Assembly (NCBI RefSeq): GCF_013408685.1
Contig: NZ_JACBZY010000001.1
Coordinates: 868,001-932,000 of the forward strand
DNA from: Schumannella luteola
GTDB lineage: Bacteria > Actinomycetota > Actinomycetes > Actinomycetales > Microbacteriaceae
DNA length: 64,000 bases
Direction: 5' to 3'
The position numbers and the translations under genes are program-made. Below are positions 1 to 64,000 of the stretch, piece by piece. The notes beneath the pieces are model-generated. The model saw only the letters and a list, made by a program, of their open reading frames with translations. It did not search any database and was not told the origin of the DNA. Position 1 is the stretch's first letter. Each line of letters opens with the position of its first letter.

Positions 1-149
1 TCGCGCTGGATGTCGCCGGTCTGCTTCGAGCCGTGGAACACCAGCACGAGCGCGCGTCCCGGCCCTGCCGTGGAGGGCGCCGTGACCGTGAAGGTGCGCT
101 CGCGTCCACCCGCTGTGATCGTCTCGTGGGTGGTGATGATCTCGTTCAT
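1..149 (-). CDS. PHB-depolymerase/LpqC-type esterase, N-terminal part only
   Basis: Only the first 49 codons lie in the window; the gene continues past position 1. The protein begins MNEIITTHETITAGGRERTF and reaches LVLVFHGSKQTGD. That is the first beta strand and the HG oxyanion-hole motif of alpha/beta hydrolases of the polyhydroxybutyrate depolymerase/LpqC family. The catalytic Ser, Asp and His are outside the window, so activity cannot be judged. It is divergent from the MerR gene on the other side. Its start codon sits 7 nt after a -10 box, so the mRNA is probably leaderless. The family call rests on a short segment and could be another alpha/beta hydrolase. Confidence 0.6.
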   Translation of the reverse strand, partial: MNEIITTHETITAGGRERTFTVTAPSTAGPGRALVLVFHGSKQTGDIQR

Positions 150-156
150 ATCGGCG

Positions 157-187
157 ACATTAGAGTCTGACATCATGTGAGGGTCAA
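157..187 (-). promoter_or_regulatory. MerR-type promoter of the esterase gene
   Basis: Read on the minus strand, TTGACC (182-187) and TAATGT (157-162) are 19 bp apart. This long spacer is typical of promoters activated by MerR-family proteins. An imperfect dyad starting GACCCTCACAT lies in the spacer. The neighbouring MerR gene is the obvious regulator. The esterase ATG at 149 lies about where transcription would start. Confidence 0.5.
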
Positions 188-238
188 ATGGATCGGATCG
201 GCGCCTGCTTCGAGCCGGTGCCGAAGCGGAGGAACAGG

Positions 239-592
239 ATGAGGATCGGCGAGCTGAGTCGGCAGAGCGGTGTGAGCCAGCGCTCCCTGCGCTACTACGA
301 GGAGCGCGAGCTGATCAGCGCCGAGCGGTCGCCCAACGGCTATCGGGAGTATGCGCCCGCGATGGTCGAGCGGGCCAGCGTCATCCAGCAGCTCTTCGGC
401 ATGGGCTTCTCGCGCGAGGTCGTCGAGTCGGTGCTGAGCTGCACGGGCAACGCGCCCGAGTCGGCGCATGCCGCAGCGGCCGACACGCTCGCTCTCGTGC
501 GCGACGACCTCACCGCCCAGATCGACCGCCTCACCGCGACCCGAGCCCGCATCGACGAGTTCCTGGATGCGCGCGCGGCGGTGCCGGCCTAG
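239..592 (+). CDS. MerR-family transcriptional regulator
   Basis: A 117-residue one-component regulator. The N-terminus MRIGELSRQSGVSQRSLRYY is the winged helix-turn-helix of the MerR family, followed by a dimerisation helix and a short C-terminus without an obvious metal-binding cysteine set. Cys is found near residue 70 only. I chose ATG 239 because GGAGGAAC lies just upstream and the HTH begins at residue 2; an earlier in-frame ATG at 188 adds 17 residues unlike the family and would overlap the divergent promoter. It probably controls the divergent esterase gene and itself. The inducer is unknown. Its last codons overlap the end of the convergent gene by 4 bp. Confidence 0.85.
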   Translation: MRIGELSRQSGVSQRSLRYYEERELISAERSPNGYREYAPAMVERASVIQQLFGMGFSREVVESVLSCTGNAPESAHAAAADTLALVRDDLTAQIDRLTATRARIDEFLDARAAVPA

Positions 593-960
593 TCCTCGCC
601 GCGCAGCCGAGCGCGCGTCGCCTCGAGTTCGGCCGCGAGCCGTGCCTCGTGCTGCCAGTAGCGGCGCCAGATCGTCGGACTGGCGAGGAATCCGGCTGTC
701 GCGCCGCCGACGGCGGCGAACGGTCCGATGAACAGCACGAACGCGATCAGGCAATGCCGGCGGATGCCCTCCTGCATCCGCTCGTTGGTCATGCCGCCGA
801 CCTGCTCGTCGCCCGAGTAGGGCAGGCTCCAGACGCACGCCCAGATCGTCGTGCCGATGATCGCGAGCAGCAGTCCCGCGGCGGCGACGGCGACGGCGAT
901 GCCGATGCGCGCGCCCCAGCCCGGTTCGCCGATCGTCGGCGTCGATGCGCCCCCGCTCAT
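589..960 (-). CDS. Small membrane protein of unknown function
   Basis: A 123-residue protein starting MSGGASTPTIGEPGW. It has two hydrophobic segments: roughly residues 17-40 (IGIAVAVAAAGLLLAIIGT) and 73-95 (CLIAFVLFIGPFAAVGG). A basic, helical tail rich in Arg and Ala follows (WRRYWQHEARLAAELEATRAR). The ATG overlaps the stop of the upstream gene in an ATGA, so translation is coupled to that gene. I do not recognise a family. The two genes share a plan of two helices near the N-terminus, so they may act together at the membrane. Confidence 0.65.
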   Translation of the reverse strand: MSGGASTPTIGEPGWGARIGIAVAVAAAGLLLAIIGTTIWACVWSLPYSGDEQVGGMTNERMQEGIRRHCLIAFVLFIGPFAAVGGATAGFLASPTIWRRYWQHEARLAAELEATRARLRGED

Positions 961-2510
961 GATCGCGCGCGCCGGATGCGAGAGCTGGGGACGGGCGCGA
1001 GCAGTGCCTCGCGGTGTGCCCGCAGACCGGGCACCCGGAGTGTCAGCACCTCCCACGGGATCACGAAGTCATCGCAGAAGGTCTGGTGTTCGGTTTCGCA
1101 GCGGTACTCGATGACCAGTCCGGAGTCCTCGACGACCGCACGGACGTAAGTCGAGCGGAAGCGGGCGCTCGGCCCCCAGCCTCCGGAACCGCCGCGGGCG
1201 AGCTCGACGGAGCCGAGAGAGGCCGCTGGAGACGAAGGTGACTCAGCGGTGTCCTCGGTGCGCGTGTCGACATCGAAAGCGACCGCCGTCTCGAAGAGCA
1301 GCTCGCCCGAGTCGGTTCTCAGTGCGGCGACGATCGCGCCCAAGGAGACGCCGACGAGGTCGAGCCTCGGGTAGAAGTGCGTGTCGTTCACGATGAGGCC
1401 CGAGCGATGGCGGAAGTTCGGCCTGCTTCCGCCGATGCTCAGCGACCCGGCCCATCCCCGCGGCCCTCGCGGCTCGAAGCTGCGCACGTTCCGCAGCCAT
1501 CCGTCGGCGGAGACCCCGTAGATCTCGCCGTACGTGCCGAGCGGCGCGGTCGCCAGCTGGGGGGCGTGCAGCGAGCGCGGCACGACCGGGGGACGGCGAC
1601 TCGGGTCGCCGGTGTCCTCCTCGATACCGGCGAGAGCGACGACTCGGGTGATCCTGTCGACGGAGAATCGCACCATGATCCGCCGCGGGTCGGGGTCATC
1701 TGCCGCCCTGCGCGTCGGCTCGCGCGGAGCGTCGGCGAGCGCGGCTTCGATCTCGACGACCGCCGACCCGCCCTGCGCCTCGACGTGGCAGCGGACGTCG
1801 CTGAGGGCGTGGGCGACGCTCGCGCCCAGGGGGCCCAGAGTCGTGAGCGTCGCGACCGTGGGGATCGGATCGGGCGTCTGAGCCCAGTCGGGGTTCGCCA
1901 CGCGGGTTCGGATCGCCGCAGCGAGTGAGGCGCCGATCGTGATCGTCGGGGTGAAGTCCTTGCCGTCGAGGTAGCCGGTGGCGGCGTCGCGCCGGGCCCG
2001 AGCCGGGCTGATCGTCATGTTCCCGTCGTCGTCCGACCCGATGCGCAGGAGGTCGGCTCCGGCGGGCATCCGGACCCCGAGAGCCGGCGGCGGCTCGATG
2101 CTCCCGCGAGCGTAGATGTCGCCGCGCGCGTCGATCATCGCGTCGGTCAGGTGCGGGCCGCGCGGCACGTCGGGAACCGGGCGCTCGCCGAGCGCACCGC
2201 GCACGATCCGCACGACCGCGCCGGTCAGGGCCCCGAACAGCACGCCCATCGGCCCGAAGGTGGAGGCGAACATCAGCAGCCCGGCCATCCCGAGCGATTG
2301 CAGGAAGGCGGTGCGCTCCTGAGGATCCGGATGCGTCGCCTCGGCATTCACGCCGGCCACGACGCAGAACACGATGGCGATCAGCGCCGCGACGATCGCG
2401 CCGATCCCGGCGCCGACGAGCAGATGGAACCAGAACGACCGCAGTGGGCGCGGCGGCCGCGACTCGCGGGCGCCCTCGGGCGTCACCGGGGCGAGGGTCG
2501 CCGACGTCAT
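957..2510 (-). CDS. Membrane protein with large soluble C-terminal part, unknown function
   Basis: A 517-residue protein with start ATG 2510 chosen because AAGGAG lies just upstream; an upstream in-frame start has no ribosome site. After a Pro/Arg-rich cytoplasmic head there are two membrane helices, about residues 27-53 and 73-97. The rest, about 400 residues, is soluble. It contains short beta-rich segments such as GRMPAGADLLRIGSDDDG-like stretches and WGPSARFRSTYVRAVVEDSG near the end. No catalytic motif is recognisable. It is the first gene of a two-gene operon with the small membrane protein at 589-960. Function cannot be inferred from the sequence. Confidence 0.65.
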   Translation of the reverse strand: MTSATLAPVTPEGARESRPPRPLRSFWFHLLVGAGIGAIVAALIAIVFCVVAGVNAEATHPDPQERTAFLQSLGMAGLLMFASTFGPMGVLFGALTGAVVRIVRGALGERPVPDVPRGPHLTDAMIDARGDIYARGSIEPPPALGVRMPAGADLLRIGSDDDGNMTISPARARRDAATGYLDGKDFTPTITIGASLAAAIRTRVANPDWAQTPDPIPTVATLTTLGPLGASVAHALSDVRCHVEAQGGSAVVEIEAALADAPREPTRRAADDPDPRRIMVRFSVDRITRVVALAGIEEDTGDPSRRPPVVPRSLHAPQLATAPLGTYGEIYGVSADGWLRNVRSFEPRGPRGWAGSLSIGGSRPNFRHRSGLIVNDTHFYPRLDLVGVSLGAIVAALRTDSGELLFETAVAFDVDTRTEDTAESPSSPAASLGSVELARGGSGGWGPSARFRSTYVRAVVEDSGLVIEYRCETEHQTFCDDFVIPWEVLTLRVPGLRAHREALLAPVPSSRIRRARS

Positions 2511-2673
2511 CCGGTCTCCTTCTGCTTCGGCCTCCGCATCGTGAGCGATTATCGCCGTCTCGGCGGGCGTCGCGCAGGCCCCCACCCGGGGCAGTGAGCG
2601 CAGAGGGCGCGAGCGCAGCGGGCGCGAGCACTCGGCCCCGAACGGGGACCTCCCCGAGAGAATCTCGCACTCC

Positions 2674-2679
2674 TAGGCT
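2674..2679 (+). promoter_or_regulatory. Candidate -10 box for the lipoprotein gene
   Basis: TAGGCT fits TANNNT and would give a leader of about 50 nt before the lipoprotein start at 2737. No clear -35 box is seen. The rest of the 2511-2736 gap shows no gene. Confidence 0.3.
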
Positions 2680-2736
2680 CGCGGTCGGCCCGCGCGCGTG
2701 CGGACGCCGCACCTCACCGACCGCATTGGATGACGA

Positions 2737-3519
2737 ATGCCCCGCCCGAACCTCGCCCGCCTCTCGCTCGCGATCATCCTGACCGCGGCGCTCGCCGGAC
2801 TCACCGCGTGCGCCGGCCCGCAGGCGGTCACCGTCGGCAAAGCGGGCAAGCCGAGCGCGACCGCGAAGCCGGTCGAGACCGGGGCGCGACGCCTGCTCAC
2901 GACAGCGGATGCGCAGGCCGCGCTGCCGACGGCGTCCGAGATCGGAACCGGCTGGGTCGACGGCAAGAACCCGTCGGATGACTCCGGCGACGACTCCGGT
3001 TCGACGAGCGCGACGCCGACCTTCGCGCCGGCCGAGTGCGCGTTCTCGGCCGAGAACGGCGCCGTCGCCGACCTCGCGGTCGTGCCCGACGACGCGCCGC
3101 GTGCCGCCGAGGCGACCGTCGACTTCCACCAGCCGCCGGCCGACGACAGCTGGGGTCTGGATGCGCACGGCGTCACCGTGCGCATCCAGAGCTTCGACCG
3201 CGACATCGATGCGGCCCGCCTGACGAAGATCTCGCAGCGCCTCGAGCCCTGCTCCCAGTTCACCTCGACCGACCCGACGTCGGGTGTCTCGATCAGCTGG
3301 CAGATCATCCCCGTGTCGATGTCGAACTACGGCGACGGCACCCTCGCGTTCCGCATGCAAGGCGCGGTGTCGTTCATCGTCGTGCTGCTCGACTCGGTGC
3401 AGATCGTCGCCGGCCACAACCTCGTGACCATCACCCAGTCGGGCATCGGCAGCGTCGACACCGGGCTCGCGGCGCGCGTCGCCCAGACCGTGATGACGAA
3501 GCTCGGCGACGAGGGCTGA
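2737..3519 (+). CDS. Predicted lipoprotein, unknown function
   Basis: A 260-residue protein with a lipoprotein signal peptide: basic MPRPNLAR, a hydrophobic stretch, and a lipobox LTAC with the lipidated Cys at residue 25. A flexible region rich in Ser, Asp and Thr follows, then a domain with LLTTADAQAALPTASEIGTGW near residues 52-72. The pattern of a lipobox followed by a single alpha/beta domain that includes VVPDDAPR and a late TITQSGIGSVDTGLA resembles actinobacterial sensor-domain lipoproteins of the PknH/LppH type, but identity looks weak. It is probably exposed on the outer face of the membrane. The next gene starts 4 nt after its stop, so they are likely co-transcribed. Confidence 0.7.
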   Translation: MPRPNLARLSLAIILTAALAGLTACAGPQAVTVGKAGKPSATAKPVETGARRLLTTADAQAALPTASEIGTGWVDGKNPSDDSGDDSGSTSATPTFAPAECAFSAENGAVADLAVVPDDAPRAAEATVDFHQPPADDSWGLDAHGVTVRIQSFDRDIDAARLTKISQRLEPCSQFTSTDPTSGVSISWQIIPVSMSNYGDGTLAFRMQGAVSFIVVLLDSVQIVAGHNLVTITQSGIGSVDTGLAARVAQTVMTKLGDEG

Positions 3520-3523
3520 CCCG

Positions 3524-4102
3524 GTGAGCGTGCGTCTGGTCGACCACGAGCACATCCGCGTGCTGCTGTGGGCGGGGATGCGTGCTGACCTGGGCGCTCC
3601 CCTGACTTGGCGCGCGGACCGCGACGGCCGGGTGCGGCACGAGCTGACGCCCGAGACCGCTCCGGTGATCGGCGCGAAGCTGGTGCGCGTCAACGAGCTC
3701 GTCTGGAATGCGGTCTCGCGCGGGATGGACCCGCGCGCGCCGCTGCGGTCGACATACCTGCACGCTGAGCCCGAATCCACGGCCTGGACGCCCGTCGAAC
3801 TGATCCGGTCGATCGACTTCTACGAGTACCAGTCGCTCGATGCGCTGGACGACTTCATCGACGAAGACGACGAAGACGACGAGGGCGACGACGCCGACGG
3901 CTCCACTTGGGGCCCTGCCGAACGCGCCCTGGCGATCGAAGCGAAGCTGTTCCTGCTCGCCCTCCACCGACGTCTCACTGCGAGCATCCCGGGCTGGGGA
4001 ACTCCGCCGTGGACCGACGACCACCTGTTCACGACCGAGGTCTGGAAAGCGGCGCCGTGGGGGATCGAGGGGACGAGGGCGGGGGCCGATTCGCGCGATT
4101 GA
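3524..4102 (+). CDS. Conserved-looking hypothetical protein with acidic tract
   Basis: A 192-residue soluble protein with GTG start 3524 preceded by GAGGG. It has no signal peptide or membrane helix. A run of Asp/Glu with few other residues (DEDDEDDEGDDADG, about residues 113-126) separates two folded parts. The flanking halves contain many Trp and Leu residues, such as LLWAGMRADLGAPLTW and LFLLALHRRLTASIPGWG. No family is recognised. The 4-nt spacing from the lipoprotein gene suggests co-expression. Confidence 0.6.
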   Translation: MSVRLVDHEHIRVLLWAGMRADLGAPLTWRADRDGRVRHELTPETAPVIGAKLVRVNELVWNAVSRGMDPRAPLRSTYLHAEPESTAWTPVELIRSIDFYEYQSLDALDDFIDEDDEDDEGDDADGSTWGPAERALAIEAKLFLLALHRRLTASIPGWGTPPWTDDHLFTTEVWKAAPWGIEGTRAGADSRD

Positions 4103-4124
4103 GCTCCACGCGACAGTCCTCGAG

Positions 4125-4373
4125 TCAGTCGCCTTGCGAGGGGGTGGCGGGGTCGTCGTCGACGTGACCCGGCGTCACCTCGACCGCGGGCGCGTCTCTC
4201 GAGATCGGCTCGACCGCGTGCGACGGACCGCCGTCGAGGGCGAGCAGGGTGCCGGTGACGATCGTCACCAGGGCGGCCAGTCCGACACCGACGATCACGC
4301 CGATGCGCTCGGCGCGCGTGAGGTCGTCGCGGTCTGCGCCCGGCGCATCCATCCCCCGCGGCCCGCCGCTCAC
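4125..4373 (-). CDS. Small single-pass membrane protein
   Basis: An 82-residue protein beginning at a GTG whose last two bases form part of the upstream gene's TGA (GTGA overlap), so it is coupled to the CU044_5270-type gene. One membrane helix is clear, about residues 24-46 (IGVIVGVGLAALVTIVTGTLL), preceded by a charged segment DRDDLTRAERI. The tail is acidic (VDDDPATPSQGD). It is the third gene of the sigma-factor operon. Its role is unknown; it may assist the membrane partner of the sigma factor. Confidence 0.6.
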   Translation of the reverse strand: MSGGPRGMDAPGADRDDLTRAERIGVIVGVGLAALVTIVTGTLLALDGGPSHAVEPISRDAPAVEVTPGHVDDDPATPSQGD

Positions 4374-5371
4374 GAGGGATCCTTCCAGGCGGTGTAGCTG
4401 ACGACCGAGCCGGATGGATACGTCACGTCCTTCGCGCCGCCGATGTACACGCGCTCGGAGGAGAGCAGCGCGCCCGTCGTCTCGTCGAAGATCAGGATCG
4501 TGCGGAACGAGCCCTTCTCCCCGCTCTTCGCCTGGAATGCGATCCCCGGTCGGTTGAGTCGATCGGTGACGCGGCCGAGCATCTCGACGCCGTCGAGCGA
4601 CCGGATCAGCTCGAGCAGCGCCGCCGACCTGGCTCCCGACAGCACCCACTCGTTGCGCACGCTCTCGGCCTCGTTGAAGTAGTCGCCGGTCGTCAGGGTC
4701 ACGTCAGGCGTCCCGCCACTGAGGATCGCCTCGATGTAGGCGCGCAGCTCCGCGCCGGTCGTCGGCGGCGGCGTCGGGTAGAGCATCGGGTACTCCCCCG
4801 CCGGGTAGTCGTCGCGGCTGATGAGCGAGCCCGGCGCGGCGCTCAGGTCGGGCGGCTCCGCACCCCAGCGCACCGGTCCGGCGTGGGTCTCGACCCGGCC
4901 CGAGCCGTCGGCGTAGCGCCGCAGGGTGACCTCCTGCGGCTGCACGACCCAGGCCGTCTCCTTCTCGGTCACGGTGACGTTCGAGTACCAGCCCTCGATG
5001 CGGATGTCGAAGTCCTGCTCCGCGGTCGTATCGGGCTGGGATCGGGCGGCCGCGATGAGGCGGGCCAGCGTCGCATCCGACCCCTCGGCGATCGGGGTCG
5101 CCTTGAGTCGCGGCGGAGCGGCGAGGCTCGCCGGAACCGGCTGGCCCAGGTTCGTCAGCGTGACGACGAGAGCGATCGTGAGGGCGGCCGCGAGGCCGAT
5201 GATCCAGTACACAGCCGGGCGCGGTCGATGGGATGCGCGGGGCGTGCGGCGCGCGACCGCGGTGCCGTCGACGATGCGCGCCAGGTCGGCCTCGGCGCGC
5301 AGCGTCAGCGGCTCGTCGCGCTGGGCGCGCACCGGGTTCGCGGCGCGCAGGCGCTGCTCGAGCTCATCCAC
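4370..5371 (-). CDS. CU044_5270-family membrane protein, likely partner of the ECF sigma factor
   Basis: About 333 residues. The cytoplasmic head (DELEQRLRAANPVRAQR) is followed by one membrane helix near residues 49-71 and a large outer domain with RLIAAARSQPD, IRIEGWYSNVTVTEKE and a C-terminal GIAFQAKSGEKGSFRTILIF-like beta segment. This layout matches the CU044_5270 family, which is nearly always encoded next to ECF sigma genes in Actinobacteria. I prefer GTG 5371, 8 nt after GGGAGG; GTG 5380 lies directly against that ribosome site. The gene overlaps the sigma gene's end. By analogy it may act as an anti-sigma or signal-transfer protein, but no zinc-binding anti-sigma motif is present. 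Confidence 0.65.
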   Translation of the reverse strand: MDELEQRLRAANPVRAQRDEPLTLRAEADLARIVDGTAVARRTPRASHRPRPAVYWIIGLAAALTIALVVTLTNLGQPVPASLAAPPRLKATPIAEGSDATLARLIAAARSQPDTTAEQDFDIRIEGWYSNVTVTEKETAWVVQPQEVTLRRYADGSGRVETHAGPVRWGAEPPDLSAAPGSLISRDDYPAGEYPMLYPTPPPTTGAELRAYIEAILSGGTPDVTLTTGDYFNEAESVRNEWVLSGARSAALLELIRSLDGVEMLGRVTDRLNRPGIAFQAKSGEKGSFRTILIFDETTGALLSSERVYIGGAKDVTYPSGSVVSYTAWKDPS

Positions 5372-5948
5372 GGCGCTCACCTCCCGCGGTCGTCGCGGAC
5401 GCGCGGCCGGAGCCGTCTGTGCGTCCGGTGCGTCCGGCGCGTTCGGCAGTCCGGTCGAGCTGCGCGCGCAGCGCCGCCCGAGCCCGGGAGAGCCGGGTGG
5501 TCGCCGTCGCCGCGGAGCAGCCGAGAACCTGGGCCATGTCGGCCGCGCTGAGGTCTTCCCAGTAGGCGAGGAAGAGCACTTCGCGATCCGCCGGCTTCAG
5601 CGCCGCGACTGCTCGACGCAGCTCGAGGTCGGCGCCGTCAGAGCCATCCGGCCCGTCCACCGCCGCCTCGCTCGACGTCGCGATGACCGATCCGACCCGC
5701 TCGCGCAGCGCGTCCGACCGAGTGCGACGCCGGTACTCGTTGCCGATGACGTTGCGCGCGATCGCGTACAGCCAGGGCAGCGTCGCGTCGGCGGCGGCGA
5801 ACTTCTGCCATGCCACGCGGAACACCTCGGCCGTCACGTCCTGCGCCTCCTCATGGTCGGAGAGTCGTCGTTCGCACACGGCGAGCACGAGGGCGTAGTG
5901 CTGCCGGTAGAACGCCGAGAAGGCGGCGACGCGGGCGTCGTCGTCGAT
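5364..5948 (-). CDS. ECF-type RNA polymerase sigma-70 factor
   Basis: Region 2 is seen in FSAFYRQHYALVLAVCERRL and AQDVTAEVFRVAWQKF, region 4 in LKPADREVLFLAYWEDLSAADMAQ and GCSAATATTRLSRARAALR. So this is a SigE/SigJ-like ECF factor of about 194 residues. The start is uncertain. A perfect ribosome site GGGGAGG lies 6 nt before an ATC codon at 5948, where the family's Met would be expected. The nearest in-frame normal start is GTG 5990, which has only a weak site. The gene overlaps the following membrane-protein gene, so the two form an operon with the small gene at 4125-4373. The target promoters are unknown. Confidence 0.85.
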   Translation of the reverse strand: MDDDARVAAFSAFYRQHYALVLAVCERRLSDHEEAQDVTAEVFRVAWQKFAAADATLPWLYAIARNVIGNEYRRRTRSDALRERVGSVIATSSEAAVDGPDGSDGADLELRRAVAALKPADREVLFLAYWEDLSAADMAQVLGCSAATATTRLSRARAALRAQLDRTAERAGRTGRTDGSGRASATTAGGERRG

Positions 5949-6148
5949 GGTGCGCCTCCCCGGTTCCTGATGACGTGAGCCGCCATCCACTCTGTCTGTT
6001 TCCGGATGCGGCGGCGACCTGACAACCGGATGACCTCGGTGTCGCCGCCGGTCGATGCGCAGGCGGAGGATGCGGTGAGTCGCGCGCGGTGCGTGTCGCG
6101 GGCAAGTGCCCGGCCGATCCTCAGCGGCAGCCGTGGCCGGGGGTGCTA

Positions 6149-6154
6149 GCGTCC
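6149..6154 (+). promoter_or_regulatory. Candidate -10 box for the paralog pair at 6219-7747
   Basis: TAGCGT fits TANNNT and is followed by a leader of roughly 58 nt before GTG 6219. The 5991-6218 gap holds both this promoter and that of the divergent sigma gene; a second signal for the sigma gene is not obvious. Confidence 0.3.
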
Positions 6155-6218
6155 GCCGGATGCGGGCATCCCTCGTCTTCTTTCGTCCGTCCTCGTTCCA
6201 CTGGGAGCAGCGATAACC

Positions 6219-6941
6219 GTGAGCGACGGGTTCGAGCGCGACGAGCCGCACGCGCAGGGCACATCCCGGCGACGGCGTCGACCGCTGGTGGGCGTCGCCA
6301 TCGCCGCTCTTCTGTTCGCGGCTGCGGCGGGTGGTGTGTACGCCCAGGTCGCATCGCTTCTGCGCGATGGTCGCGAGTTCCAGTGGGGGTCGGTGACCTC
6401 GGCCGACGTGTTCGGCGGTTCGACCCTGGCCATGGCGATCGGGCTGTTCGTCGCCCTGGTGTTCGCCGCCCGCCGTTCCGCGCACGGTCGAGCGCGGGTG
6501 ATGGCGGCGGTGCTCGGGGTCGTCGCGACGGTGATGCTGCTCGCAGGCGCGTTCGCCGGAGTCTGGGCGATCGGTCTGCAGGGGAGATACGTCCCGGTCG
6601 CCGGCGACACCGGCTCCCGTCAGCTCGTCGCGAACGAATTCGGCATCGGCGGTCGCCTCTACGAGAAGCGCGGCGACGAGCTGTTCCCGCTCGCTGACAT
6701 CTGGGTCGACGACATCGCCTATCCGTTCTCCGACGGCCAGTACCAGGCGCGGCACGTGGATGGCGCGGTCTATCTCGCCTGGACGCCTGAAGCCGGCGCC
6801 GGCGGGCAGCGTCACATCGTCATCCCCGACTCCGCGGCGGTCGGCGGCGTCGGCAGCTCCGCTGGCGTCGTCTTCTCCTCCGAGCCGTGCGGCGGCACCG
6901 GTGACGGCCCGGAGTCGGCGCCGTGCCTGGGGCCCGAATGA
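6219..6941 (+). CDS. Membrane protein, first of two tandem paralogs
   Basis: A 240-residue protein with a basic head and three membrane helices (about residues 22-46, 66-90 and 104-126), then an outer domain of about 110 residues. That domain has GDTGSRQLVANEFGIGGRLYEKRGDELFPL and YQARHVDGAVYLAWTPE motifs in order. The same motifs recur in the next gene (GDTGGRELVVRENGLWG, YAVRSSGSADGTGG, VYLAW), so the two are a duplication. Two Cys near the C-terminus (SEPCGG and SAPCLG) may form a disulfide. GTG 6219 is used. The function is unknown. Confidence 0.65.
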   Translation: MSDGFERDEPHAQGTSRRRRRPLVGVAIAALLFAAAAGGVYAQVASLLRDGREFQWGSVTSADVFGGSTLAMAIGLFVALVFAARRSAHGRARVMAAVLGVVATVMLLAGAFAGVWAIGLQGRYVPVAGDTGSRQLVANEFGIGGRLYEKRGDELFPLADIWVDDIAYPFSDGQYQARHVDGAVYLAWTPEAGAGGQRHIVIPDSAAVGGVGSSAGVVFSSEPCGGTGDGPESAPCLGPE

Positions 6942-7747
6942 GCGGCGAGAGCAAGGTCCCGCGTCCGACGCGCCCGACGCGCGACGAGCTGGTCCACGCT
7001 TCGGGCCCCCGCCGCGCTGCGCTCGTCTTCTTCGGCATCGCGGCACTTGCCGCCGCGATCGCGGTCGTCGTCGAGATCGTGGACGATCCGGTGGGTGTGC
7101 GGCGCACCCTCTCGCCCGTCATCGTCCAGATCGGCCTGCTCGATCCCGGTCAGGTGTTCGGCTGGGCCGTCGCGATCACCGTGGTGGCGCTCGCGATCGG
7201 GATCGGGCTCTCGGCGCGGGTCGCGCATCGCCGCGGACGACGGGCCCTGACGGTCGGGCTCGCCGTCGTCACCGTGCTCGAGGTGGTGGTCGGCGTGCCA
7301 TTCTGGATGGTGACCGCATTCGTCAGCTCGAGCACGTCGACCGAGGTGAGAGGCGACACCGGCGGACGCGAACTCGTCGTGCGTGAGAACGGGCTGTGGG
7401 GGACGGTCTATGAGAGACACGGGCTCGAGCTGCACCTGCTCGGAAGGATGTCGACCACGCACAGCGCCCTCGCGGGCTACACCGGCGTCGCCGACGGCCG
7501 CTATGCGGTGCGCAGCAGCGGCAGCGCGGATGGCACCGGCGGTCGAACCGTCTACCTCGCCTGGAGCGTGCGGGACGGCTGGGGCCTGACGCAGCGCCTG
7601 GTCATCGACGACGACTCCGCGTCGCAGGCCGCCCGCGGGCGCGTGCCGAATTCGGAGCACTGCGAGGACGACCCGCACGCGCCGCCGTCGACGGAGATCG
7701 ACGGCTCGCCGACGCCGTTCTGCCTGCTGCCCGACCCGGGGAGCTGA
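6938..7747 (+). CDS. Membrane protein, second of two tandem paralogs
   Basis: A 269-residue paralog of the preceding gene. ATG 6938 overlaps its stop in an ATGA, which I prefer to an earlier in-frame start at 6923. The N-terminal helix is near residues 26-47 and two more helices lie around 66-90 and 100-124. The outer domain carries GDTGGRELVV, a Gly/Tyr-rich turn (LAGYTGVADGRYAVRSSG) and VYLAWSVRDGWG. The C-terminus again has two Cys (SEHCEDD and PFCLLP). The shared domain suggests that the pair assemble together or respond to the same ligand; this is inference. Confidence 0.65.
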   Translation: MSGESKVPRPTRPTRDELVHASGPRRAALVFFGIAALAAAIAVVVEIVDDPVGVRRTLSPVIVQIGLLDPGQVFGWAVAITVVALAIGIGLSARVAHRRGRRALTVGLAVVTVLEVVVGVPFWMVTAFVSSSTSTEVRGDTGGRELVVRENGLWGTVYERHGLELHLLGRMSTTHSALAGYTGVADGRYAVRSSGSADGTGGRTVYLAWSVRDGWGLTQRLVIDDDSASQAARGRVPNSEHCEDDPHAPPSTEIDGSPTPFCLLPDPGS

Positions 7748-7822
7748 AAGCGGATCCCTCGAACCTCGCTACCGGCCGATATGCCCCTCGATACGGGGAT
7801 CGAGACGCGGACGACGCTGTGA

Positions 7823-8050
7823 CAGCATCCCGGAACGGCCTTCTTCGGGCGTCGCGCCGGCGCACCCAGCACCGCGATCGCCGACTTCTGGACGTGGTGG
7901 CAGCAGGCGGGTCGCAGCCTCGCCGAGTCGGTCGAGCGGACGGGCGACCCGACCGCGGCCGCGGCGGAGTTCTCACAGCGCATCGGCGCGATCGACCGAC
8001 GGCTCGCGTTCGAGTTCGGCCGCTCCGCCCGCGACGGCGTCCGCACGCTC
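7823..8050 (+). other. Coding-like 5' extension of the DUF695-type gene without a usable start codon
   Basis: The reading frame of the gene at 8051 stays open back to a TGA at 7820-7822 and reads like a protein: FFGRRAGAP, then ADFWTWWQQAGRSLAESVE and RIGAIDRRLAFEFG. No ATG, GTG or TTG occurs in frame. A GTG at 7819 lies in another frame and enters the same DNA one base off. This suggests a one-base frameshift near 7822-7840, in the genome or in the assembly. Confidence 0.55.
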
Positions 8051-8872
8051 GTGGTCAGCGCCGGCGGCGATCCTGAACTGCGGGGCCTCGCGCAGCGGTG
8101 GTGGGATGTGCGAGTCGAGGAACCGGGCTGGCTGTTCCTGCCGTCGCGACCGGCCGATCCGGAGCACCTCGACGGCGAGATCCAGATCGCCGATGCGACG
8201 CTCGATCTGCGTGAGCTCGGGTTCCGCGTCGACACGGATCTCGAGCGTCGGCGCGCGCACGTCACGGTCGTCCACTCGCGCTTCGGCGACATCCCTCGCG
8301 ATGCCCGCTACCAGGTCGCCTTCCTCGCGCTCGACGCGTTGCTCGGAGAGGACGACGTCGCTCGGTGGGTCGGCGACGTCGAGGTGAACGTGCTGACCCG
8401 CGACGCCCACGGCGGTGGCGAGCTCGTGATCGCCGCCGTCGAGGAGCTGCGGCACACCCGCGACGAGCTCGGCGACGACCCGTGGCGGCTCATGACGATG
8501 GAGTTCGAGGGCGGCGGAGGGATGATCGCCGCCGTGCGCGACGGGGTGCGGTGGATCGACCGACCCGAGCTCGACCTCGCCGTCGAGATCACGCTTTGCT
8601 TCCCTCTCGGGGCCGAGGGCGAAGACATCCCTCAGGACGTCGTCGACTGGCTGAACGGCATCGATGACGCGCTGCAGGCAGTGCTCGGCGACGACGGCCT
8701 CGTCGTGATGCACTCGACGCTCCCGCCGTGGCGTACGGTGTTCTCCGACCTGCGTGACGGCGACGCCGATGCGCTCCGACGACTGCGCGACTACGCCAAG
8801 ACCCTGCCGAAAGGGAAGGTCACGACCGCGCGTGACCCCGGCTGGTACCGGGTCGGGCGTGCGATCGGGTGA
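8051..8872 (+). CDS. DUF695-like protein, 5' end probably truncated by a frameshift
   Basis: With GTG 8051 as start the protein has 273 residues. It is soluble, acidic and Trp-rich, with no signal peptide. The order LRGLAQRWWDVRV, then RRRAHVTVVHSRFGDIPRDARYQ, then VAFLALDALLGEDDVARWVGDVEV fits the DUF695 group, whose members usually begin about 75 residues earlier with an FWxWW motif. That motif is present just upstream in the same frame (see 7823-8050). The stop lies 27 bp from the convergent end of jetC. It is not a TOPRIM-type JetD: no DUF3322/DUF2220 features are seen. The function is unknown. The family call is from motif memory and could be wrong. Confidence 0.5.
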   Translation: MVSAGGDPELRGLAQRWWDVRVEEPGWLFLPSRPADPEHLDGEIQIADATLDLRELGFRVDTDLERRRAHVTVVHSRFGDIPRDARYQVAFLALDALLGEDDVARWVGDVEVNVLTRDAHGGGELVIAAVEELRHTRDELGDDPWRLMTMEFEGGGGMIAAVRDGVRWIDRPELDLAVEITLCFPLGAEGEDIPQDVVDWLNGIDDALQAVLGDDGLVVMHSTLPPWRTVFSDLRDGDADALRRLRDYAKTLPKGKVTTARDPGWYRVGRAIG

Positions 8873-8899
8873 GCCTCGACCGTCGACGACTGCGGTGAC

Positions 8900-11800
8900 T
8901 CAGTCGGCGGCGACCGCCGCACCCGCGCCCGCATGCGACTCGGCCGACCCTGCCGCCGCATCCGGCACCGCGACCTTCGGCTTCGCCCAGGAGCGGCCCG
9001 AGGTGTCTTTGAGGATGTCGTACTCGACCTCGACGTGCGGCTCGATCGCGCTGTACTTGTCGTTGGGCGCGCCGATGATCAGCTGGAAACCGAGGCCGCG
9101 CCAGGCGCCGATCGCGCGCTTCGTGAAGTGCGCATCCGCCTTGATCAGGGCCTCGTCGAGGAAGACGGGGGCGTAGCGCGGGCGGTCGGCTCCGGCATCG
9201 CCGAGCTGGTAGCGCAGGGCCGCGCCGACGATGAAGGCGATGAGCTCCTGCGACTCTCCGCCCGACTTCTCGCCGATGTGGTCGTAGAGCGCCACGTGCT
9301 GCTTGCCGACCGCGGTGACCCGCTCGGCGCTGACGCGCACGTGGTTGCGCACGTCGATGAGGTCGGCGAAGTCGGGGGCGGTGCGGCGGATGCGCGCGAT
9401 CAGCTTGGTCATGCGCGCGTAGACCGCGTCGCGATCCTCGGGCGTCGCGCCGATCGCGCCGACCGTCTCGATCGCGGCCCGCACCTCGCGCAGCTCGCGA
9501 CGGAAGCGCTGGCGGCTCGTCGACTGGCTCTCGCGCGGGGTGATCTGCAGGCGGTGCGCGTCGTCGTAGAACGGCAGGTCGGCCATGATCACGTTGATCG
9601 GCTCGATGCGCTCGCGGATCTCGCGCAGCGACCGGCTGATCGTCGAGTCGAGGTTCGTGAGGTCGTTGCCCGACAGGGTGAGCAGGCTGTCGCGCCACTC
9701 GGTCTCGAGCTCGTGGAGTCCGCTCGTCTGCAGGTCGTCGAGGATGCGCTCGAAGTCGCCGAACGACTGGTCGGGGTCGGCGAGCAGGTTCGGGTTGGGC
9801 CAGCGCTCGAGGAAGCCCGCGAGCGTGCGGCGCAGGGCCTCGCGCTGTTCGACGAGCACGCCCTGCGCGGCCGTCTGGTCGGCGTCGAGGCGGCGCCCGG
9901 CCGAGTCGAGCGCGGTGTCGAAACGGCGGAGGCGCTCGGACGGGGCGAGGGCGGCGAGGGCGGAGGACGCGGATGCGGCGCCGCCGGTCATCGCGGCGGT
10001 CGCGTCGTCGACGTCGTCGCCGTTGTCGGCCCGCGTTCCCGCGCCCGTCCCAGCCCCTGCTCCCCTGCTCGGCGCCAGGAACCGCTCATCCAGGTACGCC
10101 GACTGCGCGGCGTCGAAGCCGATCTCCTCGCGCTCGGCGCGGTCGAGGGTCGCCTGGGTCGCATCCACGTCGTCGGTCGTGTCGGCCCAGTCCTGCTGCA
10201 GCTTCTCGAGCTGCGAGCGGGTGCGTCCGATCTGCTCGCGCAGTTCGCCGGCGCGGCGGCGCTTCGCCTCGATCTGCTCGCGCAGCTCGCCGATGCGCGG
10301 GTCGCCGGCGGTGACCTCGTCGACGATGCCCGTCCAGCGGGCGATCTCGCTCTCGATGCCGGCCGTGTCGACCTGCTGCCAGGTGAGCCCCGCGATCGTG
10401 ACGTAGGCGGCGTGGCGGCTGTCGACCGTGTCGAGCTCGGCGTCGGCGCGGCGCTCCGCCTCGACCGCCTCGACGCGGGTGCGCTCGGCGCGGGTGATCT
10501 GCGCATCCAGCTCGGCGATGCGCCGCTCGGCCGAGAAGCCGAGCACGTTCGCGCGGCCGTGACCGCCGTGCTCGCCGCGGTCGCCCTGCGACACCTGACC
10601 GGTGATCGTCAGCGCGGCGGAGTGGTCGCGCAGTTCGGAGCTGTCGTCGACGCAGACGAAGCCGAAGCGGTCTTCGAGTCGGCCGCGCAGCCAGCCGGTG
10701 AAGGGCGTCGAGCGGTAGTCGAGGCGCCCGGGCAGGGTGCGCGGGTCGGCGTCGCGGCCCTCGGCCTGACCGGTGTGCACGCCCTGGAAGCGCAGGCGCT
10801 GCGGGGTGCGCACGCTGTCGATCGCGCGGCGGAACGCGGGCAGCGTCGCCGCGTCGATCAGCAGCGTCGTGGCGAAGCCGCCGAGCGCCAGGTTGAAGGC
10901 CTCGCGCCACGGCTCGAACTCGGCGCGCACCTCGATCAGCTCTCCCACGAAGGGCAGCTCATCGGCGCGCAGGCCCGCGGCCTCGGCGACGAGGCGGCGC
11001 GATTCGCGCAGAGCATGGGGGATGTTGTCGTCGCTGCGGGCGGCCAGCTCGCGCTCGCGACGCAGCTCCTTCAGGGCGCGGTCGGCATCCATCCGGGCGG
11101 CGGTCGCCGCACCGCGCGCGTCGCGGGCGGCCTGCTTCGCGTCGGGCTTCGCGATCTCGGATCGCGCCTGCACGTGCAGGGCGCCGAAGGCCCGCTCGGT
11201 CGCGACCGTCGCCTCCAGCGCGGCCAGCGCCTCGTCGAAGCGCGTGCGCTCGCGCTGCACGCCGGTGAGACGCGACTCGAGCGCGCGCAGCTCGCGGTTG
11301 GCGGTGTCGAGGCGGTCGCCGCCGGCGTCGCGCAGGATGTCGCCGAGCGCCTCGCGCTCCTGCTCCGCCGCATCCGCCAGCACCTCCTGCTCGCGCAGCT
11401 CGGCCTCGGCGGTGCGCGTCGCGTCGCGCAGCTCGCCCTCCACCTCGCGCAGCAGGTCGCGGCGGCGCTCGGCCCGCCACAGCGAGGCGAGCGAGTCGGC
11501 GTCGTCGAACACGCCGACCCGGTCGATCAGCCGCAGCCGCTCCCCCGCCTCCTCGATGCGCTCACGCATCTCGCGGATCGGCAGCAGCGCCCGCACCTGC
11601 TGCTGCGCCGTGATCATGCGCGCGCGGGTGCCCTCGAGCTCGTCGAAGTGGGTGACGGCGGCATCGGCGACGGCGAGCGTCTCCGGCTCTTCGAGCACCA
11701 TGCGCTTGTAGAGCTCGTCGACGGTCGTGATCTGCTGGCCGGCCTGGATGCGCGCGAGCAGGCTCATCGCCTTCGACCCGGCTCCGGCGGCGCCGATGCC

Positions 11801-12424
11801 GAGCACGGTGTGGATGCGCGCCGAGAACTCGCGGTCGGTCGCGAGCGTGTCGAGTCCGGTGGCGCGCACGGAGGCGTCGCTCATCCGGTCGGCGGCGGCG
11901 CTCTCGAGCGTGCGCAGGTCGAAGTCGCTCGCGACGCTCGCGCGCACCCGCACGGTGTCGTCGACGGTGCGGGCGTTCGCCGGGATGTACCAGGCGCGCA
12001 CCGCCGTGAACTTCGAGCCGTCGTGGTCGGCCCAGGTCATCGCGACGGCCGTCCAGGTGTCGCTGCCGTCGCCGCGCAGCACCCGGATCTTCGTGCCGTC
12101 GTCGGTGCGCGACTCATCCAGTTTGCCGCGGCCGTAGGAGAGGATGTTGCGCTGCTCGGCTCCGCGCGGGCGCCCCACGACGGCGCCGTTCGACGCCCCG
12201 TTGAAGGGCGTCGTGTGCGGCATCATGAGCGCGATGTAGGCATCCATGAGCGTCGACTTGCCTGAGCCCGAGCCCCCGCAGAGCAGCGTCGCGACCGGCG
12301 AGAAGCGCACCCGGTGGGCGCCGTCGTAGCCGCCCCAGTTCACGAGCTGCAGGTCGTCGGCGACCCACTGCTGGCCGCGCGACGCGGCCGGGATGAGGCC
12401 GAAGAGCGTGTCGAGCATGGTCAT
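8900..12424 (-). CDS. jetC: JetC/MksB-like SMC-type ATPase of a Wadjet-family condensin
   Basis: A 1174-residue ATPase with the SMC/MukB plan. The Walker A motif GGSGSGKST is at residues 50-58. Two long coiled-coil arms surround a hinge region near the middle. The signature SGGESQ is near residue 1054, and Walker B with APVFLDEAL is near residue 1084. The protein is the DNA-loop-extruding motor of JetABC complexes, which bind circular DNA; in full Wadjet systems JetD then cuts it. Its ATG overlaps the jetB stop (ATGA). The next gene in the operon should be jetD, but jetC is followed after 27 bp by the end of a convergent unrelated gene. The Ala-rich tail of about 20 residues is unlike the conserved core. 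Confidence 0.9.
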
Positions 12425-13269
12425 CGTGCGGGCTCCTCATCGATCGCGAGGTCGGTGGTGGGGATGTCGGTGTCGGCGGGATCCGCGTCGTCGCCCGCCG
12501 CATCCGTCCCGTCGTGCTCGCCGGCGTCGGCATCGTCGCCGCTCACGGTGCGCTCCCGCAGCCACTCGAGCAGCTCGTGCAGCCGCTCCGAGCTGAGCAG
12601 GATCTCGACCAGCGCGCTGATGCGGTAGCGCCCCTCCGACTCCTCCTCGACGACGCCGTCGACACGCAGGCGGTTGAGGGCGTTGCGGATGTCGCGCTGG
12701 CGCCGGGCCGTGCCGCGATCGCCCGCGGAGTAGTAGCTGAGCACCGTCTGCTCGACCTCTTCGACATCCACCCGGGCGGAGCCCTCGCCGGCCGTGATCT
12801 CGCGCTGGTAGACGGTGCGCAGGTGCACGAGCACGAGGGTCTCGGCGCGCGTGTAGGCCTCGTCCTTGAGCAGGATCGGCACCTCGAGCTCGTCCGATCG
12901 CACCTGTTGCTTGTAGGCGACGCCGCGGTCGTGGTCGACGACGAGGCGGATGAACAGGTCGCCCAGCCGCGACTCGATCTGCGACTGGTGCTCGAGCAGC
13001 ACGGCCCAGTCGCCGCGGGAGCGCTCGGCCAGCAGAAAGCGGCGCTGCAGCAGGCGCACGAGCACGCGCCGCGCGTCGGGGTCGAGCACGCCGCGGTCGC
13101 CCGGGAACAGCTCGTCGGGGTCGTCCTCCATCGCGACGGGGTGGATGAAGGGGGAGTCGGCGGATGCGGTGTCGGCGCTGCGCTCGTCGGTATCGACGGC
13201 GTCGTCGTCGGGCTCGGCGTCGATCGCCTCGTCGCTCGCGGTCTCGGTGGCGGTGGTCACGTCAGTCAT
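12421..13269 (-). CDS. jetB: JetB/MksE-like subunit, DUF4194
   Basis: About 282 residues from ATG 13269, which overlaps the jetA end by 8 bp; GTG 13281 is an alternative 4 codons earlier. The first 60 and last 40 residues are acidic and flexible. The middle carries the DUF4194 pattern: [40 protein letters not shown] and [20 protein letters not shown], a winged-helix fold. This protein is the KITE-type subunit that links the SMC arms to the kleisin. It is encoded between jetA and jetC, as in other Wadjet operons. The acidic ends are longer than I would expect for the core domain. Confidence 0.85.
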
Positions 13270-14812
13270 CGGCGGCCTCACTGCTCGAATCGGGGGAAGA
13301 AGAGGATGCGGCGCCTGAACCGACGGCGCTCGCCGCGGTCAGCGCGCTCACGCGACCGAAGGCGAAGCGGCGGGTCGTGCCGTCGGGCCGCACGGCTTCG
13401 ACGACCGAGACGTCATCCGTCTCGTCCATGCCGTTGCGGTGGGCGATCTCGAGAAGCCCGAGCAGGTCGACGGGGCGGCGGGTCTCGTCGGACGCGCTCG
13501 TGAACGCGTCGGCGAGGTCGAAGCGCTCGCCGAGGGTCGCGAGGTGCTGCTCGAGCTCGGCGTAGCGCGGTCCGCCCCAGGCGCGGGTGTCGGCATCCAC
13601 GAACTCGACATCGTCGGGTTCGCTCAGCGCGGCGGGCGCGCTCGGCGGGTCGAGGTCGTTGAGCGTCTGGCGCAGGTGCCCGATGTCGGCGACGGGGAAG
13701 CTGTGCAGCGGTTCGACGCGCTCGCTGACCGCGTTGCCAGTCCCGGATGCGGCGCCCGAGTCGGGCTGCTGCATCCACTCGTGAAGCCCCGCCATGACCG
13801 AGCGCAGCAGGTCGTCGATCTGCCGATCGCGCACCGGGTCGTGGGTGCGCACCTGGGCGGTGATGACGTGGGATGCGCGGCGCTGCGCCGTCAGCACCTC
13901 CGCGACGCCCTGCTCGACGCGGCGGGCGATCGCGTCGAGCTCGACGCGCTGGTCGGGCGTCATGCCGCGCGCGAAGGGCTGCACGAGCACGCGGTGCACC
14001 TGGTCGGTGAGGGCGTCGATGCGGTCGGGGTCGCCGATGAGACGCAGGGCGCCCTCGAAGGCGCGGCCCTCGGGGGTCGACTGCATGACGTGCTGGCCGC
14101 GCTGCAGGTACTCGCGCAGGATCTCGCCCGTAGGCCGAACGTCCCGCCGCAGCTCGTTGATCACATCCCGCTGCATGGCCTTGATCGACTCGGCGACGCG
14201 CGCGAAGTCGGCCGGCAGCTCGCGCGCGAGGTGCAGCACGTTCTCGGCTTCTTCGAGCAACTGCTCGTCGTCGACGGGTTCGATCACGCCGGCCTCGAGG
14301 CGGGCGATCTCGGCGTCGAGCTCGGCGCGCTGCGCTGTGAGGCGCGCCAGCCGCTCAGCCGGGTCGATCTCGGCGTCGCGCGCGAGCCGGTCGACCGAGT
14401 CCAGCAGTGTGCGCACGCGCGAGCGGGAGACGCGGGCTCGTCCCCCGCCGGTGCGTCCGGCGATCTCGAGCGCGCCGACCGCGTGCGCCGTCAGCCGGTA
14501 CACCTCGACGTCGTCGTCGATCTGCGTCTGCAGCCAGCCGTTGCGCGCCCACCCGCGGCAGATCTCGCGCGCGGATCCGGTCGGGATGCGCCGGGTCTCG
14601 TCGTCATACCCGGCCGCCTTGAGCGCCTCCATCCCCTCGGCGACCTCGGCGTGCGCATCCGCGACCGCCACCGACGCCCGGTCGGCGCTGAATACGATCG
14701 ACAGCATCGCCACCACGAACGGCGCGTAGTGCCCGTGCAGCAGATCGAGCGTCGGGTTCTTGAAGGCGACGACCGCGCGCTGGTAGGCGCCCTCAGCGCG
14801 GGTGTTCGACAT
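13262..14812 (-). CDS. jetA: JetA/MksF-like kleisin subunit, DUF3375
   Basis: A 516-residue protein matching the DUF3375 pattern: [25 protein letters not shown] near residues 17-41, then a Trp-rich winged helix ([19 protein letters not shown]), a coiled-coil middle, and a C-terminal [17 protein letters not shown] segment. Kleisins bridge the two ATPase heads. It is the first gene of the operon. A -10 box TAACCT lies 8 nt before ATG 14812, so the mRNA is probably leaderless. The C-terminus ends in a Ser-rich, acidic tail. Confidence 0.88.
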
Positions 14813-14820
14813 CGCTCACG

Positions 14821-14826
14821 AGGTTA
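14821..14826 (-). promoter_or_regulatory. -10 box of the jetABC operon
   Basis: TAACCT on the minus strand is 8 nt from ATG 14812. This spacing would start transcription at or very near the start codon. No good -35 box is seen. Confidence 0.4.
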
Positions 14827-14895
14827 ACGCGCGCCGGGGACGGTGATGGTCAGAGCCGAGTGACGAGTCCCGCGCGTCCGTCGAGCCGTCGCGCT

Positions 14896-14948
14896 GCGAA
14901 AGTTTTGGCGGAAAGGTTTCGCAAGGGCCGAACCCTACGAAACCTTTC
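14896..14948. terminator. Double hairpin between the DUF1905 gene and jetA
   Basis: GAAAGGTTTCG (14911-14921) and CGAAACCTTTC (14938-14948) form a perfect 11-bp stem with an inner AGGG/CCCT stem and a 5-nt loop. A second, competing stem pairs GCGAAA (14896-14901) with TTTCGC (14917-14922). It lies just after the stop of the DUF1905 gene and upstream of the jetA -10 box. Termination for the former is the simplest role. There is no U-run. Confidence 0.55.
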
Positions 14949-14961
14949 GTGGCGTGCGTGC

Positions 14962-15243
14962 TCAGCTGCGCCGCTGCGTCAGGTGCACCTCGACGTCATC
15001 CCCGTCGGTCTTGCCGATGCGGCGGCGGATCGTGGCGGTGATCGGCAGCTTGTGGGTGCCGTCGCCGAGCGCCATGAACGATCCGTCGAAGGGCTCGCCG
15101 TCGACGGTGCCCGAGACCTTGACGAGTCCGCGGGTGCCGAAGATCGTGGCCGAGTCGGGCAGCTGCACGCAGGTCCAGGTGTCGCCCTCGCGCACGCGGC
15201 CGAGGGTGGCGGTGAAGGTGATGTCGAGCGGTCCGGCGGTCAT
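14962..15243 (-). CDS. DUF1905-domain protein
   Basis: A 93-residue single-domain protein starting [15 protein letters not shown] at ATG 15243, which is preceded by GAAGGAGA. A beta-barrel pattern follows: [27 protein letters not shown] and [27 protein letters not shown]. This is the DUF1905 fold, whose biochemical role is unknown. In many bacteria it is fused to a YdeI/OmpD-like domain; here it stands alone. An earlier in-frame start at 15288 lacks a ribosome site. Confidence 0.8.
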
Positions 15244-15373
15244 GGTCGTCTCCTTCGGCGCCCGGCTCATGCGCGGGGGCGCGAGCACCGGGATGCTCAG
15301 ATCCTGCGCCTTCGCTGGCCGGCTGTCACGCGGTGTCCAGGCCGACGGGGCGCGCGAAGGAGGGATGAAGTGG

Positions 15374-15444
15374 AGCGGATGACGGGAATCGAACCCGCGC
15401 TATCAGCTTGGGAAGCTGAAGTTCTACCATTGAACTACATCCGC
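15374..15444 (-). tRNA. tRNA-Gly (anticodon CCC)
   Basis: The minus strand gives a 71-nt cloverleaf: acceptor stem GCGGATG/CATCCGC, D-arm around AGTTCAATGGTAGAACT, anticodon stem TCAGC/GCTGA with loop TTCCCAA (anticodon CCC), and a T-arm with GGTTCGATTCC. The CCA end is not encoded. It reads GGG codons. Confidence 0.95.
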
Positions 15445-15530
15445 GTGACGGCCCTCGGGCCGATCGCGTAGAGCCTACAACGGCATCCGTGAAAGCCCGA
15501 TCCGGGCGGGATGCGCGGGGCAGGCGCCCG

Positions 15531-15821
15531 CTACGACGCCGGCTTCGTCGCCACCCCGTCGAGCCAGAGCGTGTCGCTCTCGTCGGAGTGGGTGCCGCCC
15601 GAGTCGACGTGCTTGGTCGAGATCTTCGGACCCTTCGTGATCACGTGCACCAGCGCCATCCCGTGGCCGCGGCCGAGGTCGTAGTCGTCCTTCAGCCAGG
15701 TCAGGATCTCGCCGGCCTTCGTGCCGGGCCCGAATCCCTTCTCCGAAGCCTCGGCGATGAACTCGCGCGGGGTCTTGCCGGTCTTCTGCTCGATGTTGTC
15801 GAGGTACGCCTGGAACGACAT
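15531..15821 (-). CDS. DUF4287-domain protein
   Basis: A 96-residue small protein starting MSFQAYLDNIEQKTGKTPREF, the typical opening of DUF4287. A helical middle (EILTWLKDDYDLGRGHGMALVHVI) and a Thr/Ser-rich end follow. Members may bind nucleic acid or are of unknown role. The TATTCT box ends 6 nt before ATG 15821, so this mRNA is probably leaderless. The gene is divergent from dcd, with only 34 bp between the two start codons. Confidence 0.8.
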   Translation of the reverse strand: MSFQAYLDNIEQKTGKTPREFIAEASEKGFGPGTKAGEILTWLKDDYDLGRGHGMALVHVITKGPKISTKHVDSGGTHSDESDTLWLDGVATKPAS

Positions 15822-15827
15822 GGTCGA

Positions 15828-15848
15828 AGAATAGGGCCGCACTAGGCT
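15828..15848. promoter_or_regulatory. Back-to-back leaderless promoters of the DUF4287 gene and dcd
   Basis: On the minus strand TATTCT (15828-15833) is 6 nt from ATG 15821. On the plus strand TAGGCT (15843-15848) is 7 nt from ATG 15856. The -35 regions must therefore lie inside the opposite gene's first codons, so both directions compete for polymerase. Confidence 0.5.
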
Positions 15849-15855
15849 CGGGGCC

Positions 15856-16461
15856 ATGCTTCTCAGCGACCGGGACATCAAGGCCGAGATCTCGGCCGGC
15901 CGCATCGGACTCGAGCCGCTCGATCTGAGCATGGTGCAGCCGTCGAGCGTGGATGTGCGCATCGACCGCTTCTTCCGACTGTTCGACAACCACAAGTACC
16001 CCTTCATCGACCCGGCCGAAGACCAGCCCGAGCTGACCCGCCTCATCGAGACGAAGCCCGACGAGCCGTTCATCCTGCACCCGGGCGAGTTCGTGCTCGG
16101 CTCGACCTTCGAGCTCGTGACGCTGCCGGATGACGTCGCCGCACGCCTCGAGGGCAAGAGCTCTCTCGGCCGCCTCGGGCTGCTCACCCACTCCACCGCC
16201 GGCTTCGTCGACCCCGGATTCTCGGGCCACGTCACGCTCGAGCTGAGCAACATGGCGACGCTGCCGATCAAGCTCTGGCCGGGCATGAAGATCGGGCAGC
16301 TCTGCTTCTTCCGCACCAGCTCGGCCGTCGAGAACCCCTACGGCTCCGGCGCCTACGGCAACCGCTACCAGGGCCAGCGCGGACCGACCGCGTCGCGCTC
16401 GTTCCAGAACTTCCACCGCATCGACGTGCGCATCACGGATGCGGGTGCTGCCGGCGAATAA
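15856..16461 (+). CDS. dcd: dCTP deaminase, actinobacterial dUMP-forming type
   Basis: A 201-residue enzyme that converts dCTP to dUTP and, in actinobacteria, often on to dUMP, feeding thymidylate synthesis in the cytoplasm. The start [12 protein letters not shown], the motif [22 protein letters not shown] around residues 99-120 (the Ser-Arg catalytic stretch with Glu and Thr), and [10 protein letters not shown] match Dcd. The length is as usual. The last part [17 protein letters not shown] is the flexible C-terminal lid. Leaderless start from TAGGCT. No operon partner. Confidence 0.95.
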
Positions 16462-16732
16462 GCCTGCGGGACCGCGCATCGAGCGATGACCTCGCCGCGG
16501 ATGCCGATTCTCCTGCGCACGCGTGCGCGCGCGTGCCTGATAGCCAGCACTGAGAGACGAGTCAAGCGTTCGCCTCGGCCTCACCGGTGACTTACCCTGG
16601 GCGCGACGGCGTTATCGGTATGCCAACTCGACGGTCATGGGGGATCGGGCGAGGGGTGGCGCTGGCAGCATCCGCGATCTGCGGGTTCTGCGTGCGCGCT
16701 CGTGCGAGCGACGAATCCAGGGGGCCGACGCC

Positions 16733-17758
16733 ATGACCACCACCGACTACGCGACTCCGCAGCCGGCGCGCTCGGGCGCGGTCGGAGGCCGCTATCAGCT
16801 GCTCGAGGCCATCGGATCCGGCGGCGCTGCGAGCGTCTACCGCGCCCGCGACACCGTGCTCGGGCGCGACGTCGCGCTCAAGGTGTTCCGCGCCGAGTCG
16901 GTCGTCGCCGACGAGCTGGTGCGGCAGGAGCGCGAGATCCGCATGCTCAGCGGCCTGCAGCATCCCGGACTCATCGCCGTCTACGACGCCGGTCGGCAGA
17001 ACTTCGACGGCTCGATCCGCCGCTTCGTCGTCATGGAGCTCGTGTCGCACGCCTCGCTCGACAAGGAGCTCGAGCGCGGCAAGATGGCGCCGCACGACGT
17101 CGCCGGACTCGGCGCCCAGATCGCCGAGGCGCTCGCCTACGTGCACGAGCAGGGTGTGGTGCATCGCGATGTGAAGCCGGCGAACATCCTCATCGGCGAT
17201 GGCGGCTCGGCGGGCTTCCGCCGCCGCGCGAAGCTCGGCGACTTCGGCATCGCGCACTACCTAGGCGGCCACCGCATGACGAGCGACGGCACGATCCTCG
17301 GCACCGCCGCCTACCTCAGCCCCGAGCAGGTCACCGGCGGCGAGGTCACCCCGGCGAGCGACGTCTACTCGCTCGGACTCGTGCTGCTCGAGGCGCTCAG
17401 CGGCGTGCAGGAGTTCGAGGGAACCGTGCTCGAGGCGGCGATCGCGCGCACCAACCGCGACGCGCGCATCCCCGATGACCTGGCCGAGGAGTGGCAGCTG
17501 CTGCTCGGCGCGATGACCTCGCGGGATGCCAAGGAGCGGCCGAGCGCGGCCGAGGTCGCCGCGATCCTGCACGGCCAGCCCGAACCCGAATTCACCGGAA
17601 CCGGGCGCCGCGCCAAGGGATCGCGCCTGCACCGGCGCAACGCGTTCCACGGCCTGCGCAGCCGTCGCCGCCGCAATGCGGGACTCGGCGTCGCGCTCGC
17701 CGGCATCGTCGCGGTGTCGTTCTTCCTCGGCCTCTGGCTGGGCGCCGCGCTGTTCTGA
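16733..17758 (+). CDS. Membrane-anchored Ser/Thr protein kinase, PknB-like, without outer domain
   Basis: A 341-residue Hanks-type kinase. The Gly-rich loop IGSGGAASVYRARD and Lys in VALKVF lie in residues 27-51. The catalytic loop VVHRDVKPANIL is near residue 142, DFGIAHYLG near 170 and the activation segment GTAAYLSPEQ near 186. The single membrane helix is near residues 319-340, preceded by an Arg-rich stretch, and only about two residues remain outside. So it lacks PASTA or other sensor domains. I start at ATG 16733 after AGGGGG; an in-frame upstream start at 16637 gives a non-conserved tail. The phosphorylation targets and any phosphatase are not encoded nearby. Confidence 0.9.
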   Translation: MTTTDYATPQPARSGAVGGRYQLLEAIGSGGAASVYRARDTVLGRDVALKVFRAESVVADELVRQEREIRMLSGLQHPGLIAVYDAGRQNFDGSIRRFVVMELVSHASLDKELERGKMAPHDVAGLGAQIAEALAYVHEQGVVHRDVKPANILIGDGGSAGFRRRAKLGDFGIAHYLGGHRMTSDGTILGTAAYLSPEQVTGGEVTPASDVYSLGLVLLEALSGVQEFEGTVLEAAIARTNRDARIPDDLAEEWQLLLGAMTSRDAKERPSAAEVAAILHGQPEPEFTGTGRRAKGSRLHRRNAFHGLRSRRRRNAGLGVALAGIVAVSFFLGLWLGAALF

Positions 17759-18090
17759 CCCGCCTGGCCGTGCTCAGTGCTCGAGGGTGGCCAGAAACTG
17801 CACGCGACACGCTGAGCGCGCGTGTGCTTCGTGGCCACCCACGCCGGGGATGCGTGCTGGGTGGCCAGAAACTGCACGCGACACGCCGCCCGCGCGTGTG
17901 ATCTCTGGCCACCCACCTCGGAGATGTGCGCTGGGTGGCCAGGAAGTGCACGCGACACGCCGCAACGGCGTGCTCTTCTTGGCCACCCGCGCCTCGAACC
18001 CCGAGTCCAGAACTCCGTGCCTCGGATCCCGGCGCCCAGAACCGCGCGCGGCGGCCGTTGCTGATCAGGAAACGGGCGGGTGGATGCGGG
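17759..18090. other. Gene-free gap after the kinase gene
   Basis: 332 bp without a credible gene. Most of it is the 74-bp repeat array at 17785-17988. The open frames there contain the repeated motif and look like translation of the repeat, not genes. Confidence 0.6.
17785..17988. repeat. Three palindromic 56-bp units at an exact 74-bp period
   Basis: Units at 17785-17840, 17859-17914 and 17933-17988 each begin GGGTGGCCA and end TGGCCACCC, a 9-bp terminal inverted repeat. An inner stem pairs ACACGC with GCGTGT, except that the third unit lacks it. A motif close to AGAAACTGCACGCGACACGC is shared by all. Spacers of 18 bp separate them and resemble each other (ACGCCGGGGATGCGTGCT and ACCTCGGAGATGTGCGCT). 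Each would fold into a long hairpin. Confidence 0.9.
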
Positions 18091-18768
18091 TCAGACCCTT
18101 GCGGGGAACGCCGGCCACTCGGCCAGCTGCAACGCGATCCACGGGCTGAACGCGAAGGGCGTCGCCTCGACGGCGGTGCGCAGCGCCTCCGGCTCGACCC
18201 ACGCCCACTCGACGACCTCGTCGGCCGCCGGTCGCGGGTCACCCTCGGCGCGCGCGACGTAGACGGGGCAGATCTCGTTCTCGTAGACGCCGAGCGCGTC
18301 GCGGGCGCGGTAGCGGAAGTCGGGCAGCACGAGCTCGGGCTCGCTGATCGCCATGCCCAGTTCGCGCTCGGCGCGGCGGCGCACCGCGCTCTGTCCCGAC
18401 TCCCCCGGTGCCGGGTGGCCGCAGAAGGCGTTGGTCCAGACGCCGGCGAAGGTGCGCTTCGACAGAGCGCGGCGCGTGATGAGCACGCGACCCTCGGCAT
18501 CCAGCACGTGGCAGGAGAACGCGAGGTGCAGCGGCGTCGCGCCGTCGTGCACGAGCGCCTTGTCGGCGGTGCCGATCGGGGTGCCGTCGTCGGCGAGCAG
18601 CACGACGAGCTCGGGATCGGCGGGGTCGCCTCCGGCGAGCGGAACCGGGCGGCCCGACTCGGGCGCGGTCGCGTGAGACTCGGCGTCCGGCGACGCGGAC
18701 TCGGCTCCGGTCTCGCTCGGCGGCTGCGTCGTCTGCGGTTCCGCTGAATGCGCCGAGAGATGAGTCAT
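18091..18768 (-). CDS. idi: Isopentenyl-diphosphate delta-isomerase, type I
   Basis: A 225-residue enzyme of the Nudix fold that interconverts IPP and DMAPP in the cytoplasm, supplying starter units to the divergent carotenoid operon. The motif FAGVWTNAFCGHPAPGES contains the catalytic Cys; the Nudix box follows around SAVRRRAERELGM and the catalytic Glu lies in YENEICPVY. About 45 N-terminal residues rich in Ser, Pro and Glu precede the core and are unusual in the family. Only 21 bp separate its ATG from that of crtE. Confidence 0.93.
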   Translation of the reverse strand: MTHLSAHSAEPQTTQPPSETGAESASPDAESHATAPESGRPVPLAGGDPADPELVVLLADDGTPIGTADKALVHDGATPLHLAFSCHVLDAEGRVLITRRALSKRTFAGVWTNAFCGHPAPGESGQSAVRRRAERELGMAISEPELVLPDFRYRARDALGVYENEICPVYVARAEGDPRPAADEVVEWAWVEPEALRTAVEATPFAFSPWIALQLAEWPAFPARV

Positions 18769-18777
18769 GCTGCGGGT

Positions 18778-18783
18778 TACCCT
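18778..18783 (+). promoter_or_regulatory. -10 box of the carotenoid operon
   Basis: TACCCT is 6 nt from ATG 18790, giving a leaderless crtE mRNA. It is part of a near-palindrome GGGTTACCCT that lies in the 21-bp gap shared with idi, so a single protein could block both directions. Confidence 0.45.
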
Positions 18784-18789
18784 GCCTCG

Positions 18790-19863
18790 ATGATGGACGG
18801 ACCCGACCGCCTGTTGACCGCGACGAAGCGGCGTGAGCTGGTCGACGCCGTTCTCGGGCGCTTCTTCAGCCTAGCTCGCACCCGCGCCGCCGCTCTGGGG
18901 CCCGACTACGTCGAGCTCTGGGAGGCGCTGGAGGCCAACACGGTCGGGGGAAAGCGCTTCCGTCCGCGTCTCGTCTTCTCCGCCTACACGGCGCTGGGGG
19001 GATGCGACGACGAGGCCGCCGCGAACGTCGGCGCCGCCTTCGAGCTGCTGCACACCGCACTGATCGTGCACGACGACGTGATCGATCGCGACTTCGTGCG
19101 CCGTGGATCTCCCAACATCTCGGGCACCTACCGCGACCGCGCCGTGCGTCGCGGCGCGACCGGCGCCGACGCCGAGCACCAGGGCATCAGCGCCGCCGTG
19201 ATCGCCGGCGACCTCGCCCTCTTCAACGCCTACCGCCTGATCGACCGCAGCGGCGTCGCCGACGACGTGCGCTCGGCGTTGCTCGACCTGCTCGACGAGG
19301 CCATGTTCGCGAGCGCCGCTGGCGAGCTGATCGACGTCGACCTCGCGGGCGCGCCCGAGGTGCCGAAGGTCGATGACATCCTCTGGATGGAGCGGCTCAA
19401 GACCGCCGTCTACTCCTTCGAGGGTCCGCTACAGGCCGGCGCCGTGCTGGCCGGAGCCGCGCCGGCCGTCGTCGCCACCCTGGGCGAGTTCGGCCGCGAG
19501 ATGGGCATCGCGTACCAGATCGTCGACGACGTGCTCGGCGTGTTCGGCGCCGAGGAGGAGACCGGCAAGACCACCGTCGGCGACCTGCGCGAGGGCAAGC
19601 GCACCGTGCTGATCGCCTACGCCGACTCGACGCCGCAGTGGGGCGCCGTGTCGCATCTTTTCGGCGATCCCAAGCTCTGCGACGAGGATGCGAGCCGCCT
19701 GCGCGGCGCCCTCGTCGACGGCGGCGCGCGCGAGTTCGCGGAGGGACTCGCCCGCTACTACGCGAACCGCGCGCTCGCCCGTCTGGCCGAGCCGCACATC
19801 CCGACCGCCCTGCGCGCGGAGCTGCACCCGGTCGCTGATGCCGTTCTGAGTCGCGTCCGGTGA
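18790..19863 (+). CDS. crtE: Geranylgeranyl diphosphate synthase
   Basis: A 357-residue trans-prenyltransferase that joins IPP units to form GGPP in the cytoplasm. The first Asp-rich motif HDDVIDRD is near residue 97. The second DDVLGVFG is near residue 245, and GGKRFRPRLVFSAY near residue 52 is the conserved start of the fold. The Asp-rich region DDxxD variants fit actinobacterial IdsA/CrtE. It is the first gene of crtE-B-I-Ye-Yf-Eb. The intergenic gap to crtB (19864-19996) has no clear promoter. Confidence 0.93.
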   Translation: MMDGPDRLLTATKRRELVDAVLGRFFSLARTRAAALGPDYVELWEALEANTVGGKRFRPRLVFSAYTALGGCDDEAAANVGAAFELLHTALIVHDDVIDRDFVRRGSPNISGTYRDRAVRRGATGADAEHQGISAAVIAGDLALFNAYRLIDRSGVADDVRSALLDLLDEAMFASAAGELIDVDLAGAPEVPKVDDILWMERLKTAVYSFEGPLQAGAVLAGAAPAVVATLGEFGREMGIAYQIVDDVLGVFGAEEETGKTTVGDLREGKRTVLIAYADSTPQWGAVSHLFGDPKLCDEDASRLRGALVDGGAREFAEGLARYYANRALARLAEPHIPTALRAELHPVADAVLSRVR

Positions 19864-19996
19864 GCGCGGCAGCACGGACCGGGGCTCGCGGCTCCGGGGC
19901 TCATGCCTGTGTCGGCATGGAAGGATCCGGGTCACGCGCGAGCGACGCCGGCGACGCGGGTCGCGCTCGCAGGCTCGCCACGGGAGGATGGACCCG

Positions 19997-20956
19997 ATGA
20001 GTCGCCTCAGCCTCTACGACCGAGTCGCCGACGAGACGTCGAGCGTGGTCATCCGGCGCTACTCGACCTCGTTCGGGCTCGCGTCGCGGCTGCTCGCGCC
20101 CGGAGTGCGGCAGCACGTCGAGAACATCTACGCGCTCGTGCGCGTCGCCGACGAGATCGTGGATGGCGGAGCCGCCGAAGCGGGACTCGCGCCGGAGTCG
20201 GCAGGGCGCGTGCTCGACGAGCTCGAGGCCGAGACCGACCGCGCCGTCGCCGAGGGCTACAGCGCCAACCCGATCGTGCACGCCTTCGCCCGCAGCGCGC
20301 GGCACAGCGGCTTCGGGCCGGAGCTCACGGCGCCGTTCTTCGCCTCCATGCGCACCGACCTCGATCGCAGCAGCTACGACGAGGCTGGCTTCGACGCCTA
20401 CGTCTACGGCTCGGCCGAGGTCGTCGGGCTCATGTGCCTGCGGGCCTTCGTGCGGGACGAGCACGGCACGACCCCGTCGGCCGATGCGCTCTACGAGCAG
20501 TTGGTCCCCGGCGCCCGCGCGCTCGGCTCGGCGTTCCAGAAAGTCAACTTCCTGCGCGACCTCGCCGCCGACTTCCGCGATCTCGGCCGCAGCTACTTCC
20601 CCGGCGTCAGCGTCACGTCGTTCACCGAGGCCGACAAGGTGCGGCTGGTCGACGACATCGACCGGGAGCTCGCGACCGCGGCCGCCGCGATCCCCGAGAT
20701 CCCGACCGGATCGCGCCGGGCCGTCGCGCTCGCGCACGGACTTTTCGCCGAGCTGTCGACGCGCATCCGCTCGACGCCGGCGTCGGTGCTGATCGATACG
20801 CGCGTGCGGGTGCCGAACCCGGTCAAGGCGAAGCTCGCGGCGCTCGCGGTCGCGGGGCGCCTGCCGGCGAATGCGGGCGGAACCGGGCCGGATGCCGCAG
20901 CCACTTCTCCGGCCGACCTGCCGGACGCTCCCCCGGAATCAGAGGCGCGAGCATGA
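19997..20956 (+). CDS. crtB: Phytoene synthase
   Basis: A 319-residue enzyme that joins two GGPP molecules into phytoene. The first Asp motif is in YALVRVADEIVDGG near residues 48-61 and the second in VNFLRDLAADFRDLGRSYFP near residue 183. The start is set at ATG 19997, 9 nt after GGAGG; ATG 19988 lies directly against it. The C-terminus is extended by a Pro/Ala-rich tail of about 30 residues. Its stop overlaps the crtI start in an ATGA. Confidence 0.94.
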   Translation: MSRLSLYDRVADETSSVVIRRYSTSFGLASRLLAPGVRQHVENIYALVRVADEIVDGGAAEAGLAPESAGRVLDELEAETDRAVAEGYSANPIVHAFARSARHSGFGPELTAPFFASMRTDLDRSSYDEAGFDAYVYGSAEVVGLMCLRAFVRDEHGTTPSADALYEQLVPGARALGSAFQKVNFLRDLAADFRDLGRSYFPGVSVTSFTEADKVRLVDDIDRELATAAAAIPEIPTGSRRAVALAHGLFAELSTRIRSTPASVLIDTRVRVPNPVKAKLAALAVAGRLPANAGGTGPDAAATSPADLPDAPPESEARA

Positions 20957-22590
20957 GCCGCATCGTCGTCATCGGAGGCGGCATCGCCGGGCTCGCCGGC
21001 GCCGCCCTGCTCGCCCGCGACGGCCACGAAGTCGAGCTGGTCGAGGCGCGGTCCGAGGTCGGTGGCCGTGTCGGCAGCTGGGAGGCCGACGGCTTCCGCT
21101 TCGACACCGGGCCGTCGTGGTACCTCATGCCCGAGGTCTTCGACCACTTCTTCCGCCTGCTCGGCACGACGACCGACGAGCAGCTGCGGCTCGTGCAGCT
21201 CGATCCCGGCTACCGCGTCTATGCCGAGGGCAACCCCATCCCGCTCGACATCGCCGCCGACGTCGAGGAGACCCTCGCGCGCGCCGAGCGGATCGAGCCC
21301 GGATCCGCCAAGCGTCTGCGCCGCTACCTCGCTCGCGCCGGCGAGACCTACGACATGGCGCTGCGCCGCTTCCTCTACACGACCTTCCGCAGCCTGCCGC
21401 GGGTCTTCGGGCCGGAGGTCGTGCGCCGCACGCCGCGCCTCATCCGCCTGCTGCTCGAGCCGCTCGGCTCGCTCGCCCGGCGTACGGTCAAGGATCTACG
21501 GCTGCGGCAGGTGCTCGGCTACCCGGCCGTGTTCCTCGGCTCGGCGCCCGACCTCGCGCCGAGCATGTACTCGCTCATGAGCCACCTCGACCTCGTCGAC
21601 GGCGTGCGATACCCGATGGGCGGATTCAGGGGCATCATCGACCGGATCGAGGCGCTCGCCCTCGCCGAGGGCGTGACCGTGCGCACCGGGTCTCCGGTGG
21701 CGCGCATCCTCACCTCCGGCGGCAGCGCGGTCGGCGTCGAGCTGGCCGACGGCTCGACCCTGTCGGCGGATGTCGTCGTCAGCGCCGCCGATCTGCATCA
21801 CACCGAGACGAAGCTGCTCGCCGAGAGCGAGCGCAGCTATCCGGAGTCGTGGTGGCAGCACAAGGTCGCCGGGCCGAGCGCGCTGCTCGTGCTGCTCGGC
21901 GTGCGCGGCGAGATCCCGCAGCTCGAGCACCACACCCTGCTCTTCGCGCAGGCGTGGGAGGAGAACTTCGCCGCGATCTTCGGCGACCAGCCGAAGGTGC
22001 CCGAGGTGCCCTCGCTCTACGTCTGCAAGCCGAGCGGCATCGATCCCTCGGTCGCACCCGACGGGCACGAGAACCTGTTCGTGCTGGTGCCGCTGCCGGC
22101 GGACCCCCTGCTCGGCTCCGGTGGCGTAGGTGGCGACGGGGATGCGCGCATCGAGGCGCTCGCCGACCGGGTGATCCGGCAGATCGCGGAGTGGGCCGAC
22201 ATCCCCGACCTCGAGTCGCGGATCGTCGTGCGCCGCACGATCGGGCCGGCCGACTTCGTCGCCGACCTCAACTCCTGGCGCGGCACCGCGCTCGGGCCGG
22301 CCCACACGCTCAAGCAGAGCGCCTTCTTCCGGGCCGGCAACGCGAGCAAGAAGGTGAAGAACCTGCTCTACGCGGGCGGCTCCACGATCCCGGGCATCGG
22401 CCTGCCGATGTGCCTGATCAGCGCCGAGCTGCTCGTGAAACGCCTGCGCCACGACACCTCGACGACCCCGCTGCCCGAGCCCCTCGAGTCGACCGGCCCG
22501 CGCCGCGAAGCCGACGCCGCGGCCGTTCGCCCGGCCGGTGAAGCGGCGGGCGCGAGTTCGAGCGCGCCCTCCGCCGAGGCGGGCGCGTGA
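20953..22590 (+). CDS. crtI: Phytoene desaturase
   Basis: A 545-residue FAD enzyme that introduces four double bases into phytoene to give lycopene. The dinucleotide-binding start IVVIGGGIAGLAGAALLARDG is at residues 4-24 and the acidic residue follows in VELVEAR. The C-terminal LLYAGGSTIPGIGLPMCLISAELL is the conserved CrtI end. The last about 45 residues are a Pro/Ala-rich extension. Coupled by ATGA to crtB and by GTGA to crtYe. Confidence 0.95.
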   Translation: MSRIVVIGGGIAGLAGAALLARDGHEVELVEARSEVGGRVGSWEADGFRFDTGPSWYLMPEVFDHFFRLLGTTTDEQLRLVQLDPGYRVYAEGNPIPLDIAADVEETLARAERIEPGSAKRLRRYLARAGETYDMALRRFLYTTFRSLPRVFGPEVVRRTPRLIRLLLEPLGSLARRTVKDLRLRQVLGYPAVFLGSAPDLAPSMYSLMSHLDLVDGVRYPMGGFRGIIDRIEALALAEGVTVRTGSPVARILTSGGSAVGVELADGSTLSADVVVSAADLHHTETKLLAESERSYPESWWQHKVAGPSALLVLLGVRGEIPQLEHHTLLFAQAWEENFAAIFGDQPKVPEVPSLYVCKPSGIDPSVAPDGHENLFVLVPLPADPLLGSGGVGGDGDARIEALADRVIRQIAEWADIPDLESRIVVRRTIGPADFVADLNSWRGTALGPAHTLKQSAFFRAGNASKKVKNLLYAGGSTIPGIGLPMCLISAELLVKRLRHDTSTTPLPEPLESTGPRREADAAAVRPAGEAAGASSSAPSAEAGA

Positions 22591-22976
22591 GCGTTCTGTA
22601 TCTGGTCGCGCTGGCGATCTCGCTCACCGGGATGGTCGTGCTCGACCGACGGTTCCGGCTGTTCTTCTGGCGGGATGCGCGTCGGGCGGCGATCGTGCTG
22701 CCGGTCGGGATCCTGCTCTTCCTGGTCTGGGACCTGTTCGGCATCGGACTCGGCATCTTCTTCCGCGGCGAGACCGTCTTCATGACCGGCCTGCAGCTCG
22801 CCCCCGAGCTCCCGGTCGAGGAGCTCTTCTTCCTGACGCTGCTCTGCTACCTCACGATGAACGTGTACGGCGCCGCGAGCTCCCTGCTCGACGCCCGAGC
22901 TAGCCGCACCTCCGCCTCGCATTCCGCCACCGGCATGGATGTGGTGTCGACGCCCGACAAGGGGAGCGCCCGATGA
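22587..22976 (+). CDS. crtYe: C50 carotenoid cyclase subunit Ye
   Basis: A 129-residue membrane protein with three helices (about residues 3-20, 34-54, 74-92) and the conserved LPVEELFFLTLLCYLTMN motif. It is one half of the heterodimeric epsilon-cyclase that closes the rings of C50 carotenoids such as decaprenoxanthin. The GTG start overlaps the crtI stop. The hydrophilic C-terminal tail of about 30 residues is longer than in the Corynebacterium protein. Confidence 0.88.
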   Translation: MSVLYLVALAISLTGMVVLDRRFRLFFWRDARRAAIVLPVGILLFLVWDLFGIGLGIFFRGETVFMTGLQLAPELPVEELFFLTLLCYLTMNVYGAASSLLDARASRTSASHSATGMDVVSTPDKGSAR

Positions 22977-23386
22977 CCTATTGGGCCCTCAACGCGTTCT
23001 TCCTCGGCGCGATCCTCATCGTCGTGATCGCCGCCGCGCTGGCCCGGCGCACCCCGCGCTGGCGCGCCGCGGCGCTCACGGCTTTCGTGCTGCTCGTCAT
23101 GACCGCCATCTTCGACAACGTGATGATCGCCGTCGGACTGGTCGGTTACGACCCGGCGCGCATCAGCGGCGCGAAGCTCGGCATCGCCCCGCTCGAGGAC
23201 TTCTCCTACGCGATCGCCGCGATCGTCCTCCTCCCCGTGCTCTGGCACCTCCTCCCCCGTCGAACCTCCCGCTCGGCGTCGGATTCCGTGAGGGGTCGCT
23301 CAGGCCCCGTGATGGCGCCGAAACCGAGCGAAGACGGGGCCTCTGCGACCCCTCAGCAGAAGAAGACCGGGGAGGGCGAGTCATGA
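22973..23386 (+). CDS. crtYf: C50 carotenoid cyclase subunit Yf
   Basis: A 137-residue partner of CrtYe. Three helices lie around residues 4-24, 33-52 and 78-98, with the conserved TAIFDNVMIAVGLVGYDP and GIAPLEDFSYAIAA motifs. The last 40 residues form a basic, Ser-rich tail that ends at the crtEb start in an ATGA overlap. The tail has no membrane helix and looks like an added stretch. Confidence 0.88.
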   Translation: MTYWALNAFFLGAILIVVIAAALARRTPRWRAAALTAFVLLVMTAIFDNVMIAVGLVGYDPARISGAKLGIAPLEDFSYAIAAIVLLPVLWHLLPRRTSRSASDSVRGRSGPVMAPKPSEDGASATPQQKKTGEGES

Positions 23387-24372
23387 TCCGAGCGCTGCTG
23401 CTGTCGTCGCGACCGTTGAGCTGGGTCAACACGGCCTACCCCTTCGCGGCGGCGTACATCCTCGCGATCACCGGCGGCGCCGGCGCAACGGGCCCGGCGG
23501 CCGGAGCGAGCACCCAGGGCGCGGGCACCGCGGCGGGCGTCACGGCCGAGGCACTCGGCCCCTTCGTCGAGCCGAGCGGCTGGGATGCGCGCACGATCGC
23601 CCTGGCCGTGATCGGCACCCTGTTCTTCCTCGTGCCCTACAACCTCACGATGTACGGCATCAACGACGTCTTCGACTACGAATCCGACCTGCGCAACCCC
23701 CGCAAGGGCGGCGTCGAGGGCGCCCTGCTCGACAAGCGCCTGCACCGCGCGACGATCCTCGCCAGCACCGTGCTGCCGATCCCCTTCGTCGTGGCACTGC
23801 TGGTGATCGGCGGCGTCGACGCGTGGCCGAGCTGGATCGTGCTGGCCGTCAGCCTGTTCGCCGTGGTCGCGTATTCCGCTCCCGGCATGCGCTTCAAAGA
23901 GCGGCCCTTCCTCGACTCGATCACCTCGAGCACGCACTTCGTCAGCCCCGCCGTCTACGGGCTCGCGCTCGCCGGCGCTCAGATCGACGGCAAGCTGCTC
24001 GCCCTGCTCGCGGCGTTCTTCCTCTGGGGAATGGCCTCGCACGCCTTCGGAGCGGTGCAGGACATCGTGGCCGACCGCGAGGGCGGCATCGGCTCGATCG
24101 CGACCGTCATCGGAGCGAAGGCGACCGTGCGACTCGCCTTCGCCGCCTACCTGCTCGGCGGGGTGCTCCTGCTCGCGACCGACTGGCCAGGCCCGCTCGC
24201 CGCGATCCTCGTGCTGCCCTATGCCGCGAACGTCGCGCCGTTCTGGAACGTCGGCGAGGCGGATGCCGAGACGGCGAACCGGGGCTGGAAGCGCTTCCTC
24301 TGGCTCAACTTCGTGACCGGCTTCCTCGTGACGATGCTGCTGATCTGGTTCGCAGCGGTGCGCGCGCACTGA
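23383..24372 (+). CDS. crtEb: Lycopene elongase
   Basis: A 329-residue UbiA-type prenyltransferase that adds C5 units to both ends of lycopene to form C50 flavuxanthin. The Asp motif GINDVFDYESD is near residues 93-103 and the second ASHAFGAVQDIVADREGG near residue 222. About eight membrane helices are predicted. A stretch of about 40 residues rich in Gly, Ala and Thr is inserted between helices 1 and 2 (residues 31-66); the usual protein has about 287 residues. It is the last gene of the operon. Confidence 0.92.
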   Translation: MIRALLLSSRPLSWVNTAYPFAAAYILAITGGAGATGPAAGASTQGAGTAAGVTAEALGPFVEPSGWDARTIALAVIGTLFFLVPYNLTMYGINDVFDYESDLRNPRKGGVEGALLDKRLHRATILASTVLPIPFVVALLVIGGVDAWPSWIVLAVSLFAVVAYSAPGMRFKERPFLDSITSSTHFVSPAVYGLALAGAQIDGKLLALLAAFFLWGMASHAFGAVQDIVADREGGIGSIATVIGAKATVRLAFAAYLLGGVLLLATDWPGPLAAILVLPYAANVAPFWNVGEADAETANRGWKRFLWLNFVTGFLVTMLLIWFAAVRAH

Positions 24373-24507
24373 AGCGCACGCAGAAGCGCGCGCCGGCCCT
24401 CACACCGACCTGACCCGGCGCACCACGCGAGCGCAACCTGGATGCGCCCCGCCGCATGAACGGCGTAATGTCCGGTTGCGACACCGAGGCCGACGAGGGG
24501 AGAGGCG
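24373..24507. promoter_or_regulatory. Promoter region of the LacI gene
   Basis: TAATGT at 24466-24471 is a good -10 box and would leave a leader of about 30 nt before ATG 24508, which has GGGGAGAGG upstream. No clear terminator for the carotenoid operon is seen. Confidence 0.35.
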
Positions 24508-25671
24508 ATGCCGAACGGCGAGCTCAACCCGACTGTCTACGACGTCGCCGCCCGATCGGGCGTCTCGATCGCGACCGTATCGCGGGTGCTGCGCCGCCCG
24601 GACGAGGTGCGTCCCGAGACCGCGGCGAAGGTGATGGATGCGGTGCGCGAGCTCGGCTACGTGCCCAGCGCCTCAGCGCGCGGGCTCGCCGGCCGCCGCA
24701 CGCAGGTCATCGGCCTGCTGCTGCCCGGGCACCAGGAGGGCGACCCGGTGCCGGATCCCGGCCCCGCCACTCCCCCGCGAATCCGCGACGACCGGGCGAG
24801 CGCCGAGCAGGCCGCCGAGGAGTCGGGCACCGGCGGACCGGTGAATCTCTACTACGACGAGGTCATCCGCGGCGCCGAGGGCGAGGCGTCCGAGCAGGGT
24901 TTCGCTCTGCTCATCGCCGCCGGAACCGCCTCGCACCGCGAGCGGCTGGTCGGCGAGATCGCGGGCCGGGTCGACGGGCTCGTGGTGCTGGCCGCGACCC
25001 TCGGCGACGAGCTGCTGGCCCGCACCTCGACGCGCGTGCCGGTCGTGCTGGTGGCCGACTCCGGCGACGAGCACGATCTCGATCACGTCGTGGTCGACAA
25101 CGAGCAGGGCATGCGCGCGCTCGTCACCGAGGTGCTGCGCGATGCGGCGGTGCGCGAGATCGCCTACATCGCCGGCCCCGAGGACTCCCCCGACGAGCGC
25201 GATCGCCGCCGCGGCTTCGACCGCGCGATCGACGACGCCCGAGACGACCGTGCCGAGTTCGGCGACGTCGCCGACTCCCCCGCCGTGCGCATCCTGCGCG
25301 GCGACTTCTCGGTGGCGGCGGGGCGCCGACTCGCCGACCGTCTGCTCGACGACGACGGTGACGACGCCGGCGGCCGTCTGCCCGACGCGATCGTCTGCTC
25401 GAACGATCAGAGCGCGCTCGGCGTGCTGCAGTCGCTCACCGCGGCGGGCGTGGATGTGCCGGGTCGCGTGCGCGTGAGCGGCTTCGACGGCGTCGAGGCG
25501 GGCCGGTTCTCGACCCCGCGGCTCAGCACCGTGCGGCAGCCGATGGCCGACCTCGGCCGTATCGCGGTGCGCACCCTGCTGCGTCGACTCGCCTCCCCGG
25601 ACGCGCCCCGCCAGCGCGTCGTGCTGCCGGTCGAGGTGCTGCTGCGCGAGAGCGCTCCTCCGCGCGCCTGA
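24508..25671 (+). CDS. LacI-family transcriptional regulator
   Basis: A 387-residue repressor. The LacI helix-turn-helix VYDVAARSGVSIATVSRVL is at residues 9-27, with the hinge helix ELGYVPSASARGLAGRR near residues 49-65. The sugar-binding domain includes VDGLVVLAAT, DNEQGMRALV and DAIVCSNDQSALGVLQSL. A hydrophilic insert of about 35 residues (GHQEGDPVPDP to SGTGGP, residues 75-112) separates the hinge from the core and is unusual. The binding site is seen in the promoter of the next operon (25882-25895), so it likely controls that transporter. Confidence 0.93.
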   Translation: MPNGELNPTVYDVAARSGVSIATVSRVLRRPDEVRPETAAKVMDAVRELGYVPSASARGLAGRRTQVIGLLLPGHQEGDPVPDPGPATPPRIRDDRASAEQAAEESGTGGPVNLYYDEVIRGAEGEASEQGFALLIAAGTASHRERLVGEIAGRVDGLVVLAATLGDELLARTSTRVPVVLVADSGDEHDLDHVVVDNEQGMRALVTEVLRDAAVREIAYIAGPEDSPDERDRRRGFDRAIDDARDDRAEFGDVADSPAVRILRGDFSVAAGRRLADRLLDDDGDDAGGRLPDAIVCSNDQSALGVLQSLTAAGVDVPGRVRVSGFDGVEAGRFSTPRLSTVRQPMADLGRIAVRTLLRRLASPDAPRQRVVLPVEVLLRESAPPRA

Positions 25672-25869
25672 CGGTTGCGCGGCAACCGGCGTCACGCCCC
25701 GCGACCGACGCCGGCGGGGCGGCCGGCGTCACGCCGCGAGCCCGACCTCTCCGCCGCCGGCGCGGCAGTGCAGACGCCGCGGTGATTCCGCCATTCGGGC
25801 AGGTTTTCGCACGCACGATCGTGCGCCTCGACAGACCCTCACAACCTGAGCGCCACCTGGCAAGCCGAC
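25672..25869. other. Gap between lacI and the ABC operon
   Basis: No gene. A hairpin GCCCCGC (25696-25702)/GCGGGGC (25714-25720) may terminate the lacI transcript. A 13-bp direct repeat CCGGCGTCACGCC occurs at 25686-25698 and 25723-25735. Confidence 0.5.
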
Positions 25870-25897
25870 TTGACAGGCCGATGTAAGCGCATACATT
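25870..25897 (+). promoter_or_regulatory. Promoter and LacI operator of the ABC operon
   Basis: TTGACA (25870-25875) and TACATT (25892-25897) are 16 bp apart. TGTAAGCGCATACA (25882-25895) is a near-perfect LacI-family operator that covers the spacer and most of the -10 box, so bound repressor would block polymerase. The leader is about 90 nt. Confidence 0.8.
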
Positions 25898-25993
25898 GGG
25901 GGAGCCGGATGCGCTGTCACCACTGCGCGCCCGGTGCACCCGACGGCGGGACCCGGTTCACCGAGCCCCGCCCCAGCGAAGAGGCGGAGAGCG

Positions 25994-27745
25994 ATGAGGC
26001 CGACGACGACGAGGCGATCAGCGCAGCGCGAGGGCGTCGACCCCGCGCGTCGAGCGACCGAGACGGCACCCGGCCGAAAGCGCAGCCCCCGCACCCGCCG
26101 CGCCCGCATCCTCACCGGCATCGCCGGCCTGGCCGCCGCCGCGCTCGTGCTCACCGGATGCGCCGTGCAGGTGCGCTCGCAGCCGGATTCGACGATCGGC
26201 CCCGACACGATGCTGATCAACGCCGACCACGGCAACCCGCAGTTCGACCGCAACTTCAACCCGTACCTCGCCAACGCGCGCACCGCGTCGAAGTGGATGT
26301 ACGAGCCGCTGATCCTCACGAACCCGCTCGACGGCGAGCAGACCCCCTGGCTCGCCTCCGCCGTCGACCAGCCCGACCCCAAGACGATCGACTTCACGAT
26401 CCGGAAGGACGTGACCTGGAGCGACGGCGAGCCGTTCACGGCCGCCGACGTGAAGTTCACCTTCGACCTGGCGAAGAAGTTCGAGCCCCTCGACATCAAG
26501 GGCATCTGGCAGCACATCTCGTCGCTCGAGACGACGAAGGATGCCGATGGCGAGCACGTCATCGTGCACCTGAAGACCGCCGACGTGCCGGCCGTCGGCA
26601 TCCTCGGCGGCGTCTACATCGTCAGCGAGCACCAGTGGTCGAAGGTCAAGGATCCGACCACCTGGCGCAACCCGAACCCCATCGGAACCGGCCCGTTCAC
26701 GCTGGGCAACTACTCGCCGCTGCAGTACTCGATGGACAAGAACAAGTCCTACTGGCAGGCCGACAAGATCCAGATCGAGCACCTCATCCTGCCCGCCACG
26801 AACAGCCAGCTCGACACCGTCGCGCGCGGCTACGACTGGGCCTACAGCTACATCTCCGACGTCAGCGGCACCTGGGGCGCGGCCTCGAAGAGCAACCAGT
26901 GGTGGTTCCCGGCGGCCGGCGTGATCGGTCTCACCCCGAACCTGACGAAGGCTCCCTTCGACAACGTGGATGTGCGCCGCGGCATCTCGCTCGCGCTCGA
27001 CCGCGACAAGATCGCCGACTCGGCCACCGAGGGCAACCTGACGGCGGCGGGCCAGACCGGGCTGATCCTGCCGAACCAGGAGAAGTGGCTGAACCCCGAC
27101 ATCCCCGACGGCGGGCTCATCAAGCAGGACGTGGATGCGGCGCTCGCGAGCTTCGCGAAGGCCGGCTACACCCAGAAGGACGGCAAGCTCGTCGACCAGA
27201 GCGGCAAGCAGCTGAGCTTCTCGATCCTCACCGCCAACGGCTACAGCGACTGGCTGCGCGCCGTGCAGGAGGCGCAGCGCAACCTGACCGCGATCGGCAT
27301 CGACGTCAAGATCACCGCGCCGCAGCCCGCCGGCTACCAGCAGGCGATCGACAACGGCAAGTTCGACATGGCGATGGGCGGCATGGGCAACGGCGACGTC
27401 TACCAGTCCTACAACTCGCTGCTCTCGAGCGAGTTCTACCAGCCGGTCGGCAAGAGCGCCCAGAACAACCGCGAGCGCTTCAAGGACCCCGCCGTCGACA
27501 AGCTGCTGGTGCAGCTGAAGTCGACCATCGACGAGGAGGATCAGAAGCCGATCGTCGACGAGCTGCAGCAGGTCGTCTACGACCAGCTGCCCGTGATCGG
27601 CATGTACTACGGCGGCAGCTGGGGTCTGTTCAGCGACGCGAAGTTCACCGGCTGGCCGACCGCGAAAGACCCGTACATGATCCCGCAGAACTACGACTCC
27701 GCCCCGCTCGGCATCTTCGTGCGGCTCAAGCGGGTCGACAAGTAA
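25994..27745 (+). CDS. ABC transporter substrate-binding lipoprotein, family 5
   Basis: A 583-residue DppA/OppA-type protein. After a long basic head it has a hydrophobic segment ILTGIAGLAAAALVLTGCA with the lipobox LTGC near residue 53. Family 5 motifs follow: MYEPLILTNPLDGE, IRKDVTWSDGEPFTAADVKFTF and PIGTGPFTLGNYSPLQY. The start is ATG 25994 after GGCGGAGAG; 20 codons upstream are open but without a ribosome site. LacI control and family 5 binding proteins together suggest an oligosaccharide rather than a peptide, as for cellobiose or xylo-oligosaccharide importers. The ligand is inferred only. Confidence 0.9.
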   Translation: MRPTTTRRSAQREGVDPARRATETAPGRKRSPRTRRARILTGIAGLAAAALVLTGCAVQVRSQPDSTIGPDTMLINADHGNPQFDRNFNPYLANARTASKWMYEPLILTNPLDGEQTPWLASAVDQPDPKTIDFTIRKDVTWSDGEPFTAADVKFTFDLAKKFEPLDIKGIWQHISSLETTKDADGEHVIVHLKTADVPAVGILGGVYIVSEHQWSKVKDPTTWRNPNPIGTGPFTLGNYSPLQYSMDKNKSYWQADKIQIEHLILPATNSQLDTVARGYDWAYSYISDVSGTWGAASKSNQWWFPAAGVIGLTPNLTKAPFDNVDVRRGISLALDRDKIADSATEGNLTAAGQTGLILPNQEKWLNPDIPDGGLIKQDVDAALASFAKAGYTQKDGKLVDQSGKQLSFSILTANGYSDWLRAVQEAQRNLTAIGIDVKITAPQPAGYQQAIDNGKFDMAMGGMGNGDVYQSYNSLLSSEFYQPVGKSAQNNRERFKDPAVDKLLVQLKSTIDEEDQKPIVDELQQVVYDQLPVIGMYYGGSWGLFSDAKFTGWPTAKDPYMIPQNYDSAPLGIFVRLKRVDK

Positions 27746-27759
27746 GGGGGAGGGGAACG

Positions 27760-28740
27760 ATGAAGTACATCCTCCAGAAGCTCGGTCTGTTCGTGCTCAC
27801 GCTGTGGGCCGCCGTGACCCTGAACTTCATCCTGCCGCGGCTCATGCCGGGCACCCCGGCCGACGCCGCGATCGCGAAGCTCTCGCAGAACGGCCCCGTC
27901 ACCGAGGCGACCCGCAGGGCGATCGAGGCCCAGCTCGGAATCCCGAAGGGCAACATCTTCGAGCAGTACGTGAGCTACCTGCACCAGGTGATCACGCTCG
28001 ACTTCGGCACGAGCTACACCTTCTACCCGCAGTCGGTGTCGCAGCTGGTGAGCGGCGCGCTGCCGTACACGATCATCCTCGTCGGCGTCGTCACGATCCT
28101 CGCCTTCGTGATCGGCACGCTCATCGGCGTCGCCGCCGCGTGGAAGCGCGGAACGTGGCTGGATGCGCTGCCCACGCTCAGCGGCAGCTTCATGTCGACG
28201 TTCCCCTACTTCTGGACGGCGCTGCTGCTGCTGTTCTTCCTCGGCTACGTGCTGCACGTGTTCCCGACGACGGGCGCCTACTCGGCGACGACGACGCCGG
28301 CGTTCACCGGATCATTCGCGGTGGATGCGCTCTACCACGCGATCCTGCCGGCGGTCACGATCCTGGTGACGTCGCTCGGCGGCTGGATCCTCGGCATGCG
28401 CAACGCGATGATCAACACCCTCGGCGACGACTACGTCACCTTCGCCGAGGCGAACGGCCTGAAGAGCCGCACCGTCGCGATCCGCTACGCCGCCCGCAAC
28501 GCGATCCTGCCGAACCTGACCGGCTTCGGCCTCGCCCTCGGCGGCGTGGTCGGCGGATCGGTGCTGGTCGAGCAGGTGTTCGGCTACCCGGGCATCGGCT
28601 ACCTGCTCTTCAACGCCGTCATCGGGCAGGACTACCCGCTGATGCAGGCGCTGTTCCTCATGATCACCGTCAGCGTGCTGGTCGCGAACTTCCTCGTCGA
28701 CATCCTCTACGGCGTGCTCGACCCGCGGACCCGGAAGTGA
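27760..28740 (+). CDS. ABC transporter permease, DppB-type
   Basis: A 326-residue inner membrane protein with six helices. The first covers LGLFVLTLWAAVTLNFILPRLMPG. The cytoplasmic EAA loop is YAARNAILPNLTGFGLALGG, which touches the ATPase. A ribosome site GGGGGAGGGGAA precedes ATG 27760, and it starts 14 nt after the binding-protein gene. It forms a heterodimer with the next gene's product. Confidence 0.92.
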   Translation: MKYILQKLGLFVLTLWAAVTLNFILPRLMPGTPADAAIAKLSQNGPVTEATRRAIEAQLGIPKGNIFEQYVSYLHQVITLDFGTSYTFYPQSVSQLVSGALPYTIILVGVVTILAFVIGTLIGVAAAWKRGTWLDALPTLSGSFMSTFPYFWTALLLLFFLGYVLHVFPTTGAYSATTTPAFTGSFAVDALYHAILPAVTILVTSLGGWILGMRNAMINTLGDDYVTFAEANGLKSRTVAIRYAARNAILPNLTGFGLALGGVVGGSVLVEQVFGYPGIGYLLFNAVIGQDYPLMQALFLMITVSVLVANFLVDILYGVLDPRTRK

Positions 28741-28750
28741 GGGGCACACG

Positions 28751-29668
28751 ATGACCAGCACTCAGATGCTCAAGCTCGACGACCCGGCACAGCAGAAGCA
28801 GCCGGGGCCGCTGCGCACGATCGGCCGCATGATCCGCGTGATCTGGTCGAACAACAAGGCCAAGCTCGGCATGATCATCCTCGCGATCTTCATCCTGGTC
28901 GCGATCTTCGCCCCGCTGCTGGCGCCCTACGGTGCGCAGACGAACACCTTCGAACGCAACGCGGATGCGAGCCCGGCCCACTGGCTGGGCACGACGGCCG
29001 CCGGTGAGGATGTGCTGAGCCAGCTCATCTACGGAGCGCAGGTCAGCGTGCTGGTCGGCTTCGTCGCCGGCATCCTGGCCACGCTGGTCGCCGTCGCGGT
29101 CGGCCTCAGCTGGGGTTACATCCGCGGCTTCGGCGCCGACGTGATCGGGTTCATCGTGAACCTGTTCCTGGTGATCCCGGCGCTGCCGCTCATGATCGTC
29201 ATCGCGGCCTACCTGCAGAACGGCGGCTTCGGCGTCATCATCGCGGTGATCGTCGTCACCGGATGGGCGTGGGGCGCGCGCGTGCTGCGCAGTCAGACCC
29301 AGTCGCTGCGCGGCCGCGACTTCGTCACCGCCGCCCGCTTCTCGGGTGACCGGGCAGGGCGCATCGTGTTCCGCGAGATCCTGCCGAACATGACCTCGCT
29401 CATCGTCGGCTCGTTCTTCGGCGCCGCGACCAGCGCGATCCTCGCCGAGGCCGGCCTCGAGTTCCTCGGGCTCGGCGACTCGAGCATCGTCAGCTGGGGC
29501 ACCATCCTCTACTGGGCGCAGAACTCGAACTCGCTGCTCACCGGCCAGTGGGTGCTGCTGTTCGCGCCCGGTCTGTGCATCGCGCTGCTGGCGATGAGCC
29601 TGACCCTGATCAACTTCGGCGTGGATGCGGTCAGCAATCCCCGCCTGCGCGAGGGGAAGTCCAAGTGA
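28751..29668 (+). CDS. ABC transporter permease, DppC-type
   Basis: A 305-residue permease partner. The DppC-like N-terminal helix (LGMIILAIFILVAIFAPLLAPYG, residues 38-60) and the motif HWLGTTAAGEDVLSQLIYGAQVS near residue 77 are typical. The EAA loop is in FREILPNMTSLIVGSFFGAA. Its TGA shares its last base with the start of the ATPase gene (TGATG). Confidence 0.92.
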   Translation: MTSTQMLKLDDPAQQKQPGPLRTIGRMIRVIWSNNKAKLGMIILAIFILVAIFAPLLAPYGAQTNTFERNADASPAHWLGTTAAGEDVLSQLIYGAQVSVLVGFVAGILATLVAVAVGLSWGYIRGFGADVIGFIVNLFLVIPALPLMIVIAAYLQNGGFGVIIAVIVVTGWAWGARVLRSQTQSLRGRDFVTAARFSGDRAGRIVFREILPNMTSLIVGSFFGAATSAILAEAGLEFLGLGDSSIVSWGTILYWAQNSNSLLTGQWVLLFAPGLCIALLAMSLTLINFGVDAVSNPRLREGKSK

Positions 29669-31461
29669 TGAGCGACACGACACTGACCGCCGACGGCGCT
29701 GCCGGAACCGCGACCGCGCCGGCCGCGGGCGCCGGCTCGAACCCGGCCGAAGCGGCAGCCGAGAAGCCGATCCTCGACGTGCGCGAGCTCTCGGTCGTCT
29801 ACGAATCGCCGGGCCAGGCGCCCGTGCAGGCCGTCGACCACGTCTCCTTCACCCTGAAGAAGGGCGAGTTCGTCGGACTCGTGGGGGAGTCGGGCTCGGG
29901 CAAGTCGACGCTCGGCTTCGCGCTGACCCGGCTGCAGAAGCCGCCGGCCCGCACGAACTCGGGGCGCATCCTCTTCGACGGCCGCGACATCCGCGAGCTC
30001 GGCACCGAGGAGCTGCGCCAGCAGCGCCAGGGCGGATTCGCGATGGTGCTGCAGTCGGGCATGAACGCGCTCAACCCGGTGCGCCGCATCCGCGACCACT
30101 TCATCGACATCTACAAGGCGCACGGCCATGTGCCGCGCGACCGCTGGCAGAAGAACAGCGAAGACCTCATCGCGAAGGTCGAGCTGCCGGTGTCGATGCT
30201 CGACCGCTACCCGGGCGAGCTCTCGGGCGGCATGCGTCAGCGCGTCTCGATCGCGCTCGCGCTCTCGCTCGAGCCGCAGCTGATGGTCTTCGACGAGCCG
30301 ACGACGGCCCTGGATGTGCTGGTGCAGCACGCGGTCATGGACACCATCCGCGCGCTGCAGCAGTCGGAGGGCTTCACGGCCGTGCTGATCAGCCACGACC
30401 TCGGCATCGTGCTCGAGTCGACGGAGCGCGTGCTCGTGATGCACGAGGGCCGCATCGTCGAGGACGGCACCTCGCAGCAGATCCTCGAGGATCCGCAGGA
30501 CGAGTACACGCAGATGCTGCTGTCGCACTACGCCGATCCGCGCGCCGAGGTCGTCTCGCTTCCGGGCTTCGAAGACCGCAGCGTGCGCCGCGCCGACGGC
30601 CGCGCGCGCGCCGACACCGCGACCTCGGCCCCGTCTGTGGGAACCCGCGGCAAGCGCTCGGCGCAGGCGGCGATCGTCGTCGACGGCGTCTCGAAGACCT
30701 ACCCGGCGCCGCGCCGCGGCGAGGACCCGGTGCGCGCCGTGCGCGACGTGACGTTCACGCTCGAGCCGGGCCAGTCGCTCGCGCTCGTCGGCCAGTCGGG
30801 CTCGGGCAAGTCGACCCTGGCGAAGATGATCACCGGCGTCGAGGCGCCCTCCGAGGGGCGCATCACCTTCGGCGACGTGGATGTGGCGAAGCTGCGCGGC
30901 AAGGGGGTGCGTGAGCTGCACCGCGATGTGCAGATGGTCTTCCAGGACCCGTACGCGGCGCTGAATCCGCTGCACACGGTGGAGTACATCCTCACCCGGC
31001 CGATCGTGAACTTCACCGGCGCGACCAAGCAGCAGGCGCGGCATCGCGTGCGCGAGCTGCTCGAGACCGTCGGCCTCACGCCCGTCGAGCAGTTCGCGCA
31101 GAAGCTGCCGCACCAGCTCTCCGGCGGCCAGCGTCAGCGGGTCGTCATCGCGCGCGCCCTCGCGAGCGACCCGCAGGTGATCATCGCCGACGAGCCGGTC
31201 TCAATGCTCGACGTGTCGCTGCGCGCTGGTGTGCTCGCGCTGCTCGAGGACCTGCGCGAGCAGTGGGGCGTGTCGCTGCTCTACATCACGCACGACCTGC
31301 TCAGCGCGCGCCTGATCACCGACGACATCCTCGTGCTGCATGACGGCCAGGTCGTCGAGCGCGGCGAGACGGCCCAGGTGCTGCAGCACCCGCAGGACGA
31401 GTACACGGTCGCCCTGCTGGATGCGGTGCCTGACCCTCGTCGAGCTCGCGCCGCGAGCTAG
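29668..31461 (+). CDS. Fused double ABC ATPase, DppD-DppF type
   Basis: A 597-residue protein with two nucleotide-binding domains that power the importer. The first has GESGSGKST near residues 72-80 and LSGGMRQRVSIALALSLEP near 187; the second has GQSGSGKST near 375-383 and LSGGQRQRVVIARALASDP near 486. Both have Walker B with a Glu (VFDEPTTALD and IADEPVSMLD). The usual layout has two genes; here they are one. The start ATG 29668 overlaps the permease stop by one base. The N-terminus has an Ala/Gly-rich stretch of about 30 residues. Confidence 0.93.
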   Translation: MSDTTLTADGAAGTATAPAAGAGSNPAEAAAEKPILDVRELSVVYESPGQAPVQAVDHVSFTLKKGEFVGLVGESGSGKSTLGFALTRLQKPPARTNSGRILFDGRDIRELGTEELRQQRQGGFAMVLQSGMNALNPVRRIRDHFIDIYKAHGHVPRDRWQKNSEDLIAKVELPVSMLDRYPGELSGGMRQRVSIALALSLEPQLMVFDEPTTALDVLVQHAVMDTIRALQQSEGFTAVLISHDLGIVLESTERVLVMHEGRIVEDGTSQQILEDPQDEYTQMLLSHYADPRAEVVSLPGFEDRSVRRADGRARADTATSAPSVGTRGKRSAQAAIVVDGVSKTYPAPRRGEDPVRAVRDVTFTLEPGQSLALVGQSGSGKSTLAKMITGVEAPSEGRITFGDVDVAKLRGKGVRELHRDVQMVFQDPYAALNPLHTVEYILTRPIVNFTGATKQQARHRVRELLETVGLTPVEQFAQKLPHQLSGGQRQRVVIARALASDPQVIIADEPVSMLDVSLRAGVLALLEDLREQWGVSLLYITHDLLSARLITDDILVLHDGQVVERGETAQVLQHPQDEYTVALLDAVPDPRRARAAS

Positions 31462-31482
31462 CGCGCACCATCCCTCGGGCGC

Positions 31483-31538
31483 GAGTTGCCCGGTTCGGTC
31501 GCGTTCGGCGGTCGTAACCCGGCAGAAGCGGGCAACTC
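31483..31538. repeat. Hairpin repeat, copy 1 of the GAGTTGCCCG family
   Basis: GAGTTGCCCGGTTC (31483-31496) pairs with GAAGCGGGCAACTC (31525-31538), 13 of 14 positions, with a 28-nt loop. A second copy lies at 35409-35464. It sits between convergent genes and overlaps the last bases of the MFS gene, so it may act as a terminator in both directions. Confidence 0.75.
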
Positions 31539-32985
31539 AGCGCGCGGCGCTCGCCGCGGGCGGCACCTTCACGAACAGCATGAGCACGAGCCCGGCGAGC
31601 AGCACGATCACGATGCCGAGGATGCCCCAGGCGGTCGCGCCGAACAGGCCGATGAAGAGCGCCCAGAGCGCGGGGGAGAGGAAGCTCGCCGCGCGTCCGG
31701 TCGTCGCGTAGAGGCCGAAGATCTCGCCCTCGCGGCCGGCCGGCGTGACCCGGGCGAGGAACGAGCGCGACGCCGCCTGCGCGGGGCCGACGAACATGCA
31801 GAGGATCAGGCCGAAGATCCAGAACACGGTCGTGCCCGCATCCCGCGCCAGGAAGACGATGAGGCCGACGGCGACGAGCCCGATCAGGGCGCCGAGGATG
31901 ACCGCCCGCGCGCCGAAGCGGTCGTCGAGCCGGCCGACGGCGATCGTCGAGACGCCGGCGATGAGGTTCGCGGCGATGCCGAACACGATCACCTCGGTGT
32001 CGCTGAAGCCGAAGATGCGAGCAGCGATGATCGCGCCGAAGGTGAAGACGCCGGCGAGGCCGTCGCGGTAGACGGCGCTCGCGAGCAGGAACCAGAAGGT
32101 GGGGCGTGTCTCGCGCCAGATGCGGCGGATGTCGCGCGCCAGCACCACGTAGCTGCCGAAGAACGACACGCGCTCGCGCTCCGGCGACGGCGGCGCCTCG
32201 GGCACGTTGAGGAACAGCGGGATCGAGAACAGGATCGCCCAGACGCCGCAGCCGACGGCGATGAGGCGGATGTTGAGTCCCTCGCCGGTCGGGATGCCGA
32301 ACCATCCGCTCTGCTGCATCACCACGACGATGCCGAGCGCGACGATGCCGCCGAGGTAGCCGAGCCCCCAGCCCAGGCCGCTGATGCGTCCGATCGTCTT
32401 CGGCGTCGAGACCTGCACGAGCATCGCGTTGTAGTTGACGCCGGCGATCTCGCTGAACACCGAGCCGATCGCGACGAGTGCGGCGCCGTACCAGAACCAG
32501 CTCGCCGAGGCCGTCGTGAAGAACATCGCGAACATGCACAGCACGAGCAGCACGGTCGAGATGCCGAGCCACAGCTTGCGGCGTCCGGCGGCGTCGGAGC
32601 GCTGCCCGAGCACGGGCGCGAGCAGGGCGATGAGCAGCCCGGCGATCGCGACCGCCCAGCCGAGGTTCGAGGTGAGGTCGGCGGTGGCGGCCTCACGGAT
32701 CGGGTCGTTCTCGTCGAGCGCCGCGACATCCTTCGGCAGGAACAGGCTGCTCGTCAGGTAGACCGTGAAGACGAAGGTGGTGATGACTGAGTTGAACGGC
32801 TGCGTCGCCCAGTCCCACAGCGCCCACGAGGCGACCTGCTTGCGGGGGATGACGCGTCCCTCCTGCAGCTCGATGCCGGTCACGCCGACCGCGCCCGTGT
32901 TGGCGACGATCGGGGGAGTGGCGGCGTGGGCGCTGCCCGCGTCGGACTGCGGCGAGGCGGGCGTCGGCGCCTGGGGATCGCTCAT
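31537..32985 (-). CDS. UMF1/Atg22-like MFS transporter
   Basis: A 482-residue integral membrane protein with about twelve helices. The segment ASWALWDWATQPFNSVITTF near residue 52 is diagnostic of the UMF1 family (Atg22-like). Motif A-like GQRSDAAGRRKLWL lies near residue 130 and the family's SVFSEIAGVNYNAML near residue 175. The substrate is unknown; fungal members release amino acids from the vacuole. TAGGGT (32992-32997) ends 6 nt before the ATG, so the mRNA is probably leaderless. Confidence 0.88.
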   Translation of the reverse strand: MSDPQAPTPASPQSDAGSAHAATPPIVANTGAVGVTGIELQEGRVIPRKQVASWALWDWATQPFNSVITTFVFTVYLTSSLFLPKDVAALDENDPIREAATADLTSNLGWAVAIAGLLIALLAPVLGQRSDAAGRRKLWLGISTVLLVLCMFAMFFTTASASWFWYGAALVAIGSVFSEIAGVNYNAMLVQVSTPKTIGRISGLGWGLGYLGGIVALGIVVVMQQSGWFGIPTGEGLNIRLIAVGCGVWAILFSIPLFLNVPEAPPSPERERVSFFGSYVVLARDIRRIWRETRPTFWFLLASAVYRDGLAGVFTFGAIIAARIFGFSDTEVIVFGIAANLIAGVSTIAVGRLDDRFGARAVILGALIGLVAVGLIVFLARDAGTTVFWIFGLILCMFVGPAQAASRSFLARVTPAGREGEIFGLYATTGRAASFLSPALWALFIGLFGATAWGILGIVIVLLAGLVLMLFVKVPPAASAAR

Positions 32986-33064
32986 GGCCGCACCCTAGCC
33001 GCCCCGGGTGTCGCGCTCGCGTCCCCTCTCCGGGTGCCCGGGCGCCACGTTCGTCCGGGCCATG

Positions 33065-33134
33065 ACATAACTCAGGAGATCTGTGCCGTGATGAGGCGTG
33101 CGCCTCAGCTGGCGACAGATCTCCCGAGTTACGT
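33065..33134. repeat. Long imperfect palindrome
   Basis: ACATAACTCAGGAGATCTGT (from 33065) pairs with ACAGATCTCCCGAGTTACGT (to 33134) over about 20 bp. In the loop TGAGGC (33092-33097) and GCCTCA (33102-33107) form a second perfect stem. It lies after the stop-side of the F420 oxidoreductase gene and before the MFS gene promoter. It may terminate the former transcript; its size suggests a mobile or dispersed palindrome. Confidence 0.7.
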
Positions 33135-33168
33135 GACCCCGAGGCGGCCGTCGACGTCGGATGCGCGC

Positions 33169-33777
33169 TCAGGACGCGGGGATGATGCCGAGGTTGAACG
33201 AGGGTCCGCGCTGCATCATGAGGATCGCGTAGAGCACGAACCAGTGCTCGGGGCCCTTCGCGGTGGCGATGCCGCCGAGGTCGATCTGCTGCGACGGCGC
33301 CCAGCCGAGGTCGGCGAGAACGCCGGAGACGAGCTGCTTCGCCGACTCGTCGTCGCCCGAGAGGAAGACGTTCGAGGTGGATGCGAGCGCGCCCGGGTCG
33401 ACCGCGGTGACGAGCGCGAGCGAGTTGAGCGACTTCACGACGCGGGTGCGGGGGAGCGCCTGCTGCAGCTTCTCGCCGAGGCTCGAGTTCGGGTACATCA
33501 GCTCGAACGCCGGGGTGACCGCGTTGCCGAGGTCGATGAGCACCGTGCCGTCGAGCGCGTCGGCGAGCGTCGGCAGCACCTCGAGCGAGACGGAGGCCTG
33601 CAGGGCGCTGACGACGAGGTCGGCGCCGTCGATCGCGGCGGCGGGCTCGAGCGCCGGTGCCGGCAGCTCCTTGGCGTCGGGGGTGCGCGAGCCGAAGACG
33701 ACGTCGTGACCGGCGCGGATCAGGCCGCCCGCGAGGGTGATGCCGACCTGACCGGTTCCGAGAATGGTGATACGCAT
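33169..33777 (-). CDS. F420-dependent NADP oxidoreductase-like protein
   Basis: A 202-residue Rossmann protein. MRITILGTGQVGITLAGGLI at the N-terminus binds NADP, and the SRT in VVFGSRTPD fits phosphate recognition. The middle VVKSLNSLALVTAV and the end are typical of the NADP_oxidored_F420/FNO group. ATG 33777 follows GAAGGAC. It is divergent from a MarR regulator with shared operators between them. It may reduce NADP with F420H2, or be a related short NAD(P)-binding oxidoreductase. Confidence 0.82.
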   Translation of the reverse strand: MRITILGTGQVGITLAGGLIRAGHDVVFGSRTPDAKELPAPALEPAAAIDGADLVVSALQASVSLEVLPTLADALDGTVLIDLGNAVTPAFELMYPNSSLGEKLQQALPRTRVVKSLNSLALVTAVDPGALASTSNVFLSGDDESAKQLVSGVLADLGWAPSQQIDLGGIATAKGPEHWFVLYAILMMQRGPSFNLGIIPAS

Positions 33778-33817
33778 GGGATGTCCTTCTTCCGAGATCC
33801 GACCTCGTGCCGGATCA

Positions 33818-33864
33818 TTCGAATTGGAACAAGCACGCGCCATTCATGGTTATTCCAATTCGAA
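33818..33864. promoter_or_regulatory. Twin MarR operators between divergent genes
   Basis: TTCGAATTGGAA (33818-33829) and TTCCAATTCGAA (33853-33864) are exact reverse complements and each is itself a near-palindrome, a pattern expected for a MarR dimer. They lie 35 bp apart in the 117-bp gap. An A-rich run (AACAAAAAAG, from 33863) follows the second. Both divergent genes would be repressed. Confidence 0.75.
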
Positions 33865-33894
33865 CAAAAAAGTTTCCCGACCCCTGGAGCGCCC

Positions 33895-34344
33895 ATGGCC
33901 GACCGCAAGCTCGATGCGACCGAGCTCGCCACCTACCAGGCGCTCGTGACGGCGGGGAACCTCATCGAGCGCGCCGTGACCGCGCAGCTCGCCGAGCATG
34001 GACTCACCCCGCTGCAGTTCTCGATCCTCGCGACGCTGCTCACGCAGGGTGAGCAGCGGATGCGCGACCTCGCCGACGCGATCGTGCACTCGCGCAGCGG
34101 CCTCACCTACCAGGTGACCCAGCTCGAGAAGCAGGGTCTCGTGCAGCGTGCCGCGGCCGCCGGCGACGATCGCGGCGTGCAGGTCGCGCTCACGGACGAG
34201 GGCCGCGCGCGGGTCGAGGGCGCGTTCCCCGGCCACACCGCGCTCGTGCGCGACGCGATCTTCGACCACCTCGAGCGGTCGGAGCTGGATGCGATCCGCG
34301 AGCCGCTCGCCGGGATCGTCGCGCGTCTGCGCGAGCGGCGCTGA
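33895..34344 (+). CDS. MarR-family transcriptional regulator
   Basis: A 149-residue winged-helix repressor. The DNA-binding part spans LTPLQFSILATLLTQGEQRMRDLADAIVHSRSGLTYQVTQLEKQGLV, about residues 37-83. The wing contains AAAGDDRGVQVALTDEGR. A ribosome site GGAG lies 5 nt before ATG 33895. It likely controls itself and the divergent oxidoreductase through the operators at 33818-33864. The signal is unknown; an oxidant or aromatic compound would fit the family. Confidence 0.92.
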   Translation: MADRKLDATELATYQALVTAGNLIERAVTAQLAEHGLTPLQFSILATLLTQGEQRMRDLADAIVHSRSGLTYQVTQLEKQGLVQRAAAAGDDRGVQVALTDEGRARVEGAFPGHTALVRDAIFDHLERSELDAIREPLAGIVARLRERR

Positions 34345-34351
34345 GCGCCGC

Positions 34352-34410
34352 TGGGCGGTCCCGGGTCCCCTGGGCGGTGCTGGGTTCCGCTGAGCGGTGC
34401 TGATCTCCGC
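34352..34410. repeat. Three imperfect tandem repeats of about 20 bp
   Basis: Units begin TGGGCGGTCC (34352), TGGGCGGTGC (34371) and TGAGCGGTGC (34391), each ending near TCCGC or TCCCC. They lie between the convergent ends of the MarR and hydrolase genes. No function is evident. Confidence 0.6.
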
Positions 34411-34416
34411 CGCGCG

Positions 34417-35289
34417 TCAGCCCGCGAGTGCCGCGCGGATCGCCTCAGCCACCGCATCCGGCGCCTCCCGCTGCACGAAGTGCCCGACGCCGTCGAGTTC
34501 GACGAGGTCGTACCCGTTCGCGAACGAGCTCGCCGCGGCCCGGGCTGCCGGGAGGGTCTCGCACCCGTCCTCCGTGCCGACGAAGAACGTCGTCGGCACC
34601 TCGATCGCCGGCCAGGTGTCGAGCAGGCGCTGCGCCGCGGCGTAGCGCTCGTCGCCCGCCGCCTCGCCGGCCCCGTGGCGGTAGTAGTGCACGACCGTCT
34701 CGGCGAACTGCGGTGTCGCGAAGAGCGCGAGCAGCTCGGCCCGCTCGGCGTCGGGGATGGTGCCGGCCGGCGACCAGTGGTCCCACGACCAGCGCAGCAG
34801 GGGATGCGGGTCGCTGCGGAACGTCGTCGCGCCGGCTTCGGTGCAGAGCCAGTAGCGGTACCAGGCGACCGCGGCGTCGTCGAGCGACTCGGCGGCCGTG
34901 AGCTCGGTCCGCGGGCCGTAGGCGGTGGCGAGCGTGATGAGCGAGCGCACACGGTCGGGGGCGAGCACTGCCGCGGCGTGCGCCGCGCGGGCGCCCCAGT
35001 CGTGGCCGACGAGCACGACATCGCGCAGCTCGAGCGCCTCGACCAGGCCGAGCACGTCGTCGGCGAGCGCGGCGATCTGGCCGGTGATCGTGCCGTCGAG
35101 CGACCGTGATCCGCCGACACCCCGCAGCAGGGGCCGGATGACGCGCGCGTCCGATGGCAGGCGGCCGACGACGGCATCCCAGGTGCGCGGACCGTCGGGG
35201 AAGCCATGCAGCAGCACGACCGCCGGCCCGTCAGGACGGCCGCTCTCGACGTACTCGATCTCGGCGTGCGCGGTGGTGACGGTGGGCAT
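34417..35289 (-). CDS. Alpha/beta hydrolase, epoxide-hydrolase/dehalogenase-like
   Basis: A 290-residue cytoplasmic enzyme. The oxyanion motif HGFPDGPRTW is near residue 28, the nucleophile elbow VGHDWGA near residue 95 with Asp as nucleophile, and the catalytic His in DGVGHFVQRE near residue 271. An Asp nucleophile points to epoxide hydrolase or haloalkane dehalogenase rather than an esterase. A central cap domain (about residues 130-205) contains several Trp and Tyr residues. I start at ATG 35289; open codons upstream (to 35508) cross the repeat at 35409-35464 and lack conserved features. Confidence 0.88.
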   Translation of the reverse strand: MPTVTTAHAEIEYVESGRPDGPAVVLLHGFPDGPRTWDAVVGRLPSDARVIRPLLRGVGGSRSLDGTITGQIAALADDVLGLVEALELRDVVLVGHDWGARAAHAAAVLAPDRVRSLITLATAYGPRTELTAAESLDDAAVAWYRYWLCTEAGATTFRSDPHPLLRWSWDHWSPAGTIPDAERAELLALFATPQFAETVVHYYRHGAGEAAGDERYAAAQRLLDTWPAIEVPTTFFVGTEDGCETLPAARAAASSFANGYDLVELDGVGHFVQREAPDAVAEAIRAALAG

Positions 35290-35540
35290 GCTCTGATCCA
35301 AGTCGCCGCAGCGGCGCCGCACGAGTCGAATCCAGCCAACGTTCGAGTGGGCTCCGCCGGGGTGCGCGGTCGTGCGACCACCGTCGCCGGCATCCGCCGT
35401 CGTCCGCTGAGTCGCCCGCTTCCGCGGTGCGTCGTACGCGACAGGCCGCGGAAGCGGGCAACTCGGGCCAGCATCCCGGCGCGATCGGCCGGACCCGACG
35501 AGCAGCAAGCGCTCAGCCGAACGCGCTCACCCGAACGCGC
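35290..35540. other. Gap with hairpin, no gene
   Basis: 251 bp between two genes on the same strand. It holds the hairpin at 35409-35464 and a direct repeat CCGAACGCGCTCACCC (35518-35533 and 35531-35546 in part) near the end of the GH76 gene. No credible gene is seen. Confidence 0.4.
35409..35464. repeat. Hairpin repeat, copy 2 of the GAGTTGCCCG family
   Basis: GAGTCGCCCGCTTCCGCGG (35409-35427) pairs with CCGCGGAAGCGGGCAACTC (35446-35464), 18 of 19 positions, and GTCG/CGAC pair within the loop. The outer arms match the copy at 31483-31538. It lies between a GH76 gene end and a hydrolase gene start. Confidence 0.75.
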
Positions 35541-36746
35541 TCACCCCCGCGCCTGCTGGATGACCGCGACCGACGCCGAAGCCGTGAGGCTCTGCACCGG
35601 GCCGTCGGCCGGGGTGACCGCCCAGTCGCCGCCGCCGAGTCCGGCGCCGTTGCGGTGCGCGGCCGCCGCCGCGGCGTTCACGGTCAGCGCCTGCTCGTAC
35701 TGCGTCTGGCCGCCCTGGTCGACGAGGTCGCGCAGGGCCCGGGTGAAGACCGCCTTGAACCCGCCGGTGTCATCGCTGCCCTCGTCGGGCAGCACGCCGT
35801 CATCCCCGGGCAGGTTCGCGAGCGCCCAGTCAGCGGCGCGCGTCGCGACCTGCAGGTAGTGGTCGTCGCCGGTCGCGAGCTTCAGCTGCAGGCCCGCGCT
35901 CGCGTAGCCGCCGAAGTTGTAGGTCCACGGCCAGTCGGCCAGCTCGCCGCCGCCGGAGATGTGGTCGTAGAGGTGGCCCTGGCGGGTGTCGAAGGTCGCC
36001 TCGAGCCAGCCGAAGATGCGCTTCGCGGTGTCGAGGTAGGCGGTGTCGCCGGTCGCGTCGTAGAGCTTGACCGCGGTCTGCACGAAGGTGCCGTTGGTGG
36101 CGATGTTCTTCTCGTTCTTCGTGCCGTCGCCGACATCCACGTTCTTCCACCACAGACCGCCGCCGTACTGCGTGTCTTCGTACTGGGCGATGTAGGCGAA
36201 CTTCTCCTTCGCCGAGTCGAGGAAGCGGCTCTCGCCGGTCAGCTCGTAGGCGCGGATCGAGCCGCGCGCCCACCAGCCGATGTCGTCGTTCCAGTCGTTG
36301 TCGCGGAAGTCGGGGTAGGCGGCGGTGAAGCCGTCGTAGACATCGTCGATGAGCTGACGGCTCTGGGCGTCGTGGGTGCGCTGGTAGCGGTCCATCACGG
36401 TCTCCCAGAGCTGCGCCTCCCACCAGTAGTCGGTGTAGAGCCCGGCCTCGGGTCCGTGGGCGTGCTCGTCGTGGATGACGTGGTCGCTGTAGGTGAAGAA
36501 GTACTTCTTGCCGGGGTCGTAGAACTGGGCGAGCAGCGCCGCGAACGACTCGTCGGCGGCCTGGTCGGCTGCCTGGTCGGCGGTGGATGCGGCGGATGCG
36601 GCGGAAGCAGCGGTCGCGGTGTGGGCCTGGTGCCCGGCACCTCCCGGCGGAGCCGCCGCGGGTGCCGCGACGGCGGCGGCCGGAGCCAGGATGACGGCGC
36701 CGGCGAGGGCGGCGCCGAGGGCGAGGGCGGTGGTGGTCGTTCGCAT
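35541..36746 (-). CDS. Secreted GH76 family endo-alpha-1,6-mannanase
   Basis: A 401-residue exported protein that cuts the alpha-1,6-mannan backbone of yeast or mycobacterial-type glycans outside the cell. The signal peptide MRTTTTALALGAALAGAVILAPAAA is followed by a low-complexity Ala/Ser/Gln segment. The catalytic Asp pair is in NDWNDDIGWWARG near residues 155-167, and FTYSDHVIHDEHAHGPEAGLYTDYWW is near residue 83. The length is near the usual 380-400. ATG 36746 follows GGGGAG; an upstream ATG lacks it. It is divergent from the importer operon and shares the regulatory gap. Confidence 0.9.
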   Translation of the reverse strand: MRTTTTALALGAALAGAVILAPAAAVAAPAAAPPGGAGHQAHTATAASAASAASTADQAADQAADESFAALLAQFYDPGKKYFFTYSDHVIHDEHAHGPEAGLYTDYWWEAQLWETVMDRYQRTHDAQSRQLIDDVYDGFTAAYPDFRDNDWNDDIGWWARGSIRAYELTGESRFLDSAKEKFAYIAQYEDTQYGGGLWWKNVDVGDGTKNEKNIATNGTFVQTAVKLYDATGDTAYLDTAKRIFGWLEATFDTRQGHLYDHISGGGELADWPWTYNFGGYASAGLQLKLATGDDHYLQVATRAADWALANLPGDDGVLPDEGSDDTGGFKAVFTRALRDLVDQGGQTQYEQALTVNAAAAAAHRNGAGLGGGDWAVTPADGPVQSLTASASVAVIQQARG

Positions 36747-36977
36747 GATCTCCCCATCGAGTCGGAACGGGCGCATGCCCCGAATGGATGCGCTCAATAT
36801 CTATATATAAACGTGTCTATTGCGCGAATCAAGAGAATCAATATTCTTATACGCACCCGACGACGGCGTCGGGGGACGGGATCGGTCCCGTCGGACGGGC
36901 GATGAGGCCCGGAACGGAGACACCGTGAACCCGAGCAGCGAGCGCCCCGCCGCCCGCCCCGATTCCGCGGCGACGCG
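36747..36977. promoter_or_regulatory. Divergent regulatory region of the mannan locus
   Basis: 231 bp with an AT-rich core (36791-36850) that is unlike the surroundings. CAATATCTATATATAA is a likely -10 region. GAATCAATATTC (36835-36846) is almost the same as GAATGAATATAC (42590-42601) before the regulator gene, so both are probably bound by the same GntR-type protein. Confidence 0.6.
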
Positions 36978-38009
36978 ATGAGCGTCATCACCACGCCCGA
37001 GACGCAGGCGCACCTCGCCGGCGGCGCGGCCGATCTCGTCGAGCACGGCGCCGGCGACGGAGCCGGCGGTGACGGCCCCGGCCGCCGACCCGCGCGCGGC
37101 ATCCGTCGCATCCGGCCGGTCCGTCACCCGAAGGGCATCGACCCGACCCGCCGCCAGCAGGCCGTCAGCGCCGGCATCTTCCTCTTCGTGCCGGTCGCGC
37201 TGTTCGCGGTGTTCGGGATGCTGCCCATCGTCATCGCCGCGGTGATCAGCTTCACCGACTACGCGATCATCGGCGACGCGGCCTTCGTCGGCGGCGACAA
37301 CTTCGCGCGCATCCTCGACGATCCCTTCTTCTGGATCTCGCTGCGCAACACGGCCTGGTACACGCTGCTCTACGTGCCCCTCGGGCTCGTCGTCGCGCTC
37401 GCGACCGCGCTGCTGCTGAATCGCAAGGCGCGGGCGGTGCGGCTGTTCCGAACGCTGTTCTACATCCCCGTCGTCTCGTCGACGGTCGCGACGGCGAGCA
37501 TCTGGTTCTGGCTGCTCAACCCGCAGTACGGCCTGCTCAACACGGCGCTCGGCTGGGTCGGCATCGACGGCCCCGCCTGGCTCTACAGCTCGCAGTGGGC
37601 GATGCCGGCGATCGTGCTGATGAGCGTGTGGGCCGGCTTCGGCGGCAACATGATCATCTTCCTCGGCGGGCTGCAGAGCGTTCCCGAGGAGCTCAAGGAG
37701 GCGGCGCGACTCGACGGCGCGAACGCCTGGCAGGTGTTCCGCCACGTGACCGTGCCGGCGCTGTCGCGCACGACGTTCCTGGTGTCGACGCTGCTGATCA
37801 TCGGCGCCTTCCAGGTCTTCGACCAGGCCTACGTGCTCACCAAGGGCGGACCCGGCAACTCGACGATCACGATCGTCTACTACATCTACAACAAGGGATT
37901 CGGGTCGCTCGAGATGGGCTACGCCTCGGCCCTGTCGTTCGTGCTGTTCGCGATCATCCTCGTCTTCTCGCTCATCAACGCCCGCCTGACGAATCGAGGT
38001 CGCGCATGA
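36978..38009 (+). CDS. ABC sugar transporter permease, MalF-like
   Basis: A 343-residue permease of the CUT1 group. A Gly/Arg-rich head of about 55 residues is followed by six helices; the EAA loop is KEAARLDGANAWQVFRHVTVPALS near residue 235. It starts at ATG 36978 directly after GATGCG. Its stop overlaps the next gene in an ATGA. It forms the first half of the mannoside importer. The ATPase is not encoded here and must be supplied by a shared MsiK-type gene elsewhere. Confidence 0.9.
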   Translation: MSVITTPETQAHLAGGAADLVEHGAGDGAGGDGPGRRPARGIRRIRPVRHPKGIDPTRRQQAVSAGIFLFVPVALFAVFGMLPIVIAAVISFTDYAIIGDAAFVGGDNFARILDDPFFWISLRNTAWYTLLYVPLGLVVALATALLLNRKARAVRLFRTLFYIPVVSSTVATASIWFWLLNPQYGLLNTALGWVGIDGPAWLYSSQWAMPAIVLMSVWAGFGGNMIIFLGGLQSVPEELKEAARLDGANAWQVFRHVTVPALSRTTFLVSTLLIIGAFQVFDQAYVLTKGGPGNSTITIVYYIYNKGFGSLEMGYASALSFVLFAIILVFSLINARLTNRGRA

Positions 38010-38932
38010 GCGCCGCCACCCCCGACCTGCGCGTCATCCCGCGGCACCGCCCGCTGTCGCCGCAGGCGCGCACCCGCCGCACGGCGAAGGAGATCGCCTG
38101 GTACGTCGCGGTCATCGCGATCGCGGTCATCACCGTGACGCCGCTGATCTGGACGCTGAGCACCTCGCTCAAGCCCGCCGGCGAGGTGCTCGGCAATCCG
38201 AGCCTGTTCCCGAACCAGCCCACGATCGACAACTACGTGGATGCGCTCACCCGCGTGCCCTTCGGCCGGTACTTCGTCAACAGCCTCGTGCTCGCGGTCG
38301 GCGGCGCCCTGACGAACATGTTCTTCGGCTCGCTCGGCGGCTACGCGCTCGCCCGCCTGCGCTTCCGCGGGCGCGGCGCCGTGTTCGGCATGTTCGTGTC
38401 GTCGCTGATGATCCCGGGCATCGTCACGATGATCCCGACCTTCCTGATCCTGCGGCGCTTCCCGCTCGTCGGCGGCAACGACATCACCGGCAACGGCGGG
38501 CTCGGCTTCATCAACAACTACCTGGCGGTCATCCTGCCGGGTGCCGCGGGCGCCTTCGCCGTCTTCTTCATGAAGCAGTTCTTCGAGTCGATCCCCGCCG
38601 AGCTGGGTGAGGCGGCGCGCATCGACGGCGCAGGGGAGTTCCGCATCTTCTGGACCATCTACCTGCCGCTCGCGAAGGCGGGCCTGGCGGTGCTCGCGAT
38701 CCTCAGCTTCCAGGCCGGCTGGAACAGCTTCCTCTGGCCGCTGCTCGTGCTCAACGACCAGAGCATGCTGACCGTCCAGGTCGGCTTGGCGAGCTTCGTC
38801 GGCGAATACAACAAGAGCTTCGGCCCGCTCATGGCCGGCACCGTGATCGCGAGCCTGCCCGTGCTGGCGCTGTTCGTGATCGCGCAGCGCTGGATCATCG
38901 AGGGCGTCGCCCACGTGGGGTCGAAGGGATGA
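38006..38932 (+). CDS. ABC sugar transporter permease, MalG-like
   Basis: A 308-residue partner permease. Helix 1 lies in EIAWYVAVIAIAVITVTPLIWTL, and the EAA loop LGEAARIDGAGEFRIFWTIYLPLAKAGLAVLA lies near residue 200. Typical start ITPLIWTLSTSLKP-like residues follow. It is coupled to MalF by overlap; the binding protein gene starts 32 nt further. Confidence 0.9.
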   Translation: MSAATPDLRVIPRHRPLSPQARTRRTAKEIAWYVAVIAIAVITVTPLIWTLSTSLKPAGEVLGNPSLFPNQPTIDNYVDALTRVPFGRYFVNSLVLAVGGALTNMFFGSLGGYALARLRFRGRGAVFGMFVSSLMIPGIVTMIPTFLILRRFPLVGGNDITGNGGLGFINNYLAVILPGAAGAFAVFFMKQFFESIPAELGEAARIDGAGEFRIFWTIYLPLAKAGLAVLAILSFQAGWNSFLWPLLVLNDQSMLTVQVGLASFVGEYNKSFGPLMAGTVIASLPVLALFVIAQRWIIEGVAHVGSKG

Positions 38933-38964
38933 GTCCACAGCACACCGTCTCGAAGGAGAGAACG

Positions 38965-40221
38965 ATGAACAGGATCAGCAGGCGGCTCGCCCCGCTCGTG
39001 GGCATCGCGGCCGCCGCGATCGCCCTCGCCGGATGCGGCGCATCCGACCCCGGCACCTCCGACGGCCGCGAGGCGGTCACGATGTGGGGCAGCTGGAGCG
39101 GCACGCAGGTCGCTCAGCTCAACCAGCAGGCGAAGGCCTTCAACGACTCCCAGTCGAAGTACGAGGTCAAGTACGTCGCGCAGGAGATCGTGGAGGAGAA
39201 GCTGCTCACCGCGATCGCCGGCGGCCAGGTTCCCGACCTCGTGCTCTGGGACCGCTACGCGACCGCGCTCTACGCGCCCAAGAAGGCGCTCATGCCGATC
39301 GACGACCTGGTGAAGAAGGACAAGGTCGACATGGATGCCTTCTACTCCCCGGCGGTCGACGAGCTGACGGTCGGCGACAAGCTCTACGGCCTGCCGCTGC
39401 TGGTCGACAACCGTTCGCTCTTCTACAACAAGAAGATGCTCGCCGACGCGGGCGTCGAGCCGCCGACCACCTGGGAGGAGCTGAAGACCGCGGCCGAGAA
39501 GCTGACGGTGCGGGATGCGAACGGCAAGCTGCAGCGCGCCGGTCTGCTGATGGACGACCCCGGTCTGTTCAACAGCTACCTCTGGCAGGCGGGCGGCGAG
39601 CTGCTCAACAAGGACGAGACGAAGGTCGAGTACGACTCCCCGGCCGGGCACGCGGTGCTCGACTACTGGAAGTCGCTGCTCGACGCGGGCGTCTACGAGT
39701 CGGGCTTCGGCGACGGCGTCGACGCCTTCGCCCAGGGCACCGCGGCCATGCGCCTGAACGGCCCGTGGGCTCTCGCCGACCTCGACAAGGTCGACGGCCT
39801 CGACTACGGCATCGTGCCGCCGCCGGCCGGACCGAGCGGAGATACGGCCGCCGCGATGGGCGGCTTCGGGCTGGTCATCCCCCAGGGCGCGAAGAACTCG
39901 GCCGGAGCGTGGGCGTTCATGAAGTGGTGGACGACCGAGGCGAAGAACGGCGTCGACTTCGCGAAGATCTCGGGCTGGATCCCGGCCAACGTCGAGGCCT
40001 CGAAAGACCCGTACTTCACCGAGGACGAGCACTACGCCGCGTTCATCCAGACCCTGCAGTTCGCGAAGGTGCGCCCGAGCGTGCGCGGCTACTCCGACGT
40101 GGAGGGCAAGGCGCTCATCCCGGCGCTGCAGAAGTTCATGATCGGCGAGATCAGCGCCGACGAGGCCCTGGCCGAGGCGACCTCGACCGGCGACAAGATC
40201 CTGAAGGAGAACCGCAAGTGA
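38965..40221 (+). CDS. ABC sugar transporter substrate-binding lipoprotein
   Basis: A 418-residue family 1 solute-binding protein. The lipobox is LAGC at residues 21-24 after IGIAAAAIA. The ligand core carries VTMWGSWSGTQVAQLNQQAKAF and LPLLVDNRSLFYNKKMLADAG. It begins at ATG 38965 after AAGGAGAG. Position between the permeases and a GH76 gene suggests alpha-1,6-manno-oligosaccharides as ligand; this is inference from context. Its GTG overlap with the next gene suggests coupling. Confidence 0.9.
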   Translation: MNRISRRLAPLVGIAAAAIALAGCGASDPGTSDGREAVTMWGSWSGTQVAQLNQQAKAFNDSQSKYEVKYVAQEIVEEKLLTAIAGGQVPDLVLWDRYATALYAPKKALMPIDDLVKKDKVDMDAFYSPAVDELTVGDKLYGLPLLVDNRSLFYNKKMLADAGVEPPTTWEELKTAAEKLTVRDANGKLQRAGLLMDDPGLFNSYLWQAGGELLNKDETKVEYDSPAGHAVLDYWKSLLDAGVYESGFGDGVDAFAQGTAAMRLNGPWALADLDKVDGLDYGIVPPPAGPSGDTAAAMGGFGLVIPQGAKNSAGAWAFMKWWTTEAKNGVDFAKISGWIPANVEASKDPYFTEDEHYAAFIQTLQFAKVRPSVRGYSDVEGKALIPALQKFMIGEISADEALAEATSTGDKILKENRK

Positions 40222-41351
40222 GCACGACCACCGCGATCGCGACCGTCTGGGACGAGCGCGCCGACGTCGCGCAGCGCAGCATCGACGCCCTCTTCGCGGC
40301 GCCCTGGCCGCAGCTGCTGCACAACCGGCATCCGCTCGCCGAGGGCGACGACGAGGTCTTCAACTACTGGTGGCTCGCGCACCTGATCGACACCCGCATC
40401 GACGCGGCGCTGCGCGACCCGGCGGGCGAGGGCCTCGACCAGGCGGTGCGGGTGCACGAGAACATCCTCGAGCGCAACGCGGGCGAGCTGTTCAACGACT
40501 ACTTCGACGACATGCTCTGGTTCGCGCTCGCGTCGCTGCGGCTGGCGGACGCGCTCGACGCCCGCGACGGGGCCGGTGCGGGGGAGCGCTACCGCTCCGA
40601 CGCGATCGCGCTGTGGGAGCACGTGCGCGAGTTCGGCTGGAACGACGCGCTCGGCGCGAGCGTCGCGTGGCGCAAGCAGCAGCCGTACTACAAGAACACC
40701 CCGGCGAACGGGCCCTTCGTGATCCTCGGCGCCCGGCTGTTCCGGGCGACCGGCGACCGCCGTTTCGTCGACTACGCGGTGCGCGCCTTCACCTGGCTGA
40801 CGCTCAATCTGGTGGATGCCGAGACCGGCTTCGTCGAAGACGGCGTCAACCGCGAGCAGGACGGCGTCGTCGATCGGCAGTGGCGCTTCACCTACAACCA
40901 GGGCCTCTACGTGGGTGCCGCTGTGGCGCTCGCCGAGGCGGGCGTCGGCGAGCACGAGACCGCCGCGGGCGCGCTCGTGCCGGCGGCGCTGCGCACGGCG
41001 CGCACGGCGATCCGCGAGCTGTCGAGCGACGGCAGCGTCTTCGATGACGAGGGCGACGGCGGCGACGAGGGCCTCTTCAAGGGCGTCTTCTACCGCTACC
41101 TCGGCACCCTGCTGCCGCATCTCGCGCCCGAGGAGCGGGCCGAGCTGGGCGGATTCGTCGAGAGCAGCACCGACGCGCTCTGGGCGAGCTCGATGTCGGG
41201 GGCGGATGCCGACGGCGGGCTCGCCGAGGCGGTGCTGCGGCCCGACGACGACTGGTCGCGCACCTCGGAGGCGCCCATCCACTACTCGACCCTGCTCAGC
41301 GCGGTGATGGCGGTCGAGCTGCGGGCGGAGCTGGAGCGCGCGCGCGACTAG
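40218..41351 (+). CDS. Cytoplasmic GH76 family alpha-1,6-mannanase
   Basis: A 377-residue protein of the same family as the secreted enzyme but with no signal peptide, so it works on oligosaccharides after uptake. The Asp pair is in FNDYFDDMLWFALASLRL near residues 96-100. FTYNQGLYVGAAVALAE lies near residue 228. GTG 40218 overlaps the upstream stop (GTGA) after AAGGAG. Pairing outer and inner GH76 enzymes with an importer makes a complete uptake path for alpha-1,6-mannan. Confidence 0.88.
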   Translation: MSTTTAIATVWDERADVAQRSIDALFAAPWPQLLHNRHPLAEGDDEVFNYWWLAHLIDTRIDAALRDPAGEGLDQAVRVHENILERNAGELFNDYFDDMLWFALASLRLADALDARDGAGAGERYRSDAIALWEHVREFGWNDALGASVAWRKQQPYYKNTPANGPFVILGARLFRATGDRRFVDYAVRAFTWLTLNLVDAETGFVEDGVNREQDGVVDRQWRFTYNQGLYVGAAVALAEAGVGEHETAAGALVPAALRTARTAIRELSSDGSVFDDEGDGGDEGLFKGVFYRYLGTLLPHLAPEERAELGGFVESSTDALWASSMSGADADGGLAEAVLRPDDDWSRTSEAPIHYSTLLSAVMAVELRAELERARD

Positions 41352-41470
41352 CGCGAGGGTCATGGCGAGCGCGGCGGCGCGGTCTCGGGGTGCAACCCGG
41401 GCCGCGCCGTTCGCGTGCGCCCGGCGCGCGGCTGCTTGTGCCCCGCGCCTGCGCCCGGCGGGCTCGCGCC
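41352..41470. other. Gap at the convergent ends of GH76 and the regulator
   Basis: 119 bp with no credible gene. GC-rich and Arg/Ala-coding in all frames; no clear hairpin was picked out. Confidence 0.3.
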
Positions 41471-42571
41471 TCAGCGCCCGCCGGCCGGCGCCGTCGACGC
41501 GCCCTCGACGAGCCGTGTCGGCAGCACGACCCGGCCGATGCTGCCGCGGTCGGCGATCTGCGCGCGCACCTGCTCGAGCGCGCGCGACCCGAGACCGTAC
41601 TGGTCCTGCTCGACGTGCGTGAAGCGGAACAGCTCGCGATCGAAGGCGGCGGCCGGATGGTCGAAGCAGACGACCGACACGTCGCCGGGAACGCTCATCC
41701 CCTGCCGCCGGCAGGCCTCGCGCAGCAGCAGCGCCAGGTTGTACTCGGTCACGAGGTAGGCGGTGGTCTCGGCGTCGGCCGCCACGAAGGCCTCGAGCGC
41801 GGCGACGTCATCCTCGATCGGATCGTGGCTGTCGGGCACGACCGAGCCGAGGGTTCGCAGCTCGCGGCCGTCGGGCAGCGGGATGTCGCGGGCGGCGTGC
41901 GCGTGCACCCAGCCGTTGCGCCGGTCGTCGGCGGTGGAGACGTGCGAGGTCGAGGTGACGAAGCCGACCCGGCGGTGGCCGAGGTCGATGAGGTGCTCGG
42001 TCGCGGCCTTGGCTCCGGCGAAGTTGTCGCTGCTGACGGTCGACAGCGGCACGCCGTCGTAGCTGCGGTCGAGGATCACCACGGGGAAGCGCTGGGTGAC
42101 GAGCTCGAGCACCGACGGCGGGATGTACTCCGACGAGCTCGGCAGCACGATCAGCCCGGCGACGCCCGACTCGATCAGGGTGCGCACCTGCGCGTTCTCG
42201 CGCTCCTGGTCGCCGTGCGAGCGGCTCAGGGCGAGGTGGATGCGCGGGTCGTCCTGCTCGAGCAGCCCCTCGAGCACCCGGCTGCCGAAGGTGTCGTCGA
42301 AGTTGGTGACGACGCAGCCGATCGTGAGGTGGCCCGTCTCGGCGGCGACCGGGGCCGGGCTCGGGTCGGTGCTGATGACGATCGTGCCGACGCGCGGCCG
42401 GCGCGAGACGTAGCCCTCGCCGCGCAGCAGGTCGAGCGCGCGGCGCAGCGTGATGCTGCTCACCTCGAAGCGCTCCATGAGCTCGGCCTCGGAGGGCAGC
42501 CGCTCGCCGACGGGGTGAGCCCCCACGCGGATCTCGTCGCGCAGCGTCTCGTGCACCTGCTTGTAGAGCAT
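41471..42571 (-). CDS. GntR-LacI hybrid regulator of the mannan locus
   Basis: A 366-residue AraR-like regulator. Residues 1-70 form a GntR winged helix (YKQVHETLRDEIRVGAHPVGERLPSEAELMERFEVSSITLRRAL) and the rest a LacI-type sugar-binding domain (GLIVLPSSSEYIP, SSDNFAGAKAATEHLIDLGHRRVGF). A strong ribosome site AAGGAGGG precedes ATG 42571. Sugar would release it from DNA. The same motif, GAATNAATATWC, is found before this gene and in the mannan gap, so it likely represses both. Confidence 0.9.
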   Translation of the reverse strand: MLYKQVHETLRDEIRVGAHPVGERLPSEAELMERFEVSSITLRRALDLLRGEGYVSRRPRVGTIVISTDPSPAPVAAETGHLTIGCVVTNFDDTFGSRVLEGLLEQDDPRIHLALSRSHGDQERENAQVRTLIESGVAGLIVLPSSSEYIPPSVLELVTQRFPVVILDRSYDGVPLSTVSSDNFAGAKAATEHLIDLGHRRVGFVTSTSHVSTADDRRNGWVHAHAARDIPLPDGRELRTLGSVVPDSHDPIEDDVAALEAFVAADAETTAYLVTEYNLALLLREACRRQGMSVPGDVSVVCFDHPAAAFDRELFRFTHVEQDQYGLGSRALEQVRAQIADRGSIGRVVLPTRLVEGASTAPAGGR

Positions 42572-42589
42572 CCTCGCCCTCCTTATGTC

Positions 42590-42601
42590 GAATGAATATA
42601 C
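42590..42601. promoter_or_regulatory. Candidate operator of the GntR-LacI regulator
   Basis: GAATGAATATAC lies 18 nt upstream of the regulator start and matches GAATCAATATTC at 36835-36846 at 10 of 12 positions. Confidence 0.5.
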
Positions 42602-42661
42602 CGATTGGAGGCGAACCCGGCCGCGCCCGGCTGCGTCGGGAATGCTGGGCGGGAACTGAGA

Positions 42662-42682
42662 GTTGAGTCAGGTGTACTCAAG
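42662..42682. promoter_or_regulatory. HAIR site 1 upstream of dnaK
   Basis: GTTGAGT-N7-ACTCAAG, matching the HspR consensus CTTGAGT-N7-ACTCAAG at 13 of 14 positions. HspR represses the dnaK operon at normal temperature. Confidence 0.9.
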
Positions 42683-42697
42683 TTTCGACGCCTCGGG

Positions 42698-42725
42698 TTG
42701 ACAGCAGTTATCCACAGGTTTCAGA
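42698..42725 (+). promoter_or_regulatory. Promoter region of the dnaK operon
   Basis: TTGACA at 42698-42703 is a strong -35 box. The -10 about 17-18 bp further is weak (CAGACT). TTATCCACA at 42708-42716, in the spacer, is a perfect DnaA-box sequence. Confidence 0.5.
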
Positions 42726-42746
42726 CTTGAGGCATCGCGGCTCAAC
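42726..42746. promoter_or_regulatory. HAIR site 2 upstream of dnaK
   Basis: CTTGAGG-N7-GCTCAAC, a weaker match to the HspR consensus. With site 1 it flanks the promoter, so HspR can occupy both sides of it. Confidence 0.75.
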
Positions 42747-42817
42747 TCGCCGCCCTCAGAACTCGAAGAACCTCAGAACCACATCATCCGCACCAAGAAT
42801 CAGGAGCAGAACCGCAC

Positions 42818-44683
<1,866 letters not shown>

Positions 44684-44685
44684 CC

Positions 44686-45321
44686 ATGACCGACGAGCAG
44701 AACCCCGAGAACGACGGGCGCGACGAGCAGGAGTCGAACGCGGACCGCGTCAACGACAAGCGCAAGATCGACCCGGAGACGGGCGAGCCTCGCGGTCAGG
44801 CGGGCGCGGCATCCGGTGAGAACCCGGATGCCGCCCCGGCGGGCGCCGGAGCCACCGACGCCACCGACGACGAGCTGGCCGCCCTGCTCGCCGAGGGCGA
44901 GCGCGACCTCGTCGCGGAGTACCGCGACCGCGCCGCCCGCGCCGAAGCCGAGCTGGTCAACTTCCGCACCCGTGTGGAGCGCGACCGCGCCGCCAACCGC
45001 GAGGCTGTGATCGCCGAGGTGATCCGCTCGCTGCTGCCGGCGATCGACGACCTCGACCGCGCCGAGAAGCACGGCGACCTCACCGAGGGCAGCCCGCTCG
45101 AGATCGTCGCGCAGAAGCTGCGCGGCGGCTTCGACCGCTACGGCCTCAAGAAGGTCGGCGAGGTCGGCGAGCCCTTCGACCCCAAGCTGCACGAGGCTCT
45201 CGTGCAGATCCCCTCGGCCGACGTGACGGTCAACACCGTCGCCGACGTCATCGAGACCGGCTACCTGCTGGGCGAGCGCCTCATCCGCGCCGCCAAGGTC
45301 GCCGTGCACTCGCCGGAGTGA
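44686..45321 (+). CDS. grpE: Nucleotide exchange factor GrpE
   Basis: A 211-residue protein that releases ADP from DnaK. The long acidic N-terminus is followed by a coiled coil (VAEYRDRAARAEAELVNFRTR, about residues 75-95) and a beta domain (GFDRYGLKKVGEVGEPFDPKLHEALVQIP), the GrpE signature. ATG 44686 is 2 nt after dnaK; dnaJ follows after 8 nt. Confidence 0.96.
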   Translation: MTDEQNPENDGRDEQESNADRVNDKRKIDPETGEPRGQAGAASGENPDAAPAGAGATDATDDELAALLAEGERDLVAEYRDRAARAEAELVNFRTRVERDRAANREAVIAEVIRSLLPAIDDLDRAEKHGDLTEGSPLEIVAQKLRGGFDRYGLKKVGEVGEPFDPKLHEALVQIPSADVTVNTVADVIETGYLLGERLIRAAKVAVHSPE

Positions 45322-45329
45322 GGTGATCG

Positions 45330-46319
45330 ATGGCCAGTCAGGACTGGTTCGACAAGGACTTCTACGCCGTCCTCGGCGTGAAGAAGGATGCCTCCGACGC
45401 TGAGCTGAAGAAGACCTACCGCAAGCTGGCTCGCCAGTTCCACCCCGACTCGAACCCCGGGGACGCGAAGGCGGAGGCTCGCTTCAAGGAGATCAGCGAG
45501 GCCTACTCGGTGCTCTCCGACAAGGAGCAGCGTCAGGAGTACGACCAGATCCGCGCCATGGGCTCGGGCGCTCGCTTCACGGCGGGCGGCCCGGGCGGCG
45601 GGGGCGGATTCGACGACGTGTTCGGCGGGATGTTCGGGCAGGGCGGCGGGCGCCAGCAGTACAGCGCCGGCCAGTACCAGGACCTGTTCGGCGGACTGTT
45701 CGGCGGCGGAGGCCAGGCCGGCTTCCAGCCGAGCGGCGGATTCCGCGGCTACGGCGGGCCGACGCCGGGGCGCGACCTCAGCGCCTCGACCTCGCTCGAC
45801 TTCACGACGGCGATCCACGGCGAGACCGTGGAGCTGCAGGTCGGCGGGGCCCGGGGTCGCACCGTCAAGGTGCGCATTCCCGAAGGCGTCGCCGACGGGC
45901 AGAAGATCCGCCTGCGCGGCAAGGGCGAGCCCTCGCCCGACGGCGGCAGCGCCGGTGACCTCGTCATCACGGTGCACGTGCGCCCGCACTCGGTGTTCAA
46001 GCGCGACGGGCTCGACCTGCGCGTCGACCTGCCGGTGACCTTCGCCGAGGCGGCGCTCGGCGCGACCGTCGAGGTGCCGACGCTGGGCGGCAGCCCGGTG
46101 AAGCTCAAGGTCGCCGCGGGAACCCCGAGCGGACGCGTGCTGCGGGTCAAGGGCCGCGGTGTCACCACCGCGAAAGGCACCGGCGACCTGCTCGCCACCG
46201 TGCAGATCGCGGTGCCGAGCCACCTCTCGGGCGACGCCCGCGAGAAGCTCGAGGCCTTCGCCGAGGCGATGCCGGCCGAGAACCCGCGCGAGGATCTGCT
46301 CGCGCGAGCGGCCGACTGA
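45330..46319 (+). CDS. dnaJ: DnaJ-family co-chaperone without zinc domain
   Basis: A 329-residue protein. The J domain spans residues 9-75, with the HPD tripeptide in RQFHPDSNPGD. A long Gly/Phe-rich stretch follows, then the client-binding barrels (VRIPEGVADGQKIRLRGKGE). The four CXXCXGXG repeats of type I DnaJ are absent, so this is the type II (CbpA/DnaJ1-like) form typical of the HspR operon in Actinobacteria. Confidence 0.95.
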   Translation: MASQDWFDKDFYAVLGVKKDASDAELKKTYRKLARQFHPDSNPGDAKAEARFKEISEAYSVLSDKEQRQEYDQIRAMGSGARFTAGGPGGGGGFDDVFGGMFGQGGGRQQYSAGQYQDLFGGLFGGGGQAGFQPSGGFRGYGGPTPGRDLSASTSLDFTTAIHGETVELQVGGARGRTVKVRIPEGVADGQKIRLRGKGEPSPDGGSAGDLVITVHVRPHSVFKRDGLDLRVDLPVTFAEAALGATVEVPTLGGSPVKLKVAAGTPSGRVLRVKGRGVTTAKGTGDLLATVQIAVPSHLSGDAREKLEAFAEAMPAENPREDLLARAAD

Positions 46320-46344
46320 GCCGAGCCGCGACCGTTTCCAGATG

Positions 46345-46380
46345 GATGCCGGGCGGCCCTGTCGCGGGGCGCCCGGCATC
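46345..46380 (+). terminator. Hairpin between dnaJ and hspR
   Basis: GATGCCGGGCG (46345-46355) and CGCCCGGCATC (46370-46380) form a perfect 11-bp stem, with CCC/GGG pairs within the loop. There is no U-run. It could end most transcripts before hspR and leave a lower level of the repressor. Confidence 0.65.
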
Positions 46381-46455
46381 ATCCACACTGAGAGCGCAGG
46401 GGCGAAGGCCGCGGCTCCCGGCACCGAGAAGAACCGACCGACGAAGGAGGATCGC

Positions 46456-46875
46456 ATGGACGAGCTGAGTCCCGTCTTCCCGATCGCGGTCGCCGCCGAG
46501 CTCGCGGGCATGCACCCGCAGACGCTGCGGCAGTACGACCGGCTCGGGCTCGTCGTGCCCCGGCGCACCGCCGGCCAATCGCGCCGCTACTCGATGCGCG
46601 ACGTCGTGCAGCTGCGTGAGATCGCCCGCATGAGCGCCGAGGGGCTGAACCTCGAGGGCATCCGGCGCATCCTCGAGCTCGAGAACCAGGTGTCGTCGCT
46701 GAGCGCGCGCGTGCGCGAGCTCGAGGCGGCGCTCGCCGACGAGATGCTCGCCCGCCCCGGCCGGCGCGTCTTCGCCGCCGGCGAGTCGGGCGACGTCGTG
46801 TCGCTGCGCGCCGGAACCCGCGCGAAGAAGTCGAATCAGGTCGTCGTCTGGCGGCCGTGGAGCGCGCGCGACTGA
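46456..46875 (+). CDS. hspR: MerR-type heat-shock repressor HspR
   Basis: A 139-residue repressor that binds HAIR sites and needs DnaK as partner. VFPIAVAAELAGMHPQTLRQYDRLGLVVP near residue 6 is its helix-turn-helix, followed by a short helix ELENQVSSLSARVRELEAAL for dimers. ATG 46456 is 7 nt after GAAGGAGG. It closes the operon, separated from dnaJ by the hairpin at 46345-46380. The Arg-rich end is longer than usual by some 30 residues. Confidence 0.95.
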   Translation: MDELSPVFPIAVAAELAGMHPQTLRQYDRLGLVVPRRTAGQSRRYSMRDVVQLREIARMSAEGLNLEGIRRILELENQVSSLSARVRELEAALADEMLARPGRRVFAAGESGDVVSLRAGTRAKKSNQVVVWRPWSARD

Positions 46876-47093
46876 TCCGCCGGCCGCGCCGGCAGGGCTG
46901 CGAGGTCGCTCGGGCCGCCGACTCGGCTGCGTGCTGTGTCGCCTCGACCGACCGGGATGCCGCGTCGCCCGATCGGGCGACGCCCGCTCTGGGGGCGGCG
47001 ATCCGGGCGCACCCCCATAGGGCGCGTCGCTCACGGCGGGTACGCTCCGAACGGTGCGGATGCCCGACGTCCGCGTGATCGGGGAGCACTGAC
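46876..47093. promoter_or_regulatory. Gap with promoter for the 47094 gene
   Basis: No gene. TACGCT at 47041-47046 fits a -10 box with a leader of about 40 nt. GCGATCGGGCGACGC-like short palindromes occur near 46966-46985. Confidence 0.35.
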
Positions 47094-48236
47094 ATGAGCT
47101 GGCAGCCGGAGAGCGCCTACGGCGACCGCGATGCGGCGCGTCCGGCGGCGGCGCAGCCCGCTCCCGAGTGGGTCGCGCCGGGCGGTGCGCCGTCGGCGTC
47201 GGCGTCGGCGCCGACCGGATCGGCTCAGCAGGGCTCGGCCCAGCCCGGAGCTGGCGCATCTGCGTCGCAACCGCAGCCGCAGCCGCAGCCGCAGCCGCAA
47301 GCCTGGCCCTCGCCGTATCCGCCCGCTCAGTACGGCCAGCAGCAGCACCCCGCTCAGTACGGCCAGCCGCCCGTGCAGCCCTACCCGGCGCAGTACGGCC
47401 AGCCGCCGATGCGGCCCTACCCGCAGTTCGGCCAGCCGCAGTTCGGCCAGCCCTATCCGCAGCAGCCGTTCCCGCAGCAGTACGGCGCCGCGCCGGCGAT
47501 GTACCCGGCGCCGATGATGTACCCCGCGCCGGTCGTCTTCCGCCCGCCGCCCAAGCCGCCGCTCACGCGCGAGCGCAAGCGCGCCGCCCGGCACGCGGGC
47601 ATGCTCGGCTTCGGCGCGATCACCCTCGGCTGGAACCTGCTCAGCGTCGGCGCCGTCGCGCTCATGCTGCTGGGTCTCATCTACTGGGCAGCGACGTCGT
47701 CGGGCGACGTCAGCACCTTCACGACCCTCGCGCACTACTTCGACCGCCAGACCGGCGGCATGCTGATGCCGCTGTCGATCGCCTTCGTCGTCGTCGGCCT
47801 GATCCTCTGGGTCGGCGGCGTGGTCGTGAGCCGGCTGCTGCTCAAGCGCGCGGGCTTCCCCCGACCCGGCGGCATCACCTGGGCGGGCATCGGGCTCGGC
47901 GTGGGGGCGAGCGTTATCGTCATCCAGCCGACGATCTGGGGCATCGTGCAGGCGGTCGCGGCGATCCCGTACTCCGCCATCGACTCGGGCGCCGCATCCT
48001 CGTCGCTCGATCCCGGCTTCGTCGGTCGCGGCCTGCTCACGCTCGGCATCTACGTGCTGATCGTGGTCGCGATCTCGGTGGTCGTCGGCTGGCTCTGCTG
48101 GTGGTGGATGGCGCACGCCATGCGCCCCGAGGCGCCGCCGCCTCCGCAGCCGGCCGGCCCGCTGCTGCCGGGTCTCGCGCCCGAGCGCGGACCCTGGGAT
48201 CCGCCGGTGAAGCGCGAGTCGTCGACCGGGTACTGA
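47094..48236 (+). CDS. Pro/Gln-rich membrane protein with four helices, unknown function
   Basis: A 380-residue protein starting MSWQPESAYGDRDA. The first 160 residues are low-complexity: QPQPQPQPQPQ near 59-69 and repeats of AQYGQPP. Four membrane helices follow (about residues 177-203, 224-250, 266-291 and 309-336). The plan resembles mycobacterial or coryneform Pro/Gln-rich membrane proteins of unknown role such as DUF4190-like ones. The tail is Pro-rich. Like the next gene its first residues are MSWQ. Confidence 0.7.
   Translation: MSWQPESAYGDRDAARPAAAQPAPEWVAPGGAPSASASAPTGSAQQGSAQPGAGASASQPQPQPQPQPQAWPSPYPPAQYGQQQHPAQYGQPPVQPYPAQYGQPPMRPYPQFGQPQFGQPYPQQPFPQQYGAAPAMYPAPMMYPAPVVFRPPPKPPLTRERKRAARHAGMLGFGAITLGWNLLSVGAVALMLLGLIYWAATSSGDVSTFTTLAHYFDRQTGGMLMPLSIAFVVVGLILWVGGVVVSRLLLKRAGFPRPGGITWAGIGLGVGASVIVIQPTIWGIVQAVAAIPYSAIDSGAASSSLDPGFVGRGLLTLGIYVLIVVAISVVVGWLCWWWMAHAMRPEAPPPPQPAGPLLPGLAPERGPWDPPVKRESSTGY
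47271..47299. repeat. CCGCAG hexanucleotide repeat
   Basis: Five repeats of the hexamer CCGCAG (Gln-Pro dipeptide) in the coding region of the Pro/Gln-rich protein. Changes in copy number would not shift the frame. Confidence 0.7.
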
Positions 48237-48327
48237 CCCGCTCACGGTCGGCTCCGCTTCGCGCGGACGTGTCGTCACGAGGCCGGGTCACCCTGACGGG
48301 GACGTGAGGTGGATGCGGGTTCGTCCC

Positions 48328-48333
48328 TAGCAT
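48328..48333 (+). promoter_or_regulatory. -10 box of the 48341 gene
   Basis: TAGCAT is 7 nt from ATG 48341, giving a leaderless mRNA. Confidence 0.4.
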
Positions 48334-48340
48334 CGGCGTC

Positions 48341-48880
48341 ATGAGCTGGCAGCTGGGTGCGCATCCCGACGATGTGCCGCGCGCCGAGGTGGATGCGCCG
48401 GGCGTGGAGCCCGATGGCGACGATCGCCCGGTCTGGGATCGTCCGATCAATCGGGTCGTCGGCCGGGTCGTGATGCGCCCGCGCGCCGACACCTCGCAGG
48501 CGAACACGCTCATCCTGCTGCCGCTGCTGCCCGTGCTGCTCAGCATGGCGTCGGTGGTTTTCGCCCGCGGCTGGGACACGACTCTGCTCGGGGTGCTCAT
48601 CGCGTTCGTCGCCGTCGTGCAGTTCTTCGTCGCGCGGCGCGATGCGCGCGTGCTTGGCGAACGCGGCTTCGTCGACCAGGCGCCGCCGGTGCTGGCGCTG
48701 ATCTCGCCGATCCTGTACCTGGGCATCCGCGCCCGGCGGTGCGACGGCCACGACCCGTCCGCGATCTCGGCGGTGCGCGGCGCGATCGTGACGACCTCGA
48801 TCGCCGTGCTCATGGTCGCGATCGGGCTCGGCTTCCAGCTGGCGATGTCGCCGCTGTTCACGGGCGGTGGACAGGAATGA
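48341..48880 (+). CDS. Small membrane protein, unknown function
   Basis: A 179-residue protein starting [13 protein letters not shown]. Three or four helices lie around residues 55-76, 82-98, 111-128 and 145-168. It contains an acidic head and a cytoplasmic loop [19 protein letters not shown]. Shared first residues with the 47094 protein hint at a common origin of the start, though the rest differs. No family is recognised. Confidence 0.6.
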
Positions 48881-48896
48881 ATCCTGGCCGCTGAGG

Positions 48897-48917
48897 GTTG
48901 AGCCAAGTAGACTCAAG
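48897..48917. promoter_or_regulatory. HAIR site upstream of clpB
   Basis: GTTGAGC-N7-ACTCAAG, 12 of 14 positions as the HspR consensus. So clpB belongs to the HspR regulon along with the dnaK operon. Confidence 0.9.
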
Positions 48918-49013
48918 TTTCAGCGACGCGCCTTCTGTGGCGCGCATCCACCAGCAGCACGACCCATCGCGACCGCGGCGCACCCGCCGCGACAGAGAGG
49001 ACAGAGCAACCAG

Positions 49014-51197
<2,184 letters not shown>

Positions 51198-51213
51198 CGC
51201 CGGCCCCAGCTGT

Positions 51214-51768
51214 TCAGGCCGAGGGAGCAGCCGGGCGGCGCCGGCGCGCGAGCTGAAGGTAGAGCAGGCAGCCGAGGCAGACGCCGAACACCGAGTTGAG
51301 GAACGCGGCCACGAAGGCGAGCGCCGCGGCGATCGGCACGACCAGGCTGAGGCCGCCGAGCGCGGGGGCGCCGGTTGCGAGGGCGACGAGTCCGAGCACC
51401 GCGCCGACCGCGGTGATGACGAAGCCGATGCCCTGCGCGAAGGTCGGCGGACGCGGATCTTCGAGCTCGGTCGGCGGCGCGAGGCGCGGGCGCACGAGCG
51501 CAGCGTAGAGACGGCCATAGGGGTGACGGCGGATGCCGGCGAACACGCCCCAGGCGAATACGAGTGCGATCGCGGTCAGCAGCAGCGTCGCGACGACGTT
51601 CGCGCCGAGCAGCGCGGCGGCGAGCACGACCAGCAGCAGCACGCCCGTGATCGCGGCGCCGAAGCGGGGTCCGCGCGGGTCGATGCCGTCGGCGGGGCCG
51701 GTCGGACCGGTGCCGGCGGACGCGGCTGCGGAGCCGGCGACGGGATCGGCGTTCGGGGTCGAGGTCAT
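51214..51768 (-). CDS. DUF4395 membrane protein
   Basis: A 184-residue protein with a Gly/Pro-rich head, then four helices. FGAAITGVLLLVVLAAALLGANV near residue 36 and FVAAFLNSVFGVCLGCLLYLQL near residue 152 with its Cys pair are typical of DUF4395. Members are found next to thioredoxin-like genes and may pass electrons to them. ATG 51768 overlaps the thioredoxin stop in an ATGA. Confidence 0.85.
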   Translation of the reverse strand: MTSTPNADPVAGSAAASAGTGPTGPADGIDPRGPRFGAAITGVLLLVVLAAALLGANVVATLLLTAIALVFAWGVFAGIRRHPYGRLYAALVRPRLAPPTELEDPRPPTFAQGIGFVITAVGAVLGLVALATGAPALGGLSLVVPIAAALAFVAAFLNSVFGVCLGCLLYLQLARRRRPAAPSA

Positions 51769-52295
51769 CCGGGGCTCCCGATGATGCGGTCGAGTTCGGT
51801 GCGCAGCGGGGCGAGGCGCGGGGCTCCACCGATGCGCGATCGCACGGCGCCGGCGCGGTCGAGCAGCAGCAGCGTCGGCGTCTGCAGCACCCGGAAGCGA
51901 CGCACGAGCTCGGGGTGCGCATCCACATCCAGCTCGATGCGGCGCAGCCCGGGCAGCTCGACCTGCAGTCCGTCGACGAGGCGTGCGGTCGCGGCGCACG
52001 AGGTGCACCACTCGCTCGAGAACTGCACGACGGTCGCGTCGGCGCCGAGCGGCTCGGGCAGCTCGCCGGCGGAGATCACGTCATCGGGCTCCGCTGCGAT
52101 GGCGTCGGCGTGCGACGGCACGAGCGGGATCGCGAGCGGGGGAGTTCCCTGGGTCGCGGCGGCGATGCCGACGAGGGCGTGCGTTCCGACACGGACCGGG
52201 CGGAGGCGGCCCTGCTGCGATCGCAGCGCGAGGCCGAGCGCGGTCGCGAGCGCGACCACGCCCACGAGCACGGCGACGACGACCACGGGCGACAT
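51765..52295 (-). CDS. Thioredoxin-family protein, membrane-anchored
   Basis: A 176-residue protein. It has one N-terminal helix (VVVVAVLVGVVALATALGLAL) and an extracytoplasmic thioredoxin fold with the active site SSEWCTSCAATARLV near residues 92-106 (CTSC). The cis-Pro lies in VLQTPTLLLL near residue 136. It is first in a two-gene operon with DUF4395, so the pair probably handles disulfides at the cell surface. Confidence 0.88.
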   Translation of the reverse strand: MSPVVVVAVLVGVVALATALGLALRSQQGRLRPVRVGTHALVGIAAATQGTPPLAIPLVPSHADAIAAEPDDVISAGELPEPLGADATVVQFSSEWCTSCAATARLVDGLQVELPGLRRIELDVDAHPELVRRFRVLQTPTLLLLDRAGAVRSRIGGAPRLAPLRTELDRIIGSPG

Positions 52296-52417
52296 GCGGG
52301 AGACGGTATCCGCGTGGCGCGCATCCCGGAACAGCCCCCGTCACCCGGCGTAATGCCACCCGTCACCGGGCGTAACGCGAACCCTCAGCCGAAGAACCTG
52401 GCGAGGGTCGTCACCCG

Positions 52418-53512
52418 TCAGCCCGCGAGGGAGTAGCCGAAGGCGGCGGCGACGCCCGCGTTCGTGACCTGGCCGGTGCGGGTGTTGAGGCCGAGCGCGA
52501 GGGCCGGGTCGGCATCCAGGGCGGCGTCGACGCCGCGCTCGGCGAGGGCCGTGAGGTACGGCAGGGTGGCGTTGGTGAGCGCGCGGGTCGAGGTCTCGGG
52601 CACCGCGCCGGGCATGTTCGCGACGCAGTAGTACAGCGCGTCGTGCACCGGGAAGGTGGGGTCGTCGTGCGTCGTCGGGTGCGAGCCCTCGAAGCATCCA
52701 CCCTGGTCGATCGCGATGTCGACGAGCACGGCACCCGGCTTCATCGTCGAGACCATCGCATCCGTCACCAGCTTCGGCGCGGCCGCGCCGGGGATGAGCA
52801 CCGAGCCGATCACGAGATCGGCGGCGGCGACCTGCTCCGCGATCTCGAGGCGGCTGGATGCGCGGGTCTGCAGCTTCGGGTACTGCTTCTCGAGCTGGCG
52901 CAGGCGCGGCAGCGAGAGGTCGATGACGGTGACGTCGGCGCCGAGTCCGAGCGCGTTCGCGGCCGCGTGCTCGCCGGCGACGCCGCCGCCGATCACGACG
53001 ACCTTCGCCTTCGGGGTTCCGGGAACGCCGCCCAGCAGGGTTCCGCGACCGCCGGCGGCCTTGAGCAGCGTCGCGGCGCCGACGACGATCGACAGGCGCC
53101 CGGCGACCTCGCTCATGGGCGAGAGCAGCGGCAGGCTGCGGTCGGGCAGCTGCACCGTCTCGTAGGCGATCGCGGTGGTGCCGGCGGCGAGCAGCGCATC
53201 GGTGAGCGGCTGGTCGGCGGCGAGGTGCAGGTAGGTGAAGAGCACGAGATCGCTGCGCAGGAAGCCGTACTCGGCGGCGATCGGCTCCTTGACCTTGACG
53301 ACGAGCTCGGAGCCCGACCACAGCTCCTCGGCCGTGGCGATCAGCTCGGCCCCCGCGGCCGCGAAGGCCTCGTCGGTGATGCCCGAGCCGAGCCCCGCGC
53401 CCGACTGGATGCGCACGGTGTGGCCGCGGTGCACGAGCGCATCCACGCCCGCCGGGGTGATGGCGACGCGGTTCTCGTTGTTCTTGATCTCGGTGGGGAT
53501 GCCGATGCGCAT
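52418..53512 (-). CDS. ald: Alanine dehydrogenase
   Basis: A 364-residue enzyme that converts alanine to pyruvate and ammonia with NAD, and the reverse. [20 protein letters not shown] is the family start; NAD binding is in [24 protein letters not shown] near residue 170 and the end region [13 protein letters not shown] is conserved. Lys in VKVKEPI and His in TYLHLAA serve catalysis. It is divergent from an Lrp gene, as in AldR-regulated cases. Confidence 0.97.
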
Positions 53513-53598
53513 GGCTGCTCCTGACGACGCTGTGGGGGCGCGGACGATGTGCGCACCAGCGTGACAGCGATTCGTTTCAACCGCGTGAACAGCGCAGA

Positions 53599-53637
53599 AG
53601 ATTCGGATGCGACGGTTTCGTCGCTAGATTCGGATGC
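53599..53637. promoter_or_regulatory. Direct repeats and -10 box between ald and lrp
   Basis: AGATTCGGATGC occurs at 53599-53610 and again at 53626-53637, 27 bp apart. TAGATT (53625-53630) is also a -10 box 7 nt before ATG 53638. The repeats could bind the Lrp protein, or be chance since GGATGC is common in this genome. Confidence 0.4.
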
Positions 53638-54147
53638 ATGACGAGCACCAAGGGTGACCCTACGCCGAAGGATCTTCGCCCTGCGGAACTGGACGACACC
53701 GACCTGGAGATGGTGCGCGTCCTCACTGCCGACGGCCGCATCACGAACGCCGAGCTCGCCGCCGCGCTGGGGGTGGCGCCCTCGACCACGCACGCGCGGC
53801 TGCGCGCGCTCGTCGAGCGCGGAGTCGTGACCGGGTTCCACGCCAGCGTCGACCAGCGTCGCCTCGGCCGTGGACTGCAGGCGATGATCGGCGTCACCCT
53901 GCGCCCCGGCTCGCGGCAGGAGAGCATCACCGCCTTCGCCGAGGAGGTGCGTCGGCTGCCGCAGGTGCTGCAGCTCTTCTTCCTCGGCGGGTCCGACGAC
54001 TTCATGGTGCACATCGCCGTCGCCGACAGCTCGGACGTGCGCGCCTTCGTGGTCGAGCACCTCTCGGCGCAGCAGAGCGTCGCATCCACCCGCACGAGCC
54101 TCGTGTTCGACTACCACCGCAACGGGGTCGCGGCGTCGTTCGCGTGA
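53638..54147 (+). CDS. Lrp/AsnC-family regulator, likely of ald
   Basis: A 169-residue regulator. The helix-turn-helix LDDTDLEMVRVLTADGRITNAELAAALGVAPSTTHARLRAL is in residues 18-58, then the ACT-like RAM domain (GVTLRPGSRQESITAFAEEV, LFFLGGSDDFMVHIAV). Divergent placement from ald fits AldR/AdnC-type alanine regulators. Leaderless start from TAGATT. Confidence 0.92.
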   Translation: MTSTKGDPTPKDLRPAELDDTDLEMVRVLTADGRITNAELAAALGVAPSTTHARLRALVERGVVTGFHASVDQRRLGRGLQAMIGVTLRPGSRQESITAFAEEVRRLPQVLQLFFLGGSDDFMVHIAVADSSDVRAFVVEHLSAQQSVASTRTSLVFDYHRNGVAASFA

Positions 54148-54169
54148 GCGCGGGCGGGCGCGGGCGCGT

Positions 54170-54223
54170 GGGGTGCCGTTCCGAGCGCGGGCTGTCGGCG
54201 GCCCGCCGTCGGAACGGGACCCC
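54170..54223. terminator. Bidirectional terminator between lrp and the tail-collar genes
   Basis: GGGGTGCCGTTCCGA (54170-54184) pairs with TCGGAACGGGACCCC (54209-54223) with one mismatched position, with inner GGGC/GCCC pairing. It lies between convergent genes. Confidence 0.7.
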
Positions 54224-54243
54224 GCGCTCGGCGGGATCGCTGC

Positions 54244-54774
54244 CTAGGGGCGCTGGGGGAAGATGCCCTGCAGGGCGATGATGAAGCTGACCGTCAGGAA
54301 CGGCGGCATGTTGTTGTGCGGCTGGCTGCCGCCGGTGATGCCGATCGCCGACGGGTCGAGGTTCGCATCCGCGGCGGCGCGCGGCGCGTAGCCCCGCTCG
54401 ATCGCGCGGCCGCTGCGTGCTTCGGCCCAGGTCGCCCCGGCCGCCGACGACACGTCACCGGCTGCCGCGACGGCGACCGGCGTGTGCGTGTGCGCGGGCA
54501 TCTGGGAGGTCAGCAGCGTGACGCTCTCGGCCCCACCGGCCTGCCCCGAGTAGTAGGGGCTCAGGCCGGGCCCCTGACCGACGCCGATCGGCGAGACGCC
54601 GCGCAGGTCAGGGAGGCCGAAGGTCGACTTGCCGTCGCCGCCGTAGTTCACCCCGAGAAGGGAGAAGAGCGCCGTGTTCTGGGAGATCGGAAGCAGCTGG
54701 CCGTTGCAGAGAGCCCACCCGCGCGGAGCGAAGTTGAAGCCGACCGCGATGATCTCGCCGACGAAGGGTTCCAT
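54244..54774 (-). CDS. Phage-tail-collar domain protein, paralog 3
   Basis: A 176-residue protein of the microcystin-dependent/tail-collar family. The first domain has FNFAPRGWALCNGQLLPISQNTALFSLLG (residues 13-41) and FGLPDLRGVSPIGVGQG. The second carries HTHTPVAVAAAGDV and ends NMPPFLTVSFIIALQGIFP. The start ATG 54774 follows TAGGAGA. All three neighbours share this plan. Members have been found in phage tails and in host loci of unknown role. It lacks a signal peptide. Confidence 0.85.
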   Translation of the reverse strand: MEPFVGEIIAVGFNFAPRGWALCNGQLLPISQNTALFSLLGVNYGGDGKSTFGLPDLRGVSPIGVGQGPGLSPYYSGQAGGAESVTLLTSQMPAHTHTPVAVAAAGDVSSAAGATWAEARSGRAIERGYAPRAAADANLDPSAIGITGGSQPHNNMPPFLTVSFIIALQGIFPQRP

Positions 54775-54782
54775 GTCGTCTC

Positions 54783-55298
54783 CTACTGCCGGCTCGGGAA
54801 GATGCCGTTGATCGCGATGATGTACGACAGCGCGAGTTCGGGCGGACGGTTCTCGTGCGGCTGGTTGCCGCCGGTCGCGCTCACCGCGGCGCCGGAGAGC
54901 TGCGCAGCGCCGGCCGAGGTGGCGTAGGCGGGCTTCGCCCCGGCGGCCCACACTGCGTCGGCGGGAGAGGCGGCGGTTCCGGCGGCGCTCGATGCGGCCG
55001 CGACGTGGGTGTGGCCGGGCAGCTCCGGGACGGTCAGGGTGTGGCCGACCTCGCCGCCCGACTCGCCCCAGGTGCGGCTCGCGCCGCCGGGGCGCTGGCC
55101 CCAGTGCAGCGCGATGCGTCCGCGCAGGTCGGGCAGCCCGAACGTCTGCACGCCGTTGCCGCCGTAAGTGGTTCCCAGCAGGGAGAACAGCGCCTGATTC
55201 TGGTTGATCGGCAGGAGCTGGCCGTTGCAGAACGCCCAGTTCTTGGGCGCGAATGGGCCCGCGAAGAGCGTGATCTGGCCGATGAAGGGCTGGTCCAT
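54783..55298 (-). CDS. Phage-tail-collar domain protein, paralog 2
   Basis: A 171-residue paralog. It keeps FAPKNWAFCNGQLLPINQNQALFSLLG (residues 16-42), FGLPDLRGRIALHWGQRPG and LPGHTHVAAASSAAG, and the C-terminal LSYIIAINGIFPSRQ. The neighbouring collar protein differs in the Gly/Ala-rich variable middle, which may form the tip. It is 8 nt from the next gene. Confidence 0.85.
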   Translation of the reverse strand: MDQPFIGQITLFAGPFAPKNWAFCNGQLLPINQNQALFSLLGTTYGGNGVQTFGLPDLRGRIALHWGQRPGGASRTWGESGGEVGHTLTVPELPGHTHVAAASSAAGTAASPADAVWAAGAKPAYATSAGAAQLSGAAVSATGGNQPHENRPPELALSYIIAINGIFPSRQ

Positions 55299-55310
55299 GG
55301 TCGCGTCCCG

Positions 55311-55829
55311 TCAGGCCTGGGTCGGGTAGATGCCGTAGACGGCGATGCAGAACCGCACCCCGAGGTAGGGCGGCATGTTGTCGTGTGGCTGGTTGCCGCC
55401 CGACGGCGACAGGGCCGAGGCCGACATCGCGGTCGTCGGCGGCTGCGAGCTGAAGGGGGTCTCGGCGCGGCTCGACCACCGTCGGGCGGCGGGCGTCGCC
55501 GAGCTCGGAGTCCCCTCGGTCGCGATGGCGGGGTGCGTGTGCGAGGGCAGCTGGGGCGTCGTGACGGTGACCGCCTCGATGCCGACCTGCTGGCCGAGCA
55601 CGTTCGATACGCCCTGCGAGGAGGTGCCCTGGCCGATCGGCATCCGACCGCGCAGGTCGGGCAGGCCGAAGGTGGTCACGCCGTCGCCGCCGTAGGTCGT
55701 GCCGATCACGGCGTAGAGCGTCTCGTAGTCGGAGATCGCGACCTGACGGCCGTCGCAGTCGAGCCAGCCGACGGGAGCGAAGGTGCCGGCGAACATCATG
55801 ATGTCGCCGATGTAGGGGTTGTCGGGCAC
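55311..55829 (-). CDS. Phage-tail-collar domain protein, paralog 1
   Basis: A 172-residue paralog with GTG start 55829 after GAGGGG. It has FAPVGWLDCDGRQVAISDYETLYAVIG (residues 17-43), FGLPDLRGRMPIGQGTSS, LPSHTHPAIATEG and a C-terminal NMPPYLGVRFCIAVYGIYP. The Ser/Thr-rich middle differs from the paralogs. It is coupled to the Tat-signal gene upstream by a gap of 11 nt. Confidence 0.85.
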   Translation of the reverse strand: MPDNPYIGDIMMFAGTFAPVGWLDCDGRQVAISDYETLYAVIGTTYGGDGVTTFGLPDLRGRMPIGQGTSSQGVSNVLGQQVGIEAVTVTTPQLPSHTHPAIATEGTPSSATPAARRWSSRAETPFSSQPPTTAMSASALSPSGGNQPHDNMPPYLGVRFCIAVYGIYPTQA

Positions 55830-55840
55830 GGCGTCCCCTC

Positions 55841-56296
55841 TCAGATCCGGTTCACGAGGGCCTGGGCGCGGCGGTCGCCGGCGGGGCCGATGGGGGTGAG
55901 CAGGAAGTCGCTGGTCGGCACGCCGTAGTGGCCGAGCTGCCAGATGCCCTCGGCGAAGTCGTCGGGCGCGTGGAACAGCAGCGTGAAGCGGTTCTCGTCG
56001 CCGGCGGTGGCGCCGGCGACATCCGCGATCGCGTCGAGCACGAGCGAGCCGGTGACGCCGTCGGGGGCGGATGCGGTGATCGCCTGGCCGACGAGCGGCG
56101 CGAAGTCGCTGCGCACGGCGGCGCGCAGCTCGACGAGCGCGGCGGCGTGGGTTCCGACAGCGGTCGCGGCGGTCTTCGCGGTCGACGATGCGGCGGCGGG
56201 TGCGGCCTGGGCGGCGCTCGCGGCCGCGGCTGCGCCGACCGCAGCGAGCGCGACGGCGCCGGCGCTGACGACGGCGGTGCGGCGGGTGAGCTGCAT
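55841..56296 (-). CDS. Twin-arginine signal protein, DUF6916-like, of the collar cluster
   Basis: A 151-residue exported protein. It starts MQLTRRTAVVSAGAVALAAVG, with a Tat-type RR motif followed by a hydrophobic, Ala-rich segment. The mature part has VELRAAVRSDFAPLVGQAITA and FTLLFHAPDDFAEGIWQLGHYG, which resembles DUF6916 proteins found with tail-collar genes in other bacteria. I recall that link but cannot test it here. First of the four-gene operon. Confidence 0.65.
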   Translation of the reverse strand: MQLTRRTAVVSAGAVALAAVGAAAAASAAQAAPAAASSTAKTAATAVGTHAAALVELRAAVRSDFAPLVGQAITASAPDGVTGSLVLDAIADVAGATAGDENRFTLLFHAPDDFAEGIWQLGHYGVPTSDFLLTPIGPAGDRRAQALVNRI

Positions 56297-56648
56297 GGAT
56301 GCTCCGGGTGCGGGGCGGCATCCGCTGACGGAGGCTGCGCTGTCGGGTGGATGCGGCGGACGGTCCCGGGGTTCGGGCGGCCGGGCATCCGGTGTCGAGG
56401 ATGCGGCATCCGGGCGGTTAGGGTTCACCGCGTCCGCTCGTGCGTGCCGCGCGCTCAGCATAGGTGCGCATGCGCCCGGGCGGACCCCCTCGCCTGACCC
56501 CCCGAACTGGGCACCCGCGCCGCGTAGTCGGCGGCGTCGAGCGCGCGGTACTTTTCGCTTCGCGCGTGTCACCGTGCGCGGAGTTCTCGACATCCTCCGC
56601 GCGCGCCCGAGCCCCGACCCGTGCATCGACGAGAGGGCCGCGACGGCC
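56297..56648. promoter_or_regulatory. Divergent gap between the collar operon and the surface protein gene
   Basis: 352 bp without a gene. TATGCT on the minus strand (56457-56462) is a good -10 box for the collar operon. TACTTT at 56550-56555 is a candidate -10 box for the surface protein. No operator was recognised. Confidence 0.4.
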
Positions 56649-59600
56649 ATGACGACCAGCACGCCGACCCCGGTCTCTGCCGCGCTCCGCGCCTCCGCTC
56701 CGGCGGCGGATCACCCGGATCTCCGCCCCGCTGCGCGCTCGCCGCGGGTGCGCCGCACCCCTCTCCTCGCCGCCGGCCTCGCTGTGCTGCTCGCCGCCGC
56801 CGGTGTCGTCGCGCTGCCGGCCGACGCCGCCCTGGCCGCGACGACGATCGACGTCAGCACCACCGCCGACGGCGACGCGAACAGCGCCTGCACGAACTCG
56901 ACCGTGACCTCCGTCGCGACGCCGGTCACGCTGCGCAACGCGCTCTGCGTCGCCGGTAACACGGCGTCGGCCACGACCATCCGCATCGGCAGCGGCGTCT
57001 ACCAGCTCACTCAGGGCGAGATCGCGTTCGGCCAGAAGTCGGGTGCGAACATCACGCTCGAGCGTTCCGGCGGCGGCACGACCGAGATCGTCGGCGACGG
57101 ACAGCACCGCGTGCTCGACATCGACCCGAACCTCGTCGGCGGCATCTCGGTCACCCTGCACGACCTGACCGTGCGCGGCGGCGTGGATGACCTCGCGCAG
57201 CCGGGATCGCAGGGATCGGGCGGCTTCGGCGGCGCCGGCATCATCGCCGGGTCGGGCGCCGACGCGTCGGTCGCGGGCGACAGCCTGACGCTGCTCTACG
57301 TGAACGTCACCGGCAACACCGTGAAGGCGCACGCCTCGCCGACCGTCAACTCGGGCGGAGGCGGCGTGCAGTTCATCGGCGGCTCGCTCACGATCACCGG
57401 CTCGACCATCTCGGGCAACAGCTCCAACGCCGGCCCGGGCGGCGGCGTCTACTACGAAGCCGCACCAGGTCGCTCGGGCGAGAGCCTGACGGTCACGAAC
57501 TCGACCTTCTCGAGCAACACTGTCGCGAACGCGAGCACCTACCCCTCGGGCGGCGCGGGCATCTCCGTCGCCGGCGTGACCGGTTCGACCGCATCCATCA
57601 CCGGGTCGACGTTCACGGGCAACATCGGCAGCGCGACGGGCGCCGGCGGGGCCTCGGGCGGCGCCATCCGCCTCGCCCCGGCAGGCACCTCGTCGGGCGC
57701 GGGCGCCGCGACCGTCAACTCGAACCGGCTGATCGGCAACCGCGCGACCGCCGGCGCGGGCAGCCAGGTCGCGGTCGACACGACGACGACCGCGCTGCAC
57801 TACAACGACATCCGCCCCGCTGCCGCCGACACGGCTCCGGTCGTCACGGCGAGCCCGGCGTCCGCGGTCGACGCGACGCAGAACTGGTGGGGATGCCCGA
57901 CCGCGCCCGGCGGGACGGGCTGCCCCACGGTCACGGCCGGCATCCCGGTCACGCCGTCGCTGGTCTTCGCGGCGACCGCCACCCCCGCGACCGTGTCGGC
58001 TCCCGGCGCGCGCTCGACGATCCTCGCGAGCTTCGCCACCGACTCCGCCGGCACCGCGATCGACCCGAACCTGCTCGGCGCCTTCAGCGAGGCGGCGACC
58101 TTCAGCACCGACAGCGGAACCCTCGACTCGACCTCGGTTCCGCTCTCGCGCGGCGCCGCGTCGGCTCAGCTCACGACGCCGACGACGCCCGGGCGCTCGA
58201 CGGTCACCGTGACCTACGGCGGTCTTGCGAAGCAGGCGGTCGTCACCGCACCCCAGGCGCCCGCCTTCACGAGCGCGTCGTCGGTCGCCTTCACGGCCGG
58301 CACCGCGGGCAGCTTCACGATCACGACCACCGGATACCCGGCCGCGGCGATCACCCGCACCGCCGGCGCCCTGCCGGCCGGCCTCACGTTCACCGACAAC
58401 GGCGACGGCACCGCGACCCTCGCCGGCACCCCGACCGCATCGGGCAGCGTGACGCTGTCGCTCACGGCCGACAACGGCTCGGCGAGCCCGGCGGCGCAGC
58501 AGCTCGCCGTGACCGTGCGGAAGGCCGCGACGATCACGAGCGCGGCGGCCGCGACCTTCGCCACGGGCGCCGCGGGATCGTTCACCGTCACGACCACCGG
58601 ATCGCCGACGCCCGTGCTGACCGAGTCGGGCGCGCTTCCCTCGGGCGTCACCTTCGTCGACAACGGCGACGGCACCGCGACGCTCGCCGGCACGCCGGCC
58701 GCCGGAACCGGTGGGCAGTACCAGCTCACCATCACCGCGTCGAACGGCGTCGGCGCGAACGCGGTGCAGCCGTTCACGCTGACCGTGAACGCGCCGCCGA
58801 CCCTCGGCGGCGGCGCCACGGCGACCGCGACCGCCGCGACCGGCACCGCCTTCTCGCGCACGATCACGACGACCGCCGGCTACCCGACGGCGACCACGAT
58901 CACCGAGAGCGGCGCGCTGCCCGCCGGTCTCACCTTCACCGACAACGGCGACGGCACGGCGACGCTCGCCGGCACACCGGGCGCGCTGAGCGGCGGCGTC
59001 TACGTGCTGCAGATCAGCGCCGGCAACGGCGTCGGCTCTGCCGCGCAGCAGCTCACGCTCACCGTGAACCAGGCTCCCGCGGTGACCGCGAACCCGGCGT
59101 CGCAGTCGACCACGGTCGGATCGCAGGTCGCCTTCACCGCGAGCGCCACCGGGTACCCGGCGCCGAGCATCCAGTGGCAGCAGCGCGCCGCGGGCGCGAC
59201 CGCGTTCGCCGACATCGCGGACGCCACGAGCGGAACGCTGACCCTGACCGCCACCGCCCAGCTCGACGGATCGGCCTACCGTGCCGTCTTCACGAACGGC
59301 GCCGGAACCGCGACGACGACCGTCGCCGACCTCGCCGTCGGAACCGGGCCCGCGATCACGAGTGACGCCGCGGTCACCATCTCCGGCGACGGAGCGGCGC
59401 AGACCATCACGATCACGACCACAGGCAAGCCGACGCCGACCGTCGCGCTGACCGACGGATCCGTGCCCGGACTGACCTTCGCCGCCGGATCGGGCGCGGA
59501 TGCCGGAACCGCGACGCTGACCGGCGTGCCCACCGCATCCGGGGTGTTCACCCTGCAGCTCAGCGCCGCGAACGAGCACGGCACCGGCACGCAGACGCTC

Positions 59601-60680
59601 GTCGTGACCGTGCAGCAGAAGACCGCGATCACCTCGCCGTCGGATGCCGCGTTCACGGCCGGCGACGCCGGGTCGTTCACCGTCACCACCGACGGCGGCT
59701 ACCCGACCCCCGCGGCGCTCGAGCTCGACGGCGACCTGCCCGACGGGCTGAGCTTCGTCGACAACGGCGACGGGACCGCGACGCTGTTCGGAACCCCCGA
59801 GTCCGGAACCGGCGGGGTCAGCACCGTGGATGTCGTCGCGACCACCGCACCCGGCCACGTCACGCGCCAGACCCTGACGATCACGATCGGCGAGACGGCC
59901 GAGATCACCGGACCCGACCGCGTCGATGCGACCGCCGGCGTGCCGTTCAGCGCGACCGTCACCACCTCGGCCGGCTACCCGTCGGTCGTGACGCTGACCA
60001 CCGGGACCCTGCCCGCGGGCGTCGACTTCGTCGACAACGGCGACGGCACCGCGACCCTCTCGGGCGCCGTCGCCGCCGCGGGTTCGAGCGTCATCACGGT
60101 CACCGCGACGAACGACACCGGCGCCACCTCGGCCGACGTGACCCTCGTCGTCGCCGAGCCCGCCGTCGTGCCGCTGCCGCTCATCCTGCCGACGTTCACC
60201 GGATCGCTCACCGGCGTTCCTGACCACCTCGAGCAGGGGCAGACCTTCACCGTCAGAGGATCCGGCTTCGCGCCGCACGCGCCGATCACGCTCGGGCTGT
60301 ACTCGACCCCGACCAGGCTCGCGACCGTCGAGGCGGATGACGCGGGCGCGTTCACGGCGACGCTGACGGTTCCGAACGACTTCGCGGTCGGCGACCACAC
60401 GGTCGTCGCCGCGGGCATCGGCGCCGACGGCACGGCCCGCTACCTCGGCGCGCCCACGACGGTCTCGGCCGCCGACGTCGACCCGGGTGACGGGGGCACG
60501 ACGCCGGGCGGCGGGTCGGGCGGCTCGGGCTCGGGCTCGGGCTCCGGTGGTTCGAGCTCGCCGTCGGGCCTCGCGGCCACGGGCGTCGGCGAGGGCTGGA
60601 TGCTCGCCGCCGCGCTCGCCCTGCTGGCTCTGCTCGCCGGCATCCGCCTGGTCGTCGCGCGCCGCCGCGCCGCCGCCTGA
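56649..60680 (+). CDS. Large surface protein with beta-helix, Ig-like repeats and LAATG sorting signal
   Basis: A 1343-residue protein. A signal peptide ends near residue 63. Residues 64-420 form a parallel beta-helix with many Gly/Ser/Asn/Thr repeats and an NWWGCP-type end near residue 416. Then come six putative Ig-like (He_PIG) repeats, five with the stretch DNGDGTATL, and one I-set-like Ig domain at residues 807-900. A last beta-rich domain (HLEQGQTFTVRGSGFAPHAP) precedes a Gly/Ser linker. LAATG at residues 1308-1312, a hydrophobic helix and an RRRAAA tail form a class E-type sortase signal. So it is a wall-anchored adhesin. The start was set at ATG 56649. Confidence 0.88.
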   Translation: MTTSTPTPVSAALRASAPAADHPDLRPAARSPRVRRTPLLAAGLAVLLAAAGVVALPADAALAATTIDVSTTADGDANSACTNSTVTSVATPVTLRNALCVAGNTASATTIRIGSGVYQLTQGEIAFGQKSGANITLERSGGGTTEIVGDGQHRVLDIDPNLVGGISVTLHDLTVRGGVDDLAQPGSQGSGGFGGAGIIAGSGADASVAGDSLTLLYVNVTGNTVKAHASPTVNSGGGGVQFIGGSLTITGSTISGNSSNAGPGGGVYYEAAPGRSGESLTVTNSTFSSNTVANASTYPSGGAGISVAGVTGSTASITGSTFTGNIGSATGAGGASGGAIRLAPAGTSSGAGAATVNSNRLIGNRATAGAGSQVAVDTTTTALHYNDIRPAAADTAPVVTASPASAVDATQNWWGCPTAPGGTGCPTVTAGIPVTPSLVFAATATPATVSAPGARSTILASFATDSAGTAIDPNLLGAFSEAATFSTDSGTLDSTSVPLSRGAASAQLTTPTTPGRSTVTVTYGGLAKQAVVTAPQAPAFTSASSVAFTAGTAGSFTITTTGYPAAAITRTAGALPAGLTFTDNGDGTATLAGTPTASGSVTLSLTADNGSASPAAQQLAVTVRKAATITSAAAATFATGAAGSFTVTTTGSPTPVLTESGALPSGVTFVDNGDGTATLAGTPAAGTGGQYQLTITASNGVGANAVQPFTLTVNAPPTLGGGATATATAATGTAFSRTITTTAGYPTATTITESGALPAGLTFTDNGDGTATLAGTPGALSGGVYVLQISAGNGVGSAAQQLTLTVNQAPAVTANPASQSTTVGSQVAFTASATGYPAPSIQWQQRAAGATAFADIADATSGTLTLTATAQLDGSAYRAVFTNGAGTATTTVADLAVGTGPAITSDAAVTISGDGAAQTITITTTGKPTPTVALTDGSVPGLTFAAGSGADAGTATLTGVPTASGVFTLQLSAANEHGTGTQTLVVTVQQKTAITSPSDAAFTAGDAGSFTVTTDGGYPTPAALELDGDLPDGLSFVDNGDGTATLFGTPESGTGGVSTVDVVATTAPGHVTRQTLTITIGETAEITGPDRVDATAGVPFSATVTTSAGYPSVVTLTTGTLPAGVDFVDNGDGTATLSGAVAAAGSSVITVTATNDTGATSADVTLVVAEPAVVPLPLILPTFTGSLTGVPDHLEQGQTFTVRGSGFAPHAPITLGLYSTPTRLATVEADDAGAFTATLTVPNDFAVGDHTVVAAGIGADGTARYLGAPTTVSAADVDPGDGGTTPGGGSGGSGSGSGSGGSSSPSGLAATGVGEGWMLAAALALLALLAGIRLVVARRRAAA

Positions 60681-60731
60681 GTTCCGGTTCCGGGCAGGAT
60701 CGCGCGGCGCTCTCCGGGACCGACTTCGACT

Positions 60732-60769
60732 CGCGCGGGCGGATGTGGCTCCACACGCCCGCCCGCGCG
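60732..60769. terminator. Terminator between the surface protein and response regulator genes
   Basis: CGCGCGGGCGG (60732-60742) and CCGCCCGCGCG (60759-60769) are a perfect 11-bp stem with an inner GTGG/CCAC stem. It lies between convergent genes. A further direct repeat GGATCGCGCGGCG occurs at 60699-60711 and 60811-60823. Confidence 0.7.
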
Positions 60770-60834
60770 ACCTGCATCCCAACTCCGCCCACGCCAGCCC
60801 GAGTGCAGGGCCGGATCGCGCGGCGATTCTCCGC

Positions 60835-61506
60835 TCAGAGCAGGCCGAGCTCCATCGCGCGGGTCACGGCGCGGGTGCGGTCGCTCACCTCGAGCTTCTC
60901 GAAGACGTGCAGCAGGTGCGTCTTCACCGTGGCTTCGCCGAGCAGCAGCTCGCGGGCGATGCGCGGGTTGCTGAAACCCTGCGCGACGAGCGCGAGCACC
61001 TCGCTCTCGCGCGGGCTCAGCGTCACGGTCGGCTCGGCGGATGCGTGCGGCCGCGCGACTCGCGTGACGAGCGCCGCCGCGATCGACGGCGCCAGGGCGA
61101 CCTCGCCGCGGGCCACCGCACGCACACCGGCGAGCACCTCCGCCTCGGGCGCCGCCTTGAGCAGATAGCCGGTCGCGCCCGCCTCGATCGCCCGCAGGAT
61201 CGCGTCATCGCTCTCGTAGGTCGTCAGCACGAGCACCCGCGTCTCCGGCAGCGCCGACCGGATGCGCGCCGTCGCCTCGTCGCCGTCGATCCCGGGCATG
61301 CGCAGGTCCATCAGCACGAGATCGGGGGTGAGGGCGAGGGCGCGCTCGACCGCCTCGAGTCCGGTGGATGCGGTGCCCACCACATCCACATCGTCGGCCG
61401 CGTCGAGCAGTGCGACGATGCCGCCCCGCACGATCGGGTGGTCGTCGGCGACGAGCACGCGGATGCGCGGGGCTGCGCGCTCGTCGGGAGCGGCGGGCGG
61501 GGTCAT
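60835..61506 (-). CDS. NarL/LuxR-type response regulator
   Basis: A 223-residue protein. The receiver has VLVADDHPIVRGGI with the acidic pair near residue 20, the phosphorylation Asp in LVLMDLRMPGIDG near residue 67 and Lys in GYLLKAAPEAE. The output domain TLSPRESEVLALVAQGFSNPRIARELLLGEATVKTHLLHVFEKL is a LuxR helix-turn-helix. It pairs with the histidine kinase encoded just upstream. ATG 61506 is in the last copy of the 59-bp repeat; an ATGA with the last mini-ORF couples its translation. Confidence 0.93.
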   Translation of the reverse strand: MTPPAAPDERAAPRIRVLVADDHPIVRGGIVALLDAADDVDVVGTASTGLEAVERALALTPDLVLMDLRMPGIDGDEATARIRSALPETRVLVLTTYESDDAILRAIEAGATGYLLKAAPEAEVLAGVRAVARGEVALAPSIAAALVTRVARPHASAEPTVTLSPRESEVLALVAQGFSNPRIARELLLGEATVKTHLLHVFEKLEVSDRTRAVTRAMELGLL

Positions 61507-61565
61507 GCGGGGGCTCCGATCGGGAGGGTCGCGCTGTCGTGGGCGCGGTCGGGGTCCGGGGTCAT
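61503..61565 (-). CDS. 20-residue mini-ORF 3 of the repeat
   Basis: Starts at ATG 61565 with MTPDPDRAHDS and ends ATLPIGAPA, the last 9 residues also being the kinase's C-terminus. Its stop overlaps the response regulator start in ATGA. A GGAG site lies 7 nt before the start. It may be only a coupling device. Confidence 0.5.
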   Translation of the reverse strand: MTPDPDRAHDSATLPIGAPA

Positions 61566-61624
61566 GCGGGGGCTCCGATCGGGAGGGTCGCGCTGTCGTG
61601 GGCGCGGTCGGGGTCCGGGGTCAT
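61562..61624 (-). CDS. 20-residue mini-ORF 2 of the repeat
   Basis: Identical peptide to mini-ORF 3, from ATG 61624. It ends in ATGA with mini-ORF 3. Same GGAG spacing. Confidence 0.5.
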   Translation of the reverse strand: MTPDPDRAHDSATLPIGAPA

Positions 61625-61683
61625 GCGGGGGCTCCGATCGGGAGGGTCGCGCTGTCGTGGGCGCGGTCGGGGTCCGGGGTCAT
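61621..61683 (-). CDS. 20-residue mini-ORF 1 of the repeat
   Basis: Identical peptide from ATG 61683. This start overlaps the kinase stop in ATGA, as the response regulator start would have done before the repeat was inserted. Confidence 0.5.
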   Translation of the reverse strand: MTPDPDRAHDSATLPIGAPA

Positions 61684-62948
61684 GCGGGGGCTCCGATCGG
61701 GAGGGTCGCGCGCAGGCGGGTTCCGGAGGCGTCGCTCGTGACGGCGAGCGCGCCGCCGGCGAGGGCGAGCCGGTCGCGCATGCCGCTGAGGCCGAAGCCC
61801 GGGCTCGGTGCGTCGGCGTCGAAGCCGGCGCCGTCGTCGTGCACCTCGAGGGCGAGTGACGGGGCAGCTTGGGTCGTCGTCGCATCGCCCGCCGGGGTGC
61901 TCAGCGTCAGACGCACCCGCGTCGCGCCGGCGTGCTTGCGCACGTTCGCGAGCGCCTCCTGCGCGCAGCGGATCAGCACCACCTCACGGTCGCGGTCGAG
62001 CGTGACGTCGTCGACCCGCACATCCACCTCGACCGCGATCCCGGTCTCGCGCTCGAAGCGCTCGGCGAGGCGGCGCATCGCCGGGGCGAGACCGCCCTCG
62101 AGTGTCGGGGATGCGGTGCTCGCGACGAGCGCGCGGGCCTCGCCGAGCGCGGCGCGGGCGGCGTCTTCGAGAGCGTCGAGGCGGGCGAGCCCGGCGGCGA
62201 GAGCCGGCGCCGGGCTGGCAGAACCGGCAGAACCGGCGGAACCGGCAGAACCGGCGGCATCGGAATCCGGACCGGCGGTGCCGCGCTCCAGCTCACGGCG
62301 GGTCTGCTGGGCGAGCAGCACGAGCCCGGTCAGGTCCTGCGCGACTGTGTCGTGGATCTCGCGGGCCAGCCGCTCGCGCTCGCTCGCGACCCCGGCATCC
62401 CGGTGCGCCGCGGCCAGCGCATCCTGTGTCGCCCGCAGCTCGTCGAGCAGCACCCGGCGCTGCTCGCTCTGGTCGGCGATGCCCGAGATCCAGAGTCCGA
62501 AGACGACGGCGAAGCCGAACGAGATCGCCTGGATCGAGATCGCGCCGACCACGAAGTCGGGCCACGCCATCGCGAGCCCGACCGCGACCGCGAGCACCGC
62601 GCTCGCGACGATGGCGGGACGGCGGCTGGGCGACGCCATCCAGATCAGCGGGAAGGCGAGGCACTGCACGCTCGCGAGCGAGGGGTTCATCCACGTCGCG
62701 GCGGCCGCCCAGAGGATCGCGACGGCGACCAGCAGCGGCGCCAGCCGCGGCCGCGTCTCGCAGTCGCGCCCGAAGGCGAACCACGAGGTCAACAGCACAA
62801 GGGATGCGGCGAGGCTCACGAGTCCGCGCAGTGCGAGGCCGCCGACACCGGCGGCGAGATCACCCGAGCTGATGAGCACCAGGGCGGAGACGACCGCGGT
62901 GGCGCCGACGATCAGCGCGACCGCGATCGTCCACCCGACGTGCCTCAT
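61680..62948 (-). CDS. NarL-family sensor histidine kinase
   Basis: A 422-residue kinase. Five or six membrane helices in residues 5-165 form the sensor with little outside the membrane. The HisKA_3 dimer domain has RERLAREIHDTVAQDLTGLVLLAQQ near residue 195, with the phospho-His. The HATPase_c has CAQEALANVRKHAGATRVRL and DDGAGFDADAPSPGFGLSGMRDRL. A GSAGSAGSA tract (residues 232-246) from an imperfect 9-bp DNA repeat near 62218-62256 is a flexible linker. It is adjacent to an ABC exporter gene, as in LiaFSR-like systems. Confidence 0.93.
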   Translation of the reverse strand: MRHVGWTIAVALIVGATAVVSALVLISSGDLAAGVGGLALRGLVSLAASLVLLTSWFAFGRDCETRPRLAPLLVAVAILWAAAATWMNPSLASVQCLAFPLIWMASPSRRPAIVASAVLAVAVGLAMAWPDFVVGAISIQAISFGFAVVFGLWISGIADQSEQRRVLLDELRATQDALAAAHRDAGVASERERLAREIHDTVAQDLTGLVLLAQQTRRELERGTAGPDSDAAGSAGSAGSAGSASPAPALAAGLARLDALEDAARAALGEARALVASTASPTLEGGLAPAMRRLAERFERETGIAVEVDVRVDDVTLDRDREVVLIRCAQEALANVRKHAGATRVRLTLSTPAGDATTTQAAPSLALEVHDDGAGFDADAPSPGFGLSGMRDRLALAGGALAVTSDASGTRLRATLPIGAPA

Positions 62949-63851
62949 TCAGCCATCCTCGCGGATCCAGCGGAAGGTGAGGCGGCAGAGCACCAGACCG
63001 GCGACCAGCCAGATGCCGCAGACGAGGGCGACCTCGGGCAGCTGCCAGCTGCCGCCCTGCTCGAGCGACTCGAAGCTGTCGGGCAGGAACACCGACCGCA
63101 TCCCCTGCGCCAGCCACTTCAGCGGGAACACGCTCGCCGTGTTCTGCAGCCACTCCGGCAGCTGCGAGAACTGCAGGTACACGCCCGAGATGAACTGCAG
63201 CACGATCGTCACCGGCACGATCACCGCGGTCGCGCTGCGCCCGCTGCGGGGCAGTCGCGAGATCGCGATGCCGAGCACCGCGCTCGTCAGCACGCCGAGC
63301 AGGAACACCCACGCGAAGGTCAGCCAGCGCCCCGGCTCGGTCGGCAGCTCGACGCCGAACACCAGACGGGCGACGAGGATGAGCAGCGCCGCCTGCGCGG
63401 TCGCGGTCACCAGGGCCTGGCCGAGCTTGCCAATGAAGTAGCTCGCGACCGGCAGCGGGGTTCCGGCGAGACGCTTGAGGGTGCCGTCGCCGCGCTCCCC
63501 GGCGATGTCGACGCCGAGGTTCTGCACGCCGCTGAGCAGGATGCCCGCGGCCAGCATGGCCGGCAGGTAGTAGCGGGCGACGTTCATCTCCGAGCCCGCC
63601 GGCCCGAAGCTGAGGTTCGCGAACGCCGCCGAGAAGATCGACATCATCACGATCGGGAACAGGAACGTGAACACGAGCGCGTCACGGCGCCGGAAGTAGC
63701 TGGCGATCTCGTAGCGCGCCCGCTCGAGGCCGAGGCGCAGGGTGCGCGCGGGGGAGCGGTCGAGGGCGCCGGGGCGGGCTGGGGTTCCCGGGGCGCTCGG
63801 ACTGCTCGGGATGTTCGGGGTGCGGTTCGCGGGAGTGATCGCGGCGCTCAT
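62949..63851 (-). CDS. ABC-2 type exporter permease
   Basis: A 300-residue membrane protein. The N-terminus is Pro-rich (about 35 residues), then a helix at residues 58-78, and five more around residues 93-112, 138-163, 171-198, 202-224 and 268-290. Segments GVDIAGERGDGTLKRLAGTPLP and YIGKLGQALVTATAQAALLILVA fit ABC-2 permeases of the DrrB/NatB group. Its ATG overlaps the ATPase stop (ATGA), and its TGA is next to the kinase ATG. The substrate is unknown; antimicrobial peptides or drugs would fit control by a two-component system. Confidence 0.9.
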   Translation of the reverse strand: MSAAITPANRTPNIPSSPSAPGTPARPGALDRSPARTLRLGLERARYEIASYFRRRDALVFTFLFPIVMMSIFSAAFANLSFGPAGSEMNVARYYLPAMLAAGILLSGVQNLGVDIAGERGDGTLKRLAGTPLPVASYFIGKLGQALVTATAQAALLILVARLVFGVELPTEPGRWLTFAWVFLLGVLTSAVLGIAISRLPRSGRSATAVIVPVTIVLQFISGVYLQFSQLPEWLQNTASVFPLKWLAQGMRSVFLPDSFESLEQGGSWQLPEVALVCGIWLVAGLVLCRLTFRWIREDG

Positions 63852-64000
63852 GCGAGCACCTCCTCGGGGTCGGTGGTATCGGTATCGGCGTCGGAGCCGG
63901 TATCGGCCTCACCCGGGGCACCCGGGGAGACCGCTGCCGCATCCTCGCGCTCGACCTCGGCGATGAGCTGCAGGTAGATGTCTTCGAGGCTGGGGCGCAC
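63848..64000 (-). CDS. ABC exporter ATPase, C-terminal end only
   Basis: The last 50 codons of an ATPase: RPSLEDIYLQLIAEVER is the usual C-terminal motif of DrrA-type ATPases, followed by an acidic, Thr-rich tail (DADTDTTDPEEVLA). The catalytic part is outside the window. Order ATPase-permease-kinase-regulator shows a single operon. Confidence 0.85.
   Translation of the reverse strand: MRPSLEDIYLQLIAEVEREDAAAVSPGAPGEADTGSDADTDTTDPEEVLA

Follow-up and report, generated by a model that had tools for sequence, protein, structure and literature searches.

A sensor histidine kinase gene and its response-regulator gene in Schumannella luteola are joined by a ladder of three mini-ORFs, which is carried on a perfect tandem array of a 59-bp unit and linked by four ATGA stop/start overlaps. 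The array lies on the minus strand of a 64,000-nucleotide stretch of DNA that was analysed as a whole and is here called the window; the coordinates of its features are collected in Table 1. It probably arose when a stop/start junction with translational coupling was duplicated locally in tandem, in an arrangement that would keep the regulator tied to translation of the kinase. To judge from the sequence, local duplication would thus have made a ladder of coupled mini-ORFs that is a separate-looking analogue of the MIRU repeats found at the mycobacterial senX3-regX3 junction.

The sequence itself, the ORF list and the tandem repeat search (TRF) agree on a perfect array of 3.6 head-to-tail copies. 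TRF reported a period of 59, 100% matches and a score of 428, the highest of the 26 rows obtained for the window (the next was 270), and a script established that each base equals the base 59 positions further on throughout the 214 bp. The inserted length is 177 bp, corresponding to three extra perfect copies of a 59-bp segment that spans the kinase-regulator junction. The junctions are built like those of gene pairs coupled at −4 nt, as an NTGA stop/start overlap with a ribosome-binding site, here ATGA on all four occasions with GGAG 7 nt 5′ of the ATG. The mini-peptide MTPDPDRAHDSATLPIGAPA is identical in all three mini-ORFs, and its last nine residues, ATLPIGAPA, are also the C-terminal end of the kinase because the unit holds the 3′ end of the kinase gene. 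An earlier note on this DNA had described three 20-residue mini-ORFs, four ATGA junctions each with a GGAG and an ATLPIGAPA ending shared with the kinase; this anatomy was confirmed by the sequence, the ORF list, TRF and the script, and the common ending by the translations. Of the 59 bp of the unit, 37 repeat the end of the kinase gene and the junction, while exact copies of the remaining 22-bp spacer are found inside the array only. The part of the unit that is not common to the flanks has no clear source.

Table 1. Features at the kinase-regulator junction of S. luteola, in window positions.
Feature	Position	Strand	Basis
ABC-2 type permease, upstream of kinase	62949..63851	-	sequence, ORF list, Pfam
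Sensor histidine kinase, 422 aa, HisKA_3 + HATPase_c	61680..62948	-	ORF; Pfam PF07730, PF02518
Perfect tandem array, 59-bp unit, 3.6 copies	61498..61711	-	TRF, base-for-base copy identity
ATGA junction 1, kinase stop / mini-ORF 1 start	61680..61683	-	sequence; GGAG 61691-61694
Mini-ORF 1, 20 codons	61621..61683	-	ORF list, script
ATGA junction 2	61621..61624	-	sequence; GGAG 61632-61635
Mini-ORF 2, 20 codons	61562..61624	-	script; ORF list has the frame extended upstream, 61562..61885
ATGA junction 3	61562..61565	-	sequence; GGAG 61573-61576
Mini-ORF 3, 20 codons	61503..61565	-	ORF list, script
ATGA junction 4, mini-ORF 3 stop / regulator start	61503..61506	-	sequence; GGAG 61514-61517
Response regulator, 223 aa, receiver + GerE/LuxR-type HTH	60835..61506	-	ORF; Pfam PF00072, PF00196

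The array is present once in the single-contig genome of 3,754,750 bp (completeness 100). With 40 of 61 candidates scored, full-length exact matches were obtained at this site only, and the other matches were one of 44 bp at 83% that overlaps the regulator end of the array and one of 41 bp at 80% elsewhere. Some match was found in 35 of 299 genomes of the family, with at most three candidates scored per genome; the best outside the own genome was the single junction of Schumannella soli (31 bp, 94%), and the longest among those listed was 70 bp at 75% (G045). The best TRF score around 80 related loci (508,777 bases) was 210, against 428 for the array. The top repeat score among these loci belongs to a perfect 37-bp repeat of 2.8 copies just 3′ of the regulator gene in Leifsonia sp. 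Root4 (L081:3762-3866). Within the window, the second-highest TRF score was that of a 74-bp repeat at 17785-17993 (2.8 copies, 81%).

A general scan for ladders was too noisy when any frame of 100 codons was counted as a gene and was replaced by a strict scan, which covered 2141 coupled mini-ORFs in the 972,777 bases of the window, the 80 loci and 20 stretches of the own genome. Eight of these had junction flanks at least 70% alike: three make up the present array, one is the Lacisediminihabitans locus described below (L067), and the other four (window 35544, L063, L127 and L132) lie close to the threshold or are short. No such case came from the six shifted controls together, a comparison that is easily beaten, as the shift drops bases that the junctions share by construction. 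A 14-bp repeat with GTGA at 35509-35546 of the window likewise gives a short series of 5-codon frames, each overlapping the next, that ends at CTGA.

The closest regulator among the relatives listed is that of S. soli 10F1D-1 (L027, and L008 in G001), with 96% identity, and its kinase-regulator junction consists of one ATGA without an array. Two genomes of the genus group carry a close regulator (E up to 1e-70); the array is present in one and absent in the other. The junction was surveyed more widely in 210 loci, made up of the best 80 of at least 483 relatives together with 30 loci and 100 stretches from a family search. That search matched the regulator in 157 of 398 genomes at E up to 1e-70, and 130 of the 150 matches listed were used, those omitted being one near a contig end and the 19 lowest-ranking. 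The titles are mostly of Microbacteriaceae genera, with some MAGs under broader titles and one that says Acidobacteria; the copy of the window itself (L141) was included, and species recur in both sets. One locus (L104) had no kinase match, and the remaining 209 gave 169 distinct junction sequences. In this survey, which is biased to the best matches of the present regulator, 163 of the 169 had a single 4-nt overlap, two had no overlap (L092/L235 and L229) and four had a ladder. The 80 loci alone had an ATGA overlap 38 times and a GTGA overlap 38 times. The two junctions without overlap imply that the overlap is not indispensable, and its prevalence at this gene pair makes coupling across the mini-ORF chain plausible.

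Ladders other than the Schumannella array were found at the same junction. A MAG of Lacisediminihabitans sp. (L067:2982-3019) holds two 6-codon mini-ORFs, VIRIAA and MIRPAP, in a GTGA-ATGA-GTGA chain on a diverged 17-bp repeat, the copies of which resemble the start of its own regulator, VIRILV. This ladder is apparently separate from the Schumannella array. Herbiconiux ginsengi (L098, kinase stop near 716) and a second locus (L223 in G287) each hold a single 11-codon mini-ORF, with successive starts 32 nt apart. At 91.5% protein identity between the kinase ends, the two are close relatives and probably represent one event. Between the two mini-ORFs 21 of 36 bases are the same, a count that includes the start and stop by which the match was defined, as against 86.7% over the 3′-terminal 600 nt of the kinase gene; the length is nevertheless the same and both overlaps are kept. 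This suggests, as far as two sequences can without amounting to proof, that the architecture may be kept while the peptide drifts. Since the units differ and the great majority of other junctions have a single overlap, we infer that ladders were gained separately in three lineages.

The reading frames follow simply from the length of the unit. When a repeat crosses an ATGA junction, a TGA is in frame with the ATG before it only at a period of 2 mod 3. The period of 59 has this property, and every mini-ORF stop therefore meets the next start; the overlaps run from kinase to regulator without a gap, and the regulator can thus stay coupled to the kinase. The periods of the three ladders, 59, 17 and 32, are all 2 mod 3, necessarily so as they are ladders. 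A ladder is almost automatic when a tandem duplication crosses an ATGA at such a period without introducing an internal stop, and as one period in three is 2 mod 3 by chance, the continuity of the chain is by itself weak evidence of selection. The array could for this reason be neutral and accidental, the product of a recent tandem duplication that leaves the regulator level unchanged and is tolerated as the chain happens to survive. The perfect copies fit a recent origin, and only one of the two genus-group genomes with a close regulator has the array. This alternative, which coincides with our preferred explanation as to origin, is a serious possibility although on balance we do not favour it, for two other lineages also have mini-ORF chains at this junction, one of which was kept through divergence.

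According to the preferred reading, that of a duplicated coupled junction, slippage or unequal exchange would have created the array, followed by amplification. The single junction of S. soli offers a plausible slip site behind it: two 8-base words with a single mismatch, CGCGACCC in the kinase tail and CGCGACAC in regulator codons 10-13, lie 56 bp apart, and as this distance is 2 mod 3, slippage between them would yield a ladder directly. Against this model, the period of the array is 3 bp longer than the model gives. Derivation of the spacer from the first codons of the regulator was also considered and found unconvincing, as their likeness is weak and was equalled by 2355 (window) and 1429 (S. 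soli) of 20,000 shuffles and by 743 and 439, respectively, of 20,000 random 24-mers from the window.

Coupling is reported to be most efficient at a spacing of −4 to +3 nt and to fall with distance, with exceptions and differences between studies (PMC12548453; this and the other papers are cited from excerpts), and current models explain it by unfolding of the RNA or by ribosome scanning or re-initiation (PMC12548453). A plain gap of 177 bp would therefore be expected to weaken coupling, which the chain of overlaps may preserve. The mini-peptides would have no function of their own, and their translation would carry ribosomes over the insert of 177 bp or hold its RNA open; changes that break the chain would probably be selected against. 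According to the earlier note, a ribosome would reach the regulator only after four re-starts. This does not follow, in that each junction has its own GGAG and fresh initiation inside the array is possible. In a simple model with a re-initiation probability e and fresh initiation d per site, three units gave a regulator output, relative to that without an array, of 0.03 at e=0.3 and d=0, 0.12 at e=0.5 and d=0, 0.42 at e=0.5 and d=0.1, 0.51 at e=0.8 and d=0, and 1.84 at e=0.95 and d=0.5. As the modelled output spans 0.03-1.84 over the rates tried, neither the sign nor the size of a copy-number effect can be read from the sequence. Copy number probably shifts the regulator level modestly, and downward where re-initiation dominates.

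The same model bears on a second alternative, close to the tunable switch suggested in the earlier note, in which the number of mini-ORFs is a selected and changeable setting of the kinase:regulator ratio. If re-initiation alone operates, three units would cut the regulator output about 8-fold at 50% re-initiation, but the model gives a smaller or an opposite effect once ribosomes also initiate afresh at each GGAG. The perfect identity of the copies points to recent change or exchange, and mycobacterial repeats give the idea some precedent: senX3-regX3 in BCG has two or three 77-bp copies, with two populations within one vaccine preparation (PMC9392950), and expression of M. tuberculosis fpg1 goes with the length of its upstream repeat (PMC2734929). 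S. soli, however, has no array, and S. luteola is represented by a single isolate. Copy-number control of the ratio is thus possible in Schumannella, whereas a selected setting of this kind is unlikely.

These mycobacterial repeats are also a close precedent for the arrangement as such, of which the earlier note knew no described case (PMC12548453, PMC4213456, PMC9392950, PMC2734929). The senX3-regX3 repeats likewise separate the gene of a sensor kinase from that of its response regulator, with three 77-bp copies in H37Rv and two of 77 bp plus one of 53 bp in CDC1551 (PMC4213456), both lengths being 2 mod 3 like 59. MIRU ORFs couple at −4 nt (PMC12548453), and a short ORF with 4-nt overlaps to its neighbours is common to MIRUs and, by the four ATGA junctions, to the present array; a role of MIRUs in differential translation within operons was proposed as early as 1997 (PMC2734929, citing Supply et al. 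1997). MIRUs are, however, a dispersed family at 41 places in H37Rv (PMC2734929) and appear mobile (PMC12548453), while the Schumannella array occupies one site among the candidates scored in its genome, and 37 of the 59 bp of its unit, unlike a MIRU, repeat the kinase's own end and the junction. We do not file the array as a MIRU, as it is not dispersed and MIRUs were compared by their published description; it would work like the senX3-regX3 repeats and probably has a separate origin. The senX3-regX3 copy number varies between mycobacterial strains, whereas the Schumannella array has been seen in one isolate. In macaques the rate of change was estimated at 2.7e-3 per MIRU locus and year (PMC3635867), and a 2025 paper on phase-variable promoter repeats in M. 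tuberculosis places regX3 among the known cis-regulatory VNTRs (PMC12817950). The genus Schumannella was not named among the matches listed in a limited literature search, which does not establish its absence from earlier work.

Two simpler systems share parts of the layout. Ordinary coupling by a 4-nt ATGA or GTGA overlap is the same at each junction, but the usual pair has one overlap and Schumannella has four in series through three mini-ORFs. An upstream short ORF that delivers ribosomes (PMC12548453) similarly overlaps the next start and has no evident peptide function, while the Schumannella mini-ORFs stand in tandem inside an operon between two long genes. The Microbacteriaceae analogue is seemingly non-mobile; its sister species is free of the array, and two other lineages have ladders of their own at this junction. 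This natural series of 0, 1, 2 and 3 mini-ORFs poses the question of whether the number of rungs determines how much of one coupled protein is made relative to the other, or has no effect. A bolder proposal, that the junction is a recurrent ladder hot spot of actinobacteria apart from MIRUs, with the rung number as a heritable and fast-changing translational setting of kinase to regulator, is speculative and decidedly doubtful.

It is quite improbable that the array acts on the DNA or as a separate promoter of the regulator instead of in translation. The senX3-regX3 intergenic region of M. tuberculosis has promoter activity (PMC4213456), but a simple scan for promoters of the sigma-70-like type found none at 60650-63000, and an Rfam search of 60500-63000 gave one match, outside the array and below the gathering score. 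An error of assembly, with a wrong copy number or a repeat that does not exist, is very improbable, for although perfect 59-bp copies are easily miscounted from short reads, the genome is a single contig with a completeness of 100 and the unit, with its 22-bp spacer exact only in the array, would not be produced by expanding a single junction like that of S. soli.

Folding of the RNA was considered separately. Short junctions folded not clearly better than shuffles (z of 0.25 for the window, 0.55 for S. soli, −1.40 for one unit and −1.22 for L067). A predicted CUCC/GGAG hairpin forms in both Schumannella species, with an unpaired probability of the GGAG of 0.08-0.18 across the modelled copy numbers and 0.02 in S. 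soli; given the z values of both species, we do not claim that a hairpin hides the GGAG. For the array as a whole the predicted fold was strong (z −3.57) but was set aside, as repeated GC-rich sequence would give it anyway.

On the upstream side, the TGA of the permease gene directly abuts the ATG of the kinase (TGAATG), and the permease start in turn shares an ATGA with the end of another ORF on this strand. The nearest NCBIfam models were MctS and UhpB for the kinase, with scores below the cut-off in each match shown, and NarL, MadR and MctR for the regulator, all below the cut-off among the 25 of 92 matches listed. Inside the kinase gene, at 62217-62255, a 9-bp repeat GGCAGAACC in 4.3 copies codes for an AGS-rich stretch, at which the S. 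soli kinase is, by eye, shorter and different. The kinase gene thus seems to carry a second tandem-repeat expansion.
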